Assembly (NCBI GenBank): GCA_024276075.1
Contig: JAJRXX010000016.1
Coordinates: 1-64,000 of the forward strand
Source of the DNA: Planctomycetota bacterium
Lineage (GTDB): Bacteria > Planctomycetota > Phycisphaerae > Phycisphaerales > Phycisphaeraceae
DNA length: 64,000 bases
Direction: 5' to 3'
Below, piece after piece: positions 1-64,000 of the stretch. A program made the position numbers and the translations under genes. Below the pieces are notes generated by a model. It searched no databases and was not told where the DNA came from. It saw nothing but the letters and a program-made list of their open reading frames with translations. Numbering within the stretch: the stretch's first letter is position 1; every line of letters starts with the position of its first letter.

Positions 1-1
1 C

Positions 2-550
2 ACACTCGTCGATGCAACGATCATCGAGGCGCCCAAGGGTCGCCCCCGGAAACAGGACAACGGGCTAAGCCACACGAAGGACCAAGCGGCCAGTTACACG
101 AAGAAGCACGGGCGGACCTATCACGGCTACAAGGCGCACATTGCTACGGATACGCATGGCGTGATCACCGATTATGTGTTTGATACCGCCAAAGTGCATG
201 ACTCGACGCATATCGATCAACTTGTGGAAGGTGAATCGAAAGCGGTGTATGCCGACAGTGCTTATATGGATAAGTCTCGCAAGGCACGGCTCGAATCCGA
301 GGGTGTGTTTTGCGGGATCATCGAGCGTCGTGTGCGGGGCCAGGATGAATTGACGCCCCAGCAGGTCCGTCATAACCGGTTATGCGCGTCGGTGCGAGCG
401 ATCGTGGAGCACCCGTTTGCGTGGATGAAGAACATGGGCTACCGGTTTGTGCGCTACCGAGGATTAACCCGCAACGGCTTGGACTTCGCGTTGATGGCGG
501 TGGCGTACAATTTCAAAAGGAGCTTGAGCTTGGCCAGACCGGCGGCCTGA
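2..550 (+). CDS. IS5-family transposase, 3' part (5' end outside window)
   Basis: This is the C-terminal catalytic part of a DDE transposase that cuts and pastes its own insertion sequence. The reading frame is open from base 2, so the gene begins before the window. The catalytic triad of the IS5 family is visible: first Asp in LVDATIIEAP, second Asp in VYADSAYMD, Glu in IVEHPFAWMK. The stretch KKHGRTYHGYKAH is the usual basic motif between the first two acids. The frame ends cleanly at the stop with no frameshift, so the copy may be functional, but the N-terminal part cannot be seen. The product would act on its own terminal repeats. Whether it also moves the short elements of this window is unknown. 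Confidence 0.9.
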   Translation, partial: TLVDATIIEAPKGRPRKQDNGLSHTKDQAASYTKKHGRTYHGYKAHIATDTHGVITDYVFDTAKVHDSTHIDQLVEGESKAVYADSAYMDKSRKARLESEGVFCGIIERRVRGQDELTPQQVRHNRLCASVRAIVEHPFAWMKNMGYRFVRYRGLTRNGLDFALMAVAYNFKRSLSLARPAA

Positions 551-697
551 ACGCGATCGGCCAGCGATAAGGCGCAGCACGAGGGGTTTTCAAAAATCGA
601 GCAGCGGGGAAACCTCCGTCGCACTCGTCGGGATCGTCCCGACACCGCCCTTGGGGATTAAATAACGCCAGGGAATGGGTTTTTCAGAAAGCCCTAT
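551..697. mobile_element. probable right end of the IS5-family element
   Basis: The non-coding tail after the transposase runs to a terminal motif that reads GGGCTTTCTGAAAAACCC inward from about 695, after which the base composition drops sharply to AT-rich DNA. That change and the distance from the transposase stop suggest the IS ends near 697. The left terminal repeat is outside the window, so neither the inverted repeat nor a target duplication can be verified. Confidence 0.45.
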
Positions 698-713
698 TAC
701 TTATACGTTGAAA

Positions 714-743
714 TTGATCAATAAACTTAACAAATTCTATAAT
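714..743 (+). promoter_or_regulatory. candidate sigma-70 promoter for polA
   Basis: TTGATC (714-719) and a consensus TATAAT (738-743) are separated by 18 bases inside an AT-rich island between the IS end and polA. The resulting leader would be about 110 bases. It lies just outside the presumed IS right end, so it is probably native polA DNA, although the insertion may have displaced upstream control sequence. Confidence 0.45.
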
Positions 744-863
744 TTTCATAAATATCTACCAAATAACCAAACTCATCCTTAACGGCCATTTTCCGTAACT
801 TATTTTCAAAAAGCATGTTAAGATTTGGAATAGCCTCCTTATCTCAATCCGCCGACTAATCTC

Positions 864-3719
864 TTGAAATCCTGTTATCCCGAACCATCGCCCACCACGC
901 TGTACCTGATCGACGGTCATGCGCAGATATTCCGTGCCTATTACGCGATCCGCACGCCCATGAGAAGCCCGGTCACGGGTGAGCCAACCAACGCGGTGTT
1001 CGCGTTTACCGGGATGCTGCTGAAGCTCTTCTCGCAGTGCAACCCACAATACGTGGCGATGCCTATCGACACGGCGGGTCCGACGTTTCGCGATGAGATT
1101 TACGAAGACTACAAGGCTGGTCGAGATCAGGCGCCCGACGATCTGGTACAGCAATTTGATCGGATATTCGAGGTGACTCGGCTGTTCGGCATCCCCTTGC
1201 TTGGCCAACCCGGCGTCGAGGCTGACGACGTCATCGCCACGGTGACGCGGCGCGTGCTCGACGACCCGTCGCAAAAGGGCGTGCGTATCCGCATCGTCTC
1301 GAAAGACAAAGACCTCGAGCAGTTGCTTGGCCCGCGCGTGACGATGTTCGACATCCACACCGACACCACCCTCGACGCGGCGTGGCTCAAAGAGCATAAG
1401 GGGATCACGCCGGAGCAGGTCATCGACATGCTGGCGCTGACGGGCGACACGGCGGACAATATCCCCGGCGTCGAAGGCATCGGCCCGAAAACCGCTACGA
1501 AGCTGATCGGCGAGTACGGCTCGATCGACGGCATCCTGGCAAACATCGAAAAGATCAAGGGCAAGCGGCGTGAGAATATCGAGAAGGCTCGACCGTTCCT
1601 GCCGTTGGGCCTACGGCTGGTGACACTCAAACACGACGTGCCGATTGATTGTGACCTCGACGCGATGCGTATCGGTGCGATCGACGCAACGCGGTTGCGA
1701 CGGCTGTTTAAGGAGTTGGGCTTTCACCGTCACCTGACCGAGCTGGACCGTTTGCTGGGTAATACCGGATCGAATGACGCCCAAGGCAAGTTCGACGACA
1801 TGGCTACGCTGTTCGACGCGGGGTCCGATGCGGCTTCGTCTGCTGACTCACAGGGTGGAGACACGACATTTACCACGGCTAGCGATTATGACTACACCGC
1901 TGTTACGACACGGCGCGAGTTGGACGATCTCGTGGCCACCCTCGGCAAGCAAGAGATGGTCAGCGTCGATACCGAGACGATCGGCTTGAGCCACCGTGCC
2001 GAATTGTGCGGCTTGAGTTTTGCGTGGACGGCTGGGCAGGGTGTATACGTGCCCACAAAGTCGCCTGATCCGGCGAGCCACCTTGATGAGAAGACCGTGC
2101 TCGACGCGCTGCGTAGCGTGCTCGAAGACCCGGACATTGCCAAGACGGGTCATAATCTGAAATACGATGCACTGGTCCTGCGTCACGCGGGTGTGGAGCT
2201 GCGCGGGATCGCGTTTGACTCGATGATCGCCTCGCACCTGGTCGGCGCGCCCTCGCATTCACTGGATAACCTGGCACTGGCGATGCTCGGTCATGAGATG
2301 GGCGCGATTAGCAGCCTCATAGGCCCACGGCCTCGCAAGGGTGATTCCAAAGCGAAACAGCAACTTACCATGGACCAAATCTCGCTGGACCGTATCACGC
2401 CATACGCTGCGGAGGACGCGGACATTGCGCTACGGTTGTACCAATTGCTGGCGCCGCAACTCGAAGAATTAGGCATGACTGACCTCGCGCGTAACGTCGA
2501 GATGCCACTCGTGGCGGTGTTGACGGAAATGGAGCACCACGGCATCCGGGTCGAGCCGGGGGTGTTGGCGAAGCAAAAGGAGCAGCTATCGCAACGCATC
2601 ACCGAGTTGCGCGACGAGATACAGACGCTGGCCGGTAGAGAGTTCAACCTCGACTCACCCAAGCAGCTAGGCGACGTGCTGTTTAATCACCTGGGCCTGC
2701 CGGTGGTCAAGCGCAACAAGACCGGCCCATCGACTGATAATGAGGTGCTCGACGCGTTGTGCCAACACCCCGACCTGACAGCGGAAGAGTCGGCGGTGCC
2801 CCGGCTGGTGGCTGAATACCGGCAGCTCACAAAGCTCGTCAATACGTACCTCGACAACCTGCGCGACGCGATCGACCCAGAGACGAAACGGGTACACGCG
2901 ACGTTTCAGCAGACGGGCGCCGCGACCGGGCGGCTGTCGTCGGCTAATCCGAACTTGCAGAATATCCCGATCCGCACGGAAGTCGGCCGGCGTATCCGCG
3001 AGGCGTTTGTTGCGGAACCTGGACACCTGCTGATCGCTGCTGACTACTCGCAGATCGAGCTGCGGGTGCTGGCGCATCTGAGCGGCGACGGCGGGCTGAT
3101 CGACACATTTGAACGCGACTTGGATATCCATACTGCTGTGGCGGCACAGGTATTTAATGTCGACCTCGACGAGGTCACACCCCAGCAGCGCGACCGGGCT
3201 AAGACGATTAATTTCGGCATCATCTACGGGATCTCGGCGTACGGGCTGGCACGGCGATTCGACAACCTCGACCTCCAGGGTGCTCGCGACCTGATCGACG
3301 ACTACCGCGAACGCTTCGGCGGCATCAATGATTTTTTGGCTAAGTGTGTCGAGCAAGCGGTGTCACTGGGGTACGTCACGACCATCCTCGGGCGACGGCG
3401 ACCGATTTCGCAGATCACGTCGTCAAACCGCAACACGCGCGCCTTGGGCGAACGGTTAGCCATCAACTCCGTCGTGCAAGGCTCCGCGGCTGACCTGATC
3501 AAGCTGGCGATGGTTAACCTCCACCGGCGGATCGAGCGCGAACGGCTACCGCTGAAGCTGCTGCTTCAGATCCACGACGAGTTGGTACTCGAAGCACCAC
3601 GGGACGAAGCGGCGACGCTTGCGAAGGTGGTCCAGGACGAGATGCAGGGTGCGATGGACCTGGCGGTGCCGCTGAAAGTGGAGGTGGGTATCGGCGTTAA
3701 CTGGCTCGAAGCGAAGTGA
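864..3719 (+). CDS. polA: DNA polymerase I
   Basis: Full-length (951 aa) DNA polymerase I for Okazaki fragment maturation and repair, acting on nicked or gapped DNA in the cytoplasm. Residues 1-300 are the 5' nuclease domain (LIDGHAQIFRAYYA, EADDVIATV, VSKDKDLEQLL, DNIPGVEGIGPKTATKLI). Residues about 350-560 form the 3'-5' exonuclease, and the proofreading residues are kept: VDTETIGL near 369, NLKYD near 430, YAAEDAD near 513. The polymerase domain shows motif A DYSQIELR near 730, motif B RDRAKTINFGIIYG near 780 and motif C QIHDELVLE near 903. The start is a TTG; no in-frame ATG precedes the LIDGHA block and no clear Shine-Dalgarno site is seen. It is transcribed alone, immediately downstream of the IS5-like element. 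Confidence 0.98.
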   Translation: MKSCYPEPSPTTLYLIDGHAQIFRAYYAIRTPMRSPVTGEPTNAVFAFTGMLLKLFSQCNPQYVAMPIDTAGPTFRDEIYEDYKAGRDQAPDDLVQQFDRIFEVTRLFGIPLLGQPGVEADDVIATVTRRVLDDPSQKGVRIRIVSKDKDLEQLLGPRVTMFDIHTDTTLDAAWLKEHKGITPEQVIDMLALTGDTADNIPGVEGIGPKTATKLIGEYGSIDGILANIEKIKGKRRENIEKARPFLPLGLRLVTLKHDVPIDCDLDAMRIGAIDATRLRRLFKELGFHRHLTELDRLLGNTGSNDAQGKFDDMATLFDAGSDAASSADSQGGDTTFTTASDYDYTAVTTRRELDDLVATLGKQEMVSVDTETIGLSHRAELCGLSFAWTAGQGVYVPTKSPDPASHLDEKTVLDALRSVLEDPDIAKTGHNLKYDALVLRHAGVELRGIAFDSMIASHLVGAPSHSLDNLALAMLGHEMGAISSLIGPRPRKGDSKAKQQLTMDQISLDRITPYAAEDADIALRLYQLLAPQLEELGMTDLARNVEMPLVAVLTEMEHHGIRVEPGVLAKQKEQLSQRITELRDEIQTLAGREFNLDSPKQLGDVLFNHLGLPVVKRNKTGPSTDNEVLDALCQHPDLTAEESAVPRLVAEYRQLTKLVNTYLDNLRDAIDPETKRVHATFQQTGAATGRLSSANPNLQNIPIRTEVGRRIREAFVAEPGHLLIAADYSQIELRVLAHLSGDGGLIDTFERDLDIHTAVAAQVFNVDLDEVTPQQRDRAKTINFGIIYGISAYGLARRFDNLDLQGARDLIDDYRERFGGINDFLAKCVEQAVSLGYVTTILGRRRPISQITSSNRNTRALGERLAINSVVQGSAADLIKLAMVNLHRRIERERLPLKLLLQIHDELVLEAPRDEAATLAKVVQDEMQGAMDLAVPLKVEVGIGVNWLEAK

Positions 3720-3761
3720 CGGCGACGGCGATGATCGCGTGCGAGCTTGTCATTTCACCCC

Positions 3762-4403
3762 TCACTCACTGGTAAGTTGGCGGATGTGGTCGCGCACCGT
3801 TTCGATCGCCCACTGTCGCCAGGGTTCGATGGCTTCTTGGCCATAGGTCGCGCCGAGAGCTGCGTAGACCGACCCAGCTAGTAGAAGCCAGGCAAAGAGC
3901 GGAAACCACCACCGTCTGGCCCTACCCGCCATGGCGCTGATTGTCAACGACACAAACCCCGCCGCTACGATCCACAGCGCACCGATCACCGCTTTCTCGA
4001 TGGAGTACTCGATTGCGTGTTCCATATTGGTTGGGCGCCCCTGCCACCACACCCAGCGATACAACACTATCGCGGATACGAACACCACCCGCGGAATCCT
4101 GCGCCACAGCCAACCTGCGATCTTCCGCCAAGGAAATATGATGTTGAACCACTTTGCTTTGCTGGGTGGCTCCCACGTCGTCATGATCGTGGGTGACACG
4201 CTAGCACCGGTCTCGTCGGAGATGGAAAACTTCCTGGTGCTCAATGTGCCCGAATGCAGTTCGTCCTGGGCGGGGTCGACGGTGACGATAATGACCGATT
4301 CCCGAGCAGCTTTTTTCATGGCCGAGTCGCGCGAGGTGGCGTCGACCACAAGCTCAACGTCCTTGCCGCTGTACATGTTCGCCCCGACGACTTTGTATTT
4401 CAT
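3762..4403 (-). CDS. hypothetical membrane protein with N-terminal small domain
   Basis: A 213-aa protein of unknown function. I choose the ATG at 4403 (MKYKVVGANMYSGKDVEL) because GGGGGAG lies just upstream of it; an in-frame start seven codons earlier lacks this. Residues 1-45 look like a small alpha/beta domain (VELVVDATSRDSAMKKA...VIIVTVDP), then a linker and three probable membrane segments near 103-120, 137-158 and 166-188, with a short charged C-terminus. The gene faces polA tail-to-tail, 42 bases away. No catalytic motif is visible. A sensor or scaffold role at the membrane is possible but not supported by anything specific. Confidence 0.75.
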   Translation of the reverse strand: MKYKVVGANMYSGKDVELVVDATSRDSAMKKAARESVIIVTVDPAQDELHSGTLSTRKFSISDETGASVSPTIMTTWEPPSKAKWFNIIFPWRKIAGWLWRRIPRVVFVSAIVLYRWVWWQGRPTNMEHAIEYSIEKAVIGALWIVAAGFVSLTISAMAGRARRWWFPLFAWLLLAGSVYAALGATYGQEAIEPWRQWAIETVRDHIRQLTSE

Positions 4404-4650
4404 CGCATCTCCCCCGAAGACCACAGCCGCTGGAGCGTTTTCAACGCATCTGTAGCGTTTGATTACAACAAATTGCCCGCTCCCTCACGGTCGCGGCTCG
4501 TTGTGGACGCTACACGTGGATTGAAAACGCTCTGAGCGACCGCGCGGCGGGCTGTGGCCTTACCCTATTTATTCGAGTCGGAGGTGCCGGCATCCTCACC
4601 TGATGGTCGTGCCACAGCCAAAGATAGGCCCAAAATCTGCCGTATAACCG
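4404..4650. other. intergenic region with a MITE-like element and a long-loop hairpin
   Basis: The region lies between the start of the membrane protein gene and the stop of rlmN and holds no gene. It contains the 98-bp terminal-repeat element at 4434-4531, and further right the inverted pair GGCTGTGGC (4551-4559) and GCCACAGCC (4611-4619), which could form a stem with a roughly 50-base loop downstream of rlmN. Confidence 0.5.
4434..4531. repeat. MITE-like element, family A copy 1
   Basis: 98 bp bounded by a perfect 11-bp inverted repeat, AGCGTTTTCAA (4434-4444) and TTGAAAACGCT (4521-4531). The flanking tetramers are CTGG (left) and CTGA (right), which resemble the CTAG flanks of other copies with changes. 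The inside carries the core CGCTCCCTCACGGTCGCGG, the minus-strand form of the GAGCCGCGACCGT core found in other repeats. Too short to encode a protein. Confidence 0.8.
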
Positions 4651-5829
4651 TTACGACCGCGCCTGATTCAATGCGGCAGGTGCTGCGTGGTCGGCTTCGT
4701 GCCTGAGCTGTCCACAGGCGGCGGCGATGTCCCTGCCCCGGCTGGCACGGATGTGGGTGTTCACGCCCGCGGCACGCAACACGGCTTGGAACTGGTGCAC
4801 GTCGTCGCTGGCAGGCCTGTGGTATGGCAGGCCTGTGATTTCGTTGTAGCGGATGAGGTTTACGTTGGCGCGCAGTGGGTTTGCGAGTGTGGCGAGTTGG
4901 CGTGCGTGCTCGGGACGGTCGTTCACGCCACGCAACAAGGTGTACTCAAACGTGACCTCGCGTCCGGTGCGTTGGAAGTAGTACTGCCCCGCGTCGGTCA
5001 GTTGATCAATGCTCACGTGCTGTGCCCACGGTATGAGCTGTCGCCTAATGTCGTCGTTGGGTGCGTGCAGGCTAATCGCCAGGGTTACGGGTAGCTGCAC
5101 ATCGGCGAGGCGTCGTATCTGTGCTGGTAGCCCCACGGTGGAGATGGTGACCCGCCGTGCTGAGATGCCGAACCCCCACGGGGCGGTCAGGGTATGTACA
5201 GCACGGATGACATTTTCAAAATTCGCTAACGGCTCACCCATACCCATGAACACGACGTGCGTGATACGGTCCACACCCGCTAGCCGTGTAAGTTGCCAAA
5301 CCTGCTCGACGATCTGACCAGCGGTGAGGTTTACCTCCAACCCACCCAGGCCCGACGCGCAGAAGCGACATCCCACGGGACAGCCGACTTGGCTGGAGAT
5401 GCAGGCGGTCTTGCGTGACCGTGAGTCGCGATCGGTCTCCCCTCCGGTATGTGCTGCCCCCACGCGCACGGGTGACGGAATCATGACACACTCGCTGCGG
5501 GGACCAATGTCCGGCGGTGTGTTTTCTGCTGCGCGGTCCTCACCGCTACCGCCCCACCGTACCAGCAGTTTTTGAACGCCATCAGTGGCAACCTGGTGCT
5601 GAGTAACGTGGCCATCTGTAAATCGCAGACGAGCGGCGAGCAGGTCGCGGTCGGCTTTGGAGATATTGGCCATGAGGTCGGGCTCGACGACGTGCCGCTG
5701 GTAGAGCCACTGGAGGACCTGATCGGCACGGTACGCGGGCAGCCCCCAGGCTTGGATATGCTGGCGCAGCTGGTCGGGGTCTAAATCGAAGATATGAGGG
5801 CGTGCGTCCATGGTGGTGCATATCATCAT
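4651..5829 (-). CDS. rlmN: 23S rRNA (adenine-2503-C2) methyltransferase RlmN
   Basis: A radical-SAM enzyme that methylates A2503 of 23S rRNA and, in many bacteria, A37 of some tRNAs, using two SAM molecules. The [4Fe-4S] motif is CPVGCRFC (Cys 150, 154, 157). The C-terminal RASRGRDIAAACGQL carries the second catalytic cysteine that forms the RNA adduct, and the N-terminal helical domain (FDLDPDQLRQHIQAWGLPAYRADQVLQWLY) is typical. At 392 aa it is somewhat long because of a low-complexity insertion at residues about 93-138, just before the conserved CISSQVGC. Starts at 5829 and 5811 are both possible; neither has a clear ribosome site. It is divergent from pyrD, sharing a 70-base promoter region. 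Confidence 0.96.
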   Translation of the reverse strand: MMICTTMDARPHIFDLDPDQLRQHIQAWGLPAYRADQVLQWLYQRHVVEPDLMANISKADRDLLAARLRFTDGHVTQHQVATDGVQKLLVRWGGSGEDRAAENTPPDIGPRSECVMIPSPVRVGAAHTGGETDRDSRSRKTACISSQVGCPVGCRFCASGLGGLEVNLTAGQIVEQVWQLTRLAGVDRITHVVFMGMGEPLANFENVIRAVHTLTAPWGFGISARRVTISTVGLPAQIRRLADVQLPVTLAISLHAPNDDIRRQLIPWAQHVSIDQLTDAGQYYFQRTGREVTFEYTLLRGVNDRPEHARQLATLANPLRANVNLIRYNEITGLPYHRPASDDVHQFQAVLRAAGVNTHIRASRGRDIAAACGQLRHEADHAAPAALNQARS

Positions 5830-5899
5830 ATGCCACTAGACGTCACTCGCGCCGATCGAGACGACGCGGCGTGTCATTTCTGATAAATAAAGTAGCACC

Positions 5900-6901
5900 A
5901 TGACGACCCCCGCTGCTGATAACGACACCACGACTGCTGCGAGCTTGGCTGTGGACTTGGCTGGGCTGAAGCTGGCGAACCCGATGATGACAGCGTCGGG
6001 GACGTGCGGGTACGCCTACGAGTATGCGGGGCTGGCTGACTTGGCCCGGTTGGGCGCGTTTGTGACGAAGAGCATCACGTCCCAGCCGCGCCAGGGCAAC
6101 GAGCCGCAGCGGATCGTCGAGACGCGAGCGGGCATGCTCAACGCGATCGGGCTGGCGAATATCGGCCTCGACGCCTTCATGGCAGAAAAATTACCCGACC
6201 TACGGCGTTTGCGCGACTCGGGGCCACGCATCATCGTCAATGTCGCTGGACATAGCCTCGACGAATATGTGACCACGGCTGGCCGGATTGCCAGCGAGGA
6301 CATCGTCGACGCGATTGAGCTCAACGTGTCGTGCCCGAACGTGGGCGACGGGTTGACATTTGGCACCGACCCGCAGTTGCTGAAGGACCTGGTGCGTCAG
6401 GTACGCGGTGCGATGCGCAAGGACTGCAAGCTGATCGTCAAGCTGTCTCCGAACGTGGGCGACGTGACGCAGACCGCTGGCGCTGCTGTCGAGGGCGGAG
6501 CGGACGTGCTGAGCATGATCAACACCTACACAGCCATGGCGATTGATATTAATAAGAAACGTCCTCGCCTGGCGAACGGGACGGGTGGGCTGAGCGGGCC
6601 GGCGATCCGTCCGCTGGCGGTGTACCTGGTGAGCATGGTGTACCGTCACGTGGCGAAACCGGCTGGCGTGCCGATCGTCGGCATGGGGGGTATTCAGTAC
6701 TGGCAAGACGCGGTTGAGTTCCTGTTAGCAGGCGCTACGGGCCTGGCGGTGGGTACTGCGCTGTTTGTCGATCCTGCTACGCCGATCACCGTCATGGACG
6801 GTCTCCGCGGGTACCTAGTCAAACAAGGGTGCTCATCGATCACCGACGTCATCGGGCAGCTTCAAATCGGCGGCGACACGCCACGGACGCCGTACCCGTA
6901 A
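5900..6901 (+). CDS. pyrD: dihydroorotate dehydrogenase, class 1B catalytic subunit
   Basis: Oxidises dihydroorotate to orotate in pyrimidine synthesis. Class 1 enzymes are cytosolic and carry FMN. The catalytic Cys is in IELNVSCPNV (near residue 140), the N-terminal substrate and FMN motif is NPMMTASGTCGYAYEY, and NGTGGLSGPAIRPLA plus VGMGGIQYWQDAVEF form the phosphate-binding C-terminal part. At 333 aa with an active-site Cys rather than Ser, it belongs to class 1B, which normally works with the iron-sulfur subunit PyrK and NAD+. No pyrK is next to it, so the electron partner is elsewhere or different. The first 16 residues are a variable Thr-rich tail. Confidence 0.95.
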   Translation: MTTPAADNDTTTAASLAVDLAGLKLANPMMTASGTCGYAYEYAGLADLARLGAFVTKSITSQPRQGNEPQRIVETRAGMLNAIGLANIGLDAFMAEKLPDLRRLRDSGPRIIVNVAGHSLDEYVTTAGRIASEDIVDAIELNVSCPNVGDGLTFGTDPQLLKDLVRQVRGAMRKDCKLIVKLSPNVGDVTQTAGAAVEGGADVLSMINTYTAMAIDINKKRPRLANGTGGLSGPAIRPLAVYLVSMVYRHVAKPAGVPIVGMGGIQYWQDAVEFLLAGATGLAVGTALFVDPATPITVMDGLRGYLVKQGCSSITDVIGQLQIGGDTPRTPYP

Positions 6902-6962
6902 ACGTAGTGCGGAATTGATTACTGTTTCGAGACCACTACACCTGCGACCCAATCCAAACACT

Positions 6963-8279
6963 ATGAAACCTCGCTTGTTAATCATCTTGTTTTTTGCCGG
7001 AGCCTTGGGGGGGCTGTTCCTGATCGGTATCGTGCGCAGACCCGGGCCGAGTACGGATGCTGATTCGGCGACACATGCTGTACCGGTGAGCGTGACTCGT
7101 TTAACGCGGCAGGCCCACACGCTGACCGAGACGTTTTACGGCTTGATTGAGGCCAACGCGCGGGTGGATATGGCGTTTCAGATCAGCGGTCGTCTGCATC
7201 TTCTGGGTAGGAACGAGAATGAGCCGATCGTCGAGAATCAGGGGGTGGACAAGGGCCAAATCCTCGCTCGGCTCGAGCCGCTGCGCTACGAGGCGGCGGT
7301 GGAGCAGGCGCACGCGTCGATGCAGGGCGCCAAGGCCCGCATGGCCACCGCGTCGGCGGATGTTGCGCAAACTCAGGCACAACTCGACGACGCCAAATCG
7401 GAACTGCGGTTGCTGGAGCAATTACTAGATCGGAATGCCACGACTCCACGCGAGATCGAAAGAGCCCAGATGCGCGTCAAGGTCGCCGAAGCCCAGTTCG
7501 ACGCGGCGGACGCTGCGATTGCATCGACCGCAGCCAACTACGCCGCCGCCCGCGCCGCGACGACCATGGCTAAGGTCGATCTGGATGACACCACGCTGTA
7601 CGCACCGATGGACGCGACGGTGGCCGCCATCCCGGGCGAGATCGGTCAAATGGTCAGTCCCGGCGAGCCGATCGTCACGCTGGTCGACCTGGGCACGGTC
7701 AAGCTCGTGGTCGGCGTGGTTGAGCGAAAGGTCCCGCTGCTGAAACAGGGTCAGCGTGTGGCTGTTGATGTCCTCGCGCTGACGTCGCACGGTGGTGCCC
7801 TACCCGATGGTGACGCCTCCCGACACCCGCGCCAAGGCACCGTGGCTGTGGTACCCCCTGCTGCCGACCGCACCAGCGGGCTGTTTAACGTCGAGATCAT
7901 GCTCCCGAACGAGGGCCACGCGTTGCTGCCGGGTATGGTCGGCAAGGCGACGGTCACTGTGATGGAGCGACAATCAATCGCCATCCCCGCGTCGGTGTGT
8001 ACGCGCGTGGGCAATCGTGTTTATGCGTTCTTTGTCGAGTCGAATTCGGCTTCGCGCAGCGGTGATGCCCCGGCTGCCCTGGCCACAGGTCGTTTCGTGG
8101 CGAAGCGGGTGTGGTTTCAGCCAATCGCTATTGACAAAGACCATTACCTGGTGAGCGACGTGCCCGAGGGATTGGACCGATTGATCGTCGAGGGTTACTC
8201 CCGGCTCAAAGACGGGCAGGCGGTGCGGGTCGTTGACAAACTAGTTACGACACCCGTGCCCGTTGCCGAGGGCGGCTAG
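6963..8279 (+). CDS. RND efflux periplasmic adaptor (membrane fusion protein)
   Basis: A 438-aa adaptor that links an inner-membrane RND pump to an outer-membrane channel. The chosen ATG (MKPRLLIILFFAGALGG) begins a single N-terminal membrane anchor; a TTG 16 codons earlier is less likely. The order is anchor, barrel-sandwich/lipoyl half (FQISGRL...VDKGQILARLEP), a long alpha-helical coiled-coil hairpin (about residues 125-220, rich in Ala, Gln and Glu), second lipoyl half (TTLYAPMDATVAAIPGEIGQM) and beta-barrel domain. It pairs with the RND pump that begins 140 bases downstream. Its TAG stop is also the edge of a MITE-like element (8280-8378) that separates the two partners. No outer-membrane factor gene is adjacent. 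Substrate unknown. Confidence 0.92.
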   Translation: MKPRLLIILFFAGALGGLFLIGIVRRPGPSTDADSATHAVPVSVTRLTRQAHTLTETFYGLIEANARVDMAFQISGRLHLLGRNENEPIVENQGVDKGQILARLEPLRYEAAVEQAHASMQGAKARMATASADVAQTQAQLDDAKSELRLLEQLLDRNATTPREIERAQMRVKVAEAQFDAADAAIASTAANYAAARAATTMAKVDLDDTTLYAPMDATVAAIPGEIGQMVSPGEPIVTLVDLGTVKLVVGVVERKVPLLKQGQRVAVDVLALTSHGGALPDGDASRHPRQGTVAVVPPAADRTSGLFNVEIMLPNEGHALLPGMVGKATVTVMERQSIAIPASVCTRVGNRVYAFFVESNSASRSGDAPAALATGRFVAKRVWFQPIAIDKDHYLVSDVPEGLDRLIVEGYSRLKDGQAVRVVDKLVTTPVPVAEGG

Positions 8280-8378
8280 AGCATTTTTCGTTGTGGTGTA
8301 GCGGTTACATACGAGCTGTGACCGTGAGGGAGTGAGCTGTTTGATGTCGCCGTATGCTACAGGTTTTTGAAAAATGCT
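8280..8378. repeat. MITE-like element, family A copy 2, inside an efflux operon
   Basis: 99 bp with perfect terminal repeats AGCATTTTTC (8280-8289) and GAAAAATGCT (8369-8378). The left flank is CTAG (8276-8279), whose TAG is the stop codon of the adaptor gene; the right flank is CTGG, one base different. The inside holds a decayed core, GAGCTGTGACCGTGAGGGAG. It sits between two genes that should be co-transcribed, so its hairpin is probably in the mRNA. Confidence 0.85.
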
Positions 8379-8418
8379 CTGGCGACGGACCTGGTTTTAC
8401 ACTAGCTGATAATAACCC

Positions 8419-11400
8419 ATGCGGATCGCTGAACGTGCCATCGAGTTGCCCCGATTGGTCTTGCTGGCCACGGCGTCGATCTGCGCCCTGGGCGTCGCGG
8501 GCATTTTGACTTCGCCCAAGGAGCGCACGCCCCGCATCAAGCTGCCCGTGATCATGGTCGCTGTGCCCAACCCCGGTGCCACGCCGCCCACCAATGAGAA
8601 TGAAATCGTCAACCGCGTCGAGGAAGAGGTCGAAGGGGCACTGGATCACCTCAAGGAATCCGGTGCCATCCGGACGCAAGCGGTCAACGGCGCTGCGGTC
8701 ATGGCGTTCGTCTTCGACGAGTACATCCCCGTCAGTGAGGCCAAACGCGACGTCGAGAGCCTGATTAACCGCGTCAAGGGCAGGTTCCCGCTCGAAGCGC
8801 AGCAGGACCCCGGACCGATCGTCAACGACATCGCCTTCGAGGACTTCCCCATCATCCAGGTGATCGTGGCGGGCGGCGCCGGTGGGCGACACCGACGCGA
8901 CATCGCCGACCAGCTCGAACGGCAAATCGAAAAGGTCCCCGGCGTGGCGGCTGTGGACACGTTCGGCGGTCTGGAGCGCGAGGTACAAATTGAATTAAAC
9001 CCGCACCTCATGACACTCTACGGCTTCGACTATGGAGAGATCGCCACCGCCATCCGCCGTGCCAACGTCGACGCGCCGTCGGGCTCAATCGAATCGACCA
9101 CCGGGTCAGAACGCCGTGTACGCAGCGATACGAAGCTGCCGAGTCTGGCCGCCATCGGCGAGGTGCCTCTAGGCGTACGTGACGGCAAGCCCATCGTGCT
9201 CAACGACCTTGCAAACGTCCACATGGGACACGAACCATTAAAAAGCCTTGCGCGATACGACGGGCAAGACGCGGTCGTCTTGCTGGTGCGAGCCAAGACC
9301 GATATCGACGTGCTCGCCACCGTCCGGACAATTGAGTTAATCGTCAATGACTTCGCCGCTTCCATGAAACGGGGCTGGGCGGGTGAAACCGACAACAACG
9401 ACGCCGGCATCCGCGTCGGCACTGTCCGGTCACAGGCGCGTGAAATCGGGTACATGATTAACCAACTCACAACCAGCGCCGGCTACGGATTGGTGCTGGT
9501 CATGGCCACCCTCTGGATCAGTCTCGGTTGGCGCAACGCGAGCATCATCAGCGTCGCCATTCCGTTCGCCATCCTCGGCACCGCGGCGATCGGGTGGTTC
9601 ACGCGTCAGACCATCACGCAAGACTTGACGATCAACAACATGACCCTATTCGGGATGATCCTGGTCGTGGGCATGGTGGTCGATGGGTGCATCATCGTGG
9701 GCGAAAACATCTACCGACACCGCGAGCTGGGCAGGTACCCTGTCGATGCTGCCAAGCGGGGCATCAGTGAGGTGGGTAGCTCGTTGCTCTGCGCGTATCT
9801 GACGACATTTGCCGCATTCGGCCCGATGTTCCTGCTGCACGGCGTGATGGGCCAGTTCATGGGGCAGTTGCCGGTCGTGGTGCTATTCGCGCTGTGTTCA
9901 GCCATGATCGTCGACCACTTTCTGCTGCCCGTACTCAGTGTGTATCTGATGAAAGTGCCTGCCCACCGTCAAGCGGCCATTGCGCGGTCCGCCCAAACCC
10001 AACGCGCCGACATGGACCCGCACGAAATCGAGATCGCCAATGCCAAGGCTGTGGCCCAAGCATCACGCACAAAGCAGGTCTACGGCAGTATGCTCGGCTA
10101 CGCGCTGCGACACCGGCTGATGGTCCTGGCGCTGAGCGTCGCGGTGGTTGCCACGCCCATCGGGCTGTTCATGGTCGGTGCGATTGGCTTGGAATTTTTC
10201 CCGGACACTGACGTCCCGATCGTCGAGGTCTATTTCGAGCTGCCGCTGGGGTCGTCCATGGAACACCGCACAGCACACGTAGCGAAACGGATCGAACAGG
10301 CAGTGCTCGCTGCGGTGCGTCCCGGTGAGTGGCACCAGCAGCCGGACGGTCAGCGATCACGACCCGTGACGACCATCGGTGAGCCGGGTGCGCTCAATAC
10401 CAACCTCGACAACGAACAAGGCGCCGGGCCTGAGTTCGGCATGGTCTACGTCGAGCTTGTGCTCGCTGGGGAACGCGAACGATCGGCGTCACAAATCCGA
10501 CACGCAATTGTCCAGACCATGCCCCCCATGCCCGGGGTGCTCGTGCGGGTCAAATCACCCTCGGACGGGCCGCCTGCCGGCGCACCCGTGCTGGTGCGCG
10601 TCATGGCACGCAAGGGCACCGACGCTACGCTCAATGAACTGGCACAGCGTGCCTGGCGCGTCTTTGAACTGCTCAAAAAAATACCCGGCACATTCGACGT
10701 CACGAACGACTACCGGCTGCGCCCTGAATTCGTCGTCAAACCAAACCGCGCGGTGGCGAGCCTGTTCGACATCGACGCTCAGCAAATCGCCCAGAGCGTT
10801 AATTTCGCACTCGAAGGCGTGCAGGTCACAGAGGTCAACTTCGGCGGGACAGACCCGATTGACGTGCGCATGCGAAACCAAGCCACGCACCGCGATCAAC
10901 TTGAAGACCTCACCAACCTGCCCCTGCGCAGCCCCACGGGAAAAATTGTCTCACTTGAACAAGTCGCCCAGATCGACCGCGTACGCTCGGCGAACGTGAT
11001 CCGGCACTACGAGCAGCAGCGCGTGATCAACATCCGTGCCCAACTCGACGAAGGCGTGCTGGCAGACGACGTGAAAGACGCACTGGCCACGGCGCTGGCC
11101 GGGTCGGAGCCACGCACGCTGCGACGCGATCAGGATGTGATCTGGTCCGACGACCGGACCGTGATCGAGTTCGGTGGGGAAAACGAGGAACGCGATACCG
11201 CGCTAGAGGACCTGCACATCGCACTGCTCGTGGCGGTCGCGGCGATGATGATCATCCTGACGATCAAGTTCAACAGCTTCATCCAGCCGTTGATTATCTT
11301 GTTTAGCGTGCCGATGAGCCTGGTGGGTGTGTCGATCGGGCTGATGATCTGCGGGTTCTACTTTTCGATCTCAGCGATGATCGGTGTCGTCGCATTGTCG

Positions 11401-11745
11401 GGGATCGTGGTCAACGACGCGATCGTTCTGGTGGATTTTGTAAACCGACTGCGCAACGCGGGCGTGCCGATGATCGAGGCCGTCGTGTACGCCGGCCAGC
11501 TACGGTTGCGGCCGATTTTTCTTACGACCGTGACGACGATTGGCGGGCTGTTGCCGTTGAGCCTAAACCTCGCGGGTGGTGGTGAGTTTTTCCAGCCCTT
11601 GACGGTGACGATCATGTTCGGCTTGGGCTTCGCCACGATGTTGCAGCTATTCATTGTCCCGATCGCGTGCTACACGTTCGACTACCGCTCGAAATGGTTC
11701 GATTTTAGTGAGGGGGAAGAAAAGAGCGACGCGACGCAATCATAG
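8419..11745 (+). CDS. RND-family efflux transporter (inner-membrane pump)
   Basis: A 1108-aa proton-driven exporter of the AcrB-like superfamily, with the usual twofold organisation: an N-terminal membrane helix (residues 11-30), a large periplasmic loop, helices near 350-520, another single helix near 570, a second periplasmic loop and helices near 930-1090. In the proton-relay helix the motif reads VVGMVVDGCIIVGEN, with one Asp where AcrB has two; this VDG form occurs in other RND branches. The C-terminal counterpart is SGIVVNDAIVLVDF. It follows its adaptor gene and would need an outer-membrane channel encoded elsewhere. Substrate not deducible. Confidence 0.94.
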   Translation: MRIAERAIELPRLVLLATASICALGVAGILTSPKERTPRIKLPVIMVAVPNPGATPPTNENEIVNRVEEEVEGALDHLKESGAIRTQAVNGAAVMAFVFDEYIPVSEAKRDVESLINRVKGRFPLEAQQDPGPIVNDIAFEDFPIIQVIVAGGAGGRHRRDIADQLERQIEKVPGVAAVDTFGGLEREVQIELNPHLMTLYGFDYGEIATAIRRANVDAPSGSIESTTGSERRVRSDTKLPSLAAIGEVPLGVRDGKPIVLNDLANVHMGHEPLKSLARYDGQDAVVLLVRAKTDIDVLATVRTIELIVNDFAASMKRGWAGETDNNDAGIRVGTVRSQAREIGYMINQLTTSAGYGLVLVMATLWISLGWRNASIISVAIPFAILGTAAIGWFTRQTITQDLTINNMTLFGMILVVGMVVDGCIIVGENIYRHRELGRYPVDAAKRGISEVGSSLLCAYLTTFAAFGPMFLLHGVMGQFMGQLPVVVLFALCSAMIVDHFLLPVLSVYLMKVPAHRQAAIARSAQTQRADMDPHEIEIANAKAVAQASRTKQVYGSMLGYALRHRLMVLALSVAVVATPIGLFMVGAIGLEFFPDTDVPIVEVYFELPLGSSMEHRTAHVAKRIEQAVLAAVRPGEWHQQPDGQRSRPVTTIGEPGALNTNLDNEQGAGPEFGMVYVELVLAGERERSASQIRHAIVQTMPPMPGVLVRVKSPSDGPPAGAPVLVRVMARKGTDATLNELAQRAWRVFELLKKIPGTFDVTNDYRLRPEFVVKPNRAVASLFDIDAQQIAQSVNFALEGVQVTEVNFGGTDPIDVRMRNQATHRDQLEDLTNLPLRSPTGKIVSLEQVAQIDRVRSANVIRHYEQQRVINIRAQLDEGVLADDVKDALATALAGSEPRTLRRDQDVIWSDDRTVIEFGGENEERDTALEDLHIALLVAVAAMMIILTIKFNSFIQPLIILFSVPMSLVGVSIGLMICGFYFSISAMIGVVALSGIVVNDAIVLVDFVNRLRNAGVPMIEAVVYAGQLRLRPIFLTTVTTIGGLLPLSLNLAGGGEFFQPLTVTIMFGLGFATMLQLFIVPIACYTFDYRSKWFDFSEGEEKSDATQS

Positions 11746-11779
11746 GTCAAGGGCGACAAAGAACTGTTAAATTATCATC

Positions 11780-12262
11780 ATGTCACACCTCGAAGATTTA
11801 ATAGCGGAATACTACGACTGGAGAGGTTATGTAGTTAAACGGAACATCAAGGTAGGACGTCTCCCACGTGGCGGGTGGGAAATGGAACTGGATATACTTG
11901 CGTATCATCCCCATAGCAGCCATCTACTACACATCGAACCTTCTATAGATGCACATTCTTGGAAACGTCGTGAAGACCGATTTGCGAAGAAGTTTCGTGC
12001 TGGCAAAAAGTACATATTCGAGAACGTATTCACTTGGCTCCCTAAGAATACTTATATTGAACGTGTTGCCATCTTAGTCTCTCACCCCAAAAATCGAGAC
12101 GTCCTAGCTGGCGCTCACATACGCTCAATCGACGAATTCATGTCAGAGGTGCGCACTGAAATAGAGAACTGGGGCATTGTCGCCAAAAAAGCTATTCCCG
12201 AACAGTATCGTCATCTTCGCACAATTCAATTGGTGCACAACGGTTATTACAGAGTGGTCTAA
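11780..12262 (+). CDS. hypothetical protein, PD-(D/E)XK nuclease-like fold
   Basis: A 160-aa protein, complete, with noticeably more A and T and different codon use than its neighbours, which suggests acquisition by transfer. An N-terminal helix (MSHLEDLIAEYYDWRGYVVKRNIKV) is followed by WEMELDILAYHPHSSHLLHIEP, the order of helix, Glu, buried Asp and second acidic strand seen in restriction-endonuclease-like folds. The last catalytic Lys expected two residues after the Glu is missing (IEPS in place of ExK), so activity is uncertain. No methylase or known defence partner is adjacent; it stands alone before a repeat-rich gap. The fold assignment is mine from pattern and should be treated as tentative. 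Confidence 0.6.
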   Translation: MSHLEDLIAEYYDWRGYVVKRNIKVGRLPRGGWEMELDILAYHPHSSHLLHIEPSIDAHSWKRREDRFAKKFRAGKKYIFENVFTWLPKNTYIERVAILVSHPKNRDVLAGAHIRSIDEFMSEVRTEIENWGIVAKKAIPEQYRHLRTIQLVHNGYYRVV

Positions 12263-12270
12263 ATAGCCGT

Positions 12271-12336
12271 GTAGGGTCCGCTATGCGGACCATAATCCCA
12301 GACATAAAACAAAACGGTCCGCATAGCGGACCCTAC
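12271..12336. repeat. inverted pair of GGTCCGC-GCGGACC palindromes (family D)
   Basis: Two 21-bp units, each itself palindromic around GGTCCGCTATGCGGACC, face each other at 12271-12291 and 12316-12336 and are perfect reverse complements. Single units occur at 16355-16375, 39807-39827, 41079-41099 and 48399-48419. Confidence 0.85.
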
Positions 12337-12362
12337 CTCTGTAGACCTCTCCGACAACGGGT

Positions 12363-12388
12363 GTCACTGGTTGCTTGCAACCAGTGAC
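12363..12388. repeat. perfect hairpin repeat (family F)
   Basis: GTCACTGGTTGC and its exact complement are separated by two bases, giving a 12-bp stem. The same inner stem CACTGGTTGC-TT-GCAACCAGTG recurs near 51130-51151. Related stems with CACGGCTTGC lie at 12407-12429 and 13473-13494. Confidence 0.75.
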
Positions 12389-12472
12389 TAACTGCACGAA
12401 TTTCACCACGGCTTGACGAGCAAGCCGTGCCACCCACTCAGCCTTCTACGCTTACAGCACACCCACCTGCTA

Positions 12473-12577
12473 ACACGGATTCTGATTGATTCGTGGTCGG
12501 TGTAAAAGCATGAAGAAACCCCTCCCTCACGGTCGGGGCTCGTTAGGATCAACTGTGAATTTATCTGAATCCGTATA
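12473..12577. repeat. terminal-inverted-repeat element carrying the common core (family H)
   Basis: About 105 bp. The ends ACACGGATTCTGATTGATTC (12473-12492) and the complement of GAATTTATCTGAATCCGTAT (12557-12576) match at most positions. The middle contains CCTCCCTCACGGTCGGGGCTCG, a form of the core shared with families A and B, although the terminal repeats are different. Confidence 0.65.
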
Positions 12578-12619
12578 ACACCTATAATCCCGCTCAACGT
12601 GGGCGGCGCGCGGCAACCA

Positions 12620-12745
12620 GCTTGAGCCCCCTCCCTTTCAGGGGAAGAGGTGAGGGGGAGAATAGGGCGTCCGTGATTTACGGGCTTTCACCCCTCACCC
12701 AGCCTCTCCCCTCATGGGGAGAGGAGTGTTGAAGCAGTTTGTACT
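12620..12745. repeat. CCCTCACCC-type repeat (family E, diverged copy)
   Basis: Alternating polypyrimidine and polypurine blocks (CCCCCTCCC, GGTGAGGGG, CCCCTCACCCAGCCTCTCCCC) with a right end TTGAAGCAGTTTGTACTAA that resembles TGAAACCAGTTCTAG of the better copies at 38801-38928 and 41106-41231. Confidence 0.55.
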
Positions 12746-12771
12746 AACCACACCAGCAGGCACGACGAATT

Positions 12772-13425
12772 ATGCGGGTCCTTGGCCAACTATTCGAGAA
12801 CAACCGGGCGTGGGCAACGGGTATCCAGCAGCAAGACGCTGACTTTTTCGAGAAACTCTCGCGTCAACAATCGCCGGGGTATCTGTGGGTCGGCTGCTCG
12901 GACAGCCGTGTGCCGGCCAACCAGATCGTCGGGCTGCAGCCTGGCGAATTGTTCGTGCATCGAAACGTGGCAAACGTCGTGGTGCACACCGACCTGAACT
13001 GTCTGTCGGTGATGCAGTACGCGGTGGACGTGCTGGGTGTGGGACACATCATCGTGTGCGGCCACTACGGCTGCGGTGGGGTACAGGCGGCGCTGCGCAA
13101 AGATAAACTGGGGCTAATCGACAATTGGCTGCGGCATGTACAGGACGTGCGGCAGAAGCACGACGAGCACCTGTCCGCTCTGGGCGACGAGGCGCAGCGG
13201 CTAAACCGGCTGTGCGAGCTAAACGTCATTGAGCAGGTTGTAAACGTCTGCCAAACGACCGTGGTGCGTGACGCTTGGGAGCGTAGCCAGGCGCTGACGG
13301 TGCATGGGTGGGTCTACGGGCTGCACGACGGGCTAATCCGCGATTTGGGCATGACGATAACAGGGACAAAGGAGACGGCGGGGGCGTACGAGACAGCGGT
13401 CGCTACGCTGGGGCAAGGCAGTTGA
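12772..13425 (+). CDS. can: beta-class carbonic anhydrase
   Basis: A zinc enzyme that interconverts CO2 and bicarbonate in the cytoplasm. The 217-aa length is normal. Zinc ligands are visible: Cys42 and Asp44-Arg46 in CSDSRVPAN, His98 and Cys101 in CGHYGCGG. The Asp-Arg dyad and the GELFVHRNVAN segment are typical of the plant/E. coli-like type I clade. It is a single gene flanked by repeat-rich gaps on both sides. The ATG at 12772 fits the family start; no clear Shine-Dalgarno site is seen. Confidence 0.96.
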   Translation: MRVLGQLFENNRAWATGIQQQDADFFEKLSRQQSPGYLWVGCSDSRVPANQIVGLQPGELFVHRNVANVVVHTDLNCLSVMQYAVDVLGVGHIIVCGHYGCGGVQAALRKDKLGLIDNWLRHVQDVRQKHDEHLSALGDEAQRLNRLCELNVIEQVVNVCQTTVVRDAWERSQALTVHGWVYGLHDGLIRDLGMTITGTKETAGAYETAVATLGQGS

Positions 13426-13619
13426 TGGCATATATATCTGTCCGGGCAGGCCTGGACCTACAATCTGTATTTCACGGCTTGCAAGCAAGCCGTGCCACCC
13501 AGATTACGCCAAGTACTAGTACTATTGCATTTAGCCTAGCACGCACGAGCTAACAGGAAGAAGTCCGCTCCCTGACGGTCGCGGCTCGTTGCGATGATGC
13601 ACTCTTGTACACCATGCTG
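13426..13619. repeat. gap with three palindromic repeats
   Basis: Holds TGTCCGGGCAGGCCTGGACC (13439-13458, family G, again at 16379-16402), the hairpin CACGGCTTGC-AA-GCAAGCCGTG (13473-13494, family F), and a copy of the common core on the minus strand (CCGCTCCCTGACGGTCGCGG near 13567-13586). No gene seen. Confidence 0.7.
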
Positions 13620-15545
13620 CTACAGCTTGCGGATGTCCGCTAGCACGTCGTGGTTGCTGAGCCTGTCTTGTACGTGTTCGCTGATGAGTTGATACCTCTT
13701 GCCCCGGCGTAGATTTTTCAGCGCTGAACGGGCGATGTTTACAACGCGCTGCTGCGAGACGGGGGCGGGCGGGGTGTTGTCGCGCTGTGCACGACGGATT
13801 TGGCGGCGAACGATGCGCGCGTCTCGGCGCACAATCTCGCCGGAGCCGTCCACGTCGCTGAAAATGGTGTAGTCGCCGTCGCCGACTTCTGTGTTCCTAG
13901 ACGCGATCACGGCTGCGAGGTCCTGGTCGTCGAGTGAGCCGGACTGGTCCACGTCGCCGGGTAGGACACTGAACCGGAATTTGAAGTCGCCGCCGGGTAC
14001 GCCGTCACCCGTGCCATTGAGGAACGCGCTCACGCCGTCGATCCACTCGCCGTCGAGTTGGTTGCCTTGGCGATCGGTTACGGTGTCGGACAACGTGATC
14101 TGGAGGTCGTCGGCACGGAGCCTGCGCCGCAGCGTCCACGTGGCGGTGAACGTTTTGGCATCGTAGGCAAACCGCCTGAATCGGTAGTTGGCTACGTTCG
14201 TGCCTTGTAGCGTTAGGCTATTTCGTGAGACAACGACGTCCTCACTGAACGTGATTTTGACTTGGTTCATGTTCGACCACGGCAGCGGTGCCAATTGCTG
14301 GGGCGAATTGGTCGGGATGGCGTAGCCCCCGTCGCCCAATCCTTGCGACGACAGGTGGTCTATAAACGCGTTGTCCCACTGCGTGCTGCTGACCACGACC
14401 GAGGTAATCTCCGGCGGGAAGCCCGCCAAGCCGGGGAAGTCCTGGAACGCGAACCCGCCAAACGGCTCCCGACTCCCGACGATCTGGTCGACGAGGGTCA
14501 GTTCATTTTGCATCCGCACCTCGCCCTCTTGGGCAAACGAGATCAGGTCGCTGATCGGATCGCTGCCAAGACGGTTCGTCTCGACGCCGATCACGACGGG
14601 CTTGCCAATCTGCTGGGCGTAGGTCAGCTCGTCAGAGGTGAGCGAGACGATGCCGTCGGTGCGAAATGTAAACGGGGGGATGATCTTCAACAGGGCAAAA
14701 TCACGGAATGCAAGGATCGTGGTGTAATCGAATATGTCCTGCGTGTGCTGGTTCATGAGCCTGGTGCTCTGGTCGTGGTCGATGCTAAACGTGTCGAACC
14801 AGAACGGCATCGACGGCCCCACGAGCAGGTCGGGGGCTTGGGTGTTTTTCATATCCATGAGCGTCTGGGCGAGGTCGAGGTACTGCCCCGAGAGCGGCTC
14901 TCGGCCACCAAAGTCCCACGTGGGCTGCTGCCACGGCTCGATGTCGAGTTGGAACCCGTCGAATTGCTCGAAGTCGGGGCGGTCATTGTTGTAGTCGAGC
15001 ACGTCTTGAAAATAGCCCACAATCGGCGCGGCGGCGTCGACACGGATCGAGTCCAACAATGCGAAGACCTGCAACCCGTTTGCGTGGAGGTCTTCGATCA
15101 GTTCCGCAACGGCTTGGGGCGACTCGACGACGGGGTGCGGGCCGGTGCCAAAAAACTGACCCGCGAAAAGGTACAGCGTGGTGATCTTCTTCTGTGACAA
15201 GAAGTCGAACATATCTTCTCGGGCACCCTCATCGAAGAGGATGTCCATGATCGGCTGCTCTTGCCAGAGGTACATGGCGCGTGCGTCACGTGCAAAGGCC
15301 GACCCGCTGGCGTCGTTTGTTTGCACCTCGACCGGCTGTACCACCGCTGCGGACGAATCCCCACCACCGTCATCGAGTGTGTCGAGCAGCAACGTGCTCG
15401 ACGACAGCAGCACACGCGATTCGAGTTGCTCAAGGCCTGACCATAACTCGGTGCTTTGAGTGTGCCCGGCTGTGCCTGGACGGCACGCCACCACACGATC
15501 AATCAATGCGCGTACGCTAGCAATTCGCTTTCTGCCATGGGCCAT
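13620..15545 (-). CDS. secreted protein with LEPR-like motif, TIM-barrel-like domain and dockerin-type repeats
   Basis: A 641-aa protein that probably leaves the cell. The ATG at 15545 is chosen because GGAGG lies 10 bases upstream; the longer frame has none. Residues 1-37 are basic, followed by LEQLESRVLLSS (38-49), a form of the LEPR-type motif found at the N-termini of planctomycete secreted proteins. Residues about 90-420 look like an alpha/beta barrel: LQVFALLDSIRVD and FDGFQLDIEPW resemble glycoside hydrolase strands with a catalytic acid. Two calcium-loop repeats near the C-terminus (GDVDQSGSLDDQDLAAV and SDVDGSGEIVRRDARIV) are dockerin-like. A glycosidase or carbohydrate-binding role is likely but unproven. 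It stands alone. Confidence 0.85.
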   Translation of the reverse strand: MAHGRKRIASVRALIDRVVACRPGTAGHTQSTELWSGLEQLESRVLLSSSTLLLDTLDDGGGDSSAAVVQPVEVQTNDASGSAFARDARAMYLWQEQPIMDILFDEGAREDMFDFLSQKKITTLYLFAGQFFGTGPHPVVESPQAVAELIEDLHANGLQVFALLDSIRVDAAAPIVGYFQDVLDYNNDRPDFEQFDGFQLDIEPWQQPTWDFGGREPLSGQYLDLAQTLMDMKNTQAPDLLVGPSMPFWFDTFSIDHDQSTRLMNQHTQDIFDYTTILAFRDFALLKIIPPFTFRTDGIVSLTSDELTYAQQIGKPVVIGVETNRLGSDPISDLISFAQEGEVRMQNELTLVDQIVGSREPFGGFAFQDFPGLAGFPPEITSVVVSSTQWDNAFIDHLSSQGLGDGGYAIPTNSPQQLAPLPWSNMNQVKITFSEDVVVSRNSLTLQGTNVANYRFRRFAYDAKTFTATWTLRRRLRADDLQITLSDTVTDRQGNQLDGEWIDGVSAFLNGTGDGVPGGDFKFRFSVLPGDVDQSGSLDDQDLAAVIASRNTEVGDGDYTIFSDVDGSGEIVRRDARIVRRQIRRAQRDNTPPAPVSQQRVVNIARSALKNLRRGKRYQLISEHVQDRLSNHDVLADIRKL

Positions 15546-15668
15546 GTAGGTAGACCTCCATACGATCGGGGATATGTGTAACGGGATTACGGGTGGTAAC
15601 GACATTTATTTTACGGAGTCTTCTTTGAGTCGTTCAATGCTTATGGGTTAAAACGCCGAAAATAGGTC

Positions 15669-15778
15669 TTTATACGCATTGCGTATATTTTGTACGCGCC
15701 GAAGCATTGATAAGTCGTTGTAGAACCAATACCCACGATTGAGTAGGTACCTGTGAATTAATCCGAATTGGTATTAGG
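15669..15778 (+). repeat. palindrome-ended repeat, family C copy 1 (diverged)
   Basis: About 110 bp that begins with the palindrome ATACGCATTGCGTAT and ends with the palindrome-like CCGAATTGGTATTAGG. The order and spacing of the two end motifs match better copies at 44701-44807, 52117-52222 and 60916-61025; the middle is diverged. It lies between the secreted protein and a small orphan gene. Confidence 0.6.
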
Positions 15779-15894
15779 CCCATTAACTAACACACCCTGG
15801 TTGCACAGGCGGCGTGATTCGAGAAAATGACCGCCACGAGACACGATACCGCTACACTGTCTGTCTGGCTGGACACATACTCTGGACGCATACT

Positions 15895-16212
15895 ATGACC
15901 GTTTATGAGACGCTGAACCACGAGCAGATCCGCCTATGGTGCGAGTCGAACAACTACTGGCCTGGGTGTCTGCCGGGTCAGCCCGACCGCGTCCGTGTCG
16001 GAGGCTCGCCATTTAGTGAGCCCGAACTGTTGGACCTGGTCGATTGGAAAGATTGGTTCGTGGCCTTCGACCGCCGCCAACTCAAGTTTGTCTACGACCC
16101 CTCCCAGGGCTGGTTCGACCTGCAGTCGCGAAACGTTCGGCCGGATCGAACCTCGCGGCTCGGATTGATCGAGCGAGGTGAGGATGCCACGGGTGTCATC
16201 ACCCGTGGCTAA
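15895..16212 (+). CDS. small hypothetical protein
   Basis: 105 aa from the ATG at 15895 (MTVYETLNHEQIRLWCESNNYWPG); the frame stays open 27 codons upstream but that part is unlike a protein start. It is rich in Trp, Asp and Arg (WKDWFVAFDRRQLKFVYDPSQGWFDL), soluble, with no signal peptide or membrane segment. I do not recognise it. The regular composition and codon use support a real gene; it stands alone between repeats. Confidence 0.55.
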   Translation: MTVYETLNHEQIRLWCESNNYWPGCLPGQPDRVRVGGSPFSEPELLDLVDWKDWFVAFDRRQLKFVYDPSQGWFDLQSRNVRPDRTSRLGLIERGEDATGVITRG

Positions 16213-16539
16213 GTGGGGCTATGGTTGCAATTGACGTGACCCTCACCCCAACCCTATCTGGCAGGGAGAGGGGACAGGCCCGCTGGCTGACGGTCGTGGC
16301 TCACTGGTTGCAAGCAACCCGTGCCACCCCCTTCGTTGGATGAGCGATTGGAACGGTCCGCACAGCGGACCCTACAAGTTGTCCGGCAGGCCCGGACCTA
16401 CACTTCTGTTCGTGCATCATGTCCGCCAGGAAGCGAACTTTTTGTAGGCTGCACGTATTAAATGTAAAGGAAAAATCGCTCTACCGTCTTCCTTTACCGG
16501 GGTTGTGCACGGCGTTAAAATCGTTGGGTCGTGTCGTGC
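16213..16539. other. repeat-filled gap upstream of tRNA-Arg
   Basis: No gene. It holds a CCCTCACCCCAACCC block (16238-16275) whose outer part GGTTGCAATTGACGTGACCC is the complement of 28834-28853, a family F remnant (16303-16327), a GGTCCGC palindrome (16355-16375), a family G unit (16379-16402), the motif GTGCATCATGTCCGCCAGGA shared with 51060-51095, and a 9-bp stem GTAAAGGAA/TTCCTTTAC (16464-16497) directly before the tRNA. The promoter of the tRNA must lie within the last 80 bases; I see no consensus boxes. Confidence 0.6.
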
Positions 16540-16613
16540 GTCCGCGTAGCTCAATTGGATAGAGCGTCGGCCTCCGAAGCCGAAGGTTGGAGGTTCGAGC
16601 CCTCCCGCGGATA
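16540..16613 (+). tRNA. tRNA-Arg (anticodon CCG)
   Basis: Folds as a complete cloverleaf of 74 bases: acceptor GTCCGCG/CGCGGAT, D stem GCTC/GAGC, anticodon stem TCGGC/GCCGA with loop CTCCGAA giving anticodon CCG (reads CGG), T stem GGAGG/CCTCC with loop TTCGAGC, discriminator A. CCA is not encoded. The last 14 bases are also the start of the inverted repeat of the adjoining IS630-like remnant, so an inverted copy of the tRNA 3' end occurs at 17315-17328. Confidence 0.97.
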
Positions 16614-17328
16614 TTTCGTTTCACGTCGTGATCTAGCACAGCGTCATTCTATAGCCTTCGGGTATAGCCCTTTGAGTTTGGTGTGGGCGTTGTCGGTGGC
16701 AAATTGCCAATCGACGCCGGTCCGGCGTGGGCTGACGTGAAGATCGCCTAGGCGTTTGACGTGACGACATGGAGCGTGGAGCACCGGCGTAAACAGGCGG
16801 TTGACCACGGGCCGTTGTCGCTGTTGGAGCGCAAACCGCAGGATCGTTCGAAGTTCCGCAAACTCGATGGTGTGGCGGAGACGAAGTTGGTGCGGTTGGC
16901 GTGCTCGCTACCGCAGTCGATTCGATCGGGCACGAGTGCGTGCGTCAGGCGCTTCAAAAAACGAGATAAAGTCGTTTGAACACCCACCGTTTGGCATCGT
17001 TGTACGAGGCGTTCGATCCGGAAGAAGCATTGCGGATTGCCAACAAGTTGGAGTTCATCCACACACCCAAGCACGGCTCGTGGCTGAACATCGCCGAATG
17101 CGAGTTGAGTGTGCTGACCGGCCAATGTCTGAACCGACGGATCGCCGAAATACAAACGATTCGCCACGAAACCCAAGCGTGGTCGAACGCACGCAACGCC
17201 CGCCAGACCGGCGTCGATTGGCAATTTGCCACCGACAACGCCCGCACCAAACTCAAAGGGCTATACCCGAAGGCTATAGAATGACGCTGTGCTAGATCAC
17301 GACGTGAAATGAAATATCCGCGGGAGGG
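16600..17328. mobile_element. decayed IS630-family element with 128-bp inverted arms anchored in tRNA-Arg
   Basis: Left arm 16600-16727 and right arm 17201-17328 are reverse complements with about three mismatches. Each arm contains the end of a transposase gene, the element terminus and, at the outer edge, the last 14 bases of the tRNA plus a few flanking bases. Between the arms lies an internally deleted transposase. A simple IS has terminal repeats of 20-30 bp, so this arrangement implies two copies in opposite orientation that recombined, or an inverted duplication of one end together with the tRNA end. Confidence 0.8.
16745..17284 (+). pseudogene. IS630-family transposase remnant (internal deletion and frameshift)
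   Basis: Two pieces of one transposase lie in different frames. The first (about 16761-16979) reads LLERKPQDRSKFRKLDGVAETKLVRLACS, the family's segment just before the catalytic domain, and then hits a stop. The second (16976-17284) reads LNTHRLASLYEAFDPEEAL..EFIHTPKHGSWLNIAECELSVL, the third catalytic acid region, through to the C-terminus KLKGLYPKAIE. The part between, with the first two catalytic acids, is deleted. It cannot make an active enzyme. Confidence 0.88.
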
Positions 17329-17353
17329 GAAACCATAAGACTATTGTTTGGGG

Positions 17354-18550
17354 TTACGGTGTCCCGATAGGCGGGCGATTGATCTGTGACAGCACCCTAT
17401 CCCACACTTCGTCGACGGCGACTTTAGCGATGAGGGTTTGGTCGTCGCGGTGTTTGCGGTAGTTGAGGTTTGCGGGCATGGCGTGGGCTGGGGGACGCAC
17501 GACGGTATCGTCACGGCGGTACGGGCCGACGAGGGCGGGGTCGGTGGGGCCAAAGATCGCGGCGATGGGCCTATCGAACCCGACAGCGATGTGCAGCGGA
17601 GCCGAATCGTTGCAGACCATCAGTGAGGCGTGGCTAATCAGGGCCATCATTTGGCCGACGGTGGTCTGGGGGAACAAAACGTTCGGGTTGTCGGCAAAGG
17701 CGTCGATCATCAGTTGAGCGTGGGGGCGCTCCTGAGGTGCGGTGATGATCACGATATGGCTGCCAACTTTGCCGGTGTCGAGCAGCCTGCGTGCGATCTG
17801 GAGGTAGTTTTCGATTGGCCAGCATTTGCAGCGCCAACGTGCAATGGGCGCGATGCAGGTGTAAAGCCCGTCGCCGTTGTGGTCTTGGAGCCAGCGGTCG
17901 AGCCAACTCTTATCGTCGTCGGCGAGGTAGAGGCGGGTGTCGTGCGAGGGGGTGTGCCCTTCGGCTTGGAGCAGAGCGAGCATGCGGTCGACGGTGTGGG
18001 TGCATGTATTGACGTGATGTCTGCGGTTATAGCCTAGCCAAGCGAGTTCACGGGCATTGGCAAAGCCGACACGCTGCGTGGCTCCGGTGAGCTTGGCAAA
18101 CAGACCCGACCGTAGCAATCCTTGTAGGTCGAAGACCAAGTCGTAGCGTCGTGCGCGCAGGCTCCGGGCCCAAGCGAGTGCTTCGGCAGCGACGCGGGGG
18201 TTGTAGCCGATGCTCGCAAACCGTCGGCGGGGAAACGAGACCACGTGATCCAGGGCGGGGTGGTGGCGGATGACCGGAGCGAACGCTTCGCTCACGAGCC
18301 AATCAATTTGGGCATCGGGCATAGCGTGGCGGAGCGTAACCAGTGCGGGCACGGTCCGGCTCACGTCGCCCAGTGCGGAGGGGCGGATGATCAAGACACG
18401 GGGGCGGGTGCCGGTATGTGCCCCGTCTTGATCCGTGACGGTTGAGGGCTTGGGCCTCGTGGCGGGCAACGGGGTGCCAGGCGCGTACGAGGGTGGAGTC
18501 CGATGCGCGGCTTGATCGGGGGAACTGGGATGTGTGGGCGGTGGCGTCAC
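17354..18550 (-). CDS. glycosyltransferase family 9 (ADP-heptose:LPS heptosyltransferase-like)
   Basis: A 398-aa cytoplasmic transferase that would add heptose to the lipid A-Kdo core. The N-terminal RVLIIRPSALGDVSRTVPAL is the family's first strand and loop with the catalytic acid. YDLVFDLQGLLRSGLFAKLTGA and the sugar-nucleotide-binding ICNDSAPLHIAVGFDRPIAAIFGPTDP follow. The start is a GTG at 18550, which gives about 45 Pro/Thr-rich residues before the domain; a shorter start is possible but not obvious. The presence of gmhA and kdsB elsewhere in the window supports an LPS role. It faces away from the phosphoesterase gene. Confidence 0.88.
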   Translation of the reverse strand: MTPPPTHPSSPDQAAHRTPPSYAPGTPLPATRPKPSTVTDQDGAHTGTRPRVLIIRPSALGDVSRTVPALVTLRHAMPDAQIDWLVSEAFAPVIRHHPALDHVVSFPRRRFASIGYNPRVAAEALAWARSLRARRYDLVFDLQGLLRSGLFAKLTGATQRVGFANARELAWLGYNRRHHVNTCTHTVDRMLALLQAEGHTPSHDTRLYLADDDKSWLDRWLQDHNGDGLYTCIAPIARWRCKCWPIENYLQIARRLLDTGKVGSHIVIITAPQERPHAQLMIDAFADNPNVLFPQTTVGQMMALISHASLMVCNDSAPLHIAVGFDRPIAAIFGPTDPALVGPYRRDDTVVRPPAHAMPANLNYRKHRDDQTLIAKVAVDEVWDRVLSQINRPPIGTP

Positions 18551-18664
18551 GGTAATCGTTTCATATTACACTCGGACGCTTCCAGGAGGCAGTAGGGCAG
18601 CAGATAGTAGCCGACGGGGTGTCGGCGTTATGATAGTGGGCAAGCAGCAGAATCGGATCATCCA

Positions 18665-19420
18665 GTGGCCACAGCGATTATCTCTGACATTCATAGCAAC
18701 ATCGAAGCACTGCGGGCGGTGTTCGACGACATCGACCGCCGCGGCATCGCGAGGGTCTTGTGCCTAGGTGACATCGTGGGGTATGGCCCGAACCCGTGTG
18801 AGTGTGTGGACCTGATAATGGAGCGTTGCGAATGGTCGCTGATGGGTAATCACGACTTCGCGGTGCTGTACGAGCCGAGCCGGTTTAATCACAGCGCGGA
18901 GACAGCGGCGTTCTGGACGCGGGCACAGTTCGAGTCGGAACCCGACGCGGCGAAACGGGCTAAGCGATGGGAGTACCTGGGTGATTTAAAAATCCGGGAG
19001 GTGCGCGATGGCGCGATGTGGGTGCACGCGTCTCCTCGCAGACCCATTAATGAGTACATATTCCCCGACGACGTGGTGACAGCCTCGCCGAAGATGACGC
19101 AGATATTTGATCAGTTCGATAAATGCTGTTTTGTGGGGCACACGCACATCAGCGGCGTGTTTACCGACGAGCCAGACTTTTATCCGCCCGAGGACCTCAA
19201 CGGCGTGTACGAGTTTAATGAATACGAGAAGTGCATCATCAACCCGGGCTCGGTCGGTCAGCCACGCGATCGGGACAACCGGTCGGCTTACGTCGTGTTG
19301 GAGGGCGATCGTGTGGATTTCGTCAGGGTCGAGTACGACATCGATGCCGTGGATCAGAAGATCCGAGCGGTCCCGCAATTAAGCGACTTCCTGGGCGCGA
19401 GGCTACTCGAAGGGCGGTAG
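18665..19420 (+). CDS. calcineurin-like metallophosphoesterase (YfcE/MJ0936 type)
   Basis: A 251-aa cytoplasmic phosphodiesterase or phosphatase with a dinuclear metal site. Motifs in order: SDIHSN (residues 7-12), GDIVGYGPN, GNHD, HASPRRP and GHTH. IINPGSVGQPRDRD is the usual closing strand. The start is a GTG at 18665; the protein then begins at once with the first strand (ATAIISDIHSN). The substrate cannot be told from sequence. It is divergent from the GT9 gene. Confidence 0.92.
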   Translation: MATAIISDIHSNIEALRAVFDDIDRRGIARVLCLGDIVGYGPNPCECVDLIMERCEWSLMGNHDFAVLYEPSRFNHSAETAAFWTRAQFESEPDAAKRAKRWEYLGDLKIREVRDGAMWVHASPRRPINEYIFPDDVVTASPKMTQIFDQFDKCCFVGHTHISGVFTDEPDFYPPEDLNGVYEFNEYEKCIINPGSVGQPRDRDNRSAYVVLEGDRVDFVRVEYDIDAVDQKIRAVPQLSDFLGARLLEGR

Positions 19421-19461
19421 TGTCCTGGTTTGAAATTGACAGCCACCGGCCCACGGTGATA

Positions 19462-19818
19462 TTAGCCGTGGATGATGTTGGTACAGGCTTCATCGAGGTC
19501 ATCGTATAGGCCGAAGACGCTATCGAGGCGGGTGACCTTAAATAGAAACGAGACATTTTGCTGGCAGTTGGCTAGGGCGATCCGACCCCGCATCTGCTCG
19601 AGGTCGCGTAGGAACGAGACCAAGCATCCGAGGCAATCCGAGGCGATGAATTGCACGTCGCTCATATCGAACACAAAGTGGATTGCGTTGTCGTACCGCA
19701 TGTGCTGGGTCAACTCGTTGACCACTTCCTGCATCTGTAGCCCGGTTAGCTCGCGGTCGGCGACCTTGACGGTCACGAGGCTGTTGGCCTGATCAATTTG
19801 TGTGCCTTGGGTAATCAT
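19462..19818 (-). CDS. STAS-domain protein (anti-sigma-factor antagonist-like)
   Basis: 118 aa from the ATG at 19818. A single STAS domain: strand TVKVADRELTGLQMQEVVNEL, then FVFDMSDVQFIASDCLGCLVSFLRDLEQMRGRIALANC. In SpoIIAA the phosphorylated Ser lies in DSSGLG; here the equivalent is ASDCLG, so one Ser remains but the neighbouring residues differ. The role is probably partner switching with an anti-sigma factor or similar kinase, but no kinase or phosphatase gene is adjacent. It is convergent with the phosphoesterase gene. Confidence 0.85.
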   Translation of the reverse strand: MITQGTQIDQANSLVTVKVADRELTGLQMQEVVNELTQHMRYDNAIHFVFDMSDVQFIASDCLGCLVSFLRDLEQMRGRIALANCQQNVSFLFKVTRLDSVFGLYDDLDEACTNIIHG

Positions 19819-20000
19819 GGTTGTTTGCCGCAAAGAGGCGGCAGCGTCTCGCTGGAGTTATCGGCGGGATTTTGGGGTCACTTTGCAGGAATCAGCGACT
19901 TTAGGCTAGGGTCGGTTTACGCTGTCGTCACAGGGGTAATAGGCGGTACAAATTCCCGTTTTTGGCCAGCCTGGATAACCCACCCCTAGGGTTATGTCAG

Positions 20001-21203
20001 CTATGACTTCAGGAAAACCAGAGGCTGTATCGTGGCGGTGATGCGGTGTCCCTCTGCCGGGACGGCTACGTGGGTATCGGCGGTGTGCGTGCCCCACTTG
20101 ACGATTGCAAATGCGATAGCGGTGCCTCCGAGCATCGGCGAGACGGTCGAACTGGTGATACCCCCGACGATGGCGTTGGCTGAGACGGTAGGCAGTGGTG
20201 CGACCGCGCCTTGGCCCGTGGCGCGGGGGGGAGTCGGTGTGTACACCTCCGTGCCGGCGATCGGCATGCGGTCGTCATTGAACCTTAGTCCAACGAGAAT
20301 GCGCTTGGGGTGGCCCAGACTTTGCATCCTGGCGACAATCTCCTGGCCCAGGTAGCAGCCCTTGGTAAAGCTCACAGCTTGATCGAGGATGCCGGTTTCG
20401 TGAGGCAGGCTGTCGGGCCCGAAGTCGATGTGAAAAATGGGTGTACCCGCCTCGATGCGCGCGGTGTTGTAAGCGAGCCACCCGATGGGTCTGCCGCGGT
20501 TGGGGGTGGTCGATGGGGCATCGTGATCGTAGTGCAGCGCGTTGAGTAATCGCTGGTACACAGCCGCCACGCCGTCACGAGGCACGATCAGGTGCAAGCC
20601 CGGCGGGCCGGTGTCGTCGGACCGGAAGACGATGCATCTGTGACCAGCGACGTCGATCGGTCGGTGTGAAAACAGGGGCATATCTGAAAACGAGGCCGGG
20701 TCTGAAGGGGAGTCGTTGACCACTTCAGATAGACGAGCCGAGGCTTCGGGGCCGTGCAGGGCCAGCCGAGTGTATGGCTCACTGAGGTCTTTGATCTGCA
20801 CGTCTTCGGTGAAGAGATATTTGTCGAATTGTTCCACTAGGTGCGGCACATCTGAGAGGTCCAGTTCGAGCCAGGTCTGATCCCGATCGTGCAGCACGAT
20901 CAGATCAGCTTCAATTCGGCCTTTGGTATTAAGCAGGAATGCCCGCCGTCCCTGACCGGGCTGCAGTGTGCGTGTGTCGTTTGTGAGCATGCGGTGTAGG
21001 AATTCGACCCTGTCGTCGCCCGTGATACGGACCAAGCCGCGTTGGGGCAGGTCGATCAAGCCGACGCTCTTGCGGATCGCTGCGTACTCAGCTTCGTAGT
21101 TCCCAAATGTATCAACCACCTGGACCGTTTGGCCTTCGGGGCCGTAAGCGATAAAGCTTGCGTCGGCACGCTGGTGCAGGGGGTGCAGCGGGTTGAGTGG
21201 CAT
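20001..21203 (-). CDS. ygfZ: YgfZ/GcvT-like folate-binding protein
   Basis: About 400 aa. The signature KGCYLGQEIVARMQ with the conserved Cys marks the YgfZ branch of the aminomethyltransferase fold, which supports repair or assembly of certain iron-sulfur enzymes through folate. It is not the glycine-cleavage T-protein itself. The N-terminal GcvT-like half (VGLIDLPQRGLVRITGDDRVEFLHRMLTND) is intact. I take the ATG at 21203 (MPLNPLHPLHQRADASF); another at 21242 is possible. The C-terminal beta-barrel domain has a proline-rich insertion (TPTPPRATGQG). Transcribed alone, divergent from the Fic gene. Confidence 0.85.
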   Translation of the reverse strand: MPLNPLHPLHQRADASFIAYGPEGQTVQVVDTFGNYEAEYAAIRKSVGLIDLPQRGLVRITGDDRVEFLHRMLTNDTRTLQPGQGRRAFLLNTKGRIEADLIVLHDRDQTWLELDLSDVPHLVEQFDKYLFTEDVQIKDLSEPYTRLALHGPEASARLSEVVNDSPSDPASFSDMPLFSHRPIDVAGHRCIVFRSDDTGPPGLHLIVPRDGVAAVYQRLLNALHYDHDAPSTTPNRGRPIGWLAYNTARIEAGTPIFHIDFGPDSLPHETGILDQAVSFTKGCYLGQEIVARMQSLGHPKRILVGLRFNDDRMPIAGTEVYTPTPPRATGQGAVAPLPTVSANAIVGGITSSTVSPMLGGTAIAFAIVKWGTHTADTHVAVPAEGHRITATIQPLVFLKS

Positions 21204-21412
21204 TTGGTTTTCACGTTTAGGATGTACAGGAGAGGTATGCATTCTAATAAGAGAGGCTCTCGTAACAACTTGTATGAATTTATAGTAGGATTGCAAATGT
21301 TATCGGAAACGGTTTTTCGTAATTCTACTTTAAGGGAAGTCAGGGGCGTCGTTTTCTATTAAACTGGCTTTTGTTAGAATTACGTCGGGCACTAAGTAAG
21401 AAGATTGGAATA

Positions 21413-22615
21413 ATGGATACGAAGGCATTTTCCAGCCGAAGTCCTGGACGATTAGAACCCACGATTTTCACCGAACTATCTTGGGAAGAAGAGCTTCCAC
21501 GTTCGAGGAAGTGCCAGGGTTTTGGGTTCGTGCCCGATCCGCTGCCACCCAAGATTGACCCGGGTGAGCTGCTGGTTGATCTCTACCCCAAAATTATAGG
21601 AGCTGAGCGGAGTCTAAGCCTCCTGGAGGGCACGGCTCGACGCCTGCCTAATCCCCACTTGCTTGTAGGCGTGTTTTCACGGCGTGAGGCGATCCTATCT
21701 TCAGCTATTGAGAATACGTTTGCTTCTGCGGAACAATTGGCCTTGTTCGATTTTGACCCGTCTGCTGTGGCAGTTGATGATCGTGATCCTGTCCGTGAAG
21801 TTTCAAATTACGTCCGGGCGCTTGAGCATGGGCTAAATTCTGAGTTACCGATTTGCCTGAGATTGATTCGTGAAATGCACGAAAAGCTTCTGCAAGGGGT
21901 TTCTCAGTCCGGGTCGCAGCCGGGCGAGTTTCGGGAATCTCAAAATGCAATTGGGCCCGAGGGATGTTCGTTTGAACAAGCTAGATTTGTGCCGCCACCG
22001 CCTAGCTTTGTGCTCGATGGTTTGACGCAACTCGAAGCATTCATGAATGCGGAAGATACCAAGCTCCCGCGTCTTGTACGATTCGGGTTGATCCACTATC
22101 AGTTCGAAGCGATTCATCCATTCCAAGATGGCAACGGTCGGTTGGGCCGTCTTCTGGTCACGTTGATGCTTTGTCGCCAGGGACAACTCACCAAACCACT
22201 GGTTTATGTGAGCGGATATTTCGAACAGCACCGGAAAGCCTACTACGATTTGTTGTATCGGGTAAGCACGGAAGAGGTGTGGGGAGATTGGCTCAGCTTC
22301 TTTTTAGAAGCCGTTAACGCTCAGGCACAAGATGCGGTTAATCGAGCAGATCGTCTGCTGAATCTTCAGATGAATTTGCGTAACCGTGTAAGACAGAAGC
22401 GGAGTTCCGCTTTATTACCTCGATTAATCGACGAATTATTCAGGTCGCCAGCGATCACTCTCGCAAGAGCTCAAAAAACATTAGAGTGCACACCTCAGAC
22501 AGCCTCAAATCTTATCCAGCGATTGGTTAAGCATAACGTTCTTGTAGAGGCGACAGGGCGAAAACGCAGTAGAGTATTCGTTTGTCCGCAGATTCTTGAA
22601 TTGATTAAAAGGTAA
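21413..22615 (+). CDS. Fic-family protein (probable AMP transferase) with N-terminal inhibitory motif
   Basis: 400 aa from the ATG at 21413. The core is IHPFQDGNGRLGR (His235, Asp239, Asn241, Arg243), the nucleotidyl-transfer motif of Fic enzymes, which usually AMPylate a protein. Upstream, SSAIEN (residues 96-101) fits the inhibitory helix motif [ST]xxxE[GN], so the enzyme is probably auto-inhibited (class II). The last 60 residues (ITLARAQKTLECTPQTASNLIQRLV) form a winged-helix DNA-binding domain. The arrangement is common in solitary Fic proteins. Base composition is more AT-rich than the neighbours, consistent with transfer. Target unknown; no toxin partner gene is next to it. Confidence 0.92.
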   Translation: MDTKAFSSRSPGRLEPTIFTELSWEEELPRSRKCQGFGFVPDPLPPKIDPGELLVDLYPKIIGAERSLSLLEGTARRLPNPHLLVGVFSRREAILSSAIENTFASAEQLALFDFDPSAVAVDDRDPVREVSNYVRALEHGLNSELPICLRLIREMHEKLLQGVSQSGSQPGEFRESQNAIGPEGCSFEQARFVPPPPSFVLDGLTQLEAFMNAEDTKLPRLVRFGLIHYQFEAIHPFQDGNGRLGRLLVTLMLCRQGQLTKPLVYVSGYFEQHRKAYYDLLYRVSTEEVWGDWLSFFLEAVNAQAQDAVNRADRLLNLQMNLRNRVRQKRSSALLPRLIDELFRSPAITLARAQKTLECTPQTASNLIQRLVKHNVLVEATGRKRSRVFVCPQILELIKR

Positions 22616-22708
22616 AATCTGTGAGGTCGTGGTTGTGGCGTTTGTCTTCGGTTAGAGTTCTTTTATCGGCTTTCGGACAAGATTTGATTTCGATTGAAAA
22701 GATGAGTC

Positions 22709-23917
22709 ATGGCTAAGAAAACAATCGTGGATGTAGATGTGCGGGGCAAGCGGGTTCTGATGCGTGTGGACTTTAACGTGCCGCTTCAGGACGGGCGCAT
22801 CTCGGACGATCGGCGTATCCGCATGGCTCTGACGTCGATCAAGAGCGTGGTCGATCGCGGGGGGCGCCTGATTCTGATGAGTCACCTGGGTCGGCCCAAG
22901 GGGGACGGCCCGGAGCCGGCGCTGAGCCTGAAGCCCGTAGCCGATCGGCTTGCAAAGCTATTGGGTAAACCCGTGGGTTTCGCACCCGATTGCGTGGGGC
23001 AAGACGCACAGCAGATGGCACAGGCGCTGACAGATGGCGGCGTGCTGGTGCTGGAGAACCTACGGTTTCACAAGGCGGAGAAGAAAGGCGATCCGGAATT
23101 TGCCAAGCAACTTGCAGGCTTGGCGGACGTCTACTGCAACGACGCGTTCGGCACGTGTCACCGTGAAGACGCTTCGATGGTAGCGGTGCCACAGGCGATC
23201 GGTGCCCGTGGCGGGGCGAAGGTCGCCGGGTTCCTGGTGCAGAAAGAGATTCAATACCTCTCCGAAGCGATCCGTGACCCCAATCGCCCATTTGTAGCGA
23301 TACTCGGGGGCGCCAAGGTCTCGGACAAAATCGTGGCTATTACAAATCTGCTCGATAAGGTAGATGCGATCCTGATCGGCGGGGCGATGGCGTATACGTT
23401 TATGTTGGCGCAGAATAAAGCGGTAGGCAATAGCCGTGTGGAAACGGATCGGGTCAAAGAAGCGTCATCGATCCTCGACGCTGTCCAGCGGTCCAACGCC
23501 CAACTGATGCTGCCCGAGGACCACGTTTGCGGCAGTGAGTTTAAGGCTGGCACCACGACGCGCAACACCGACGACGTGATCCCAGATGGGTTTATGGGAC
23601 TGGACATCGGGCCGCGGACGGTACAGCGGTATTGTGACCAGGTGAAGCAGGCCAAGACAATCGTGTGGAACGGGCCTCTGGGTGCGTTTGAGATCGAGCC
23701 GTTTGATGTGGGGACCAGGCGGGTGGCGCACGCCATCGCCGAAGCGACGCAAGAGCACGGTGCGGTGAGCATCATCGGCGGGGGCGACAGCGCAGCGGCG
23801 ATCGAGCAGTTCGGCTTGGCGGATAAGGTCAGCCACGTCTCGACCGGGGGCGGGGCGAGCCTGGAGATGCTCGAGGGCAAAAAATTTGCGAGCGTCGAGC
23901 TGCTCGATGACAAATAA
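22709..23917 (+). CDS. pgk: phosphoglycerate kinase
   Basis: Glycolytic and gluconeogenic enzyme that transfers phosphate between 1,3-bisphosphoglycerate and ADP. 402 aa, complete. N-domain substrate motifs [15 protein letters not shown] and SHLGRPKG are present, then the hinge, the C-domain [14 protein letters not shown], and the C-terminal glycine loop [15 protein letters not shown] with [15 protein letters not shown]. The ATG at 22709 fits the family start. An outer-membrane-like protein gene and rpe follow on the same strand, but gaps of about 90 bases make a true operon uncertain. Confidence 0.98.
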
Positions 23918-24005
23918 GTAAAGCTGTTGCCCGTGCCGGATGCATCGGCGCGTGTCCGAACAGACGGCACGCTAACGGGATATCAGGAGGGGTTGGAGAT
24001 TTACA

Positions 24006-24974
24006 ATGACCGTGAACGAGCGTGTTGGTGTCGTGATCATTTTATTGATGTCGTGGGCCGCGTCGGCGTCTGCTCAGACGGGTATCGGATTGATCGTGCG
24101 TCCCTGGCCCGAGGGGAGCCAGTCGCAGCTACACACCGACGCGATACTTATTAATAGAGGCCATACAAATAACAGCGACGCGCGTTTTCGGCTTCAACGC
24201 TACGACGCGATTGGACGCTGGCGATCGGGTGAGGGTGGTGACCACACGCTCAGTGTCGGCTTTGATACAACATATTTGAACCTGAGCACGTCCGACCCGG
24301 CGTTGCCCGATCGTCTCGTGGATCAATCTGTGGCGGCGGGGTTTCTGCTGAGCGATCCGGGTCAGCACGCGTCGCTGTGGCTTACGCTGGGCGTGGGATA
24401 CGCGGGCAACAATCCCTACGCCGACGGCGATGCGGTCTACGGCCAGGTGAATCTGATTTACACGCAACCGATCGACGCCAGTTCAAGTTGGCAGTGGGTC
24501 TTGAACTACAACGGCAATCGCACGATATTTCCTGATACCCCTTTGCCGGCCGTCGCCTATCAGCGCCGTGTCAGCGATCATTTGAGCTACTCGCTGGGCT
24601 TGCCGGTCAGCAGCGTGGTGTGGCAACCCACCGAGCGCGTGACGGTCCGCGTGGCGGGCATACCCCCGGTGAATGTGACCGCTGTGGTCGAATATGAACT
24701 AAGTAGCGGCTGGAGACTGTTCGGCGAGTATTCGGGTACCACCGAGGCGTTTACCATCGACGGGGGGCGTGACAACCGCCGTCTGTTCTTTGAACAGAGC
24801 CGGCTTGAGGTCGGTATCCGGCTGCGCACGGACCAGCGTGTGGATGTGACGCTTGCCGGCGGATACGCGTTTAGCCAGGAGTTTAGTCAGGGGTTCGACG
24901 TGCTTGACCTGGACGATGTGGCCGAGGTGTCCGATGAGCCCTATTTCCGGGTAGCAATGAACTTTCGATTTTAA
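24006..24974 (+). CDS. probable outer-membrane beta-barrel protein
   Basis: 322 aa with a clear signal peptide (MTVNERVGVVIILLMSWAASASA, cleavage before QTG). The rest is alternating hydrophobic and polar residues typical of beta strands (HTLSVGFDTTYLNL, SLWLTLGVGYAG, RLEVGIRLRTDQRVDVTLAGGYAF), and the chain ends in Phe (RVAMNFRF), as outer-membrane barrels do. AGGAGGGG lies 18 bases before the ATG. I do not recognise the family with certainty; it resembles the DUF6268-type barrels. It is followed after 15 bases by rpe, so the two may share a transcript. Function unknown. Confidence 0.82.
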   Translation: MTVNERVGVVIILLMSWAASASAQTGIGLIVRPWPEGSQSQLHTDAILINRGHTNNSDARFRLQRYDAIGRWRSGEGGDHTLSVGFDTTYLNLSTSDPALPDRLVDQSVAAGFLLSDPGQHASLWLTLGVGYAGNNPYADGDAVYGQVNLIYTQPIDASSSWQWVLNYNGNRTIFPDTPLPAVAYQRRVSDHLSYSLGLPVSSVVWQPTERVTVRVAGIPPVNVTAVVEYELSSGWRLFGEYSGTTEAFTIDGGRDNRRLFFEQSRLEVGIRLRTDQRVDVTLAGGYAFSQEFSQGFDVLDLDDVAEVSDEPYFRVAMNFRF

Positions 24975-24989
24975 TTTGAGGTCACGAAA

Positions 24990-25688
24990 ATGAGCTTTGC
25001 CATTACCGCTGTGCCGACTGGGTCGCTCGTGGCGGCGTCGATACTCTCAGCGGATTTTGCGCATATGGCACAGGAGTGCCGGGACGTGCTCGACAAAGGC
25101 GCCGACCTGCTGCACGTGGACGTGATGGATGGCCACTTTGTGCCCAACCTCACGATGGGCCCGGATATGTGCCGTGCGCTACGGAGACATTTTCCGGACG
25201 TGTACCTGGACGTGCACCTGATGGTCCAGCGACCCAGCGATTATGTGGACGTGTTCGCCGACGCGGGCGCGAGCCTGTTGTCGTTTCACCTGGAGGTGAG
25301 CGGGCCGATGCGTGACGGCGGCGAAGACGCACACGCGCTGATCGACCGGATTCACGGGGCGGGCATGGACGCGGGCATGGTGATCAATCCACCCACACCG
25401 CCTGACGGACTCGAGCCGTATCTGTCCAAACTGGAACTGGTCTTGGTGATGAGTGTGAACCCCGGCCGATCGGGTCAGAAATTTATCCCCGAGGTACTGG
25501 ATAAGACACGCTGGATCAAAAAGCGGATCGGTCCCGGTACGCGTCTGGAGATGGACGGCGGTCTGAACCCGCAGACCGCGCCGCAAGCAGTCACGGCGGG
25601 CGCGGACATGCTCGTTACAGCCTCAGCGTTGTTCGGGGCGGTCGACCGGGCAACGGTAATCGATCAGCTCCACGGGGCGGGTTCATGA
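24990..25688 (+). CDS. rpe: ribulose-phosphate 3-epimerase
   Basis: Interconverts ribulose 5-phosphate and xylulose 5-phosphate in the pentose phosphate pathway. 232 aa, TIM barrel. Motifs: ILSADFAHM, LHVDVMDGHFVPNLTMGP (metal ligands His and Asp), VYLDVHLMVQRP, VMSVNPGRSGQKFIP and EMDGGLNP. GAGG precedes the ATG by about 9 bases. The gene lies 15 bases after the barrel protein gene, which suggests co-transcription without a functional link. Confidence 0.97.
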   Translation: MSFAITAVPTGSLVAASILSADFAHMAQECRDVLDKGADLLHVDVMDGHFVPNLTMGPDMCRALRRHFPDVYLDVHLMVQRPSDYVDVFADAGASLLSFHLEVSGPMRDGGEDAHALIDRIHGAGMDAGMVINPPTPPDGLEPYLSKLELVLVMSVNPGRSGQKFIPEVLDKTRWIKKRIGPGTRLEMDGGLNPQTAPQAVTAGADMLVTASALFGAVDRATVIDQLHGAGS

Positions 25689-25720
25689 TGACGCGTGGTG
25701 ATTCCCGATAGAAAAAGTGA

Positions 25721-25750
25721 TTGACGCGACGCCCCCACGGCCGGTAGCAT
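25721..25750 (+). promoter_or_regulatory. promoter of tRNA-Gln
   Basis: TTGACG (25721-25726) and TAGCAT (25745-25750) with an 18-base spacer place the transcription start about 18 bases before the tRNA. Confidence 0.5.
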
Positions 25751-25775
25751 CGGGGGCACAGGCGGGCGTTTATTT

Positions 25776-25846
25776 TGGGGATTGGTGTAACGGTAGCACG
25801 GCTGACTCTGAATCAGTTAGTCCAGGTTCGAATCCTGGATCCCCAG
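25776..25846 (+). tRNA. tRNA-Gln (anticodon CTG)
   Basis: 71-base cloverleaf: acceptor TGGGGAT/ATCCCCA with the weak first U-A pair characteristic of tRNA-Gln, D arm GGTGTAACGGTAGCAC, anticodon stem GCTGA/TCAGT with loop CTCTGAA giving CTG (reads CAG), T stem TCCAG/CTGGA, discriminator G. CCA is not encoded. Followed by a run of five T. Confidence 0.96.
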
Positions 25847-25951
25847 TTTTTAACACTTCGACGACGATCAAGCCCGGGAGATATTTAAGACAATGAACGT
25901 ATCTGCTCAATGCCCGGGTTTCGGTACGCCAATATAGACCTGAGCTTCGCG

Positions 25952-26090
25952 GTCGTGGGTCAGTTTGAATCCGAGCGTCACCGCAACGAACCGCCACCGT
26001 CAGGGAGCGGGCCTCCTCTGCTTTGAAAATCCCCTGCCACAGGCGTTTCGAATGACAATTCCCGCCAAAACATTCAAACTGGCCCACGAC
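25952..26090. repeat. 139-bp element with 19-bp terminal repeats, family B copy 1
   Basis: The ends GTCGTGGGTCAGTTTGAAT (25952-25970) and ATTCAAACTGGCCCACGAC (26072-26090) are reverse complements at 18 of 19 positions. The inside contains AACCGCCACCGTCAGGGAGCGG, the common core. A second copy of the same length lies at 57964-58102. It sits in the gap between tRNA-Gln and the 3' end of pyk. No coding capacity. Confidence 0.85.
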
Positions 26091-26156
26091 TAGATTCGCA
26101 GCTATCTGTGGTATGTGAATGACGAGTCCAGTAAGCGCCAGTTAGTCTAGCTGGCT

Positions 26157-27632
26157 TTAGCCGTCGAGTTGCCGGATCAGCAGCGTGTTGGTGGCACCGG
26201 GTGTGCCGATGGGTTCGCCTGCGATCAGGACGACCTGATCGCCTTTTTGCCCCCAGCCACGGTCCAAGATTAACCGGCTGATTTTGGTGGCGAAATCTTC
26301 GAGGCTTTTGGGCTGGTCCATCAGGACGGGTGTGACGGCGTAGAGCATCGTCATACGCCGTAGCACCACGGGGTCCGAGCTGGCGGCAATGATGGGGATC
26401 AACGGTCGATTTTGCGAGAGGTAGCGTGCGCCTCCGCCGCGTTGTGACCATACTCCCATGATCTGTGCATCGAGATCGCGGACAACGACATTGACCCCGT
26501 GCGCCAGCGCCGCGGTGCGGTAGTGGTTTTCAACCAGGCGGGCAGGCGGGTGGCTGTCTCGGGTGCTTCGTTCTGTGAGGTCGCGTTGAGTGGTTTTCGC
26601 GATTAGGCCCATGATATTGACAGCCTGGACGGGGTACTTGCCCACAGCGGTTTCGCCGCTGAGCATGACCGCGTCGGCGCCGTCGTAGATGGCGTTGGCG
26701 ACGTCGTTCACCTCGGCGCGTGTGGGCGAGGACGACTCGATCATGCTCTGGAGCATCTGCGTGGCGACGATGACCGGCTTGCCGTAGTCGTGGGCGGCGG
26801 CAATGATCCGCTTTTGGATCACGGGGACCATGGGCAGGTCCATCTCGACGCCCAAGTCACCGCGTGCCACCATGAGTGCGTCCGCCTCGTGGACGATTTC
26901 TTCGAGCTCGTTAATAGCCTGGGGCTTTTCAATCTTAGCGACGATGGGGATGGCGAATGATGGGTCTTGTGCGGATTGTGACAGCAGCGTCTTTAATTCT
27001 CGTATGTCCTGGGCGCGGCGGACAAAGCTCAGCGCCAGGAAGTCCACGCCGTGGCGGACCGCCCAGTCGACGCATTTCAAATCGTGCTCGGTCAGTGAGG
27101 GTGCGAGGATAATTGTGTCGGGGAGATTGATCCCCTTAGCGGTTGTGACGACGCCCCCGACGGTGACATTACAGATAAGCCGCTTGTCGTCGTCGTGGCC
27201 GGTCTTTTCGGTGACGAGCATGCGGATCGCGCCGTCGTCGATCAGCAACCGATTACCGGGCTCGACCTCATCGATAAAAGCGGGGTAGGTGGAGGAAAAG
27301 ACCGCTGGGCTATCACCGGACAGGTTGTCTCCCGCGACGATGGGTTGCCTTTGAAACTCGACTTGCTGGCCCACGCGTAGCGTGACGCCCCCGTCGCGTA
27401 CCTTGCCCACACGGATCTTGGGGCCTGACAGGTCACCCATGACACCAGCGGCGATGCCCGTTTCCTCTGATACACGCCGCACAGCCAGCAGGAGCTGCTC
27501 GAAATCTTCAAATTTGCCGTGTGAAAAATTGATCCGGAAGACGCGTGCGCCTTCTTCGATTAGCCGTATCAGCGTGGCGGGGTCGTTCGATGCGGGCCCG
27601 AGAGTCGCGATGATTTTAGTGAGAATAGGCAT
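26157..27632 (-). CDS. pyk: pyruvate kinase
   Basis: Final glycolytic step, phosphoenolpyruvate plus ADP to pyruvate plus ATP. About 491 aa from MPILTKIIATLGPAS; an ATG five codons earlier is possible. Motifs: RINFSHG, GDLSGPKIRVG, VVAKIEKPQAINELEEI, MVARGDLGVEMD with the active-site Lys in KIEKP, and MLSGETAVGKYPVQAV. The C-terminal domain (TAALAHGVNVVVRDLDAQIMGVWSQ...) is the allosteric or regulatory domain. Divergent from the deacetylase gene. Confidence 0.97.
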   Translation of the reverse strand: MPILTKIIATLGPASNDPATLIRLIEEGARVFRINFSHGKFEDFEQLLLAVRRVSEETGIAAGVMGDLSGPKIRVGKVRDGGVTLRVGQQVEFQRQPIVAGDNLSGDSPAVFSSTYPAFIDEVEPGNRLLIDDGAIRMLVTEKTGHDDDKRLICNVTVGGVVTTAKGINLPDTIILAPSLTEHDLKCVDWAVRHGVDFLALSFVRRAQDIRELKTLLSQSAQDPSFAIPIVAKIEKPQAINELEEIVHEADALMVARGDLGVEMDLPMVPVIQKRIIAAAHDYGKPVIVATQMLQSMIESSSPTRAEVNDVANAIYDGADAVMLSGETAVGKYPVQAVNIMGLIAKTTQRDLTERSTRDSHPPARLVENHYRTAALAHGVNVVVRDLDAQIMGVWSQRGGGARYLSQNRPLIPIIAASSDPVVLRRMTMLYAVTPVLMDQPKSLEDFATKISRLILDRGWGQKGDQVVLIAGEPIGTPGATNTLLIRQLDG

Positions 27633-27822
27633 GGCGTGTGTCATCAACAGGATAGATTATAAACAAACGCTACTTCAACCGCTGTATCGAGAAATACGGG
27701 GTATCGCTCTGTTGTGTCGATGTGAATGGAAGCGTTATGAGGGCGACTGTAGTTTAGCGGGATCGGTGGGGCCAACGGTCGCTTGATGTAGGTTTGATAA
27801 AAAGCTATTCGTTTAAACGCGT

Positions 27823-28764
27823 ATGAACCAGGTAGCCCCTTGCCAATCCGACTCGATGGGCCTTGTGAATGTGGGGTCGTTGCGGTGTGTGAGCATCGAC
27901 GTAGAGGAGTATTTCCACATCGAAGCGGCACACGGGGTGGTCGATCGTGGCGAATGGGGCCAATGGCCTTCGCGGGTTGAGAAAAACGTCGACCTGCTGC
28001 TGTCACTGTTTGATCGGTATGGTCGGCGTGGGACGTTTTTTGTGCTTGGCGACGTGGCGCAGCGGCACCCGCGTTTGGCGGCGCGTATTGCTCAGGCAGG
28101 CCACGAGGTCGCCAGTCACGGCACCGGTCACGATCGTATCCACCGCTTGGGGCCGGATCGTTTCCGTGAAGATGTACGGGCCAGCAAAGAACTGTTAGAA
28201 GATCAGACGGGTAAGCCTGTGGTGGGATATCGCGCGCCGACGTTTAGCGTAGTCCGGGAGACAGCGTGGGCGATCGACGTGTTGGCGGAACTGGGTTTCG
28301 AGTATGACGCGTCGATATTTCCCGTGCATCATCCGTCGTACGGTGTACCCGGGGCACCGGATAGGCCGTTTTTCGTTCGGGGTCAGTCGGGCGGCGCGAC
28401 GCTGCTGGAAGTCCCCCCGTTGACTTGGGCATTGGGGGAGGGTCGCAAGCTCGCGGTGGCTGGGGGAGGGTATTTCCGATTGCTGCCGTTGTGGCTGATG
28501 CGACGGGGTCTGGCGCAGGCGGCGGCGCAGGGGCGGCTGGCGGTGTTGTACTTCCATCCGTGGGAGTTTGATCCCGCTATGCCGCGTATGAAATTGTCAC
28601 TGAAAAATCGCCTGCGCACCTATATAGGGTTGAAGTCCGCTGCGCAACGCCTGGAACGAATCATACGTCAGTCAGCGTGTTGGCAGCCGATTGGAGAGTC
28701 GCTAGAGACGCTGCGGAAGATCGCTTCAGAACAAGACATTTTTTGCCTTACGGGTGACGGTTGA
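27823..28764 (+). CDS. polysaccharide deacetylase, XrtA/PEP-CTERM-locus type
   Basis: 313 aa, NodB-fold deacetylase that would remove acetyl groups from an exopolysaccharide. SIDVEEYFHIEAAH carries the catalytic Asp and matches the variant found with exosortase loci; SHGTGHDRIH holds the zinc His pair; GYRAPTFSV, YDASIFPVHHPSYG and LYFHPWEFDP complete the family pattern (TIGR03006-like). No signal peptide is seen. No exosortase or PEP-CTERM protein is visible here, though the 900-residue secreted protein at the window end could be a substrate class. Alone in its transcript, convergent with the adk-like gene. Confidence 0.9.
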   Translation: MNQVAPCQSDSMGLVNVGSLRCVSIDVEEYFHIEAAHGVVDRGEWGQWPSRVEKNVDLLLSLFDRYGRRGTFFVLGDVAQRHPRLAARIAQAGHEVASHGTGHDRIHRLGPDRFREDVRASKELLEDQTGKPVVGYRAPTFSVVRETAWAIDVLAELGFEYDASIFPVHHPSYGVPGAPDRPFFVRGQSGGATLLEVPPLTWALGEGRKLAVAGGGYFRLLPLWLMRRGLAQAAAQGRLAVLYFHPWEFDPAMPRMKLSLKNRLRTYIGLKSAAQRLERIIRQSACWQPIGESLETLRKIASEQDIFCLTGDG

Positions 28765-28798
28765 GCCGGGGCAGGAGCGAGCGGGCCATTTGTTGTAT

Positions 28799-28900
28799 TA
28801 CCCCCTCTTCCTCGCAGGGAGAGGGCAGGGGTGAGGGTCAAGTCAACTGCAACCAAAAGTCGTGTATCTGGGCGATACACGTGGATTGGGAATGCTCTAG
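28799..28900. repeat. CCCTC-type repeat fragment joined to a family A right end (copy 4)
   Basis: 28799-28853 matches the complement of the repeat at 16224-16275 (GGGTGAGGGTCAAGTCAACTGCAACC). 28860-28896 is the right part of a family A element: a perfect hairpin CGTGTATC-TGGG-GATACACG followed by GTGGATTGGGAATGCT, as in copy 1. The flank CTAG (28897-28900) contains the minus-strand TAG stop of the adk-like gene. The left terminal repeat is missing. Confidence 0.65.
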
Positions 28901-29514
28901 CCTTCGTATGCGGAGAAGTGCTGATTCTGGATGGGTGCGACAATATCGAGCAGATCGCGTAGCACCAGTGCCGGCGAGCCGACCGAGTTGATCTCGATAG
29001 TCATGTCCGATGGGTAGTGGTCGAGGACGGGGCGCGTTTGAGCTTCATAAACCGACCAGCGGTGGCGGATAACTTTTTCGTCGGCGTCGTCGAAGCGGTT
29101 TTCCTTTAACGCCCGGCGGCGTAGACGCTCGAACATCGCCTTCTGGTCGTCGCAGATCAGGTGGATGACTTTAATGACCTCGATGTGCGCATCGAGCATC
29201 TGAGCCTGCTCCACGGTGCGGGGTATTCCGTCGAGGATGAGCAGGTCGTGCCGCGGTTTGTATTCGTGCAGGATGCAGTGTGCGTGGATCGTCTCGGTCC
29301 ACATCTTGACCGTGACCTCGTCGGGGACCAACTCACCACGCGAGCTATATTCATAGAAAATCTTGCCCAGGTCGCTGGAGATGTCGATCTGGCGGAACAT
29401 GTCGCCGGTGGCGAAATGGAAGAACCCCGGTATGGTCCCCAATATCTTGCCCTGGGTGCCTTTTACGACGCCCGGAGCACCGAACAATAAAACGGTCTTG
29501 TATCGGGATGGCAT
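28897..29514 (-). CDS. adenylate kinase-like nucleoside monophosphate kinase with altered P-loop
   Basis: 205 aa. Overall pattern of adenylate kinase: P-loop region LLFGAPGVVKGTQGK, AMP-site FFHFATGDMFR, LDGIPRTVEQAQML and the short LID (NRFDDADEKVIRHRWSVYEAQTRPVLDHYP). The P-loop should read GAPGxGKGTQ; here the Gly before the Lys is Val (codon GTA), which is unexpected because that Gly contacts ATP. FPRT is IPRT. It may be a second, divergent family member rather than the essential adk, or a nucleotide kinase of other specificity. Its stop codon overlaps the family A repeat. Confidence 0.8.
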   Translation of the reverse strand: MPSRYKTVLLFGAPGVVKGTQGKILGTIPGFFHFATGDMFRQIDISSDLGKIFYEYSSRGELVPDEVTVKMWTETIHAHCILHEYKPRHDLLILDGIPRTVEQAQMLDAHIEVIKVIHLICDDQKAMFERLRRRALKENRFDDADEKVIRHRWSVYEAQTRPVLDHYPSDMTIEINSVGSPALVLRDLLDIVAPIQNQHFSAYEG

Positions 29515-29610
29515 GTGAAGCGGTGCTCCGATGTGAGTCGGGACTGCGACGAGGTGTTTGGATTATAGGCGAGCGATCGTTACCCGTGATCGGCTAGGTA
29601 TGATCGAGTA

Positions 29611-30066
29611 TTAAGTGTGTACTGCTTTTTCTTCGAGCATCTCTGGGTCGCGGCGTGCCAAAGCTGCCATATCCATACTCGTGCTAGCCCTGTGTGACGT
29701 ATTAACACTGCTGCGCACCCAGTCGAGGCTACCCGAGTACCACTCGTAGGCATATCCTATGACGATGATCCCCAGGAACGGGGCGCCCAGGACCAGTGCT
29801 TCGGTTGGGAATTGCCGATAGATAGCCGCCCAAGGATAGATCAGCGCGACTTCTACGTCGAAGATCAGATAGAACAACGCGACAATATAGAACCGTAGGT
29901 CAAACTGTACCCAACTCGTACCGATGGTCGGTTCGCCGCACTCGTAGATGGCTTGTTTTTCGGCGTTGGGCAAGCTCGGTCGGAGGACCTTGCTGACCAA
30001 AAGGTTAATCAACACAAATCCCAGGCCGAACCCGAGAAAGATCGAAATCGATATAAGCTGTTCCAC
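29611..30066 (-). CDS. nuoA: NADH-quinone oxidoreductase subunit A
   Basis: Small membrane subunit of complex I. YECGEPTIGTSWVQFDLRFYIVALFYLIFDVEVALIYPWA is the conserved centre (broken here for reading: YECGEP, FDLRFY, FDVEVALIYPW), with three membrane segments. I choose GTG at 30066 (VEQLISISIFLGFG) because GGAG lies 7-8 bases upstream and the segment then begins as in other NuoA; an ATG at 30096 and the longest frame have no ribosome site. The C-terminal 30 residues (SSVNTSHRASTSMDMAALARRDPEMLEEKAVHT) are a species-specific tail. No other nuo gene is next to it, so the complex is split in this genome. Confidence 0.88.
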   Translation of the reverse strand: MEQLISISIFLGFGLGFVLINLLVSKVLRPSLPNAEKQAIYECGEPTIGTSWVQFDLRFYIVALFYLIFDVEVALIYPWAAIYRQFPTEALVLGAPFLGIIVIGYAYEWYSGSLDWVRSSVNTSHRASTSMDMAALARRDPEMLEEKAVHT

Positions 30067-30269
30067 GACCTGTCTCCGAGCAAAAGATGGCCTCATGATA
30101 CGCTGGCGATGAAATACCCTCAAATACACCGACGGGTAAACTGTTGTGTACCACATTTTCAGCGGTGCCAGCATCCCGCCCATGTGTGTTTTCCTAGCGT
30201 GGAAAGCTTAAAGTTAATCTTGGCGCCAGCCGACGAATATGAATACGGGGCGGGTCCGAGGACCCAAAC

Positions 30270-30752
30270 GTGAGAACGATAAAAACCGACGTAAGTGAAA
30301 AGAGAGCCGAGGCAAGACCAGGGGAAAATGATTTCGCTGCTGCGACGACAGGGGGGCTGCCAGGCAGGGTCCCTTCTCTGCTGGCGGAGTTGGTGGCGGG
30401 GGGCTTCCCGGCCTTCCAGGTCAACCGTACAGGCGAGGTCTTGTGGAGTTGCAACGCATCTGGCGGCGTCTTGCATCGCTTGGGTGTGACTGGAGAGCGG
30501 TCCTCGGAAACCCGGATTAAGCCGGAATGGATCGCCCGTCTATGGGATAACAAATGGGGCGGTGGCACAGAACAGCAACTACGTTTGATCGGCCCGCGAT
30601 ACGACTGTGGGTGTACCACGGTGGTGGTATGGTCTCGGCTGATACCGGACATGCTCAGCGTGTGTCTGATACCGCTGGGGAGCATCGGCGTCGGGATCGA
30701 TCCACTTTGGTGTCAGATTTTGGCAGGCGTATCAGCACCGACATCGACATGA
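30270..30752 (+). CDS. hypothetical protein upstream of the chemosensory cluster
   Basis: 160 aa from a GTG with CGAGG nine bases upstream. The frame has ordinary codon use and a protein-like pattern: a variable charged N-terminus, then LPGRVPSLLAELVAGGFPAFQVNRTGEVLWSC, which resembles the first strands of a PAS sensor domain, and a Trp/Cys-containing C-terminal part (WSRLIPDMLSVCLIPLGSIGVG). I cannot assign it. The frame ends 47 bases before the Rrf2 gene, on the same strand. It may be a small sensor or a chance frame, and an overlapping minus-strand frame of similar length exists, so confidence is moderate. Confidence 0.45.
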   Translation: MRTIKTDVSEKRAEARPGENDFAAATTGGLPGRVPSLLAELVAGGFPAFQVNRTGEVLWSCNASGGVLHRLGVTGERSSETRIKPEWIARLWDNKWGGGTEQQLRLIGPRYDCGCTTVVVWSRLIPDMLSVCLIPLGSIGVGIDPLWCQILAGVSAPTST

Positions 30753-30798
30753 CCGCATCGCAATGGTGTGGTGCTGCTGTGGCGGAAGGGGAGCATCG

Positions 30799-31230
30799 GT
30801 GAAACTAAGCAAGACCTCTGCTCAGGCGGCGCTTGCGATCACTTACCTCGCTACCCAAAAGGGCGAGGGCATGGTCCAGGCTCGTCAAGTGGCAAAGCAC
30901 CTGTGTATCCCCACTGATAGTGTGTTGAAGATTCTTCAGGCACTTACGCAGCACGGCCTGATCGAGAGCCGGCTGGGCAGGTCGGGTGGTTATCGGTTTA
31001 ACCAATTGCCCGACGAAGTAAACCTATTGCAGATCGTAGAAGCGATAGACGGGCCTGTCGTGGCAGAGGTGCCTTCCCTCAATGCAGCCGATAACTTGGC
31101 GCACCGTCTCGAGGTGCTCAAGTCGGTTTGTGAGCTGGTTGCCGATCAGATGCGGGGCCAATTGCAGAATACAACGATTGTGGACCTACTTCGTTGTACC
31201 GAGATTCAGGTATTAAACCAAGACGGTTAA
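30799..31230 (+). CDS. Rrf2-family transcriptional regulator
   Basis: 143 aa winged-helix regulator from GTG 30799, with GGGGAG seven bases upstream. VKLSKTSAQAALAITYLATQKGEG is the typical start, QARQVAKHLCIPTDSVLKILQALTQHGLIESRLGRSGGYRF is the helix-turn-helix and wing. The three clustered cysteines that hold an iron-sulfur cluster in IscR or NsrR are absent; single Cys residues remain at other places. It could therefore act as an apo-regulator like CymR. It lies directly before cheW, 187 bases upstream, and may control the chemosensory operon. Confidence 0.88.
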   Translation: MKLSKTSAQAALAITYLATQKGEGMVQARQVAKHLCIPTDSVLKILQALTQHGLIESRLGRSGGYRFNQLPDEVNLLQIVEAIDGPVVAEVPSLNAADNLAHRLEVLKSVCELVADQMRGQLQNTTIVDLLRCTEIQVLNQDG

Positions 31231-31416
31231 AGCCTGTTTCTACCTTTTCCGATTTACCTTTTATAGAACGTCCCCGAATGTGGCGCAGCTTGTTCCATTT
31301 TCTCGACGTCGCTAGGTGCGTACCGCGTGCCGTGATGGTCAGCGGTGTGTCAGCATTCGGACAGAAAATACACAGGGTGGCAAGGCAGAAGCCGAAGCAC
31401 GACAAAGGAGAAAAAC

Positions 31417-31971
31417 ATGACAACCGCAACCGCAGAAAATCAGGCGACGGCCGAGCCCGTTTCAACAAAGGAAACAGGTGGCACCGCTTCACATCAGGTA
31501 GACGGTGAATTGTTGCAATTGGTTACGTTTATGGTGGGTTCGGAGGAGTTTGCGATTCCGATCCTCAGTGTTCAAGAGATCAATCGGATGATGCAGATCA
31601 CTCGCGTACCCCAAAGCCCACCGTTTATTGAGGGTGTGATTAATCTCCGAGGCAAGATTATCCCGGTGATGGACCTGCGTAAGCGATTCAACGTAGAGGT
31701 GGCTGAGGATTCGTCGGATTGCCGAATTATCGTTGTCGAGGTGGCTAACCGTGTGATCGGTTTTACCGTAGACCGTGTCAATGAGGTTCTGCGTATCGAC
31801 GCGGGCATCGTGGAGCCGCCGCCTTCGATGGTTTCCGGGATTGACAGCGATTACGTGCAGGGTGTGGGCAAGCTCGACGATCGTCTGCTGATTCTGCTTA
31901 ATCTTAACCGGCTATTCAGCAACGAAGACCTTGAAAGTGTAGATCAGGCATCCAGCGCGGCATCTGTCTAA
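31417..31971 (+). CDS. cheW: CheW-like coupling protein
   Basis: 184 aa from the ATG at 31417; AAAGGAG precedes it by about 5 bases, which decides against the longer frame. CheW links receptors to CheA at the membrane-proximal array. After a Thr/Ala-rich tail of about 30 residues the domain reads LQLVTFMVGSEEFAIPILSVQEINRMMQITRVPQSPPFIEGVINLRGKIIPVMDLRKRF, the usual receptor and kinase contact surface. First gene of the block cheW-cheR-cheA-cheX-cheY-fapA-cheB. Confidence 0.95.
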   Translation: MTTATAENQATAEPVSTKETGGTASHQVDGELLQLVTFMVGSEEFAIPILSVQEINRMMQITRVPQSPPFIEGVINLRGKIIPVMDLRKRFNVEVAEDSSDCRIIVVEVANRVIGFTVDRVNEVLRIDAGIVEPPPSMVSGIDSDYVQGVGKLDDRLLILLNLNRLFSNEDLESVDQASSAASV

Positions 31972-32019
31972 ACAGATCGTGGGGGCGTGTGTTTTCCCTA
32001 AATCTGGAGGAGGTTCTTT

Positions 32020-32871
32020 ATGGCGGTTGCCAATCTGACAATGTCGCCGGCGCAGTTCGAATCGCTGCGTAAAGTGGTTTATAAGCGGAGCGGGATTTAT
32101 TTTCAGGACTCAAAAAAATATGTTCTCGAGAGTCGGCTGTCGCGCCGCCTCGAAGAACTAGGGTTTAGCAATTTTGATGAGTACCTGATGTTCCTGACGA
32201 CCGGGCCGTACCAGACAGACGAGTTTCAGGAGATGTTCAATCGGATCACGATCAACGAGACGAGCTTCTTTCGCAACGAGCCGCAATTAGAGGTTTTTGA
32301 GAAGCAGGTCCTGTCTAAGCTGCTCGAAGCGCGTAAGAGTAAAAAGCAGTTGCGAATATGGTCGAGCGCTAGCTCAACCGGTGAGGAGCCGTACACGCTG
32401 GCGATCCAACTGCACCGCAGCCTCGGCGTGAGGCTCTCGGATTGGAATATCGAGATTCTTGGAACGGACATCAGTCAAAAGGCGTTGGAGACGGCACAGA
32501 GTGGGAAGTATGCCTCATACAGCATCCGATCGATGAATCCCTTGATCCTCAAGCGTTATTTTACGGAGGAGGATGGGTTTTTTAAGTTGGACCCGACCAT
32601 TATGAGCATGGTGAGGTTCGAGTTATTGAACCTTAAGGACGCTTATGCGGCGAAGCGGTTCGGTACGTGGGACGTGATCTTCTGCCGCAACGTGATGATT
32701 TACTTCGACGACGCGATGAAGACGCACTGCGTCAAGATGTTCCATGACCAGTTGGCGGATGACGGCACGTTGTTTATTGGTCACAGCGAGTCGCTCAGGA
32801 ACATCCCGGTACCGTTTGAGCCGATGCCGATACCGCAGGCGTTTTCATATATGAAGAAAGCAGGGGCGTAA
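32020..32871 (+). CDS. cheR: chemoreceptor protein-glutamate methyltransferase CheR
   Basis: 283 aa. Methylates glutamates of chemoreceptors with SAM to set adaptation. The N-terminal helical domain is followed by FNRITINETSFFRNEPQLEVF and the SAM fold LRIWSSASSTGEEPYTLAI, EILGTDISQKALE, WDVIFCRNVMIYFD and GTLFIGHSESL. No TPR extension. GGAGGAGG lies 8 bases before the ATG. 48 bases after cheW and one base before the cheA start, so co-translated with cheA. Methylatable receptors must therefore exist elsewhere in the genome. Confidence 0.97.
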   Translation: MAVANLTMSPAQFESLRKVVYKRSGIYFQDSKKYVLESRLSRRLEELGFSNFDEYLMFLTTGPYQTDEFQEMFNRITINETSFFRNEPQLEVFEKQVLSKLLEARKSKKQLRIWSSASSTGEEPYTLAIQLHRSLGVRLSDWNIEILGTDISQKALETAQSGKYASYSIRSMNPLILKRYFTEEDGFFKLDPTIMSMVRFELLNLKDAYAAKRFGTWDVIFCRNVMIYFDDAMKTHCVKMFHDQLADDGTLFIGHSESLRNIPVPFEPMPIPQAFSYMKKAGA

Positions 32872-32872
32872 C

Positions 32873-35173
32873 ATGGACATCGAAGGTTTAGACCCAAGCC
32901 TGCTTCAAGACTTCTTGACCGAGTCAGGCGAGTTGATCGAGAAGCTCGACGCAGACTTGGTGACGCTCGAGTCGTTAGACGAAGGCAGCGAGCAGAAAGA
33001 CCTGCTCGACGGGATATTCCGCGCCCTGCACACGATCAAGGGTGCCGCGAGCTTCTTGGGATTGACGGTGCTCACCACGTTTGCGCATGCCGCGGAGGAC
33101 GCGTTAAATCGTTTGCGCAAGGGTGAAATAAAGGTAACGCCTGAGGTGATGGATGCGATGCTACGCAGCGTCGACGTCTTGCGTGTCATGATGGAACAGA
33201 TCGCCGCTGGCGAAGATATCACCCCGGCTCCTGAAGACCTCATTAACCAGCTTCATGCCCTTGTTGGCGGGGACCCTGCGGAGGGGGCCGCCTCTCCCGA
33301 TCAGGCGCCGTCCGTGACGCCGCAGGCGAGCCCAACCGTGGTTGGGGGCACACCGCTCGACCTACCTCCCGAGAAGATCGACCTGGTTGAATTCATGGTC
33401 ATAGACCTACAAGAAGCGATTGGTCAGATTGATCAGTGTTTGGCACAGGCCCGCACCGCGGTGGACACTTCCGACGCGGCTCATGACTTGGCGGAGTTAG
33501 GGGACTCGATATTTAAGACGTCAGAATTTTTTAAACTCGATGCGCTGAGCTTGATGGCAAAGCTCCTGATGTCCGTTGGTGCGAAGCTCGATCAGGTGCC
33601 CGAGGCTCAGCTTGGAGAGCTATTTGTCCGTGTTGGAGCGATTAAGGTGTTGGTCGAGCGTCAGGCTGACGCCCTGAACCAGAAGATGGCCTTGTCGTGG
33701 CCGGTAGAGACGCTCCAGCAACGAATCGAAACGCTTATCGGTGGCCAGGAGTTGCCAGACGATGTGACGGGTCAGCACGGAGACGATCCGCTGAAGGTAT
33801 TGGAACTCGATGGCGTGATTGAACCCGGTAGTGAGAGCTCAGGTGAAGCAGAGGCTCAGGCCGACGCCTCGCAGGCACAGAAGGATACAGCCCCCGGCCA
33901 GCAGACCCCGGCCGACGCGGCGCGGGATGCGACAAAAAAGTCTAAGGGTGATGCCCCCACGGCTCGCGCTTCGTTAGGCGAGCAGACGATTCGCGTTGAG
34001 GTAAGCAGGCTCGAGTCCTTGATGAATTTGGTGGGGCGTCTGGTTCTCAATAAGAATAGAATATTGTCACTGGCGCGTAGGATCACTGAGTACGATATCT
34101 CTCACGAGGCTAAAGAGCAGTTTACGATTGCGTCTAGTGCCTTGGATCAATTGACTAGTGAGCTTCAGATGGGTGTGATGCGGACTCGCATGCAGCCGTT
34201 GGCGAAGCTCTTTGATCGGTATCCTCGGGTTATCCGTGACATCGCGCGTGCGACCGGTAAGAAGATCGATCTTGAGATCACCGGGAAAGAAACGGAAGTT
34301 GATAAATCGGTTTTAGAGGTCCTGGCCGACCCGCTGGTACATATCTTGAGAAACAGCGCCGATCACGGCATTGAGTTGCCCCAGACGCGTATTGGAACCT
34401 CGAAGAAAGAGACCGGCACGATCCACTTGACCGCGGAGCACCAAGGCAGCCACGTACGTGTCGAGATCGCCGACGACGGCAAGGGCCTGGACCGAGACGT
34501 GCTGGGTAAGAAAGCCATTGAGCGGGGGATGGTAACGCCTGATCAGCTCGCTGCCCTCGGTGATGAAGAGGTATTCCGATTTATTTTCGCCGCCGGTTTT
34601 TCCACGGCTGAGAAGGTGTCCGATCTGTCTGGCCGCGGGGTGGGCATGGACGTGGTCCGGACAAACATCGCGAAAATCAATGGCGCGATCAATATCAGCG
34701 CGGTCAAGGGCAAGGGCACCACGATCGAGATTTTAATCCCTCTGACTGTGGCGATCATGCCGGCGATGATGGTGGGTGTGGGCCAGCACTTGTATGCGAT
34801 ACCGCTCACAACCATCATCGAAATTGTCCGACCTGAAGATCGTATGGTCCATTCCGTGGGCGGTCAGCCAGTGATGAGGCTGCGGAATTCAGTCCTGCCG
34901 TTGTTGGACATGCGTGAAAAATTACAGGAAACCGGAGAGAAGCCTCGCAGCAAGTTTGCAGTCATTGTGGGTGTAGGCCAGCAGCGAGCCGGTTTGGTCG
35001 TTGAACGATTGATCGGTCAGCAGGAAATCGTGATCAAGCCTTTGGATGATCGGTACACCAGTGGCGGCCCCTTCAGCGGTGCGACGATCCGTGAGGATGG
35101 CGATGTAAGCCTAATACTTGATGTGATTCAACTAATTCGACAAGCCCAACAGACCGAGCGTGCCGCCGCTTAA
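32873..35173 (+). CDS. cheA: chemotaxis histidine kinase CheA
   Basis: 766 aa. HPt domain with the phosphorylated His53 in ALHTIKGAASFLG; a second helical segment (about 165-285, VEFMVIDLQEAIGQIDQCL...) looks like a further HPt fold without the His. A Ala/Gln-rich linker (about 300-365) leads to the dimerisation helices (SRLESLMNLVGRLVLNKNR), the ATPase (HILRNSADHGIELP N box, VEIADDGKGLDRD, GRGVGMDVV) and the CheW-like P5 domain at the C-terminus. It takes phosphate to CheY and CheB. One base separates it from cheR. Confidence 0.97.
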   Translation: MDIEGLDPSLLQDFLTESGELIEKLDADLVTLESLDEGSEQKDLLDGIFRALHTIKGAASFLGLTVLTTFAHAAEDALNRLRKGEIKVTPEVMDAMLRSVDVLRVMMEQIAAGEDITPAPEDLINQLHALVGGDPAEGAASPDQAPSVTPQASPTVVGGTPLDLPPEKIDLVEFMVIDLQEAIGQIDQCLAQARTAVDTSDAAHDLAELGDSIFKTSEFFKLDALSLMAKLLMSVGAKLDQVPEAQLGELFVRVGAIKVLVERQADALNQKMALSWPVETLQQRIETLIGGQELPDDVTGQHGDDPLKVLELDGVIEPGSESSGEAEAQADASQAQKDTAPGQQTPADAARDATKKSKGDAPTARASLGEQTIRVEVSRLESLMNLVGRLVLNKNRILSLARRITEYDISHEAKEQFTIASSALDQLTSELQMGVMRTRMQPLAKLFDRYPRVIRDIARATGKKIDLEITGKETEVDKSVLEVLADPLVHILRNSADHGIELPQTRIGTSKKETGTIHLTAEHQGSHVRVEIADDGKGLDRDVLGKKAIERGMVTPDQLAALGDEEVFRFIFAAGFSTAEKVSDLSGRGVGMDVVRTNIAKINGAINISAVKGKGTTIEILIPLTVAIMPAMMVGVGQHLYAIPLTTIIEIVRPEDRMVHSVGGQPVMRLRNSVLPLLDMREKLQETGEKPRSKFAVIVGVGQQRAGLVVERLIGQQEIVIKPLDDRYTSGGPFSGATIREDGDVSLILDVIQLIRQAQQTERAAA

Positions 35174-35199
35174 TTGTGGCCTAGACGAGGAGATTAGCT

Positions 35200-35697
35200 G
35201 TGGATAGTACTTATGTGATGCCGTTTTTGAACTCGGTCCAAAATGTTTTTGAGACCATGCTCCAGCTACCTGTTCAGGTAGGTGAGCCCGAACTTAAGCG
35301 CACCGGAGACCCCACGTACGACGTGTCGGGGATCATCGGCATGTCGGGCGATGTGGAGGGTAACGTTGTGCTGAGCTTCCCCACGTCGACCGCTGAGCGT
35401 GTGGTGAGTCTGTTTACCGGGGAAGAGATGTCGCGCACCCATACCGATTTTGCCGACGCGGTTGGTGAGTTGGTGAATATGGTCTCCGGCGGCGCCAAGG
35501 CACAATTTGTCGGCAAGAACGTCAGCATCAGTTGTCCGTCGGTGGTCATCGGCAGCGATCACGTGGTATTCGGTCGCAAGGACGTCGTGTGTGTCTCTAT
35601 GCAGTGTACGACGGATTGCGGCGATTTTAATTTAGAAGTGTCGTTTCGTAAGCAGAGCGGTGCCGCGGTGGAATCATCTGACACAGCGGCGGCTTGA
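35200..35697 (+). CDS. cheX: CheX-type CheY-P phosphatase
   Basis: 165 aa, GTG start with AGGAG 7 bases upstream. CheX dephosphorylates CheY. The catalytic motif ExxN is seen as Glu90-Asn93 in DAVGELVNMVSGGAK, and the surrounding VSGIIGMSGDVEGNVVLSFP fold pattern is of the CheC/CheX/FliY family, single-motif CheX branch. It lies between cheA and cheY, as expected for a signal terminator. The C-terminal 15 residues are variable. Confidence 0.9.
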   Translation: MDSTYVMPFLNSVQNVFETMLQLPVQVGEPELKRTGDPTYDVSGIIGMSGDVEGNVVLSFPTSTAERVVSLFTGEEMSRTHTDFADAVGELVNMVSGGAKAQFVGKNVSISCPSVVIGSDHVVFGRKDVVCVSMQCTTDCGDFNLEVSFRKQSGAAVESSDTAAA

Positions 35698-35732
35698 AAT
35701 ATAATCTGAAATGTTGGGTAAGGAGTAGCGGT

Positions 35733-36104
35733 ATGAAAATCTTATTGGTCGACGATTCGAAAACGATGCGGAATATCCAAAAAGGGATTCTTTCGCAGCT
35801 AGGCTACACGGAAATCGAAGAAGCCTGCGACGGTCTAGACGCACTGAGCAAAGTCGGTGCGTTTGCCCCCGACCTGTTGCTGGTGGATTGGAACATGCCA
35901 AACATGGACGGCCTGGAGTTTGTTAAGCAGTTTCGTGCCAAGGGTTCCAAGTCGCCAATCATCATGGTGACGACCGAAGCGGAAAAGGCACGTGTCGTCG
36001 AGGCGATCAAAGCGGGGGTCAACAACTACGTGGTCAAGCCATTTACACCCGATAGCCTCAGCGAGCGCATCAAAGAAACACTGGATCGCGCGTCGGCTGC
36101 GTAG
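35733..36104 (+). CDS. cheY: response regulator CheY
   Basis: 123-aa single receiver domain. ATG at 35733 follows AAGGAG by 7 bases. Acidic pair Asp7-Asp8, phosphorylated Asp52 (LLLVDWNMPNMDG), Thr80 in MVTT and Lys102 in VVKPF are all present. It is the output of the CheA kinase; the target, a motor, pilus apparatus or enzyme, is not in this window. Confidence 0.96.
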   Translation: MKILLVDDSKTMRNIQKGILSQLGYTEIEEACDGLDALSKVGAFAPDLLLVDWNMPNMDGLEFVKQFRAKGSKSPIIMVTTEAEKARVVEAIKAGVNNYVVKPFTPDSLSERIKETLDRASAA

Positions 36105-36157
36105 GCCATGTCTCTGCGTTGGGGGAGGCGTCGAGCTTTTTAGGATCGTATACAGCC

Positions 36158-37618
36158 ATGTCTACAGCTGTCGGCGAGGACTCGATCCGTGTCATTGTCT
36201 CCAAGGATCACATGGCAGCGGAGATGCTGATCCCGGGTGATTTTGCGCGCACTATGTTGACGGAGCAGGTCTGCCTGGGAGCGCTCCAGCAGTCGGGTGT
36301 TGAAATCAAAGAAAATGTAATCGAGACGGTCAAGCAGATGCTCGCGAACGTGCCCCCTGCGGGCGAGGAGTACCGCCAGGTCTTGGTTGCCGGGGTTCTT
36401 CCGCAGCACGGTAAAAACGGCAGCATCGAATGGCGGGTATCCGAGCCTGGCGAAACCGAAAAAACAGAAGGCGAAGATGCGGGAGACGACGAACAAGCGG
36501 TATCTCATTACGATCGCAGCGCCTATATCGTGGTCAAGGCCGGTGACATCATCGGCGTGGTCATTGAGCCGACCACCGGTGTCGACGGTCGGGATGTTTT
36601 AGGCGCAACCGTCGCCGCGATGGATGGAAAGCCGGTTGCACTCAAGCTCGATGACTCGGTGATGCGCAACGCTTCGGGCGAATTGGTCGCTCAGGCGAAC
36701 GGTATCTTGCACCGTGATTTGCCCAGTATTACGGTGCAGCAGGTGCTCGAGGTGACGGGGTATGTGGATTTTTCCACTGGCAATATCGACTTTACCGGTG
36801 ATGTGAATATTAGGGAAGGGATCCGAGACTGCTTTGTGGTCAACGCAACGGGCAACGTCGAGGTCAAGGGTCTGATCGAAGCAGCGACGATCGAATGCGG
36901 AGGCGACTTGATCGCGCACGGGGGGATGGCGGGCCGCGAACGAGGCTATGTGAATATCGGCCGCAATCTCACCGCCAAGTATCTAGACAATATCCAGGGT
37001 GAAATCGAAGGCGATTTGGAAATCCAGCGTGAGGCGATTAACTGTGATCTGATCGTTCACGGAGCAATCATCTCGCCGCGGGGGACTATTATCGGTGGCA
37101 AGGTCGGCGTGACCGGAGCGGTCGAGGTGACAGCGTTGGGAAGCGGCGCTGGCGTGGCGACGGAATTGGTTCTCGGTTCGGTGCCCAAGCTTGAGCCGTT
37201 CGCGACACAGTTAGAGAGCTTGGCGGAACAGTATGCTGCTAAACGAGACGAAGTGGAAGCCCAACAAAAATTGATGAAGAAAAACACTCGTATGATGTCT
37301 GCTGCGGATAAGGAACGGCAGACGGAGATGATGTTTGAGCATCAGAACTCGACATCCAGGCTGGCGAAAGCCACAGCAGCAGGCGAAGCACTGGCGGCGA
37401 AGATTAAGCAGGAGCGCACCGTCGATCTGACGGTCCAACGCAAGCTGTTCTCCGGGGCGGTGATTACGATCGGTATTCAGTCGTTTAAAATCTATAACGA
37501 CGTGAGTGGCCCAATAAAGATTTACCTTGCTGAAAATGGAGACGTGGTCTATCGCAAAGGGGATTCGGACCCAAGCCTGCTTGCGAAGATCGCTGAAGTC
37601 AAAGCCTCCGCCAAGTAG
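36158..37618 (+). CDS. FapA (DUF342) family protein
   Basis: 486 aa from the ATG at 36158; a TTG at 36119 is an alternative. Contains an N-terminal variable part (residues 1-130), a small conserved beta segment (YIVVKAGDIIGVVIEPTTGVDGRDVLG), a right-handed beta-helix region (VDFSTGNIDFTGDVNIREGIRDCFVVNATGNVEVKGLIEAA..IECGGDLI), and a coiled-coil near residues 345-425 before a closing beta part. Proteins of this DUF342/FapA type often occur near flagellar or chemotaxis genes; their function is poorly known. Its place between cheY and cheB, in the same direction, argues for a role in the chemosensory pathway, perhaps as a structural or polar scaffold. Confidence 0.88.
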   Translation: MSTAVGEDSIRVIVSKDHMAAEMLIPGDFARTMLTEQVCLGALQQSGVEIKENVIETVKQMLANVPPAGEEYRQVLVAGVLPQHGKNGSIEWRVSEPGETEKTEGEDAGDDEQAVSHYDRSAYIVVKAGDIIGVVIEPTTGVDGRDVLGATVAAMDGKPVALKLDDSVMRNASGELVAQANGILHRDLPSITVQQVLEVTGYVDFSTGNIDFTGDVNIREGIRDCFVVNATGNVEVKGLIEAATIECGGDLIAHGGMAGRERGYVNIGRNLTAKYLDNIQGEIEGDLEIQREAINCDLIVHGAIISPRGTIIGGKVGVTGAVEVTALGSGAGVATELVLGSVPKLEPFATQLESLAEQYAAKRDEVEAQQKLMKKNTRMMSAADKERQTEMMFEHQNSTSRLAKATAAGEALAAKIKQERTVDLTVQRKLFSGAVITIGIQSFKIYNDVSGPIKIYLAENGDVVYRKGDSDPSLLAKIAEVKASAK

Positions 37619-37642
37619 CGCGGTTGGCCAGGAGTATTTCGG

Positions 37643-38698
37643 ATGAAAGTTCTTGTCGTCGATGATTCCGCTTTCATGCGTCGCGCCGTGTCACAGATGC
37701 TCGCCAGCGATCCGCAAATCGAGGTGGTCGGCACGGCGAAGAACGGCAGGGAAGGGCTGGAGATGGCGAAGAAGCTCAGCCCCGACGTGATTACCCTCGA
37801 TATCGAGATGCCCGAAATGGACGGGCTGACGGCGTTGCGGCGGATTATGCAAGAGTGCCCGACACAGGTGTTGATGCTCAGTTCGCTGACCACGGAAGGC
37901 TCGCACGCGGCGTTGCAGGCGCTGAAGCTGGGGGCGGCCGACGTGTTGGCTAAAGACGTTTCGCAGGTATCGCTTTCAATTACCAATATTAAAGACGATC
38001 TGCTCACACGTGTGCGTGCGATCGGGGCTGCGGGTAAGCGTCGTCCGACTCGTCCGACGAGCGAGGGTTCATCCAGCGCTCAACCGCCAAAGTATCGGCC
38101 CGGTCAATTCGACGTGATCTGTATCGGCTCTAGCACCGGCGGGCCTCCCGTCCTTGAAAAGATACTCGCCGCCTTGCCCGATACGTTAACCACGCCCGTC
38201 GTCGTGGCGCAGCACATGCCGGAGGTGTTTACCAAGTCCATGAGCGAACGTTTGGGGGCAGAGTGTCAGCTACGTGTGGTTCACGCTGAAAACCACATGC
38301 CTATGGAGTCTCGCACCATCTACATCGCACCCGGTGGGCATCACATACATCTTAATAAAATGGGCCTGGCGCGTTGGGAACTGTTGGTAAACAAAGAGCC
38401 TTTCGAAGCGCTCTACAAGCCCAGCGTGGACGCGTTGTTTCATTCAGCGGCCAAGTACACCGGTTCACGCACGTTGGCGGTGGTACTGACGGGTATCGGC
38501 CACGACGGGCTGGAAGGTGGGCGGGCGCTGCACGCGCGTAACGGCGTGATCCTCGCGCAGAATGAAGAGACGTGCGTGGTATACGGCATGCCCAAAGCGG
38601 TTACGGAAAACGCCTTGATCGCCGCCAGCCTAAACCCCGATCAGATCGCTGTGTCACTGCAGTCTCTTGCAGCGGCTCCTGCTGCGCGGGCGGGCTAG
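37643..38698 (+). CDS. cheB: receptor methylesterase CheB
   Basis: 351 aa, receiver plus methylesterase. Receiver Asp53 (VITLDIEMPEMDG). The esterase domain has CIGSSTGGPPVLEKIL (catalytic Ser), VAQHMPEVFTKSMSERL (His) and LTGIGHDGLEGG (Asp). It removes methyl groups from receptors when phosphorylated by CheA. ATG follows AGGAG by 10 bases and lies 24 bases after fapA. The TAG stop is part of a CTAG that also borders a MITE-like element (38699-38796). Confidence 0.97.
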   Translation: MKVLVVDDSAFMRRAVSQMLASDPQIEVVGTAKNGREGLEMAKKLSPDVITLDIEMPEMDGLTALRRIMQECPTQVLMLSSLTTEGSHAALQALKLGAADVLAKDVSQVSLSITNIKDDLLTRVRAIGAAGKRRPTRPTSEGSSSAQPPKYRPGQFDVICIGSSTGGPPVLEKILAALPDTLTTPVVVAQHMPEVFTKSMSERLGAECQLRVVHAENHMPMESRTIYIAPGGHHIHLNKMGLARWELLVNKEPFEALYKPSVDALFHSAAKYTGSRTLAVVLTGIGHDGLEGGRALHARNGVILAQNEETCVVYGMPKAVTENALIAASLNPDQIAVSLQSLAAAPAARAG

Positions 38699-38796
38699 AG
38701 TGTTATCAATTCACAGGTAGCGTCCACAACGAGCCGCGACCGTTAAGAAGCGGGTGGGTTTATCATCGCAAACGATATGCCTGAAGTGAAAAGACT
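38699..38796. repeat. MITE-like element, family A copy 3
   Basis: 98 bp. Terminal repeats AGTGTTATCA (38699-38708) and TGAAAAGACT (38787-38796) match at 8 of 10 bases. Both flanks are CTAG: 38695-38698, containing the cheB stop, and 38797-38800. The inside has the common core in plus orientation, AACGAGCCGCGACCGTTAAG. Directly followed by the family E element. Confidence 0.88.
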
Positions 38797-38800
38797 CTAG

Positions 38801-38928
38801 AACCTGTTTCAAACCCCCTCTCCCCTTGAGGGGAGAGGTTGGGTGAGGGGTGAAAGCTCCGCAAATCATGGGTACACAACCCTCCCCCTACCCCCTCCCT
38901 GACAGGGAGGGGAGTTATGAAACCAGTT
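38801..38928. repeat. MITE-like element, family E copy 1
   Basis: 128 bp between CTAG 38797-38800 and CTAG 38929-38932. Terminal repeats AACCTGTTTCA and TGAAACCAGTT match at 9 of 11 bases. The inside is alternating pyrimidine and purine blocks (CCCCCTCTCCCC, GGGTGAGGGG, CCCTCCCTGACAGGGAGGG) able to form stems. The right CTAG gives the TAG stop of the minus-strand AsmA-like gene. Nearly identical to copy 2 at 41106-41231. Confidence 0.88.
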
Positions 38929-39774
38929 CTAGTTCTTCTTCTCTTCTTTTTGGGGGCCTATCTGAAACCCTTTGAGGACGTTTTCTAGCCCTTGGCCTAG
39001 TTCTTCCGCAGCCTGTTCGATGGCTTCGCCGACTTCTTCCGCTTGTTTGCCCAGTTTGTTTAGGTTTTGCAAGCCTGAGTCGACGCCTTGGGTGATCGTG
39101 TTTGGGAGTAGGTCCCCTGCTTTCTTGGTGACGGCAGAGAGCAAGGCTTCGACCAGCGTCCCGCTTAGCTGCGCGACCAGCGATCCGGTTCCTGTATTAG
39201 AGCCGACGTCTTTCAAGTGGATCTCTGGGACGTCGATTGTAATACTCGAAAGCTCGCCGCCCAGCGGGATCACCTCTGCGTGCACCGTGATATCGCGGAT
39301 CAACAGATCATGGATGATGATTGTCTTACCGCTTTCCTGTGAGTCGTCTTGGGGGGGTTCGGATGGCTGCTGCTGGGGTTCCTTGGCGCTCAGGTTTTCC
39401 AGGATAACGTTGTAGTTGCCTTTCCCGTTATTTTTCTCCAGCGTGAGTTCGATGCCGGTTAGCGTCAGGTTGGGGATGACGACTTCATCTTGCGTGAGCG
39501 ATCGTAGCGAAATGGATACCTCTCCATCCGCCAGCTTTAGAAACGAGGCGCTCCTAAACCCTTCCGGGTTAGCGATGTTCAGGCCCTGCATGGCGAACCG
39601 TCCGGAGAAGACCCCGACGTCTGCCTCGTCGAGTTGGGTCGTTACACCCAGCGCGGTTGTAGCCCCGATCTCGATCCCTACCTTGGTGATCCAATCGATA
39701 CAGATCAGCCCGATGACGATCACCACCGCCACCGCAGCGACGGCAATCAAGAGTATTTTTTTGAGTTTCTTCAT
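38929..39774 (-). CDS. AsmA-like membrane-anchored protein
   Basis: 281 aa from the ATG at 39774. A single N-terminal anchor (MKKLKKILLIAVAAVAVVIVIGLICI) is followed by GVTTQLDEADVGVFSGRFAMQGLNIANPEGF, the short beta segment typical of AsmA/TamB-like proteins, then more amphipathic beta strands and an acidic, Gln/Pro-rich insert (about 155-175). The C-terminal 60 residues are helical (LGKQAEEVGEAIEQAAEELGQGLENVLKGF). It probably sits in the periplasm, anchored to the inner membrane. Function unknown; outer-membrane lipid homeostasis is a family-based guess. Its TAG stop is within the CTAG at the edge of the family E element. Confidence 0.78.
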   Translation of the reverse strand: MKKLKKILLIAVAAVAVVIVIGLICIDWITKVGIEIGATTALGVTTQLDEADVGVFSGRFAMQGLNIANPEGFRSASFLKLADGEVSISLRSLTQDEVVIPNLTLTGIELTLEKNNGKGNYNVILENLSAKEPQQQPSEPPQDDSQESGKTIIIHDLLIRDITVHAEVIPLGGELSSITIDVPEIHLKDVGSNTGTGSLVAQLSGTLVEALLSAVTKKAGDLLPNTITQGVDSGLQNLNKLGKQAEEVGEAIEQAAEELGQGLENVLKGFQIGPQKEEKKN

Positions 39775-39806
39775 TATTGGATTCACCGTGAGTAACGGGC
39801 ACTTGT

Positions 39807-39827
39807 GTAGGGTCCGCTGTGCGGACC
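39807..39827. repeat. GGTCCGC-GCGGACC palindrome (family D)
   Basis: GTAGGGTCCGCTGTGCGGAC, then one more C, in the gap between the AsmA-like gene and ribD, upstream of both. Confidence 0.7.
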
Positions 39828-39927
39828 ATTTCGGTTTAGTCCTTAATGCGGTGCCTCGTTCGCCAGCATCGCATGGACACGATAGTTGATCTACGATCAA
39901 GGGATAAGAAGATAGCCGGTGCCACCC

Positions 39928-41082
39928 ATGAATACGACTGATTATATGCGGCGAGCGTTGCGGCTGGCCTCGCGGGGACTGGGCTGGGTCGAGCCGAACC
40001 CGATGGTGGGTGCGGTGATTGTCCGGGACAGCCGGATCATAGCCCAAGGCTATCACCGCCGATTCGGTGGCCCACACGCCGAGATCGATGCACTGGATCG
40101 CTGTCGAGCTTCGGGCGTGGACCCGGCAGGGTGTGAGCTATATGTGACGCTTGAGCCGTGTTGCCACCAGGGCAAGACGCCGCCTTGTGTCGACGCCGTG
40201 ATCGAGGCGGGCGTCTCTCGCGTGATCGTCGGCATGGAGGACCCGAACCCAGCCGTTTCCGGGAAGGGCATTCGTCGGCTCCAAGACGCGGGGATCGACG
40301 TCGAAGTGGGTGTGTGTCAGCACGAGGCACGTCAGCTCAACGAAGCCTATATCAAGCGGGTGACGACAGGTCTGCCCTGGGTGATCGCAAAGTGGGCGCA
40401 GACACTCGACGGGCGTATCGCCACGCGCACCGGCGACAGCAAATGGATCAGCAACGAGCGTAGCCGACATGTAGCCCACAAGCTCAGGGCACGGGTGGAC
40501 GCGGTCGTCGTGGGGGTTGGCACAGTCGTGGCGGACGACCCCCAACTCACAGCACGTGGCGTGAAAACCCGACGCACAGCCCGCAAGATCGTGGTCGATC
40601 CTCAACTCAGGCTACCAACCCACGCTCGATTACTCGCTGGCAGCGGCAAAGGGCGTGCGCCTATTGGCGTGACCATCGCTGTCGGTGAGCGGGTCTTGGC
40701 CGATCGACCAGCCAAGCTGGTGGAACTAGAGGATCGCGGCGTTGAGTTCGTAGGTTTGCCGCCCGTTCAGGCCGACCCGTCGCGGTTGAAGCTCAAACCT
40801 TTGATGACTCACCTCGCCACGGTGCACAGCATGACCAATGTCCTGGTCGAGGGTGGGAGTAAGTTAACCGGGTCGCTGTTTCAAGAGGGGCTTGTCGATC
40901 AGGTATTGGCGTTTGTAGCACCCCGGGTACTTGGTGACGAAGCCGCAATTCCCGTCGCGCAGGGCGCAGCATGTAACTCGATTAGCCAAGCGATGCAGCT
41001 TTCCCTACACAGCATGAAGCGGATCGGGGAAGACGTGCTACTGGATTACCGCGTTGGTGCGGGTACCATAGCACCTGCGTAG
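39928..41082 (+). CDS. ribD: bifunctional riboflavin biosynthesis deaminase/reductase RibD
   Basis: 384 aa. The N-terminal deaminase has the zinc site PHAEIDAL and EPCCHQGKTPPC; the C-terminal reductase (WVIAKWAQTLDGRIATRTGDSKWIS, VVVGVGTVVADDPQLTAR, VLVEGGSKLTGSLFQEGLVD) uses NADPH. Together they convert the GTP-derived pyrimidine intermediate to the ribitylamino-uracil phosphate. ATG 39928 gives a family-like start; a GTG three codons earlier is possible. No other rib gene is adjacent. The TAG stop is built into the palindrome TAGGGTCCGCTATGCGGACC. Confidence 0.96.
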   Translation: MNTTDYMRRALRLASRGLGWVEPNPMVGAVIVRDSRIIAQGYHRRFGGPHAEIDALDRCRASGVDPAGCELYVTLEPCCHQGKTPPCVDAVIEAGVSRVIVGMEDPNPAVSGKGIRRLQDAGIDVEVGVCQHEARQLNEAYIKRVTTGLPWVIAKWAQTLDGRIATRTGDSKWISNERSRHVAHKLRARVDAVVVGVGTVVADDPQLTARGVKTRRTARKIVVDPQLRLPTHARLLAGSGKGRAPIGVTIAVGERVLADRPAKLVELEDRGVEFVGLPPVQADPSRLKLKPLMTHLATVHSMTNVLVEGGSKLTGSLFQEGLVDQVLAFVAPRVLGDEAAIPVAQGAACNSISQAMQLSLHSMKRIGEDVLLDYRVGAGTIAPA

Positions 41083-41099
41083 GGTCCGCTATGCGGACC
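41079..41099. repeat. GGTCCGC-GCGGACC palindrome (family D) overlapping the ribD stop
   Basis: 21-bp unit whose second to fourth bases, TAG (41080-41082), are the stop codon of ribD. The other units of the family lie 8 or more bases outside genes. Confidence 0.75.
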
Positions 41100-41105
41100 G
41101 TTTCA

Positions 41106-41231
41106 GCTGTTTCAAAACCCCTCTCCCCTCCAGGGGAGAAGTTGGGTGAGGGGTGAAAGCCCCGCAAATCATGGACACACGACCCTCCCCCTACCCCCTC
41201 CCTGACAGGGAGGGGAGTTATGAAACCAGTT
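41106..41231. repeat. MITE-like element, family E copy 2
   Basis: Near-identical to copy 1 (38801-38928) over its whole length: AGCTGTTTCAAAACCCCTCTCCCC at the left, CCCTCCCTGACAGGGAGGGG and TGAAACCAGTT at the right. The right flank is CTAG (41232-41235), whose complement supplies the TAG stop of the nfeD-like gene. The left flank no longer reads CTAG. Confidence 0.82.
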
Positions 41232-42959
41232 CTAGCCACTCTTGGAAGAATCGGTTTCGACCACGATCCGGTTGCCTTGGACTTCCAAGACTTGTATCGG
41301 GCTGTCGGGTTCGATCCATTCGCCTTGGGTGATGACGTCGATGATTTGGCCGTCGATTTCGGCCCGTCCGGTAGGCCGTAGCTCGGTGATAGCCCGGCCC
41401 TTTGCGCCCGGTTGGATGCGCCCTTGCCCGACGGCTTCGTCGCCGCTGACGTGCGCGGTGCTCCTATCGGCTGTGGCGATGCCCGTGGCGAATTGCGGCG
41501 GCGTGCTTTTCAGGATCAGGCGGTTGAGTACCGGGAGGCTGCCGAAGTGTTTGGTGATGTAATAGAACGCCACACCGCTGGCGATAATGCCCATCAGCGC
41601 GGAGATCACTGACTCCTGTAGCCGCCGTGCCATTTCCGGTGCGGGCATCGGGAATAGCCCTTGCCCCGTCGATGGGACGATCATCAAGACCAAGCCGACA
41701 AACATACACACGATCCCCCCGATACCCGCCACCCCAAAGCCCGGTATCACGAAAAACTCGACCAGCAGCAACAGCAAGCCAACGAAGAACAGTAGAACGT
41801 GCCAGACCTGCGCCAAGCCGATCAAAAACGGCGCCACCAGCAGCAACGCCAACGCGGTCAGCGCCAACATCCCGCCCGCCCCGACGCCGGGAGCCTGCAA
41901 TTCGATGTATGTCCCCACAAACAGGACGACCATGAGCAGCGCCCGTATGGCCGGCAGTGTGAGCCAATAGGCGATCAGTGCGACCGTGTTCGGTGAGATG
42001 GTCCGGATCGTGGCGGCGCCGAGGTATTGCTGTAGTTCCGTGTCGTTGCGCACGATGGCACTTGCCAAGCCCGCGTCGAGTGCACGCTGTTGGTTGAGTG
42101 TTAGCAGGGTCTTGCCGTCGTGTATTTTTTTAGTCAGCTTCCATTGGCCACGGTCGGTGTCGGCCACGGAGACGGTGGCGGCACCCACGTCGTCCTTGGC
42201 GGTGGCGGCGGGTTGGCTGGCGGCGGGGGGGTTGGCAGTCCCCTCGACTTCTTCAGCGGTTTTGCCTTGGACCATGACCGCGTAGTCGGCTTGGTTAACC
42301 AATCGTCGCTGCCCGGTCTGTGTGTGTTCGACCTGATACAGCTCGACGCCCAGCACGCACATAGCATGGAAGAGCGAGTAGTCGTAGTCGTTGCTGCGGG
42401 CTGAATCACGGAACTCCTCAAGAATCGGCGACAAGGCTTTGGCGCGTTCGGTGGGTGACAGGTTCATGCCCGGCACGATCGGTGCGCAGTCGCCGGTCGC
42501 GGACACAGGTGACATGACGATCTGGTTGCAGGCACTGGCGATCAGGATGCCCGCTGAATAGGCCTGCGGGTTGATCCACGCGACGGTCGGCACGGTCATG
42601 CTCTTGATGTATTTGCTGATTTTCAGGGCGCTATCGACTGTGCCGCCGGGGGTGTCGAGTTCGATGACGATCAGCGAAGCCCCGCCTTGCACCGCTTGGT
42701 TTACGCGGTCTCGCAGGCTCTCAAGCGTGTAGCCGTAGATCATGCCCTCGACCTTGAGTATCGCGACATTTGCCCCTGTGGGCAGGGTGGAAATCGGGTT
42801 TACACCCGTCGGGCTGGTTATGGCCGGCAGGGGGCTTTGAGCGGCGTCCCCAGCCACACCAGGCAGAGAGGCGTCGAGAGCCGTGGCCTGGATCAGCAAG
42901 GTCATAGCCAGCAGTAAGACGAGCCAAGGACGTCGTATGAGATCATGCATGGTTGCCAT
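41232..42959 (-). CDS. NfeD-type membrane protein with ClpP-class serine protease domain
   Basis: About 575 aa from the ATG at 42959. Signal or anchor segment (MATMHDLIRRPWLVLLLAMTLLIQATALDA), then a ClpP-like protease domain: VAILKVEGMIYGYTLESL, IVIELDTPGGTVDSALKI, and INPQAYSAGILIASACNQIVM with the likely nucleophile Ser in YSAG. Four or so membrane segments follow (about 380-520), and an NfeD OB-fold domain ends the chain (GQGRIQPGAKGRAITELRPTGRAEIDGQIIDV). The family is thought to pair with stomatin-like proteins and cleave membrane proteins. An Ala/Pro-rich insertion lies near residues 250-275. Convergent with ribD, divergent from the FHA gene. Confidence 0.88.
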   Translation of the reverse strand: MATMHDLIRRPWLVLLLAMTLLIQATALDASLPGVAGDAAQSPLPAITSPTGVNPISTLPTGANVAILKVEGMIYGYTLESLRDRVNQAVQGGASLIVIELDTPGGTVDSALKISKYIKSMTVPTVAWINPQAYSAGILIASACNQIVMSPVSATGDCAPIVPGMNLSPTERAKALSPILEEFRDSARSNDYDYSLFHAMCVLGVELYQVEHTQTGQRRLVNQADYAVMVQGKTAEEVEGTANPPAASQPAATAKDDVGAATVSVADTDRGQWKLTKKIHDGKTLLTLNQQRALDAGLASAIVRNDTELQQYLGAATIRTISPNTVALIAYWLTLPAIRALLMVVLFVGTYIELQAPGVGAGGMLALTALALLLVAPFLIGLAQVWHVLLFFVGLLLLLVEFFVIPGFGVAGIGGIVCMFVGLVLMIVPSTGQGLFPMPAPEMARRLQESVISALMGIIASGVAFYYITKHFGSLPVLNRLILKSTPPQFATGIATADRSTAHVSGDEAVGQGRIQPGAKGRAITELRPTGRAEIDGQIIDVITQGEWIEPDSPIQVLEVQGNRIVVETDSSKSG

Positions 42960-43172
42960 TCTATTATATTGAAGCGGTATGATGGGGCTCTGCTGGGGGC
43001 TGGTAGGGCGGGTTATTGAAGCTAGGTAATCTGTTTGTCTTGGCCAGCCGGCGGGTGAGGGCAGAATGAGAAAAAGGGTTGAATTCTTTCGAGGCAGTGG
43101 TATTAGAGAAGTAGGGCCAACCACGGTGGACGCGTTGGAGAGATGAGCTGGAGGCGAAAAGGGAGTAGAGAG

Positions 43173-43751
43173 ATGCTGAACCTAATCGTGACAAATGGGG
43201 CTGACCGTGGCCAAAATTTCGAATTGGGTGAATCCAGCATTCACATCGTCGGGCGGCTGGGCGGGGCGGTGTCACTATTGGATCGGGCGGTGTCCCGCAT
43301 CCACGCCGAGTTGCGGCACAAAGACGGCCAGTGGTACATCAGTGATATGGGATCGATCAACGGCACGATTGTGAACGGGCAGCAGATCATCGATCCGACA
43401 CCGCTCAACAGCGGTGACCAGATCAGGATCGGCAAAACGATATTTATTGCGGATATTGTCGGTGCAAACGGTAAGAGTAGTGGTCGGCCTGCGGTGCCCT
43501 CTCGGCTGCGTCGACCGATCAGCGCCGCCCCCAGCGAGCCTCAATTACTCACCGATATTAGCGATGACCAGAACACACAGACGCAAGCACTATCGTCTGC
43601 CCACGAGCAGATCAAGCCAAACGTGAAAGCACCGGGTATCTTCGCTCGTGCTGCCAATATACTCACGCGGTCGATCCTGGTATTTAGCTGGTCGGTCGTG
43701 GCGATGTCGACGATGATCACGCTGATGTTCCTCGCGGATACCTATAAGTAA
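43173..43751 (+). CDS. FHA-domain protein with C-terminal membrane helix
   Basis: 192 aa from the ATG at 43173, preceded by GGAG about 7 bases away. FHA domain residues 1-100, with phosphothreonine-binding pattern IVGRLGG...DRAVSRIHAEL and GSINGTIVNG. A Ser/Gln/Ala-rich linker leads to one C-terminal membrane helix (ILVFSWSVVAMSTMITLMFLA), so it is a tail-anchored cytoplasmic reader of phosphoproteins. No Ser/Thr kinase is adjacent. Divergent from the nfeD-like gene. Confidence 0.9.
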   Translation: MLNLIVTNGADRGQNFELGESSIHIVGRLGGAVSLLDRAVSRIHAELRHKDGQWYISDMGSINGTIVNGQQIIDPTPLNSGDQIRIGKTIFIADIVGANGKSSGRPAVPSRLRRPISAAPSEPQLLTDISDDQNTQTQALSSAHEQIKPNVKAPGIFARAANILTRSILVFSWSVVAMSTMITLMFLADTYK

Positions 43752-43783
43752 TACCGCAGATGGCCGTGGGCGGTGACGGTCCG

Positions 43784-44695
43784 TTAGCTCGATGCGTCGT
43801 TGTCGGTTTCGTGGTCTAGGAACGTGCTCAGGCCTGGGCGGAAGACGACCTTTTCATCCACGACCACGAGCTTTTCGTCGAGAAACATCTGCGTAGCCTT
43901 GCTGAGGATGCGTGCTTCGAGGGATTGCCCTTTGCTCTTAACGTCCGCAGCGGTGTCTTTGCCCACGTCCAGGTGAAACACGTCCTGGAGGATGATAGGT
44001 CCTTCGTCGAGCGCCTCGGTGACGAAGTGCGCGGTGCATCCGGTGACGCGCACCCCGCTCTCAAAGGCCTGCTTATACGGCGAAGCGCCCGGGAAGTACG
44101 GCAGCAGCGACGGGTGGATATTGATGATCTTCCAGGGGAACGCCTCGACGACCTCGGCCGTGAGTATCTGCATGTAGCGTGCCAGAACGACTAGGTCGGC
44201 GTTGTATTTTTTAGTAAGTGTGTCGCGTACCCACCGCATATGGGCAGGCTTGTCCGTCGAGGGCATTGCTTCGAACGCGATACCCGCTTCGCGTGCCATG
44301 GGTTCGAGGTCGGGGTGATTACCCAGGACGCAGACGATTTCGCCCCGGCCACGGAACCGACCCGCAGCCTGGTCTTCGATCAATTGATGCAGGCATTGCG
44401 CCTCTTTGCTGACCAGGACAGCGATGTTCTTGTTCCGGCGTTGGTTGTGCAGCGAGACGTGGACCTCCATGCCGAGCTCTTTACCCACGCCTAGCAGACT
44501 GGTAATGAGCTGGTCGAGGCTGATCGTCAGGTCCCCCAAGTCCACGAGCATGTCCATAATGAAGTAGCCGTGCACGACCTGCTGCTCGATGTCCTCGATA
44601 TTGACGCCGTGCTCAGCGAGGTGGGTAGCAAACCGCGCGACGACCCCCTTCTGGTCACGCCCTATTACACTGACGACCGCTTTGATCTGAGCCAT
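43784..44695 (-). CDS. purU: formyltetrahydrofolate deformylase
   Basis: 303 aa. Hydrolyses 10-formyl-THF to formate and THF, feeding formate to PurT or balancing one-carbon pools. N-terminal ACT domain (VSVIGRDQKGVVARFATHLAEHGVNIEDIEQQ) and C-terminal formyltransferase-like domain with the catalytic Asn-His-Asp set: IINIHPSLLPYFPG and EALDEGPII; ADLVVLARYMQILT is typical. ATG 44695 lies six bases from the end of a family C repeat (44701-44807), so the repeat forms part of its leader or promoter. Convergent with the FHA gene. Confidence 0.95.
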   Translation of the reverse strand: MAQIKAVVSVIGRDQKGVVARFATHLAEHGVNIEDIEQQVVHGYFIMDMLVDLGDLTISLDQLITSLLGVGKELGMEVHVSLHNQRRNKNIAVLVSKEAQCLHQLIEDQAAGRFRGRGEIVCVLGNHPDLEPMAREAGIAFEAMPSTDKPAHMRWVRDTLTKKYNADLVVLARYMQILTAEVVEAFPWKIINIHPSLLPYFPGASPYKQAFESGVRVTGCTAHFVTEALDEGPIILQDVFHLDVGKDTAADVKSKGQSLEARILSKATQMFLDEKLVVVDEKVVFRPGLSTFLDHETDNDASS

Positions 44696-44700
44696 GGTTT

Positions 44701-44807
44701 ATACAAATCCTACTTGAAATTTGTGCGTGTTTACGAACGCGGGAGCATAACAGGCAATAACTTACAGAATCTCCGACGCGCTAAAAACATACGCAATGCG
44801 TATTGCC
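44701..44807 (-). repeat. palindrome-ended repeat, family C copy 2
   Basis: In reverse orientation it reads ATACGCATTGCGTATGTTT, TTAGCGCGTCGGAGATTCTG and TAAGTTATTGCCTGTTATGC, closely matching copies at 52117-52222 and 60916-61025. The opposite end, ending next to purU, has lost the TACCAATT..AATTGGTA palindrome. Confidence 0.75.
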
Positions 44808-44826
44808 GGTTCCTTATTGGGTTTGT

Positions 44827-44842
44827 AGCAAGACGTCTTGCT
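44827..44842. promoter_or_regulatory. 16-bp perfect palindrome between purU and lpdA (operator candidate)
   Basis: AGCAAGACGTCTTGCT is its own reverse complement and lies in the divergent gap, 132 bases upstream of purU and 177 bases upstream of lpdA. Size and position fit a dimeric repressor site. I do not know a regulator for it. Confidence 0.3.
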
Positions 44843-45018
44843 CTTGCTACGCGGGCTGTTTGGGTGTCGAGTCTATCGACGGTGATACTCCATTGCTGGC
44901 TGCGAATCGCGGGCTCGATTGTAGCCCCGTGGTGGTCCGTGAGAAAACTATTGTTCATCGGCTAGAATTGCAGCCGCTACGGGGCACATGAACAAAGCAA
45001 TAAGAAAGGCGGGCTTCG

Positions 45019-46437
45019 ATGGCCGAAGCGAAATCGTTTGACCTAGTCGTAATCGGTGGCGGCCCAGGCGGGTACGTCGGCGCGATCCGAGCTGCGCAAC
45101 TGGGCATGTCCGTAGCCTGCGTCGAGCGAGATCGGCTCGGCGGGGTATGCCTCAATTGGGGCTGTATTCCGACCAAAGCACTGCTGGCAAACGCGCAGTT
45201 TTATTACGAATTGAAGCACCAGGCACCGGCGTGGGGGATCGAAGCGGATAACGTCCGACACGACTGGGACAAGGTCATTGGGCGTTCACGTGGCGTGGCG
45301 GATAACCTCAACAAGGGCGTCGCATTTTTATTCAAGAAAAACAAGATCACGCACATACACGGTCACGCTCATATCGCGTCGCCGGGCGTGGTGCAGGTGA
45401 CCGACCCATCGGGCCGACCTGTAATGTCGTTGCACGCGAAAAACGTCCTGATCAGCACGGGTGCGGTGCCCCGCTCGCTGCCGAGCGCCGACTTTGACGG
45501 CGATCGGATCATCAGTTCGAAAGAGGCCATGGTGCTCAAAGACCAGCCCGAAAAACTGCTGATCGTAGGTGCCGGCGCGATCGGGATGGAGTTCGCCTAT
45601 TTCTATAACGCGTTTGGCACGCAGGTCACCGTTATCGAGATGCTCGATAGGTTGCTACCGATCGAGGACGACGAGGTTTCCAAGGCCATAGCCAAGTCGT
45701 TCCGCAGGGTCGGCATTGATTGCCGCACGTCGACCAAGACGGTTTCGATTAAGAAGACCTCGAATGGCGTGGAACTGACGGTGGCACCGCTTGGCGACCC
45801 GAACAAGGCCCAGGTGCTCGTCGCGGACAAAGTGCTCATCGCGATCGGCGTGCGTGGCCGGTACGACGGGTTATTCGACGATTCGCTGGGCATCGACTTT
45901 TACAAGGACTACATCAAGGTCGATAAGACGACCTACCAGACCAGTGTCCAGGGCATCCACGCGGTGGGAGACGTGATCGGTCCGCCGTGGCTGGCACACG
46001 TCGCCAGCGAGGAAGCGGTGGTGTGCGTCGAGCGGTTGGCCGGGCATAAACCCACGCCCATCGATTACGACGCGATACCCGGGTGCACATACTGTCAGCC
46101 TCAAGTCGCCAGCGTCGGACTGACCGAGCGTGATTGCAAGCAGCGGGGCATCGCATGCCGTGTGGGCAAGTTCCCGTTCCAGGCATCGGGCAAGGCACAG
46201 GCGGTCGGGCATACGGAAGGGTTTGTGAAAATAATTGCCAGCGAGGAGCACGGCCAAATTCTCGGCGCGCACATGGTCGGCGACAGCGTGACCGAATTGA
46301 TTGCTGAGTTGGGGCTAGCGATACGGCTGGAGGCGACCGTTCAAGAGGTGATCGCCACGATCCACGCGCACCCGACGCTCAGCGAAGCGGTCCACGAAGC
46401 GGCGTTGGGGGCCGATGGTCGCATGCTTCACTTTTGA
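45019..46437 (+). CDS. lpdA: dihydrolipoyl dehydrogenase
   Basis: 472 aa flavoprotein, E3 of 2-oxoacid dehydrogenase complexes, reoxidising lipoamide with NAD+. FAD site VVIGGGPGGYVGAIRAAQLG, redox disulfide GGVCLNWGCIPTK, NAD site LLIVGAGAIGMEFAYFYNAFG, IHAVGDVIGPPWLAHVASEE, and the C-terminal catalytic His in AHPTLSEAVHEAA. No E1 or E2 gene is adjacent. AAAGGCGGG lies about 6 bases upstream of the ATG. Confidence 0.97.
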   Translation: MAEAKSFDLVVIGGGPGGYVGAIRAAQLGMSVACVERDRLGGVCLNWGCIPTKALLANAQFYYELKHQAPAWGIEADNVRHDWDKVIGRSRGVADNLNKGVAFLFKKNKITHIHGHAHIASPGVVQVTDPSGRPVMSLHAKNVLISTGAVPRSLPSADFDGDRIISSKEAMVLKDQPEKLLIVGAGAIGMEFAYFYNAFGTQVTVIEMLDRLLPIEDDEVSKAIAKSFRRVGIDCRTSTKTVSIKKTSNGVELTVAPLGDPNKAQVLVADKVLIAIGVRGRYDGLFDDSLGIDFYKDYIKVDKTTYQTSVQGIHAVGDVIGPPWLAHVASEEAVVCVERLAGHKPTPIDYDAIPGCTYCQPQVASVGLTERDCKQRGIACRVGKFPFQASGKAQAVGHTEGFVKIIASEEHGQILGAHMVGDSVTELIAELGLAIRLEATVQEVIATIHAHPTLSEAVHEAALGADGRMLHF

Positions 46438-46512
46438 CCGTGGCTGTGGGATGATTGTGATTGACCAAACGGCGTAGCGCATTACCGTTACTACACCCGA
46501 GCTCGCAGGCGC

Positions 46513-48372
46513 ATGGATAAGCTGTCCAACCAAGCCGCCGGGATTCAAACCGTGCCGCACGGCGTGGTCGAGCCGCGACCCACCAGGGCACATCGGGTCG
46601 AGCCCCTGCTCGTCGAGATCGCCTGGGAAGTCTGCAACCAGGTGGGCGGTATCTACACGGTGCTTCGGTCCAAAGCCCCGAGCATGGCCAGCCGCTGGGG
46701 CACGCGGTACCTGCTCGTAGGCCCGTATGAGCCGGCGTCCGCGTCCGTGGAGTTTGAGCCCACAGCCTTGTCGGGTGTCGAGGGTCAAGTGGTGCGACAG
46801 ATGCGCGACGAGGGCATGCCCGTGTATTACGGACGCTGGCTGGTGACGGGTCGGCCACAAGTGGTCCTGCTCGACTACCGGGCTATGTTCAGTCGGTTGG
46901 AGGAAGTGAAGTACCGACTCTGGGCGGATCACGACATCCCCACGCCCGGTGACGACGAGCTGATCAATAACACAATCGCATTCGCCGAGATGTGTCGGCA
47001 GTTTTTGGTGTTGATGAGTGAGCACGAATCCCGACGCGCGATCGTAGCGCACTTCCACGAATGGATGACCGGCGCCGCGGTGCCCATGCTCCGCAGGCAG
47101 CAGTGGCCCGGGGCGACCGTATTCACCACCCACGCCACGGTCCTGGGGCGATACCTCGCAATGAACGATCAGGGTTTCTACGGGCACCTGCCTTTCTACG
47201 ATGCCATGGCAGAAGCGAAAAAATTCAACGTCGAAGCGCAGCACCGCATCGAGCGTGCCGCGGCACACGGGGCGCAGGTCTTTTCAACCGTCTCGGACGT
47301 CACCGCGGACGAGTGCGAACACCTGTTGGACAGGAAGGTAGACGTCATCCTGCCAAACGGGCTCAACATCCAGCGATTTGCCGCGGTCCACGAGTTCCAG
47401 AACCTCCATCGGCAGTCCAAGGAACGCATCCACCAGTTTACGATTGGTCATTTCTTCCCCAGCTACCACTTCGATCTCGACAACACGCTTTATTTCTACA
47501 CCTCGGGCCGATACGAGTACCGCAACAAAGGCATGGACTTGACGATCGAGTCGCTGGCACGGCTGAATTACCTCATGCAGCAGGCGGGCAGTGAGGTCAC
47601 GGTCGTCGCGTTTATCATCACACGGCGACCGGTTCGATCGATCAACGTAGCGGCGCTTCAGTCCAGCGCTATGCTCCGTGAGTTCCACACCGTCACACGG
47701 GCGATCAGGGGCGAGGTTTCCGACAAATTATTTGACGCAGCGGTGGCGGGGGCGGTCCCGGACCTCAACAGCCTAGTCGGCGAATACTGGATGCTGCGAC
47801 TGCGGCGGGCGATCCACGCGTGGAAACGGGAAAACCCACCCGGCATCGTGACGCACGACTTAGTAGACGACGAAAACGACGCGGTGCTCAATCAGCTACG
47901 TGCTTGTCGCCTGTGGAATCAACAGCACGACCGGGTCAAGGTCGTGTACCACCCCGATTTTATTACGCCGACGAACCCGCTGTTTGGCATGGAATACGAT
48001 CAATTTGTGCGCGGGTGTCACCTAGGCGTGTTCCCAAGCTACTACGAGCCGTGGGGCTACACACCGCTCGAATCGATTGCGCTGGGCGTGCCGGCGGTGA
48101 CCAGCGATTTAGCGGGGTTTGGCTCGTACATCACCCAGTTGATGCCCGATCACGAGAACCAAGGGGTGTACGTGCTCAGACGCAGGCACAGGTCGTTTGA
48201 CCAATCGGCACAGGATTTGGCGCATCGGCTATTCGACTACACGAAGAAGTCACGCCGTCAGCGCATCACGTTGCGCAATAGCGTCGAGAGCTTTAGCGGG
48301 CACTTCGATTGGCACAACCTCGGCAAGGTCTATCACGAAGCACACGAGTTGGCATTGGACCGGGTCGGCTAG
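46513..48372 (+). CDS. glycogen synthase, GT3 family (eukaryote-like)
   Basis: 619 aa. Builds alpha-1,4-glucan from a nucleotide-glucose. The motifs match GT3 (animal and yeast glycogen synthase), not bacterial GT5 GlgA: EIAWEVCNQVGGIYTVLRSKA, HFHEWMTGAAVPML, FTTHATVLGRYLAM, LPNGLNIQRFAAVHEFQNLH, and FPSYYEPWGYTPLESIALG with the donor-site Glu residues. The N-terminal Arg-rich cluster that binds glucose-6-phosphate in eukaryotes is not obvious. GT3 enzymes occur in a minority of bacteria. It stands alone 75 bases after lpdA; no branching enzyme is near. Confidence 0.9.
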   Translation: MDKLSNQAAGIQTVPHGVVEPRPTRAHRVEPLLVEIAWEVCNQVGGIYTVLRSKAPSMASRWGTRYLLVGPYEPASASVEFEPTALSGVEGQVVRQMRDEGMPVYYGRWLVTGRPQVVLLDYRAMFSRLEEVKYRLWADHDIPTPGDDELINNTIAFAEMCRQFLVLMSEHESRRAIVAHFHEWMTGAAVPMLRRQQWPGATVFTTHATVLGRYLAMNDQGFYGHLPFYDAMAEAKKFNVEAQHRIERAAAHGAQVFSTVSDVTADECEHLLDRKVDVILPNGLNIQRFAAVHEFQNLHRQSKERIHQFTIGHFFPSYHFDLDNTLYFYTSGRYEYRNKGMDLTIESLARLNYLMQQAGSEVTVVAFIITRRPVRSINVAALQSSAMLREFHTVTRAIRGEVSDKLFDAAVAGAVPDLNSLVGEYWMLRLRRAIHAWKRENPPGIVTHDLVDDENDAVLNQLRACRLWNQQHDRVKVVYHPDFITPTNPLFGMEYDQFVRGCHLGVFPSYYEPWGYTPLESIALGVPAVTSDLAGFGSYITQLMPDHENQGVYVLRRRHRSFDQSAQDLAHRLFDYTKKSRRQRITLRNSVESFSGHFDWHNLGKVYHEAHELALDRVG

Positions 48373-48398
48373 ACTAAACTAAACGGTTCCAATTCTGT

Positions 48399-48419
48399 GT
48401 AGGGTCCGCTGTGCGGACC
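48399..48419. repeat. GGTCCGC-GCGGACC palindrome (family D)
   Basis: Lies between the glycogen synthase and dapB stops, 7 bases from the dapB stop, where the genes converge. It could serve as a bidirectional terminator stem, though no T-run follows. Confidence 0.65.
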
Positions 48420-48426
48420 GTTCTGG

Positions 48427-49221
48427 CTACAAACCCAGCATATCGTTCATGCGGTATCGGCCGGGGGGCTTACCCGATAGCCACTTCGCCGCCCGCAACG
48501 CGCCGTGTGCAAACACGTCGCGAGAGGTAGCCACGTGGGTGAGTTCCAGCCGCTCGCCGAGCGTGGCGAATCGAGCGGTGTGTTCGCCGATAGTGTCACC
48601 CATGCGCAGCGCGTGCATACCGATCCGCCCGCGCTGCCGCGGTACGTCGTCGCCGTGGCGGCCGTGATCCACATCTTTCTGGAGGTCTTTTCCGGTCGCA
48701 TCGCAGATCGCCGCGGCGATACCCAGCGCGGTGCCCGACGGCGCGTCTTTCTTGAATCGGTGGTGAGATTCCGTGATCTCGATGTCGTAGTCATCACCGA
48801 GCCGCTTGGCGACTTGCCCCGCCAGCGCCATCAGCAGGTTGACCCCCAGGCTCATGTTCGGTGCCTGCAGCAGGGCAATCTTTTCGCCCGCGGCATCGAG
48901 GGCCCGCTCATCATCCTCGCTCAACCCGGTGGTGCCTATAACCATGGCCGTCGAGTGGGCGACACAGGTATCGAGTGCGGCACGTGTGGCTGGTGGGGCT
49001 GTAAAGTCGATCAAGACGTCTGCTTTGTCAGCCAAGCTATCGGAGATCGTGACCCCGGTAGTGCCGATGCCAGCCACGGTGCCGGCGTCCTGTCCTATGG
49101 ACGGGTGGCCCGGGCGTTCGAGAGCCGCGGCCAGCGTCAGGTCCGTGTCGTCTGTACACAGGCAGATCAGCCGTTGCCCCATGCGCCCTGCGACGCCGTT
49201 GATCGCTATCGAGACTGTCAT
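48427..49221 (-). CDS. dapB: 4-hydroxy-tetrahydrodipicolinate reductase
   Basis: 264 aa from the ATG at 49221 (MTVSIAINGVAGRMGQRLI). Makes tetrahydrodipicolinate for lysine and diaminopimelate using NAD(P)H. Nucleotide motif NGVAGRMGQ, IDFTAPPATRAAL, MVIGTTGLSE, APNMSLGVNLL, and the catalytic signature EITESHHRFKKDAPSGTAL with His-His and Lys. A longer frame to 49293 exists but does not match the family start. Alone. Confidence 0.96.
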   Translation of the reverse strand: MTVSIAINGVAGRMGQRLICLCTDDTDLTLAAALERPGHPSIGQDAGTVAGIGTTGVTISDSLADKADVLIDFTAPPATRAALDTCVAHSTAMVIGTTGLSEDDERALDAAGEKIALLQAPNMSLGVNLLMALAGQVAKRLGDDYDIEITESHHRFKKDAPSGTALGIAAAICDATGKDLQKDVDHGRHGDDVPRQRGRIGMHALRMGDTIGEHTARFATLGERLELTHVATSRDVFAHGALRAAKWLSGKPPGRYRMNDMLGL

Positions 49222-49463
49222 AGATGCCTCATGTGCCGGGAATTGGTCCGGGGAATCGGCGTCGAGGATAAGACCGCAACACTTTCCGAGCAAACCGGTT
49301 GACGAACATTAAGTTTGACAGGCACTGCTGTGAGTCTCTAGCGTAAGGTAGAATATCCACGCCTGCGCTGGCGGCCATGATGTGCTGATGTACCGTGGTC
49401 GCGGTTCGATTAACAGACACAGGTATTGGTCACCGATCGGCACGCTAGCTTACGGACAATATC

Positions 49464-50933
49464 TTGGCTATTTTTGGGAAGAAGACCGACGATCAGGATG
49501 TCCCCCAGGCTGCTTCGGACCCGCGCAAGGCCAAGCGTTTTTTCGATCACGCACGCGCGGTCACCGATGGGCGTAATTACGATTATGCCATCGATTGTTA
49601 CATCAACGGCTTGCGGTTTGAGCTCGATAACATGACCGCTCACGAAGCGCTGCGTGAGGTGTCGTTGAAGCGTAAGCTCGCTGGCGGGAAGTCTGCTGGG
49701 CTGGCGGAGAAGCTCAAGAAGATGGGCAAGGGCACCGTCGATCGCCTTCTGCACGCCGAGCTGCTGCTGGCCAAAGACCCATTAAATATATCGCACCAAG
49801 TCGAGTTGATGGCCTATGCGGTTGAGGTGCAGTTGCCCGAGCTAGCGCTTTGGATCGGTGGGGTCGTGCTCGATACCGGCAGGTCGAATAAGAAACCCAG
49901 CAAAGCTGTATACATCAAAGCTCGGGACCTATTCGCGAAGCTCGGAGCGTTTGGCAAAGCGGTAGAGGCGTGCCGGCTGGCGGTCGACCTTGACCCCGAG
50001 AACCGCACGCTGCTTTCAGAACTCAAAGACTTTGAAGCCGAGCGCACGATGCAGGAGGCGGGGTATTCTGAATCTGCGGGTAAGGAGGGCGGCTTTCGGA
50101 ATCTGGTCAAGGACATGGCTCACCAGCAGCGCCTCGAACACGAGGACGCCATCACCAAGACCGCCTCGGCGGTTGATGAGGAAATCGAGCGCCGCCGGAT
50201 CGAGTGCGAGGAAGACCCACAAGATACGGATCGTTTGCTCAAACTGGCCTCGGCGTTGGTGCAGAAGGAGACCGACGAAGCTGAAAAAGAAGCGGTGAAG
50301 CTGTTTAAAACAGTCCTGGATCAGACCGGTCAGTATCGCTACAAGATGCGGGTCGGTGATATTCAGATGAAGCAGATGAACCGATGGCTGCGGCAGATCA
50401 AGGCCAAGCTAAAGAACAATCCCAATGACGTCGCCGCGAAGAAGCAATATCAACAACTCTTGCAACGCAAGCTGCGTTTCGAGCTCGAGGAGTACAACGA
50501 GCGGGTAAAAAATTATCCGACTGACCTGGGTCTGCGTTTTGAATTGGGCAAGCGCCTGTTTGCGGCGCGTAAGCACGATGAGGCGATCGGTGCGTTTCAG
50601 CAGGCGAAGGCCGATCCGAAGCACCGGATTGTGTCACTGGACTACCTGGGCCGGTGCTATGCTGCACAAGGATGGTATGAGGAGGCGGTCGACACATTGC
50701 GCCAGGCGATCGATGCGTACCCGGTTACCGAGGACCCGTTAGCGATGGAGCTGCGGTATCAACTCATGCTTTCGCTCAAGGAATTAGCGATAAAGAACAA
50801 GTCCGTCGAGCAAGCTCAAGAGGCTCAGAAGATCGCTTCTCGGGTGCTCCAGACGGATATCAATTACCGGGACATCCGCAAACAGATGGAGAGCGTGCGC
50901 GAGTTGGTTAATCAATTGGAAAAGAAGGGGTAG
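49464..50933 (+). CDS. TPR-repeat protein
   Basis: 489 aa, TTG start (LAIFGKKTDDQDVPQ). Soluble, mostly helical. N-terminal and C-terminal TPR-like blocks (AKRFFDHARAVTDGRNYDYAIDCYINGL; LRFELGKRLFAARKHDEAIGAFQQA; LDYLGRCYAAQGWYEEAVDTLRQAIDAYP) surround a charged, coiled-coil-like middle (EDAITKTASAVDEEIERRRIECEED). No enzyme motif. A scaffold for protein complexes is the usual role for such proteins. Transcribed alone. Confidence 0.85.
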   Translation: MAIFGKKTDDQDVPQAASDPRKAKRFFDHARAVTDGRNYDYAIDCYINGLRFELDNMTAHEALREVSLKRKLAGGKSAGLAEKLKKMGKGTVDRLLHAELLLAKDPLNISHQVELMAYAVEVQLPELALWIGGVVLDTGRSNKKPSKAVYIKARDLFAKLGAFGKAVEACRLAVDLDPENRTLLSELKDFEAERTMQEAGYSESAGKEGGFRNLVKDMAHQQRLEHEDAITKTASAVDEEIERRRIECEEDPQDTDRLLKLASALVQKETDEAEKEAVKLFKTVLDQTGQYRYKMRVGDIQMKQMNRWLRQIKAKLKNNPNDVAAKKQYQQLLQRKLRFELEEYNERVKNYPTDLGLRFELGKRLFAARKHDEAIGAFQQAKADPKHRIVSLDYLGRCYAAQGWYEEAVDTLRQAIDAYPVTEDPLAMELRYQLMLSLKELAIKNKSVEQAQEAQKIASRVLQTDINYRDIRKQMESVRELVNQLEKKG

Positions 50934-51309
50934 TCGTCGGCACGTCGATTCCGGTTGCGTGCAATTGTCTGTGGCTGTTAGCCTGCATGTTTTGGGTGTT
51001 TTTCTCCGAACCGGATGCCTCCGTTACGAGCCGCGACCATGAAGGAGCGAGTCAATTGGAGCCAAAGTTCCGCTTGCTGACGGACATTATGCACGTATCA
51101 CACGGGAATAGTTCTCAAGGAACGGGTGTGGCACTGGTTGCTTGCAACCAGTGAGTCATGATCGGCCCAATCACAGCTTGTAAGCAAACCGTGATTGACG
51201 CAAGGGGTTACAAAAATTTTGTGCATAATGTCCTGGCGTGCGAGGCTCGTTGAGAAACCCGTATGCGAAATCAGAAAACGCTTCGAGCTATTTTCATGAG
51301 GGTTTGTTC
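50934..51309. other. repeat-filled gap upstream of kdsB
   Basis: No gene. A common core in plus orientation (TTACGAGCCGCGACCATGAA, near 51024-51043), the GTGCATAATGTCC motif as an inverted pair (complement at 51080-51092, direct at 51221-51233) that brackets a perfect family F hairpin (about 51130-51151) and a decayed one (AATCACAGCTTGTAAGCAAA). The 155-bp bracketed unit may itself be an element. Confidence 0.6.
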
Positions 51310-52086
51310 TTGATTACAGGCAAGGCGATCGCTGTGATACCCGCTAGGTTTGGGTCGACCCGGTTTCCCGGCAAGCCGTTGTGTGACCGGACTGGCAAGC
51401 CGTTGATTCAACACGTGGTCGAGCAGGTGCGCAAAGCGGATCGGATCGACCGGATCATCGTCGCGACGGACGACAGTCGTATCCTCGATGCAGCACAGGG
51501 CTTTGGCTGTGAGGCGATGATGACACGGACGGATCACCCCAATGGCACAAGTCGGCTTGCAGAGGTGGCGCAGACATTATCAACAGACGACGAGCAAGTC
51601 ATCGTGAACGTCCAAGGTGACGAGCCGCAGATCGAGCCCGGCGCCATCGACGCGCTGGTGGAGGGCTTGCTAGCCGAATCACCCGCGGACGGCGCCCCCA
51701 TGGCGACGCTGGCGAGCCCATTCGCTACGGACGAGGACCCGCGTGATCCGAACATCGTCAAGATCGTCGTTGGCCGAGTCGGCACGCGGTGCCGGGCGCT
51801 GTACTTCTCGCGGTCGTTGATCCCGTTTGAGCGTGACCCTGATAAGACCGCTTGTCGCGTTGAGCCTTTGAAGCACCCGGGGCTGTACGCCTATCGGCGC
51901 GGTTTTTTACTTCGGTACGTTCAGCTTCCGCCCACGCCGTTGGAGCAGACCGAGCAGCTTGAGCAATTACGGGCACTGGAGCACGGGTACCCGATCGCGG
52001 TGGTGCAGATGGTTGTGGCGCACCACGGTATCGACACGCCGGAACAGTACGAAGCGTTTGTCCGTGAATTTTTGAAAAGCTCATGA
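51310..52086 (+). CDS. kdsB: 3-deoxy-manno-octulosonate cytidylyltransferase
   Basis: Activates Kdo as CMP-Kdo for lipopolysaccharide. 258 aa from the TTG at 51310 with GAGG eight bases upstream, which gives the family start ITGKAIAVIPARFGSTRFPGKPL; the frame is open to a GTG at 51238 but those 24 residues match nothing. Further motifs: IIVATDDSRILDAA, VNVQGDEPQIEP, LYFSRSLIPFERD and GLYAYRRGFLL. With gmhA downstream and GT9 it supports an LPS-bearing outer membrane. Confidence 0.95.
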   Translation: MITGKAIAVIPARFGSTRFPGKPLCDRTGKPLIQHVVEQVRKADRIDRIIVATDDSRILDAAQGFGCEAMMTRTDHPNGTSRLAEVAQTLSTDDEQVIVNVQGDEPQIEPGAIDALVEGLLAESPADGAPMATLASPFATDEDPRDPNIVKIVVGRVGTRCRALYFSRSLIPFERDPDKTACRVEPLKHPGLYAYRRGFLLRYVQLPPTPLEQTEQLEQLRALEHGYPIAVVQMVVAHHGIDTPEQYEAFVREFLKSS

Positions 52087-52116
52087 ACGGCGGCCATGCG
52101 GTCGCGGCATCCGTGC

Positions 52117-52222
52117 GATACGCAGTGCGTATGTTTCTAGCGCATTATAAGTGATGTAAGGTATGGTCTGTTGAGTCACCGCGTTCGCAAATATCGCGCA
52201 CGTACCAATCTTGATTGGTATG
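52117..52222 (+). repeat. palindrome-ended repeat, family C copy 3
   Basis: 106 bp in the gap between convergent kdsB and gmhA. It begins ATACGCAGTGCGTATGTTTC, passes TAGCGCATTATAAGTGATGTAAG and ends in the palindrome TACCAATCTTGATTGGTA. It aligns along its length with the reverse complement of 60916-61025. Confidence 0.8.
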
Positions 52223-52253
52223 AAAATTCACAGGGGTAAGCGGCTTTGCGAGT

Positions 52254-52817
52254 CTACGCCAGTTCTCGTTCGACCATCTCGCACAGCGCGTGGATCAGGA
52301 GGGTGTGCGCCTCTTGGACACGAGCGGTCGAGTCGTTGGGTACGATCAGATCGATCGTGGCTTTGCCTTTGGCGGGGCCGCCGTCACGGCCAAGCAGCGC
52401 GATGCTGTTAACCCCTAACTCATGAGCCTGGTCCAGCGCGTGCAGGATGCTCGGCGATCGTCCGCTGGTGGAAAAGACAATCAGGACGTCGCCCTGCTGT
52501 CCCAGCGCCCAGACCTGTCTGGCAAAGACTTGGTCGTAGTCGTAGTCATTGCTAGCGGCGGTGATCGTGCTGCCTGATTCGGTCAGCGCGATCGCTGGGT
52601 AGGGTCGACGGTCTTGGATGTACCGCACCACAAATTCCGTAGCCAAGTGCGACGCATCCGCAGCACTACCGCCGTTGCCGCAGGTCAGGACCTTGTGCCC
52701 GTCTTTTATAGCCTTGGTGATAAGCTCACCAGCTTGGATCACCAGCGGTTCCAGCGCTTCGAGTGACTGTAGCGTCGTCACACCAGCGTCGATCATGCTT
52801 TTGAAGGAGAGCGTCAT
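52254..52817 (-). CDS. gmhA: phosphoheptose isomerase-type SIS protein
   Basis: 187 aa. Converts sedoheptulose 7-phosphate to D-glycero-D-manno-heptose 7-phosphate for ADP-heptose. SIS fold with VLTCGNGGSAADASHLATEFV (Ser-rich sugar-phosphate loop), IALTESGSTITAASNDYDYDQVFARQV, VFSTSGRSPSILHALDQA, and the C-terminal VQEAHTLLIHALCEMVE with the zinc or catalytic His. Good match to GmhA. Likely cytoplasmic tetramer. Convergent with kdsB. Confidence 0.93.
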   Translation of the reverse strand: MTLSFKSMIDAGVTTLQSLEALEPLVIQAGELITKAIKDGHKVLTCGNGGSAADASHLATEFVVRYIQDRRPYPAIALTESGSTITAASNDYDYDQVFARQVWALGQQGDVLIVFSTSGRSPSILHALDQAHELGVNSIALLGRDGGPAKGKATIDLIVPNDSTARVQEAHTLLIHALCEMVERELA

Positions 52818-53013
52818 TAATCTACACAGTACACTGTCTTTATAACGATCTGTGTGCGGGTATTCGCAGGGGGAATGATTTAATCAATGTCGAAGAGCTT
52901 AGATCAACGTAACGGCGGCGGTCGGGTCAGGCAAGCTGTGCCCTAACCGGCTTTTGTAGTGCTAGAATTTACGCCGAACTTGAACACCGTCACAATACGG
53001 GATACGGTAAGAC

Positions 53014-54873
53014 ATGCCCATCGAGTCCGACGATTTTGATCGCCAGCGGGTATCGCCCGATTCTTCCGAACATCTCTTGGCCGATGCGGGTCAACGCAGC
53101 CACGAATCCGAGTTCTTTAATTCGATGCCTCCCGGCTACCAGAAGGGGCGATGTAAATTCGTCGTCGTGGTCGGCACCGTGATGAGCGGCCTGGGCAAGG
53201 GCATCTTTTCCAGCTCAGTCGCCAAACTACTAAAAAATAAAGGGCTGGTCGTCGCCCCCATTAAATTGGAGGGCTACCTCAACATCGATTCGGGAACGCT
53301 CAACCCGTACCGCCACGGCGAGGTCTTTGTGCTCGACGACGGCCTGGAGACCGACATGGACCTGGGCACCTACGAGCGGATGCTCGACCAGGACCTGACG
53401 CGTGATAATTTTGCAACCAGCGGCCAAATCTATCGGCACGTCTTGGATAAGGAACGCCACGGCGGGTACCTGGGCAGGGACGTGCAGATGATCCCCCACG
53501 TCACGGGTGAGGTGAAATACCTCTTGCGTAGCTTGGCGATGAAACAAAACGCGGACGTCGTCTTTGTCGAGGTTGGCGGGACGGTCGGCGACTATGAAAA
53601 TGGTTTTTATATCGAGGCGCTACGCGAACTAGCGTACGAGGAGGGCGACCACAGCGTCTGTTTCGTGGCACTGTCGTATGTGATTGAGCCGCGAGCGCTG
53701 GGGGAGCAGAAATCCAAAGCCGCGCAGCTTGGCCTCAAGAAACTTATGGAGACCGGCATCCGTCCACACATCGTGGCCTGCCGTGCACGCAATGAGATCG
53801 GCGAATCGGTCAAACAAAAAATCGCGATGTTCAGCAACGTGCCGCTCAATCGTGTCTTTTCAATGCACGATCGGACATCGGTGTACACGATTCCCGACGC
53901 GGCGCGCCAAGCGGGGCTCGACCGTGAGATACTGAGCCTGCTGGACCTGCACAGCCGGGTTAAACAGTTGCACGAAGACCGTGCCAGGCAGAGTTGGGGC
54001 GGGTTTATCGCCAAGCTGACCGCCAAACGCCGGTTCCAAATAAGTGTCGGGATCACCGGCAAGTACGCTGCGTTGCGTGATGCCTACGCATCAATAGATA
54101 AAGCCCTGGAGCATTGCGGGGTGCACCTCTGTGCCGACCTCGATGTGCGGTGGATCGACACGACCGAAATCACTGGGGCGGACCAGATCGCGGGTTTATT
54201 GCAAGGGCTTGACGCGGTGATTGTGCCGGGTGGGTTTGGGCAGCGGGGTACCGAGGGCAAAATTAGCTGTATCCGTCATTGCCGTGAGACGGGGCTGCCC
54301 TATTTGGGTATCTGCCTGGGGTTCCAGATGGCGGTGATCGAATACGCTCGGCACGTCTGTGGCCTGGCCGGTGCGGACAGCACCGAGTTCAATTCGGACA
54401 CCGAGCACCCGGTGATCGACATATTACCCGAGCAGAAGCAGATCGAAGGCCTGGGCGGGAACATGCGCCTGGGCGGTAAAGACGTACAGGTCCAGCCGAA
54501 CACCCTGGCGTCGTTCTTATTCGATGGCGAGGCGTCGGTGCGACGGAGATTTCGACACCGCTACGAAGTGGACCCGAAGTATATTCAACAATTCGAACAG
54601 GCGGGCTTGATCTTTTCGGGGCGTCACCCCGAGCAACCGATTATGCAGATACTTGAATTGCCCGCCGATGAGCATCCGTATTTCATTGGCGCTCAGTTTC
54701 ATCCCGAGTTGACCAGCCGGCCGTTGTATCCATCGCCCATGTTCATGGGGCTTGTGGCGGCGGCGATCCATCACGCATACCCCGACGTCCTTGGCCCGCA
54801 GATCAGCCCACGCTGGCTCAGGCAGGTGTCGCCTGAAAAACCGCGGAACACGATCATCGCGTCTACGTCCTGA
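53014..54873 (+). CDS. pyrG: CTP synthase, divergent form with N-terminal extension
   Basis: 619 aa, amidates UTP to CTP with glutamine. The first 45 residues are an added polar tail. The synthase domain keeps the ATP Lys (SGLGKGIFSSS), the Mg acidic residues (ETDMDLGTYER, VFVEVGGTVGD) and HGEVFV, but normally invariant stretches differ: KLEGYLNIDSGTLNP in place of KxDPYxNVDPGTMSP, and GDYENGFYIEAL in place of GDIESxPFLEA. The glutaminase has all three catalytic residues (LGICLGFQ, QFHPE). Probably the functional enzyme or a family paralogue; a second copy outside the window would decide. Alone, no eno downstream. Confidence 0.93.
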   Translation: MPIESDDFDRQRVSPDSSEHLLADAGQRSHESEFFNSMPPGYQKGRCKFVVVVGTVMSGLGKGIFSSSVAKLLKNKGLVVAPIKLEGYLNIDSGTLNPYRHGEVFVLDDGLETDMDLGTYERMLDQDLTRDNFATSGQIYRHVLDKERHGGYLGRDVQMIPHVTGEVKYLLRSLAMKQNADVVFVEVGGTVGDYENGFYIEALRELAYEEGDHSVCFVALSYVIEPRALGEQKSKAAQLGLKKLMETGIRPHIVACRARNEIGESVKQKIAMFSNVPLNRVFSMHDRTSVYTIPDAARQAGLDREILSLLDLHSRVKQLHEDRARQSWGGFIAKLTAKRRFQISVGITGKYAALRDAYASIDKALEHCGVHLCADLDVRWIDTTEITGADQIAGLLQGLDAVIVPGGFGQRGTEGKISCIRHCRETGLPYLGICLGFQMAVIEYARHVCGLAGADSTEFNSDTEHPVIDILPEQKQIEGLGGNMRLGGKDVQVQPNTLASFLFDGEASVRRRFRHRYEVDPKYIQQFEQAGLIFSGRHPEQPIMQILELPADEHPYFIGAQFHPELTSRPLYPSPMFMGLVAAAIHHAYPDVLGPQISPRWLRQVSPEKPRNTIIASTS

Positions 54874-54956
54874 AGCGGTTTGGGAATCGATGCGGCGACG
54901 ATAGCGGTCGGTGTGGTTGGGCGGTTTCAGAACAAGTCTTGTCGTATCCGACGAGT

Positions 54957-56075
54957 ATGAAGAAGGCATTTTTAACAAACGTTGTTAGCCCGAGCTTCGT
55001 CGTGGTGTGTGTTCTGCTTGTCATGCACAGTCCACTGACTGCTTGGGCCGACGAGGTTGAGTTGGTCACGGGAGAGGTCTTACGTGGCCGAGTGGTGCAG
55101 CAGACGCCGCAACGTGTGATCTTGGAACACCCGGTGCTGGGTCGGGTTGAGCTTGGCGTGGATCAAATCCGTGACGTCCGTCTGTACCAAGACGAGGCGG
55201 GCGTCGGTCACGAGAGCGAACACTTGGCCGAAATGGGCGAGCAAGGCACGCGCGATGAAAGTGTCATCCAGCAGACGCCGTCAATCGATGCTGTTTCAAA
55301 AGATGATGTATCGCAGCAACCAGCAGAGGGTTCGCCATCCACGGGCGTCGATACCGATACACTGCCCATGACGCAGGCAAATCAGCAGCAAAACCAACAG
55401 GACGAGCAGCACGACGACCACGAGGATTGGTGGGCACGGTTCGATGTGGGTTTTAACGGCACGGAAGGCAACACCCGCACAGCCAATCTTCGCTTGGGAT
55501 TCGTGGCGGAAAAACGCACGCGCGAAGACCGATTCAAATTCGACGCGGCGTTATTCAATGCGACCGATCGTGGTCGAAAGACGCGAAACGAGTTTACGGT
55601 TGGGTCCATCGTCGATTGGCTCGAGCCCGAGTCGCCTTGGTTTAGGTTTATGCAGGGCCGATTCGACTTCGACGAATTCGCGTCATGGGAAGAGCGTATC
55701 AGCGGTAGTGCAGGCGTCGGCTATCAGCTCTACGACACCCCAGACTTCGGTGCTGTCGTCCGCGTCGGCTTGGGTGGTGCGAAGGAATTCGGATCGGTCA
55801 ATGAGGACTTTCGATCCGAGGCTTCATTCGGGTTTGAGTTCACATGGCAGATCAACGACCGGATGCACCTGACGGCTGCAACCACGATCTACCCCGATCT
55901 GACCGAGACCGGTGAGCTGCGCGTCAACGCAACGGGCGACTGGATCATCGACATCGATGAAGCGAAAGACATACAGCTCAAGCTGGGCATCCAAAACGAG
56001 TACGAATCAGATGCCGACCCCGGCGTCAAGAAAAACGACTTGAAATACTACGGTGCCTTGGTGTTCAACTTTTAG
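54957..56075 (+). CDS. DUF481-domain outer-membrane protein
   Basis: 372 aa from the ATG at 54957. Signal peptide (KKAFLTNVVSPSFVVVCVLLVMHSPLTAWA, cleaved before DEVEL). Then a small SH3-like strand set (VELVTGEVLRGRVVQQTPQRVILEHPVLGRVEL), a Gln/Asp-rich linker (about 120-155), and a DUF481 beta barrel (RFDVGFNGTEGNTRTANLRLGFVAEKRT...) that ends in Phe (YYGALVFNF). Similar proteins (YdiY) are induced by salt or acid in enterobacteria; function unknown. The TAG stop lies in TTAG that precedes a family A terminal repeat. Confidence 0.88.
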   Translation: MKKAFLTNVVSPSFVVVCVLLVMHSPLTAWADEVELVTGEVLRGRVVQQTPQRVILEHPVLGRVELGVDQIRDVRLYQDEAGVGHESEHLAEMGEQGTRDESVIQQTPSIDAVSKDDVSQQPAEGSPSTGVDTDTLPMTQANQQQNQQDEQHDDHEDWWARFDVGFNGTEGNTRTANLRLGFVAEKRTREDRFKFDAALFNATDRGRKTRNEFTVGSIVDWLEPESPWFRFMQGRFDFDEFASWEERISGSAGVGYQLYDTPDFGAVVRVGLGGAKEFGSVNEDFRSEASFGFEFTWQINDRMHLTAATTIYPDLTETGELRVNATGDWIIDIDEAKDIQLKLGIQNEYESDADPGVKKNDLKYYGALVFNF

Positions 56076-56190
56076 AGCGTTTTTCAGTTTCGTATACGGC
56101 AGTACGGCTTGACGATCGATACTCTCTTTCATGCGCGACCGTCAGTGAGTGGGCTTCTTTGCTGTGATTGAAGTACGAGAATTAATCAGA
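56076..56190. repeat. family A element, copy 5 (right end decayed)
   Basis: AGCGTTTTTCAGTTTCGTAT (from 56076) is a good left terminal repeat, directly after the TTAG that contains the DUF481 stop. A partial common core (GCGCGACCGTCAGTGAGTGGG) lies at about 56136-56156. No right repeat is recognisable before the rho stop at 56201. Confidence 0.65.
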
Positions 56191-56200
56191 ACGTGCGTTA

Positions 56201-57430
56201 TTATCTAACAGCGGACTGGGCACTACCGGGGGACTGAGGATTTCCTACCAAGTCGGTGTTGGTCTTGAACCGTTCAAGGGCTTTGAGCAATTGCTGGATT
56301 TGCATCACCGGGGGCATGTCTAACAGTCGGCGACGCAAGGCGTTGATCGTTTGCAGTTCCTGTTCCGATAGCATCAGGTGTTCTTTTCGCGTGCCGGACG
56401 CGGCGAGGTTGATCGCTGGGAACACACGCTGCTCAGCGATTTTTCGGTCGAGGATCAATTCCATATTCCCCGTGCCCTTGAATTCCTCGAAGATGACTTG
56501 GTCGCCTCGGCTGCCGGTGTCGACCAGCGCGGTGGCGATGATCGTCAGCGACCCGCCCTCTTCAAATCTCCGTGCCGCGCCGAACAGTTGTTTAGGGATC
56601 GCCAGCGCCCCGGCGTCGAGCCCGCCTGATAGTGTTCTGCCGGTGCTGCCGGAAAGGGCCGGCGAAGTATTAAACGCACGGCCGATCCGGGTCAGCGAGT
56701 CCAGGAGTATCACCACGTCGTGGCCCGCTTCCGCCAAGCGCTTGGCACGGTCGATCGCCAGCATCGCCAGCTTGGCGTGGCGCTCGGATGAATGGTCATT
56801 GGAACTAGCCAGGACGGTGCACGGTACGTTTCGCCGAAAGTCGGTTACTTCTTCAGGTCGTTCGTCGATCAGCAACGCGATGACATCGACTTCGGGGTGA
56901 TTGGTGTGGATGCCAAACGCGATGTTCTGGAGAAGTGTCGTTTTGCCAGCCTTGGGCGGTGAAACGATCATGCCTCGCTGACCGTAGCCAATCGGGCAGA
57001 ACAGGTCGATCAGCCTGCACGCCGGCGGACAGCCCGGGTGTTCCAGCGTAAGCCGGGGTGCGGGGTCGATTGAGGTCAGGTCCTCAAATCGGTGGCGTTC
57101 TTGGTACGCTTGGGGGTCGAGCCCGTCGATTGCGAATAGCTTCTTCACGCGGGGAGCGTTGGGAGATATCGCAGCGCTTTTCTTTTTCTTTCTGCGGTTT
57201 TTCTTGCTTTGGCTTTGGTTCTGATAACTTTTTTGTGGCCGTTGTTGGCCGTTAGGAATCGGACCGGTTAGTTCGACATCGAGCTTTAAGCCCGGTCGCA
57301 ACTCAAGCCGCCTGATCAGATCGGCGGGAACAACCGGGTCTTCCGGCGAGGCTACAAATGTCTGGTCCAGCAGGCGCAGACGCCCGTCGGCTCGGTTGGA
57401 TAGTTCGAGGATACCGGTGTGTTTATGCAT
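56201..57430 (-). CDS. rho: transcription termination factor Rho
   Basis: 409-aa hexameric RNA helicase. An OB-type RNA-binding segment (TGILELSNRADGRLRLLDQTFVASPEDPVVPADLIRRLELRPG) is followed by a basic insert (QSKKNRRKKKKSAA, about 74-87) and the motor: PIGYGQRGMIVSPPKAGKTT (Walker A), VIALLIDERPEEVTDFRR, ILLDSLTRIGRAFN, and ARRFEEGGSLTIIATALVDTGSRGD (Q/R loop region). The helical Rho_N domain is missing, so the RNA-contact N-terminus is shorter than in E. coli. Convergent with the DUF481 gene. Confidence 0.96.
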   Translation of the reverse strand: MHKHTGILELSNRADGRLRLLDQTFVASPEDPVVPADLIRRLELRPGLKLDVELTGPIPNGQQRPQKSYQNQSQSKKNRRKKKKSAAISPNAPRVKKLFAIDGLDPQAYQERHRFEDLTSIDPAPRLTLEHPGCPPACRLIDLFCPIGYGQRGMIVSPPKAGKTTLLQNIAFGIHTNHPEVDVIALLIDERPEEVTDFRRNVPCTVLASSNDHSSERHAKLAMLAIDRAKRLAEAGHDVVILLDSLTRIGRAFNTSPALSGSTGRTLSGGLDAGALAIPKQLFGAARRFEEGGSLTIIATALVDTGSRGDQVIFEEFKGTGNMELILDRKIAEQRVFPAINLAASGTRKEHLMLSEQELQTINALRRRLLDMPPVMQIQQLLKALERFKTNTDLVGNPQSPGSAQSAVR

Positions 57431-57963
57431 GTGTTGTTGTGGCGATCTTTGGAATAACAGCGGAAAAATTTAGCCTGTCCGGACTCGGACGCGACGCTTC
57501 TCCCAATTGGCTTAACCCTGGTGCATCTTCAATTCATACTGCAATGACCGATGACTTGGCTTGTCCAAGGCTACAGGAACAAACGAAAGACGCGTGTCCC
57601 ACTGCGTGGTAGCCTTGCGTGGTCAACTCATTTAATTGCCATACGGCGGCGGACGGGTTTGACGGGTTCGGGGCAAATGCCACCGGCACCCCTGAACTCG
57701 GTTGCTATTCGAGTATCAGCTCAGACGCTTCATTTCAAAGGATCATCGCTGCTGGGAAAGTTTACGAACTATGATCGGTCTATCCAACAGCCGATTTAGC
57801 CGCGAACACTTTTCTATCAGACTATGAAGCGACTCCCAACCAGCGTATTAACTACATCGGCATAGTTTAAAGCATACTATGCCAAACCCGTCTAAAAATC
57901 TATCGAGAACACACCTGTTTTACAATCTCCGTCTGATAAATTCAAGCATTGTCAGGAAAAGGG
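57431..57963. other. 533-bp gap with no recognisable feature
   Basis: Between rho and a family B element. Several short frames exist on the plus strand, but none has a ribosome site or protein-like composition. Base composition shifts to AT-rich after about 57600. No RNA gene or clear terminator seen. Confidence 0.5.
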
Positions 57964-58102
57964 TAGTGGGTCAGTTTGAATTCCGAGTGTTACCGTAACG
58001 AGCCGCGACCGTCAGGAAGCGGGGCTCAGTTGCTTTGCAAACTCCTTACCACCCACGTTTCAAACGACAATTCCTGCCCAAATATTCAAATTGACCCACG
58101 AC
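57964..58102. repeat. 139-bp element with terminal repeats, family B copy 2
   Basis: The ends GTGGGTCAGTTTGAAT and ATTCAAATTGACCCACGAC are inverted repeats; the core AACGAGCCGCGACCGTCAGG is in plus orientation. Same length and layout as 25952-26090, with about four fifths of bases shared by eye. Lies about 155 bases before rimO. Confidence 0.85.
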
Positions 58103-58255
58103 CCAAGGGTAATTTACATCCCACTGGGGGGCTCCTATAGTGCTATGTACCCGATTCAGGGCGATGGCCCGCGTGGATTTTCCGTTTCCTAAGCCTGGGC
58201 GGTGCTTGCTGATGCGGGTCGTGTGACGATTTGTTGTATCCGATGGTTATTGACC

Positions 58256-59815
58256 ATGCCGCGAGTTTTAAAAAACCGGTGCGAGCCGCCCGCTGTGCGT
58301 ACGGTGGCGTTTGTGAGTCTCGGCTGTCCCAAGAACCTTGTGGACAGTGAGAAGATGCTTGGGCTCTTGGCCGAGTCCGGTCTGGGCATCACGGCACAAG
58401 AGTCGCAGGCCGACGCGATCATTGTTAACACGTGCGGCTTCCTCGAAGCATCGAAGCAAGAGGCGTTGGGCGAAATCGCGCGCGCAGCCGAGCAGAAAAA
58501 ATCCGGCCAATGCAAGAGGCTCATTGTCGCGGGGTGTCTCGTGCAGCGTCACCGTGCCCAGCTACTGGAGGTGTGCCCCGAGATCGACGCGTTGATCGGC
58601 GTGTTTGACCGAGACCGTATCGTCGAGGCGGTTATGGGTCACAACGGAGAATCGTCCCGACGCGACACCGATTTGGGGGAGGGCCAGCCGATCTATTCAA
58701 GCATTGCGCCCAACGCTGTGGTGGCGAAGCGCCGACGCGGCATCGACGAGCAAGGCTACTTTGAAGATGACACCGCTCGGCTGCGCCTCACGCCGCGGCA
58801 TTACGCCTACCTGCGCGTCAGTGAGGGCTGCAACCAGAACTGCGCGTTCTGCACCATCCCGTCGATCCGAGGGAAGATGCGGTCAAAGCCGGTGGAGCGC
58901 ATCGTCGCTGAGGCACGCGAGCTGATCGCAGACGGGGCGACGGAATTGAACTTAATCGGCCAGGACACCACCAGCTACGGCCAAGACATTGGGTACACGC
59001 CCGGCCTCGTGGGTATGCTCGAGGCACTCGACAAGGCAGTCACCCACGAAACCGGTGGCGTGGGCGCGTGGCTGCGGCTCATGTACGCATACCCGTCGTG
59101 CTTCACCGATCCCATGATCGACGCGATCGCGGTACTACCCAACGTGGTCAAGTACATCGACATGCCGTTGCAGCATATCAATGACCTTGTATTGGACCGC
59201 ATGCGTCGGCACACGAGTCGGCGCATGATCGAATCGCTGCTTGAAAAGCTCCGTCAGCGGGTGCCGGGCATCGCGATTCGTACGACATTTATCACAGGGT
59301 TCCCGGGTGAGACGCAGCCCCAGCACGAGGAACTGGTCGAGTTTGTACGTCGATTCGGGTTCGACGCCATGGGTGTGTTCGGGTATTCGCCTGAGCCGGG
59401 CACTCCAGCAGGGACCATGCACGCCTCGGGCCAAGCGGTGTCCACCGACGTCATCGACAAGCGGTATGAAGAGTTGATGCTCGCGCAGCAAGAGGTGGTG
59501 TTCGCTCGCAACCGAGCCTTAGCCCAGCAGGGCCAGCCCGTCGAAGTGCTGATCGACTCAAAGGAATTACCTCAGCAATCGAACCAGCAGCCCCCCGATT
59601 TAACAGATGCCGAAGCGCAGGTCAGCCGCTACATTGGGCGGACCTATTCACAGGCACCGCAGGTCGACGGCCTAACCTACGTCGATACCGATCAAGAGCT
59701 TGTCCCAGGAGAAAGGGTCCGTTGCCGCATCACCGCAGCGGACGGCTACGACTTGATCGCTGGGCCGATCCGTGCCGAGACTGTCTCCGGTATGCCGTTG
59801 ACGGTTCTGCGCTAG
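58256..59815 (+). CDS. rimO: ribosomal protein S12 methylthiotransferase RimO
   Basis: 519 aa from the ATG at 58256 (MPRVLKNRCEPPAVRTVAFVSLG); a TTG-type start 18 codons earlier is possible. Two iron-sulfur clusters: the MTTase cysteines in SLGCPKNLVDSE, VNTCGFLEASKQEALG and VAGCLVQR, and the radical-SAM CNQNCAFC. TRAM domain at the C-terminus. Adds a methylthio group to S12 Asp. Two insertions (after residue 140 and near 440-470, Gln/Pro-rich) make it longer than E. coli RimO. Adjacent DUF2007 gene is convergent. Confidence 0.95.
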   Translation: MPRVLKNRCEPPAVRTVAFVSLGCPKNLVDSEKMLGLLAESGLGITAQESQADAIIVNTCGFLEASKQEALGEIARAAEQKKSGQCKRLIVAGCLVQRHRAQLLEVCPEIDALIGVFDRDRIVEAVMGHNGESSRRDTDLGEGQPIYSSIAPNAVVAKRRRGIDEQGYFEDDTARLRLTPRHYAYLRVSEGCNQNCAFCTIPSIRGKMRSKPVERIVAEARELIADGATELNLIGQDTTSYGQDIGYTPGLVGMLEALDKAVTHETGGVGAWLRLMYAYPSCFTDPMIDAIAVLPNVVKYIDMPLQHINDLVLDRMRRHTSRRMIESLLEKLRQRVPGIAIRTTFITGFPGETQPQHEELVEFVRRFGFDAMGVFGYSPEPGTPAGTMHASGQAVSTDVIDKRYEELMLAQQEVVFARNRALAQQGQPVEVLIDSKELPQQSNQQPPDLTDAEAQVSRYIGRTYSQAPQVDGLTYVDTDQELVPGERVRCRITAADGYDLIAGPIRAETVSGMPLTVLR

Positions 59816-59841
59816 CCGAATTTAAAGGCGTGCGTGCGGGA

Positions 59842-60072
59842 TCACTCTTTTTCTTTTTCAGCCTCGAATGCAGCGACGATCTGCTGGGCTTTTTCCGCGT
59901 CAGCGGGAAGGACACGCACGACCTTGACCTGATCCGCAGCGACCAGGCCGTCGAACGGGCCCCCGGCGTGATCGATGAAACTTTCGATACCAGCCGATTT
60001 GAGTTGGTCGCTCAGAAGCTGCGCCTCCATAAGTGTTTGTGCTTTATAGACGGAAGTCAGGTCGTCTTGCAT
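59842..60072 (-). CDS. DUF2007-type small protein
   Basis: 76 aa from the ATG at 60072 (MQDDLTSVYKAQTLMEAQLLSDQLKSAGIESFIDHAGG), with AGGAG 7 bases upstream. The pattern of helix, AGIESFI strand, ...VKVVRVLPADAEKAQQIVAAFE is the DUF2007 fold, related to PII-like or ferredoxin-like small signalling domains. Function unknown. Convergent with rimO. Confidence 0.85.
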   Translation of the reverse strand: MQDDLTSVYKAQTLMEAQLLSDQLKSAGIESFIDHAGGPFDGLVAADQVKVVRVLPADAEKAQQIVAAFEAEKEKE

Positions 60073-60214
60073 GGCGGTGCTCCTGGGCCCCAAAGCATGT
60101 CGGGATTGAATAGGGGCCGTTTGTAGCGATTATCACGGTCGGATTTCATCGGCTGCTCTATATTCTAGCCCTCAAAGGTCCAAAGCGTGGTATCCTAGGA
60201 TATTAAAGAAGTGT

Positions 60215-60784
60215 GTGGCTCAGATGGCCGGGTGGGGCCGCTGCCGCGCTAAGAAAGAGAGACGCGTGGACCAGGCATCCATTCACCCAACCACAGCCCG
60301 AATCGAGCGGGAAAAAGACGCTAGCAGTGCGGGCGTGCTGCGGGGGCGATTGCTGCGCCGTAATAAAGCCGCACGAGGCAGGCGTGGCGCGAGGCTGAGG
60401 CTTGTCGGCGGCGAGGTGGATCGTCATCGAGCGCTAGGCGAGCCGATTAAAAATCCCACAGACCCACGCTGGGTGTTAGCGGTGCGGACTGCGGAATTGC
60501 TTGAGGGGGATGTCTTGGGTCCCGAGCGGCGAGATCAGCTCCAACGGCTAGGTGCGGTGTTGGGCTTGCCGTCGTTTTCCGTGAGCTTGGTGATAGCGAT
60601 TGTGCAAGATCAAGCCCGTCGGGGTTATGTACCCTCGGATTGCCCCACCGCCGGGGAGCCGCAATTGCGCATGGTGGCGTTGCCGGTCGTGAAAGACCGC
60701 AGCCGGGCGATATGCACAGCCTGTTCAGTGGCGGCGCTGTTAGCGATCGAATTACTGACGATCCACTGGTGGCTGTTCCGCTGA
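60215..60784 (+). CDS. hypothetical protein, basic N-terminus and C-terminal membrane helix
   Basis: 189 aa from a GTG at 60215; an ATG three codons later is equally possible. The first 60 residues are very basic (GRLLRRNKAARGRRGARLRLVGG). Residues 75-140 look globular and helical (PRWVLAVRTAELLEGDVLGPERRDQLQRLGAVLGLPSFSVSLVIAIV), and one membrane helix is at the C-terminus (AICTACSVAALLAIELLTIHWWLF). I do not recognise it. Probably tail-anchored and cytoplasmic. Alone, on the opposite strand from DUF2007. Confidence 0.65.
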   Translation: MAQMAGWGRCRAKKERRVDQASIHPTTARIEREKDASSAGVLRGRLLRRNKAARGRRGARLRLVGGEVDRHRALGEPIKNPTDPRWVLAVRTAELLEGDVLGPERRDQLQRLGAVLGLPSFSVSLVIAIVQDQARRGYVPSDCPTAGEPQLRMVALPVVKDRSRAICTACSVAALLAIELLTIHWWLFR

Positions 60785-60915
60785 TCGAATGCCCTTAGAA
60801 CAATGGGTGTCATTTTTTCCGTTCGGGTTCGGGGCGCTGGCCTTTTACACCGACGGCTATCCCATGGGGCCATGGCGGATATTGACGCTGATTGCTCTAG
60901 CTCGCCCTTAACGTC

Positions 60916-61025
60916 CTAATACCAATTCAAATTGGTACTTGCGCGGTGTCTACAAACGCGAAAACAGGGCAGACAATAACTTACATCACTTACGACGCGC
61001 TAGAATTATACGCAATGCGTATAAG
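60916..61025 (-). repeat. palindrome-ended repeat, family C copy 4
   Basis: Reverse orientation. It carries both end motifs intact: TACCAATTCAAATTGGTA (60920-60937) and ATACGCAATGCGTAT (61008-61022). Best preserved copy of the family. Confidence 0.82.
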
Positions 61026-61035
61026 ACCCAATTAG

Positions 61036-61134
61036 AGCACCTTGCATAAATAATCGCCATGTCAGTTCTGGAGTAGGGCAGGTCATTGACCTGCCTTCTT
61101 CTTGGGGAGATGGAGAATAATTACGCAAGTTGCT
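61036..61134. repeat. MITE-like element, family A-related copy 6
   Basis: 99 bp with terminal repeats AGCACCTTGCATAAATAAT and ATAATTACGCAAGTTGCT, and flanks TTAG (61032-61035) and CTAA (61135-61138), an inverted YTAR pair. Same length as other family A copies, but the inside differs and contains the palindrome GGCAGGTCATTGACCTGCC. Confidence 0.7.
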
Positions 61135-61149
61135 CTAAAAAGATGTTTT

Positions 61150-61298
61150 TTAGTAGAAAACCCTTGCGGGGGTCAGTAAAATGACAGTCGGAAAGGGTTT
61201 GCGTAAAGAACAAAGATCGGGGGGATTCCGCGAATCAGCCCAATGGGGAATTCAAGGTTCGGCTCGCATTTTGCCAAGAAAGTAGAGAATCTAAAAAG
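61150..61298 (+). promoter_or_regulatory. structured 5' leader of the glycine-rich protein gene
   Basis: AAACCCTT near 61160 and AAGGGTTT near 61194 can pair, enclosing a second stem GTCA-GTAAAA-TGAC, so the leader mRNA can fold into a two-stem structure about 100 bases before the ATG. It does not match a riboswitch class I know. No clear promoter boxes seen upstream. Confidence 0.35.
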
Positions 61299-64000
61299 AT
61301 GAAGCCTATCAGTTGGACGCTGGGGTGGATGGTATCGTTTTCTTTGTCTCTAGTGTTGGGCGTATCGGTGGGATCGACTTGTGCGGATGAGTTCCTGGTC
61401 AATACCGATACCTTAACGATCACGCGCAACGGCGTGCCGTGGACATTCGGCGGACAACTCGCAGCGACGTCGGTTGCCAACGGCGCAGCGCACTTTTACA
61501 TCGGTGGCGATCTGACGCTTAATGCCAACGACACCTTCCGTGGCGTGGGCAGCCGACCCGCGTCGTTCCATATTGGCGACGACTTCCTGATCGCGCCGAC
61601 GGCAACGATTGACTTCTCGGCAATCGACATCACACCCGGCGCCGGCGGTGGATCGTCGGGTACCGGCGGCAGCGGTAACATTGGCGGTCTGCCCGGCGCC
61701 GGCGGCGGTGGTGGCGGCGTGCAATGGGTGCGCGGTGGCGGTGCGATGATCTTCTTTATTCCCGGCGCGGTCCCACCCCCGGTCCCGGCATTCGATGGGC
61801 GTCGCGGCGGCGACGGCACCGACGGCAAGGTCGGTCAGGCCGGCCTGGACGGCGGTACCGGCGGCATCGGGTTCAACAACTTGGCGTCCAAAGCAAGCGG
61901 CGGCACAGGTGGGTTTGATCCCAACAGCGGTGGTGTTGGCGGATCAGGCGGCTTCGGCGGCTTTGCCGGGGTCTACTGGCCCAGCCCGCTGCCGAGCTTC
62001 ATTCCCGGCGTGCCGACCAAGGACGGCGGCGAAGGCTCCATAGGGATCACAGGGACCGACGGCGACACCGGCGCGTTTGGCGGCGTCGGCGATGGCGGCG
62101 GTTTTGCTGCTGATCCCAACTCTTTCGACTTGGTCGCGGGTAACGGCGGCGGTGGTGGTGGTGGTGGTCAGGGTGGTGCCGGCGGCGGCGGCGGTGGCGG
62201 CGGCGGTGGTGGCGCCAGCGGCCAGGGCAACTGGGCCAAGTCGTTTTCATTTACTGGATTCAACATCGCCAGCCTCGGCGGATCGGGCGGGCCAGGTAGT
62301 GGCGGCGGCGAAGGCGGTGTGGGCGGGATCAGCGAGAGCGGTGGTTTGGGTGGCGCCGGCGGTGGTGCGGCCCAGTTCCTCGTTGAGGGTTCGATTCAAC
62401 TGCAAGGTCAGGCGCTAGCCCGCGGCGGCAACGGTCAGAACGGTTTAAGCGGTCGCATCGGCACGTCCGGTAGCGCGTCGGACCCACTGAACGACATAGC
62501 GAACCTCGCCGCGATCCTCCCGATTCCCGGCATAACCACGATTCCGTTTCTGCCTCCACCGCCGGTACCGATTCCAGACCCGTTCTTTGCGGGTTCCGGC
62601 GGCCTCGGTGCGAGGGGCAACTCTGGGGGCGACGGCGGCGTCGGCGGCGATGGCGGGGGCGGCGGAGGCGGGTCGGGCGGCACGATCAAGCTCGTCGGTT
62701 CCACCGTCCAAGGCACGGGCAGCGTCAATCTGGCCGGCGGCTTCGGGAAGAACGGCGCCGCCACGTTCGACGACGGCGACGCGGGCCAACTACTGGTCGG
62801 GACGAACACGGTGGCGGTCGGTTCCTCGGCGATCGGCGCGCTGGGCGGCGCGTCGCTGATCGGTAACGACACACTTACCCGGATGGGCACGCGGTCGGTC
62901 AACCCGCTGCTTGCGAACTCAGTGTCCACGCCGAACATCGTCGGCCTGACCGGCGGCGCCGAGGCGTTCGGCTTCACCAATCTCAACGCCAACGATATCC
63001 TCCTGGCGAACAATATGAACCTGGTTGACTCGACGCCCCCTGATGCGTTCGCCGGGCTTGCTCGGTTTGACATCGGCCCGACGCCGTTCGACACCGACTA
63101 TCTCGGCTACGACGTGTTGCTGTTCTACAGTGCCAAGGGGACCACGCTCAACAACCCCATGCTCGGCGTGGGTGAGCAGGATTACCTTATACCGCTGCTA
63201 GACGGCGGCTACGCGAACGACCCGTTGTTCGGCGGCGTCGGGGATACGGCTGTGACCACCATGGGGGGATTCTCGGTCTACGCGACGCTGATCCCGGAGA
63301 ATACCGAGTGGTTCAACTTCTCCGTGGACTCCGGCGGCGTCATACTTTCCGCTCAACAGCAGATTCTCAACGACGGCGAGTTGTTCTTCGTTACCAGTTC
63401 ACCGAACGTGCCCGTGCTCGATGCAACCTGGACGGCTGGTAATGGCAACTGGAACAGCGCGGCCAACTGGTCGCTGGTCTTCAACGCCACCGGCCTGCCG
63501 CCCGACGGCAGCGAGACACCAGTGGTGCCCGGCGTGCCCAGCAACAGCGCCGCTTATGCATACAACATCCATATCAACAACGCCGCGATGGTGGACACCG
63601 ACATCGTCGTTACGGTCGACCAGCTCAACATCGGGGCTACCGACTCGCTGACGATCATGAGGGGCAAGAGCCTGACGGTCGAACGTTTCGCGGTGCGCAC
63701 CGATTCGGGTCGGATCGTCAACGATGGCCAAATTTTCATCGACGGCAGCGCGGGCAATACCACCCGCTTCTTCGTCAGCGGACCGGGCCTGGTGCTCGAC
63801 GGCACCGGCACGCTCATCACGACCAACAACCTTGACAACGTGATCTCCGGCCTGCGCAACGGCGACTCGCTCACGCAGATGGTCGGCCACACCATCCAGG
63901 CCACCGGCAAGCTCGGCGACAACCGCCTGGTGATGACCAACCACGGCCGCATCATGACGCCCGTAGGCCCCGGACTGACGATCAACCCCACGGGCGACGC
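61299..64000 (+). CDS. very large glycine-rich secreted surface protein (3' end outside window)
   Basis: At least 900 residues from the ATG at 61299, open to the window end. Signal peptide MKPISWTLGWMVSFSLSLVLGVSVGSTCA, cleaved before DEFLV. Residues about 45-110 are beta-like (FYIGGDLTLNANDTF). From about 120 to 470 it is low-complexity Gly-rich with GG and GGxGG runs and tracts of 8-10 Gly, interspersed with Pro-rich pieces. Then a more ordered part (YLGYDVLLFYSAKGTTLNN) and, near 710-725, TWTAGNGNWNSAANWS, the start of a beta-helix repeat seen in planctomycete and autotransporter-like surface proteins. The C-terminus, where a PEP-CTERM anchor would sit, is not in view. Confidence 0.88.
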   Translation, partial: MKPISWTLGWMVSFSLSLVLGVSVGSTCADEFLVNTDTLTITRNGVPWTFGGQLAATSVANGAAHFYIGGDLTLNANDTFRGVGSRPASFHIGDDFLIAPTATIDFSAIDITPGAGGGSSGTGGSGNIGGLPGAGGGGGGVQWVRGGGAMIFFIPGAVPPPVPAFDGRRGGDGTDGKVGQAGLDGGTGGIGFNNLASKASGGTGGFDPNSGGVGGSGGFGGFAGVYWPSPLPSFIPGVPTKDGGEGSIGITGTDGDTGAFGGVGDGGGFAADPNSFDLVAGNGGGGGGGGQGGAGGGGGGGGGGGASGQGNWAKSFSFTGFNIASLGGSGGPGSGGGEGGVGGISESGGLGGAGGGAAQFLVEGSIQLQGQALARGGNGQNGLSGRIGTSGSASDPLNDIANLAAILPIPGITTIPFLPPPPVPIPDPFFAGSGGLGARGNSGGDGGVGGDGGGGGGGSGGTIKLVGSTVQGTGSVNLAGGFGKNGAATFDDGDAGQLLVGTNTVAVGSSAIGALGGASLIGNDTLTRMGTRSVNPLLANSVSTPNIVGLTGGAEAFGFTNLNANDILLANNMNLVDSTPPDAFAGLARFDIGPTPFDTDYLGYDVLLFYSAKGTTLNNPMLGVGEQDYLIPLLDGGYANDPLFGGVGDTAVTTMGGFSVYATLIPENTEWFNFSVDSGGVILSAQQQILNDGELFFVTSSPNVPVLDATWTAGNGNWNSAANWSLVFNATGLPPDGSETPVVPGVPSNSAAYAYNIHINNAAMVDTDIVVTVDQLNIGATDSLTIMRGKSLTVERFAVRTDSGRIVNDGQIFIDGSAGNTTRFFVSGPGLVLDGTGTLITTNNLDNVISGLRNGDSLTQMVGHTIQATGKLGDNRLVMTNHGRIMTPVGPGLTINPTGD

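Follow-up and report, generated by a model that had tools for sequence, protein, structure and literature searches.

Hairpin repeats inserted at TA rebuild the TAG stop codons of the genes they adjoin in a planctomycete genome

Why should the stop codon of a gene coincide with the edge of a repeat? The 64,000-nucleotide stretch of Planctomycetota bacterium DNA analyzed here (the window) comes from a 2.88-Mb metagenome-assembled genome (MAG) of 77 contigs, and in it the TAG stops of four full-length genes (HlyD/RND adaptor, cheB, adk-like and DUF481) directly abut hairpin repeats. A previous sequence-only reading had let each element begin after the stop codon. The contact holds at all four genes, but the G of the TAG is itself the first base of the element. 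The features concerned are the following; gene calls come from a codon-usage script written for this analysis, and some short genes are uncertain. A slash marks the boundary of an element.

2-550, plus strand: transposase fragment of IS5/IS4 type (DDE_Tnp_1), truncated by the start of the contig
4433-4532, no strand assigned: intergenic family A element of e-type, 100 bp, with decayed TA flanks (CTG/TGA)
6915-8279, plus strand: HlyD/CusB-like RND adaptor gene (Pfam PF16576, PF13437), its TAG stop (8277-8279) being TA plus the element's G
8277-8278, plus strand: insertion-target TA, the first two bases of the upstream gene's TAG stop
8279-8379, plus strand: family A element, 101 bp, near-perfect hairpin, ends GAGCATTTTTC...GAAAAATGCTC
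28860-28897, minus strand: partial family A element with one end, at the adenylate-kinase-like gene's stop
28897-29514, minus strand: adenylate-kinase-like gene, TAG 28897-28899
37643-38698, plus strand: cheB, ending at an element, TAG 38696-38698
38698-38797, plus strand: family A element, 100 bp, decayed ends, flanks CTA/.../TAG
54939-56075, plus strand: DUF481 gene (PF04338, 2-210 of 210), TAG 56073-56075 at an element, domain complete to the C-terminus
56075-56190, plus strand: decayed family A element whose left end is d-type; no right end identifiable, end coordinate approximate
61035-61135, no strand assigned: family g element, 101 bp, IS630-type ends, TTA/TAA flanks, intergenic

The element at the RND adaptor gene has a near-identical copy (99%) on another contig (G000:C13:18896-18998), and its right-hand TA has decayed to TG. 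The region 8276-8382 folds at -44.8 kcal/mol (z -5.5). An Rfam search of the window returned tRNAs and nothing else.

Genome-wide counts were obtained from pattern searches and from 678 kb of stretches around copies, window included. The proposal that the repeats are MITE-like was supported. They are commoner than chance would give: YTAGAGCNNTTT ends were found 94 times in the 2.88-Mb genome, compared with 12 for the reversed control, and the two-ended pattern occurred at 8 palindromic places in the genome search, compared with none for the control. The repeats had also been taken for a single family of equal length, which they are not. Family A comprises about 80 copies of 85 to ~310 bp with a mosaic structure and ends GAGCRTTTTY; its catalogue holds 72 two-ended and 11 one-ended records, including a few chance matches (e.g. 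L059:2882 and L076:2866). Its half types (a/b, c1/c2, d1/d2, e1/e2 and h) recur on the left or right in new pairings (c1-d1 three times, a-d1 twice, and also c1-e1, a-c2 and b-d1), and the halves join near a shared core, as at L100:14701-14825, L104:2924-3048, L113:2857-2986 and L059:13201-13297. Family g, to which the copy at 61035-61135 belongs rather than to family A, comprises about 65 copies, nearly all exactly 101 bp, with ends GAGCA..TTGCRT. Exact g ends number 132 genome-wide, compared with 0 in controls; the flank catalogue of this family covers copies among the matches listed, and about 32 of the 132 ends lie outside it. Across 60 relatives, family A ends were absent save for one weak match in G050, and g-like ends were present in G016 (12), G052 (2), G005 and G042. 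Some of the G016 ends read GAGCATTTTGCATAA, intermediate between families A and g.

The core inside family A, GAGCCGCGACCGTNAGGGAGCGG, is found at window positions 8310-8340, 25997, 38740, 51021 and 58009 and in L187-L266. Outside family A, copies stand singly or form closely spaced inverted pairs, across phyla, with records in Planctomycetota including Phycisphaerae, Acidobacteria, Legionella, Anaerolineae and Gammaproteobacteria. This core resembles a REP-type repeat with an exceptionally broad range; REP/BIME repeats are high-copy short palindromes, often in inverted pairs, with an associated tyrosine transposase. A further repeat, of CCCTCTCCCCTTGAGGGGAGAGG type, lies at 38800-38948, downstream of the cheB copy; it has copies at 94-97% elsewhere in this genome and at 76-83% in G012.

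To define the target, we pooled both families and took 103 clean two-ended, non-nested copies. Their flanks read YTA/GAGC...GCTC/TAR, with TTAA at 36 sites, CTAA at 25, TTAG at 14, CTAG at 10 and others at 18. Insertion at YTAR, as previously suggested, was thus borne out in the form of a TA-centered target. The accompanying 4-bp CTAG/YTAR duplication was not: it needs the left YTAG to equal the right CTAR, which is compatible with only 10 of the 103 sites, and the flank letters Y and R vary independently (OR 0.97, p=1). The duplication is therefore 2 bp, TA, within a YTAR target, in families A and g alike, and the independent flanks refute the 4-bp CTAG duplication; the 4-bp YTAR duplication of IS5-group MITEs is not what these elements have. 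The copy at 38698 does have CTAG on both sides, and this is the C..G case of the YTA/TAR rule rather than a 4-bp duplication. CTAG scarcity as a driver of insertion was also rejected, since CTAG, which had been supposed to be rare in the coding genome, is not scarce in the window: 85 CTAG were seen where a second-order Markov model expects 91, close to expectation.

The sequence-only reading favored an IS5-group MITE: the IS5-type transposase at the start of the window would mobilize the repeats and duplicate 4 bp, YTAR. That transposase is indeed there, as the DDE_Tnp_1 fragment at 2-550, the sole DDE_Tnp_1 match in the genome. Its downstream end reads TA/GGGCTTTCTGAAAAACC; this sequence and the a/b-type family A ends have TTTCTGA in common, only one IS end being present. 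Likewise, the fragment end GGGCTTTCTGA is partly like the a/b-type ends GAGCRTTTTCTGA, and something other than an IS630 transposase may therefore drive family A. Despite this likeness, the YTAR target and the presence of a transposase fragment, we consider this IS5-group model as a whole unlikely, because left YTAG and right CTAR agree in so few sites, with Y and R independent, and because the family of the 61035 copy, which had been assigned to the IS5 group, matches an IS630 element and not the IS5 fragment.

This IS630-type element, at C45:76050, is 1.0 kb long (1013-bp), has ends GAGCAGATTGCGTGAATAATTG and GACCACCTGGCGTAAATAATTG, and carries IS630-type DDE sequence (DDE_3, E 1e-37). The g ends, GAGCACCTTGCATAAATAATCG, resemble its end GACCACCTGGCGTAAATAATTG over the terminal 22 bases, so the terminal inverted repeats of family g are common to an IS630 element of the same genome. 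On this likeness, family g would be a miniature form of a same-genome IS630-type (Tc1/mariner superfamily) transposon, presumably mobilized by an IS630-type transposase. Family A begins with the same bases as family g and follows its target rule. It was probably moved by a transposase of IS630 type or similar; neither this genome (a MAG, which may lack multicopy elements) nor the 60 relatives yielded an intact autonomous partner carrying both family A ends. A candidate autonomous copy at C39:2095-3411 (L169) was rejected, as by eye it is a g element split by an IS3-like element.

Two further IS630-type sequences were seen beside genes. One, carrying a transposase, starts directly after a TAG stop (G000:C76, L117; GGGACTAGTACCC), and the gene ending there looks by eye like a P-type ATPase. 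The other is a transposase fragment at a contig start, which adjoins a gene whose protein start is, by eye, Cas9-like (L119, G000:C68:1-1626; MSRTVLGLDLGPNSIGWALVDE).

What does insertion do to the last codon of a gene? Both ends of the elements read TA/GAGC inwards, so a TAG is rebuilt in either orientation and the protein is unchanged. The stop is the target TA plus the first G of the element, and a TAA or TAG always becomes TAG. In the 16 stop insertions that were testable by their clean TA flanks (including 3 composites with a nested g element and 2 beside short, weakly supported genes, L102 and L161), all 16 pre-insertion codons were stops, 8 TAA and 8 TAG. This matters because any in-frame TA/G gives a stop, and the elements could have inserted within genes and made new TAG stops, leaving truncated pseudogenes beside them. 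We regard this as very improbable; for the tested genes, truncation is refuted by the pre-insertion codons, which were already TAR stops, and by orthologues, whose ends fall on the same codon or no more than a few residues away. As the target preference is itself YTAR, the 16/16 count excludes truncation for these genes, yet it is not independent proof of selection.

The earlier claim that the protein end is left intact was supported, and orthologues in relatives show the unoccupied gene end. In G012, cheB ends at the same codon, GGGCTAG, without the element, and so does the adk-like orthologue (GGTTAG). End codons were also the same, with no element, in guaA of G008 and G012 and in the G012 and G004 orthologues of the L055 gene. 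Other orthologues differed at the C-terminus by a few residues, no more than such tails normally vary. These unoccupied sites are in diverged orthologues (~64-85% protein identity), whose flanks past the stop do not align. An element of 122 bp in G016 (L339:2075-2200) lies between gyrB and a convergent AraC-type gene, and both stops are TAG. In the reconstructed site, a plus-strand TAG and a minus-strand TAA share one TA; the C-terminal domains of both proteins are complete, as is the DUF481 domain in the window, which again argues against truncation. Overall, 3 of the 14 copies in related genera are at stops, one of them common to two convergent genes. The C45 IS630 element itself lies at the TAG that ends a response-regulator/HD gene.

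We used 127 non-nested noncoding insertions from one MAG, left after dropping chance matches, to compare targeting with tolerance. Stop codons received 19 of these insertions, compared with 133 of 1540 noncoding YTAR sites counted over the same stretches (8.6%; OR 1.86, p=0.024, uncorrected). The excess at stops that had been predicted is thus present relative to all noncoding YTAR sites, but disappears relative to sites 1-60 bp downstream (OR 0.92, p=0.88, uncorrected). Per-site density was 0.143 at stops. Downstream it was 0.155 over 1-60 bp, higher near the stop (1-25 bp, 0.219) than farther away (26-60 bp, 0.088), and where the nearest gene end was a 5' end it was 0.019-0.060. In called coding sequence we found at most 8 of 136 non-nested events, compared with 2320 of 3860 YTAR sites (60%). 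As the density at stops equals that of the 3' flanks, these figures indicate tolerance at 3' ends and not targeting. The 4 of 6 window copies at stops (binomial p ~0.006 at 15%, chosen after the fact) are a lucky cluster.

Active targeting of stop codons, or selection at them, for example through a hairpin that might protect the mRNA 3' end once transcribed, would also account for the excess over noncoding sites and would fit the strong hairpins and the same pattern seen in G016 and G052. Nonetheless, we find it improbable, given the equal density just downstream and a consensus scan of 8200-8460 that gave no intrinsic terminator at the 8279 copy (and no sigma-70-type promoter); the excess needs no more than the loss of insertions at 5' and coding positions.

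We therefore favor, at a probability of roughly 80%, the reading that the repeats are non-autonomous MITEs with TA duplication and stop-sparing insertion, which survive at 3' ends by selection. Such MITEs would insert at TA within YTAR, with only the TA duplicated, and an in-frame TAA or TAG starting at the target TA would be rebuilt as TAG, the protein staying the same. Selection would then remove those that fall within coding sequence or ahead of a gene. Insertions at stops and directly downstream would survive about equally, so that a proportion of genes would end exactly at an element. Gene ends coinciding with repeats can in this way be explained without invoking targeting, by a simple and checkable rule: a TA-specific repeat can enter the last codon harmlessly, since TA followed by a terminal G invariably spells TAG. 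The rule predicts that genomes with many such elements drift from TAA to TAG, and that a first base of C or T deprives an element of this stop-codon tolerance. It is quite doubtful that the terminal G beside the TA target is an evolved trait turning stop codons into a safe harbor. Were that so, G-starting ends would occupy TAA and TAG stops, even a TA common to two convergent stops, and TAA stops would be steadily converted to TAG.

Several known systems resemble the MITEs proposed here. TA duplication is a trait of IS630/Tc1/mariner elements (PMC2170065). IS630 of Shigella sonnei and ISY100 share it and have a single transposase gene. IS630, according to Tenzen and Ohtsubo 1991 as cited in PMC2170065, prefers TA within CTAG, whereas the present target is YTAR, with TTAA commonest, and the GAGC terminus allows stop rebuilding. 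ERIC/IRU/RU-1 and Correia/NEMIS are likewise small hairpin MITE-like repeats with TA at their termini (PMC2229807), although they differ in sequence from the present elements. ERIC is transcribed with neighboring genes and affects mRNA stability (PMC2229807). RU-1, inserted at the end of a gene, can abolish its stop codon so that the protein is extended (PMC2759123), the opposite of what we observe here. Nearest in kind is RUP of pneumococcus, which is ~107 bp long, has terminal inverted repeats like those of a same-genome IS630, inserts at TA and is proposed to be mobilized by IS630-Spn1 (PMC2229807, PMC3049150). Its ~110 copies are over-represented between convergent genes (PMC2229807, PMC3049150). 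Unlike that of the present elements, their density peaks 50-150 bp from genes, and stop rebuilding via a terminal G is not described in the RUP literature compared (PMC2229807, PMC3049150). In Streptococcus pneumoniae, BOX encodes the stop at the extreme 3' end of 36 genes, with no strong evidence of truncation (PMC3049150); BOX differs in its modular boxA/B/C units and its terminal inverted repeats, and its repeat-encoded stop is not described as TA plus an element G. Our literature search on such repeats in planctomycetes gave nothing beyond a REP survey mentioning the phylum, and that on insertion at stop codons nothing relevant. We found no description of the stop-sparing geometry of TA plus a terminal G in the literature searched, which is not proof of absence. 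Repeat-supplied stops are already documented in pneumococcus, and the families described here, though new, are MITEs of a known kind.
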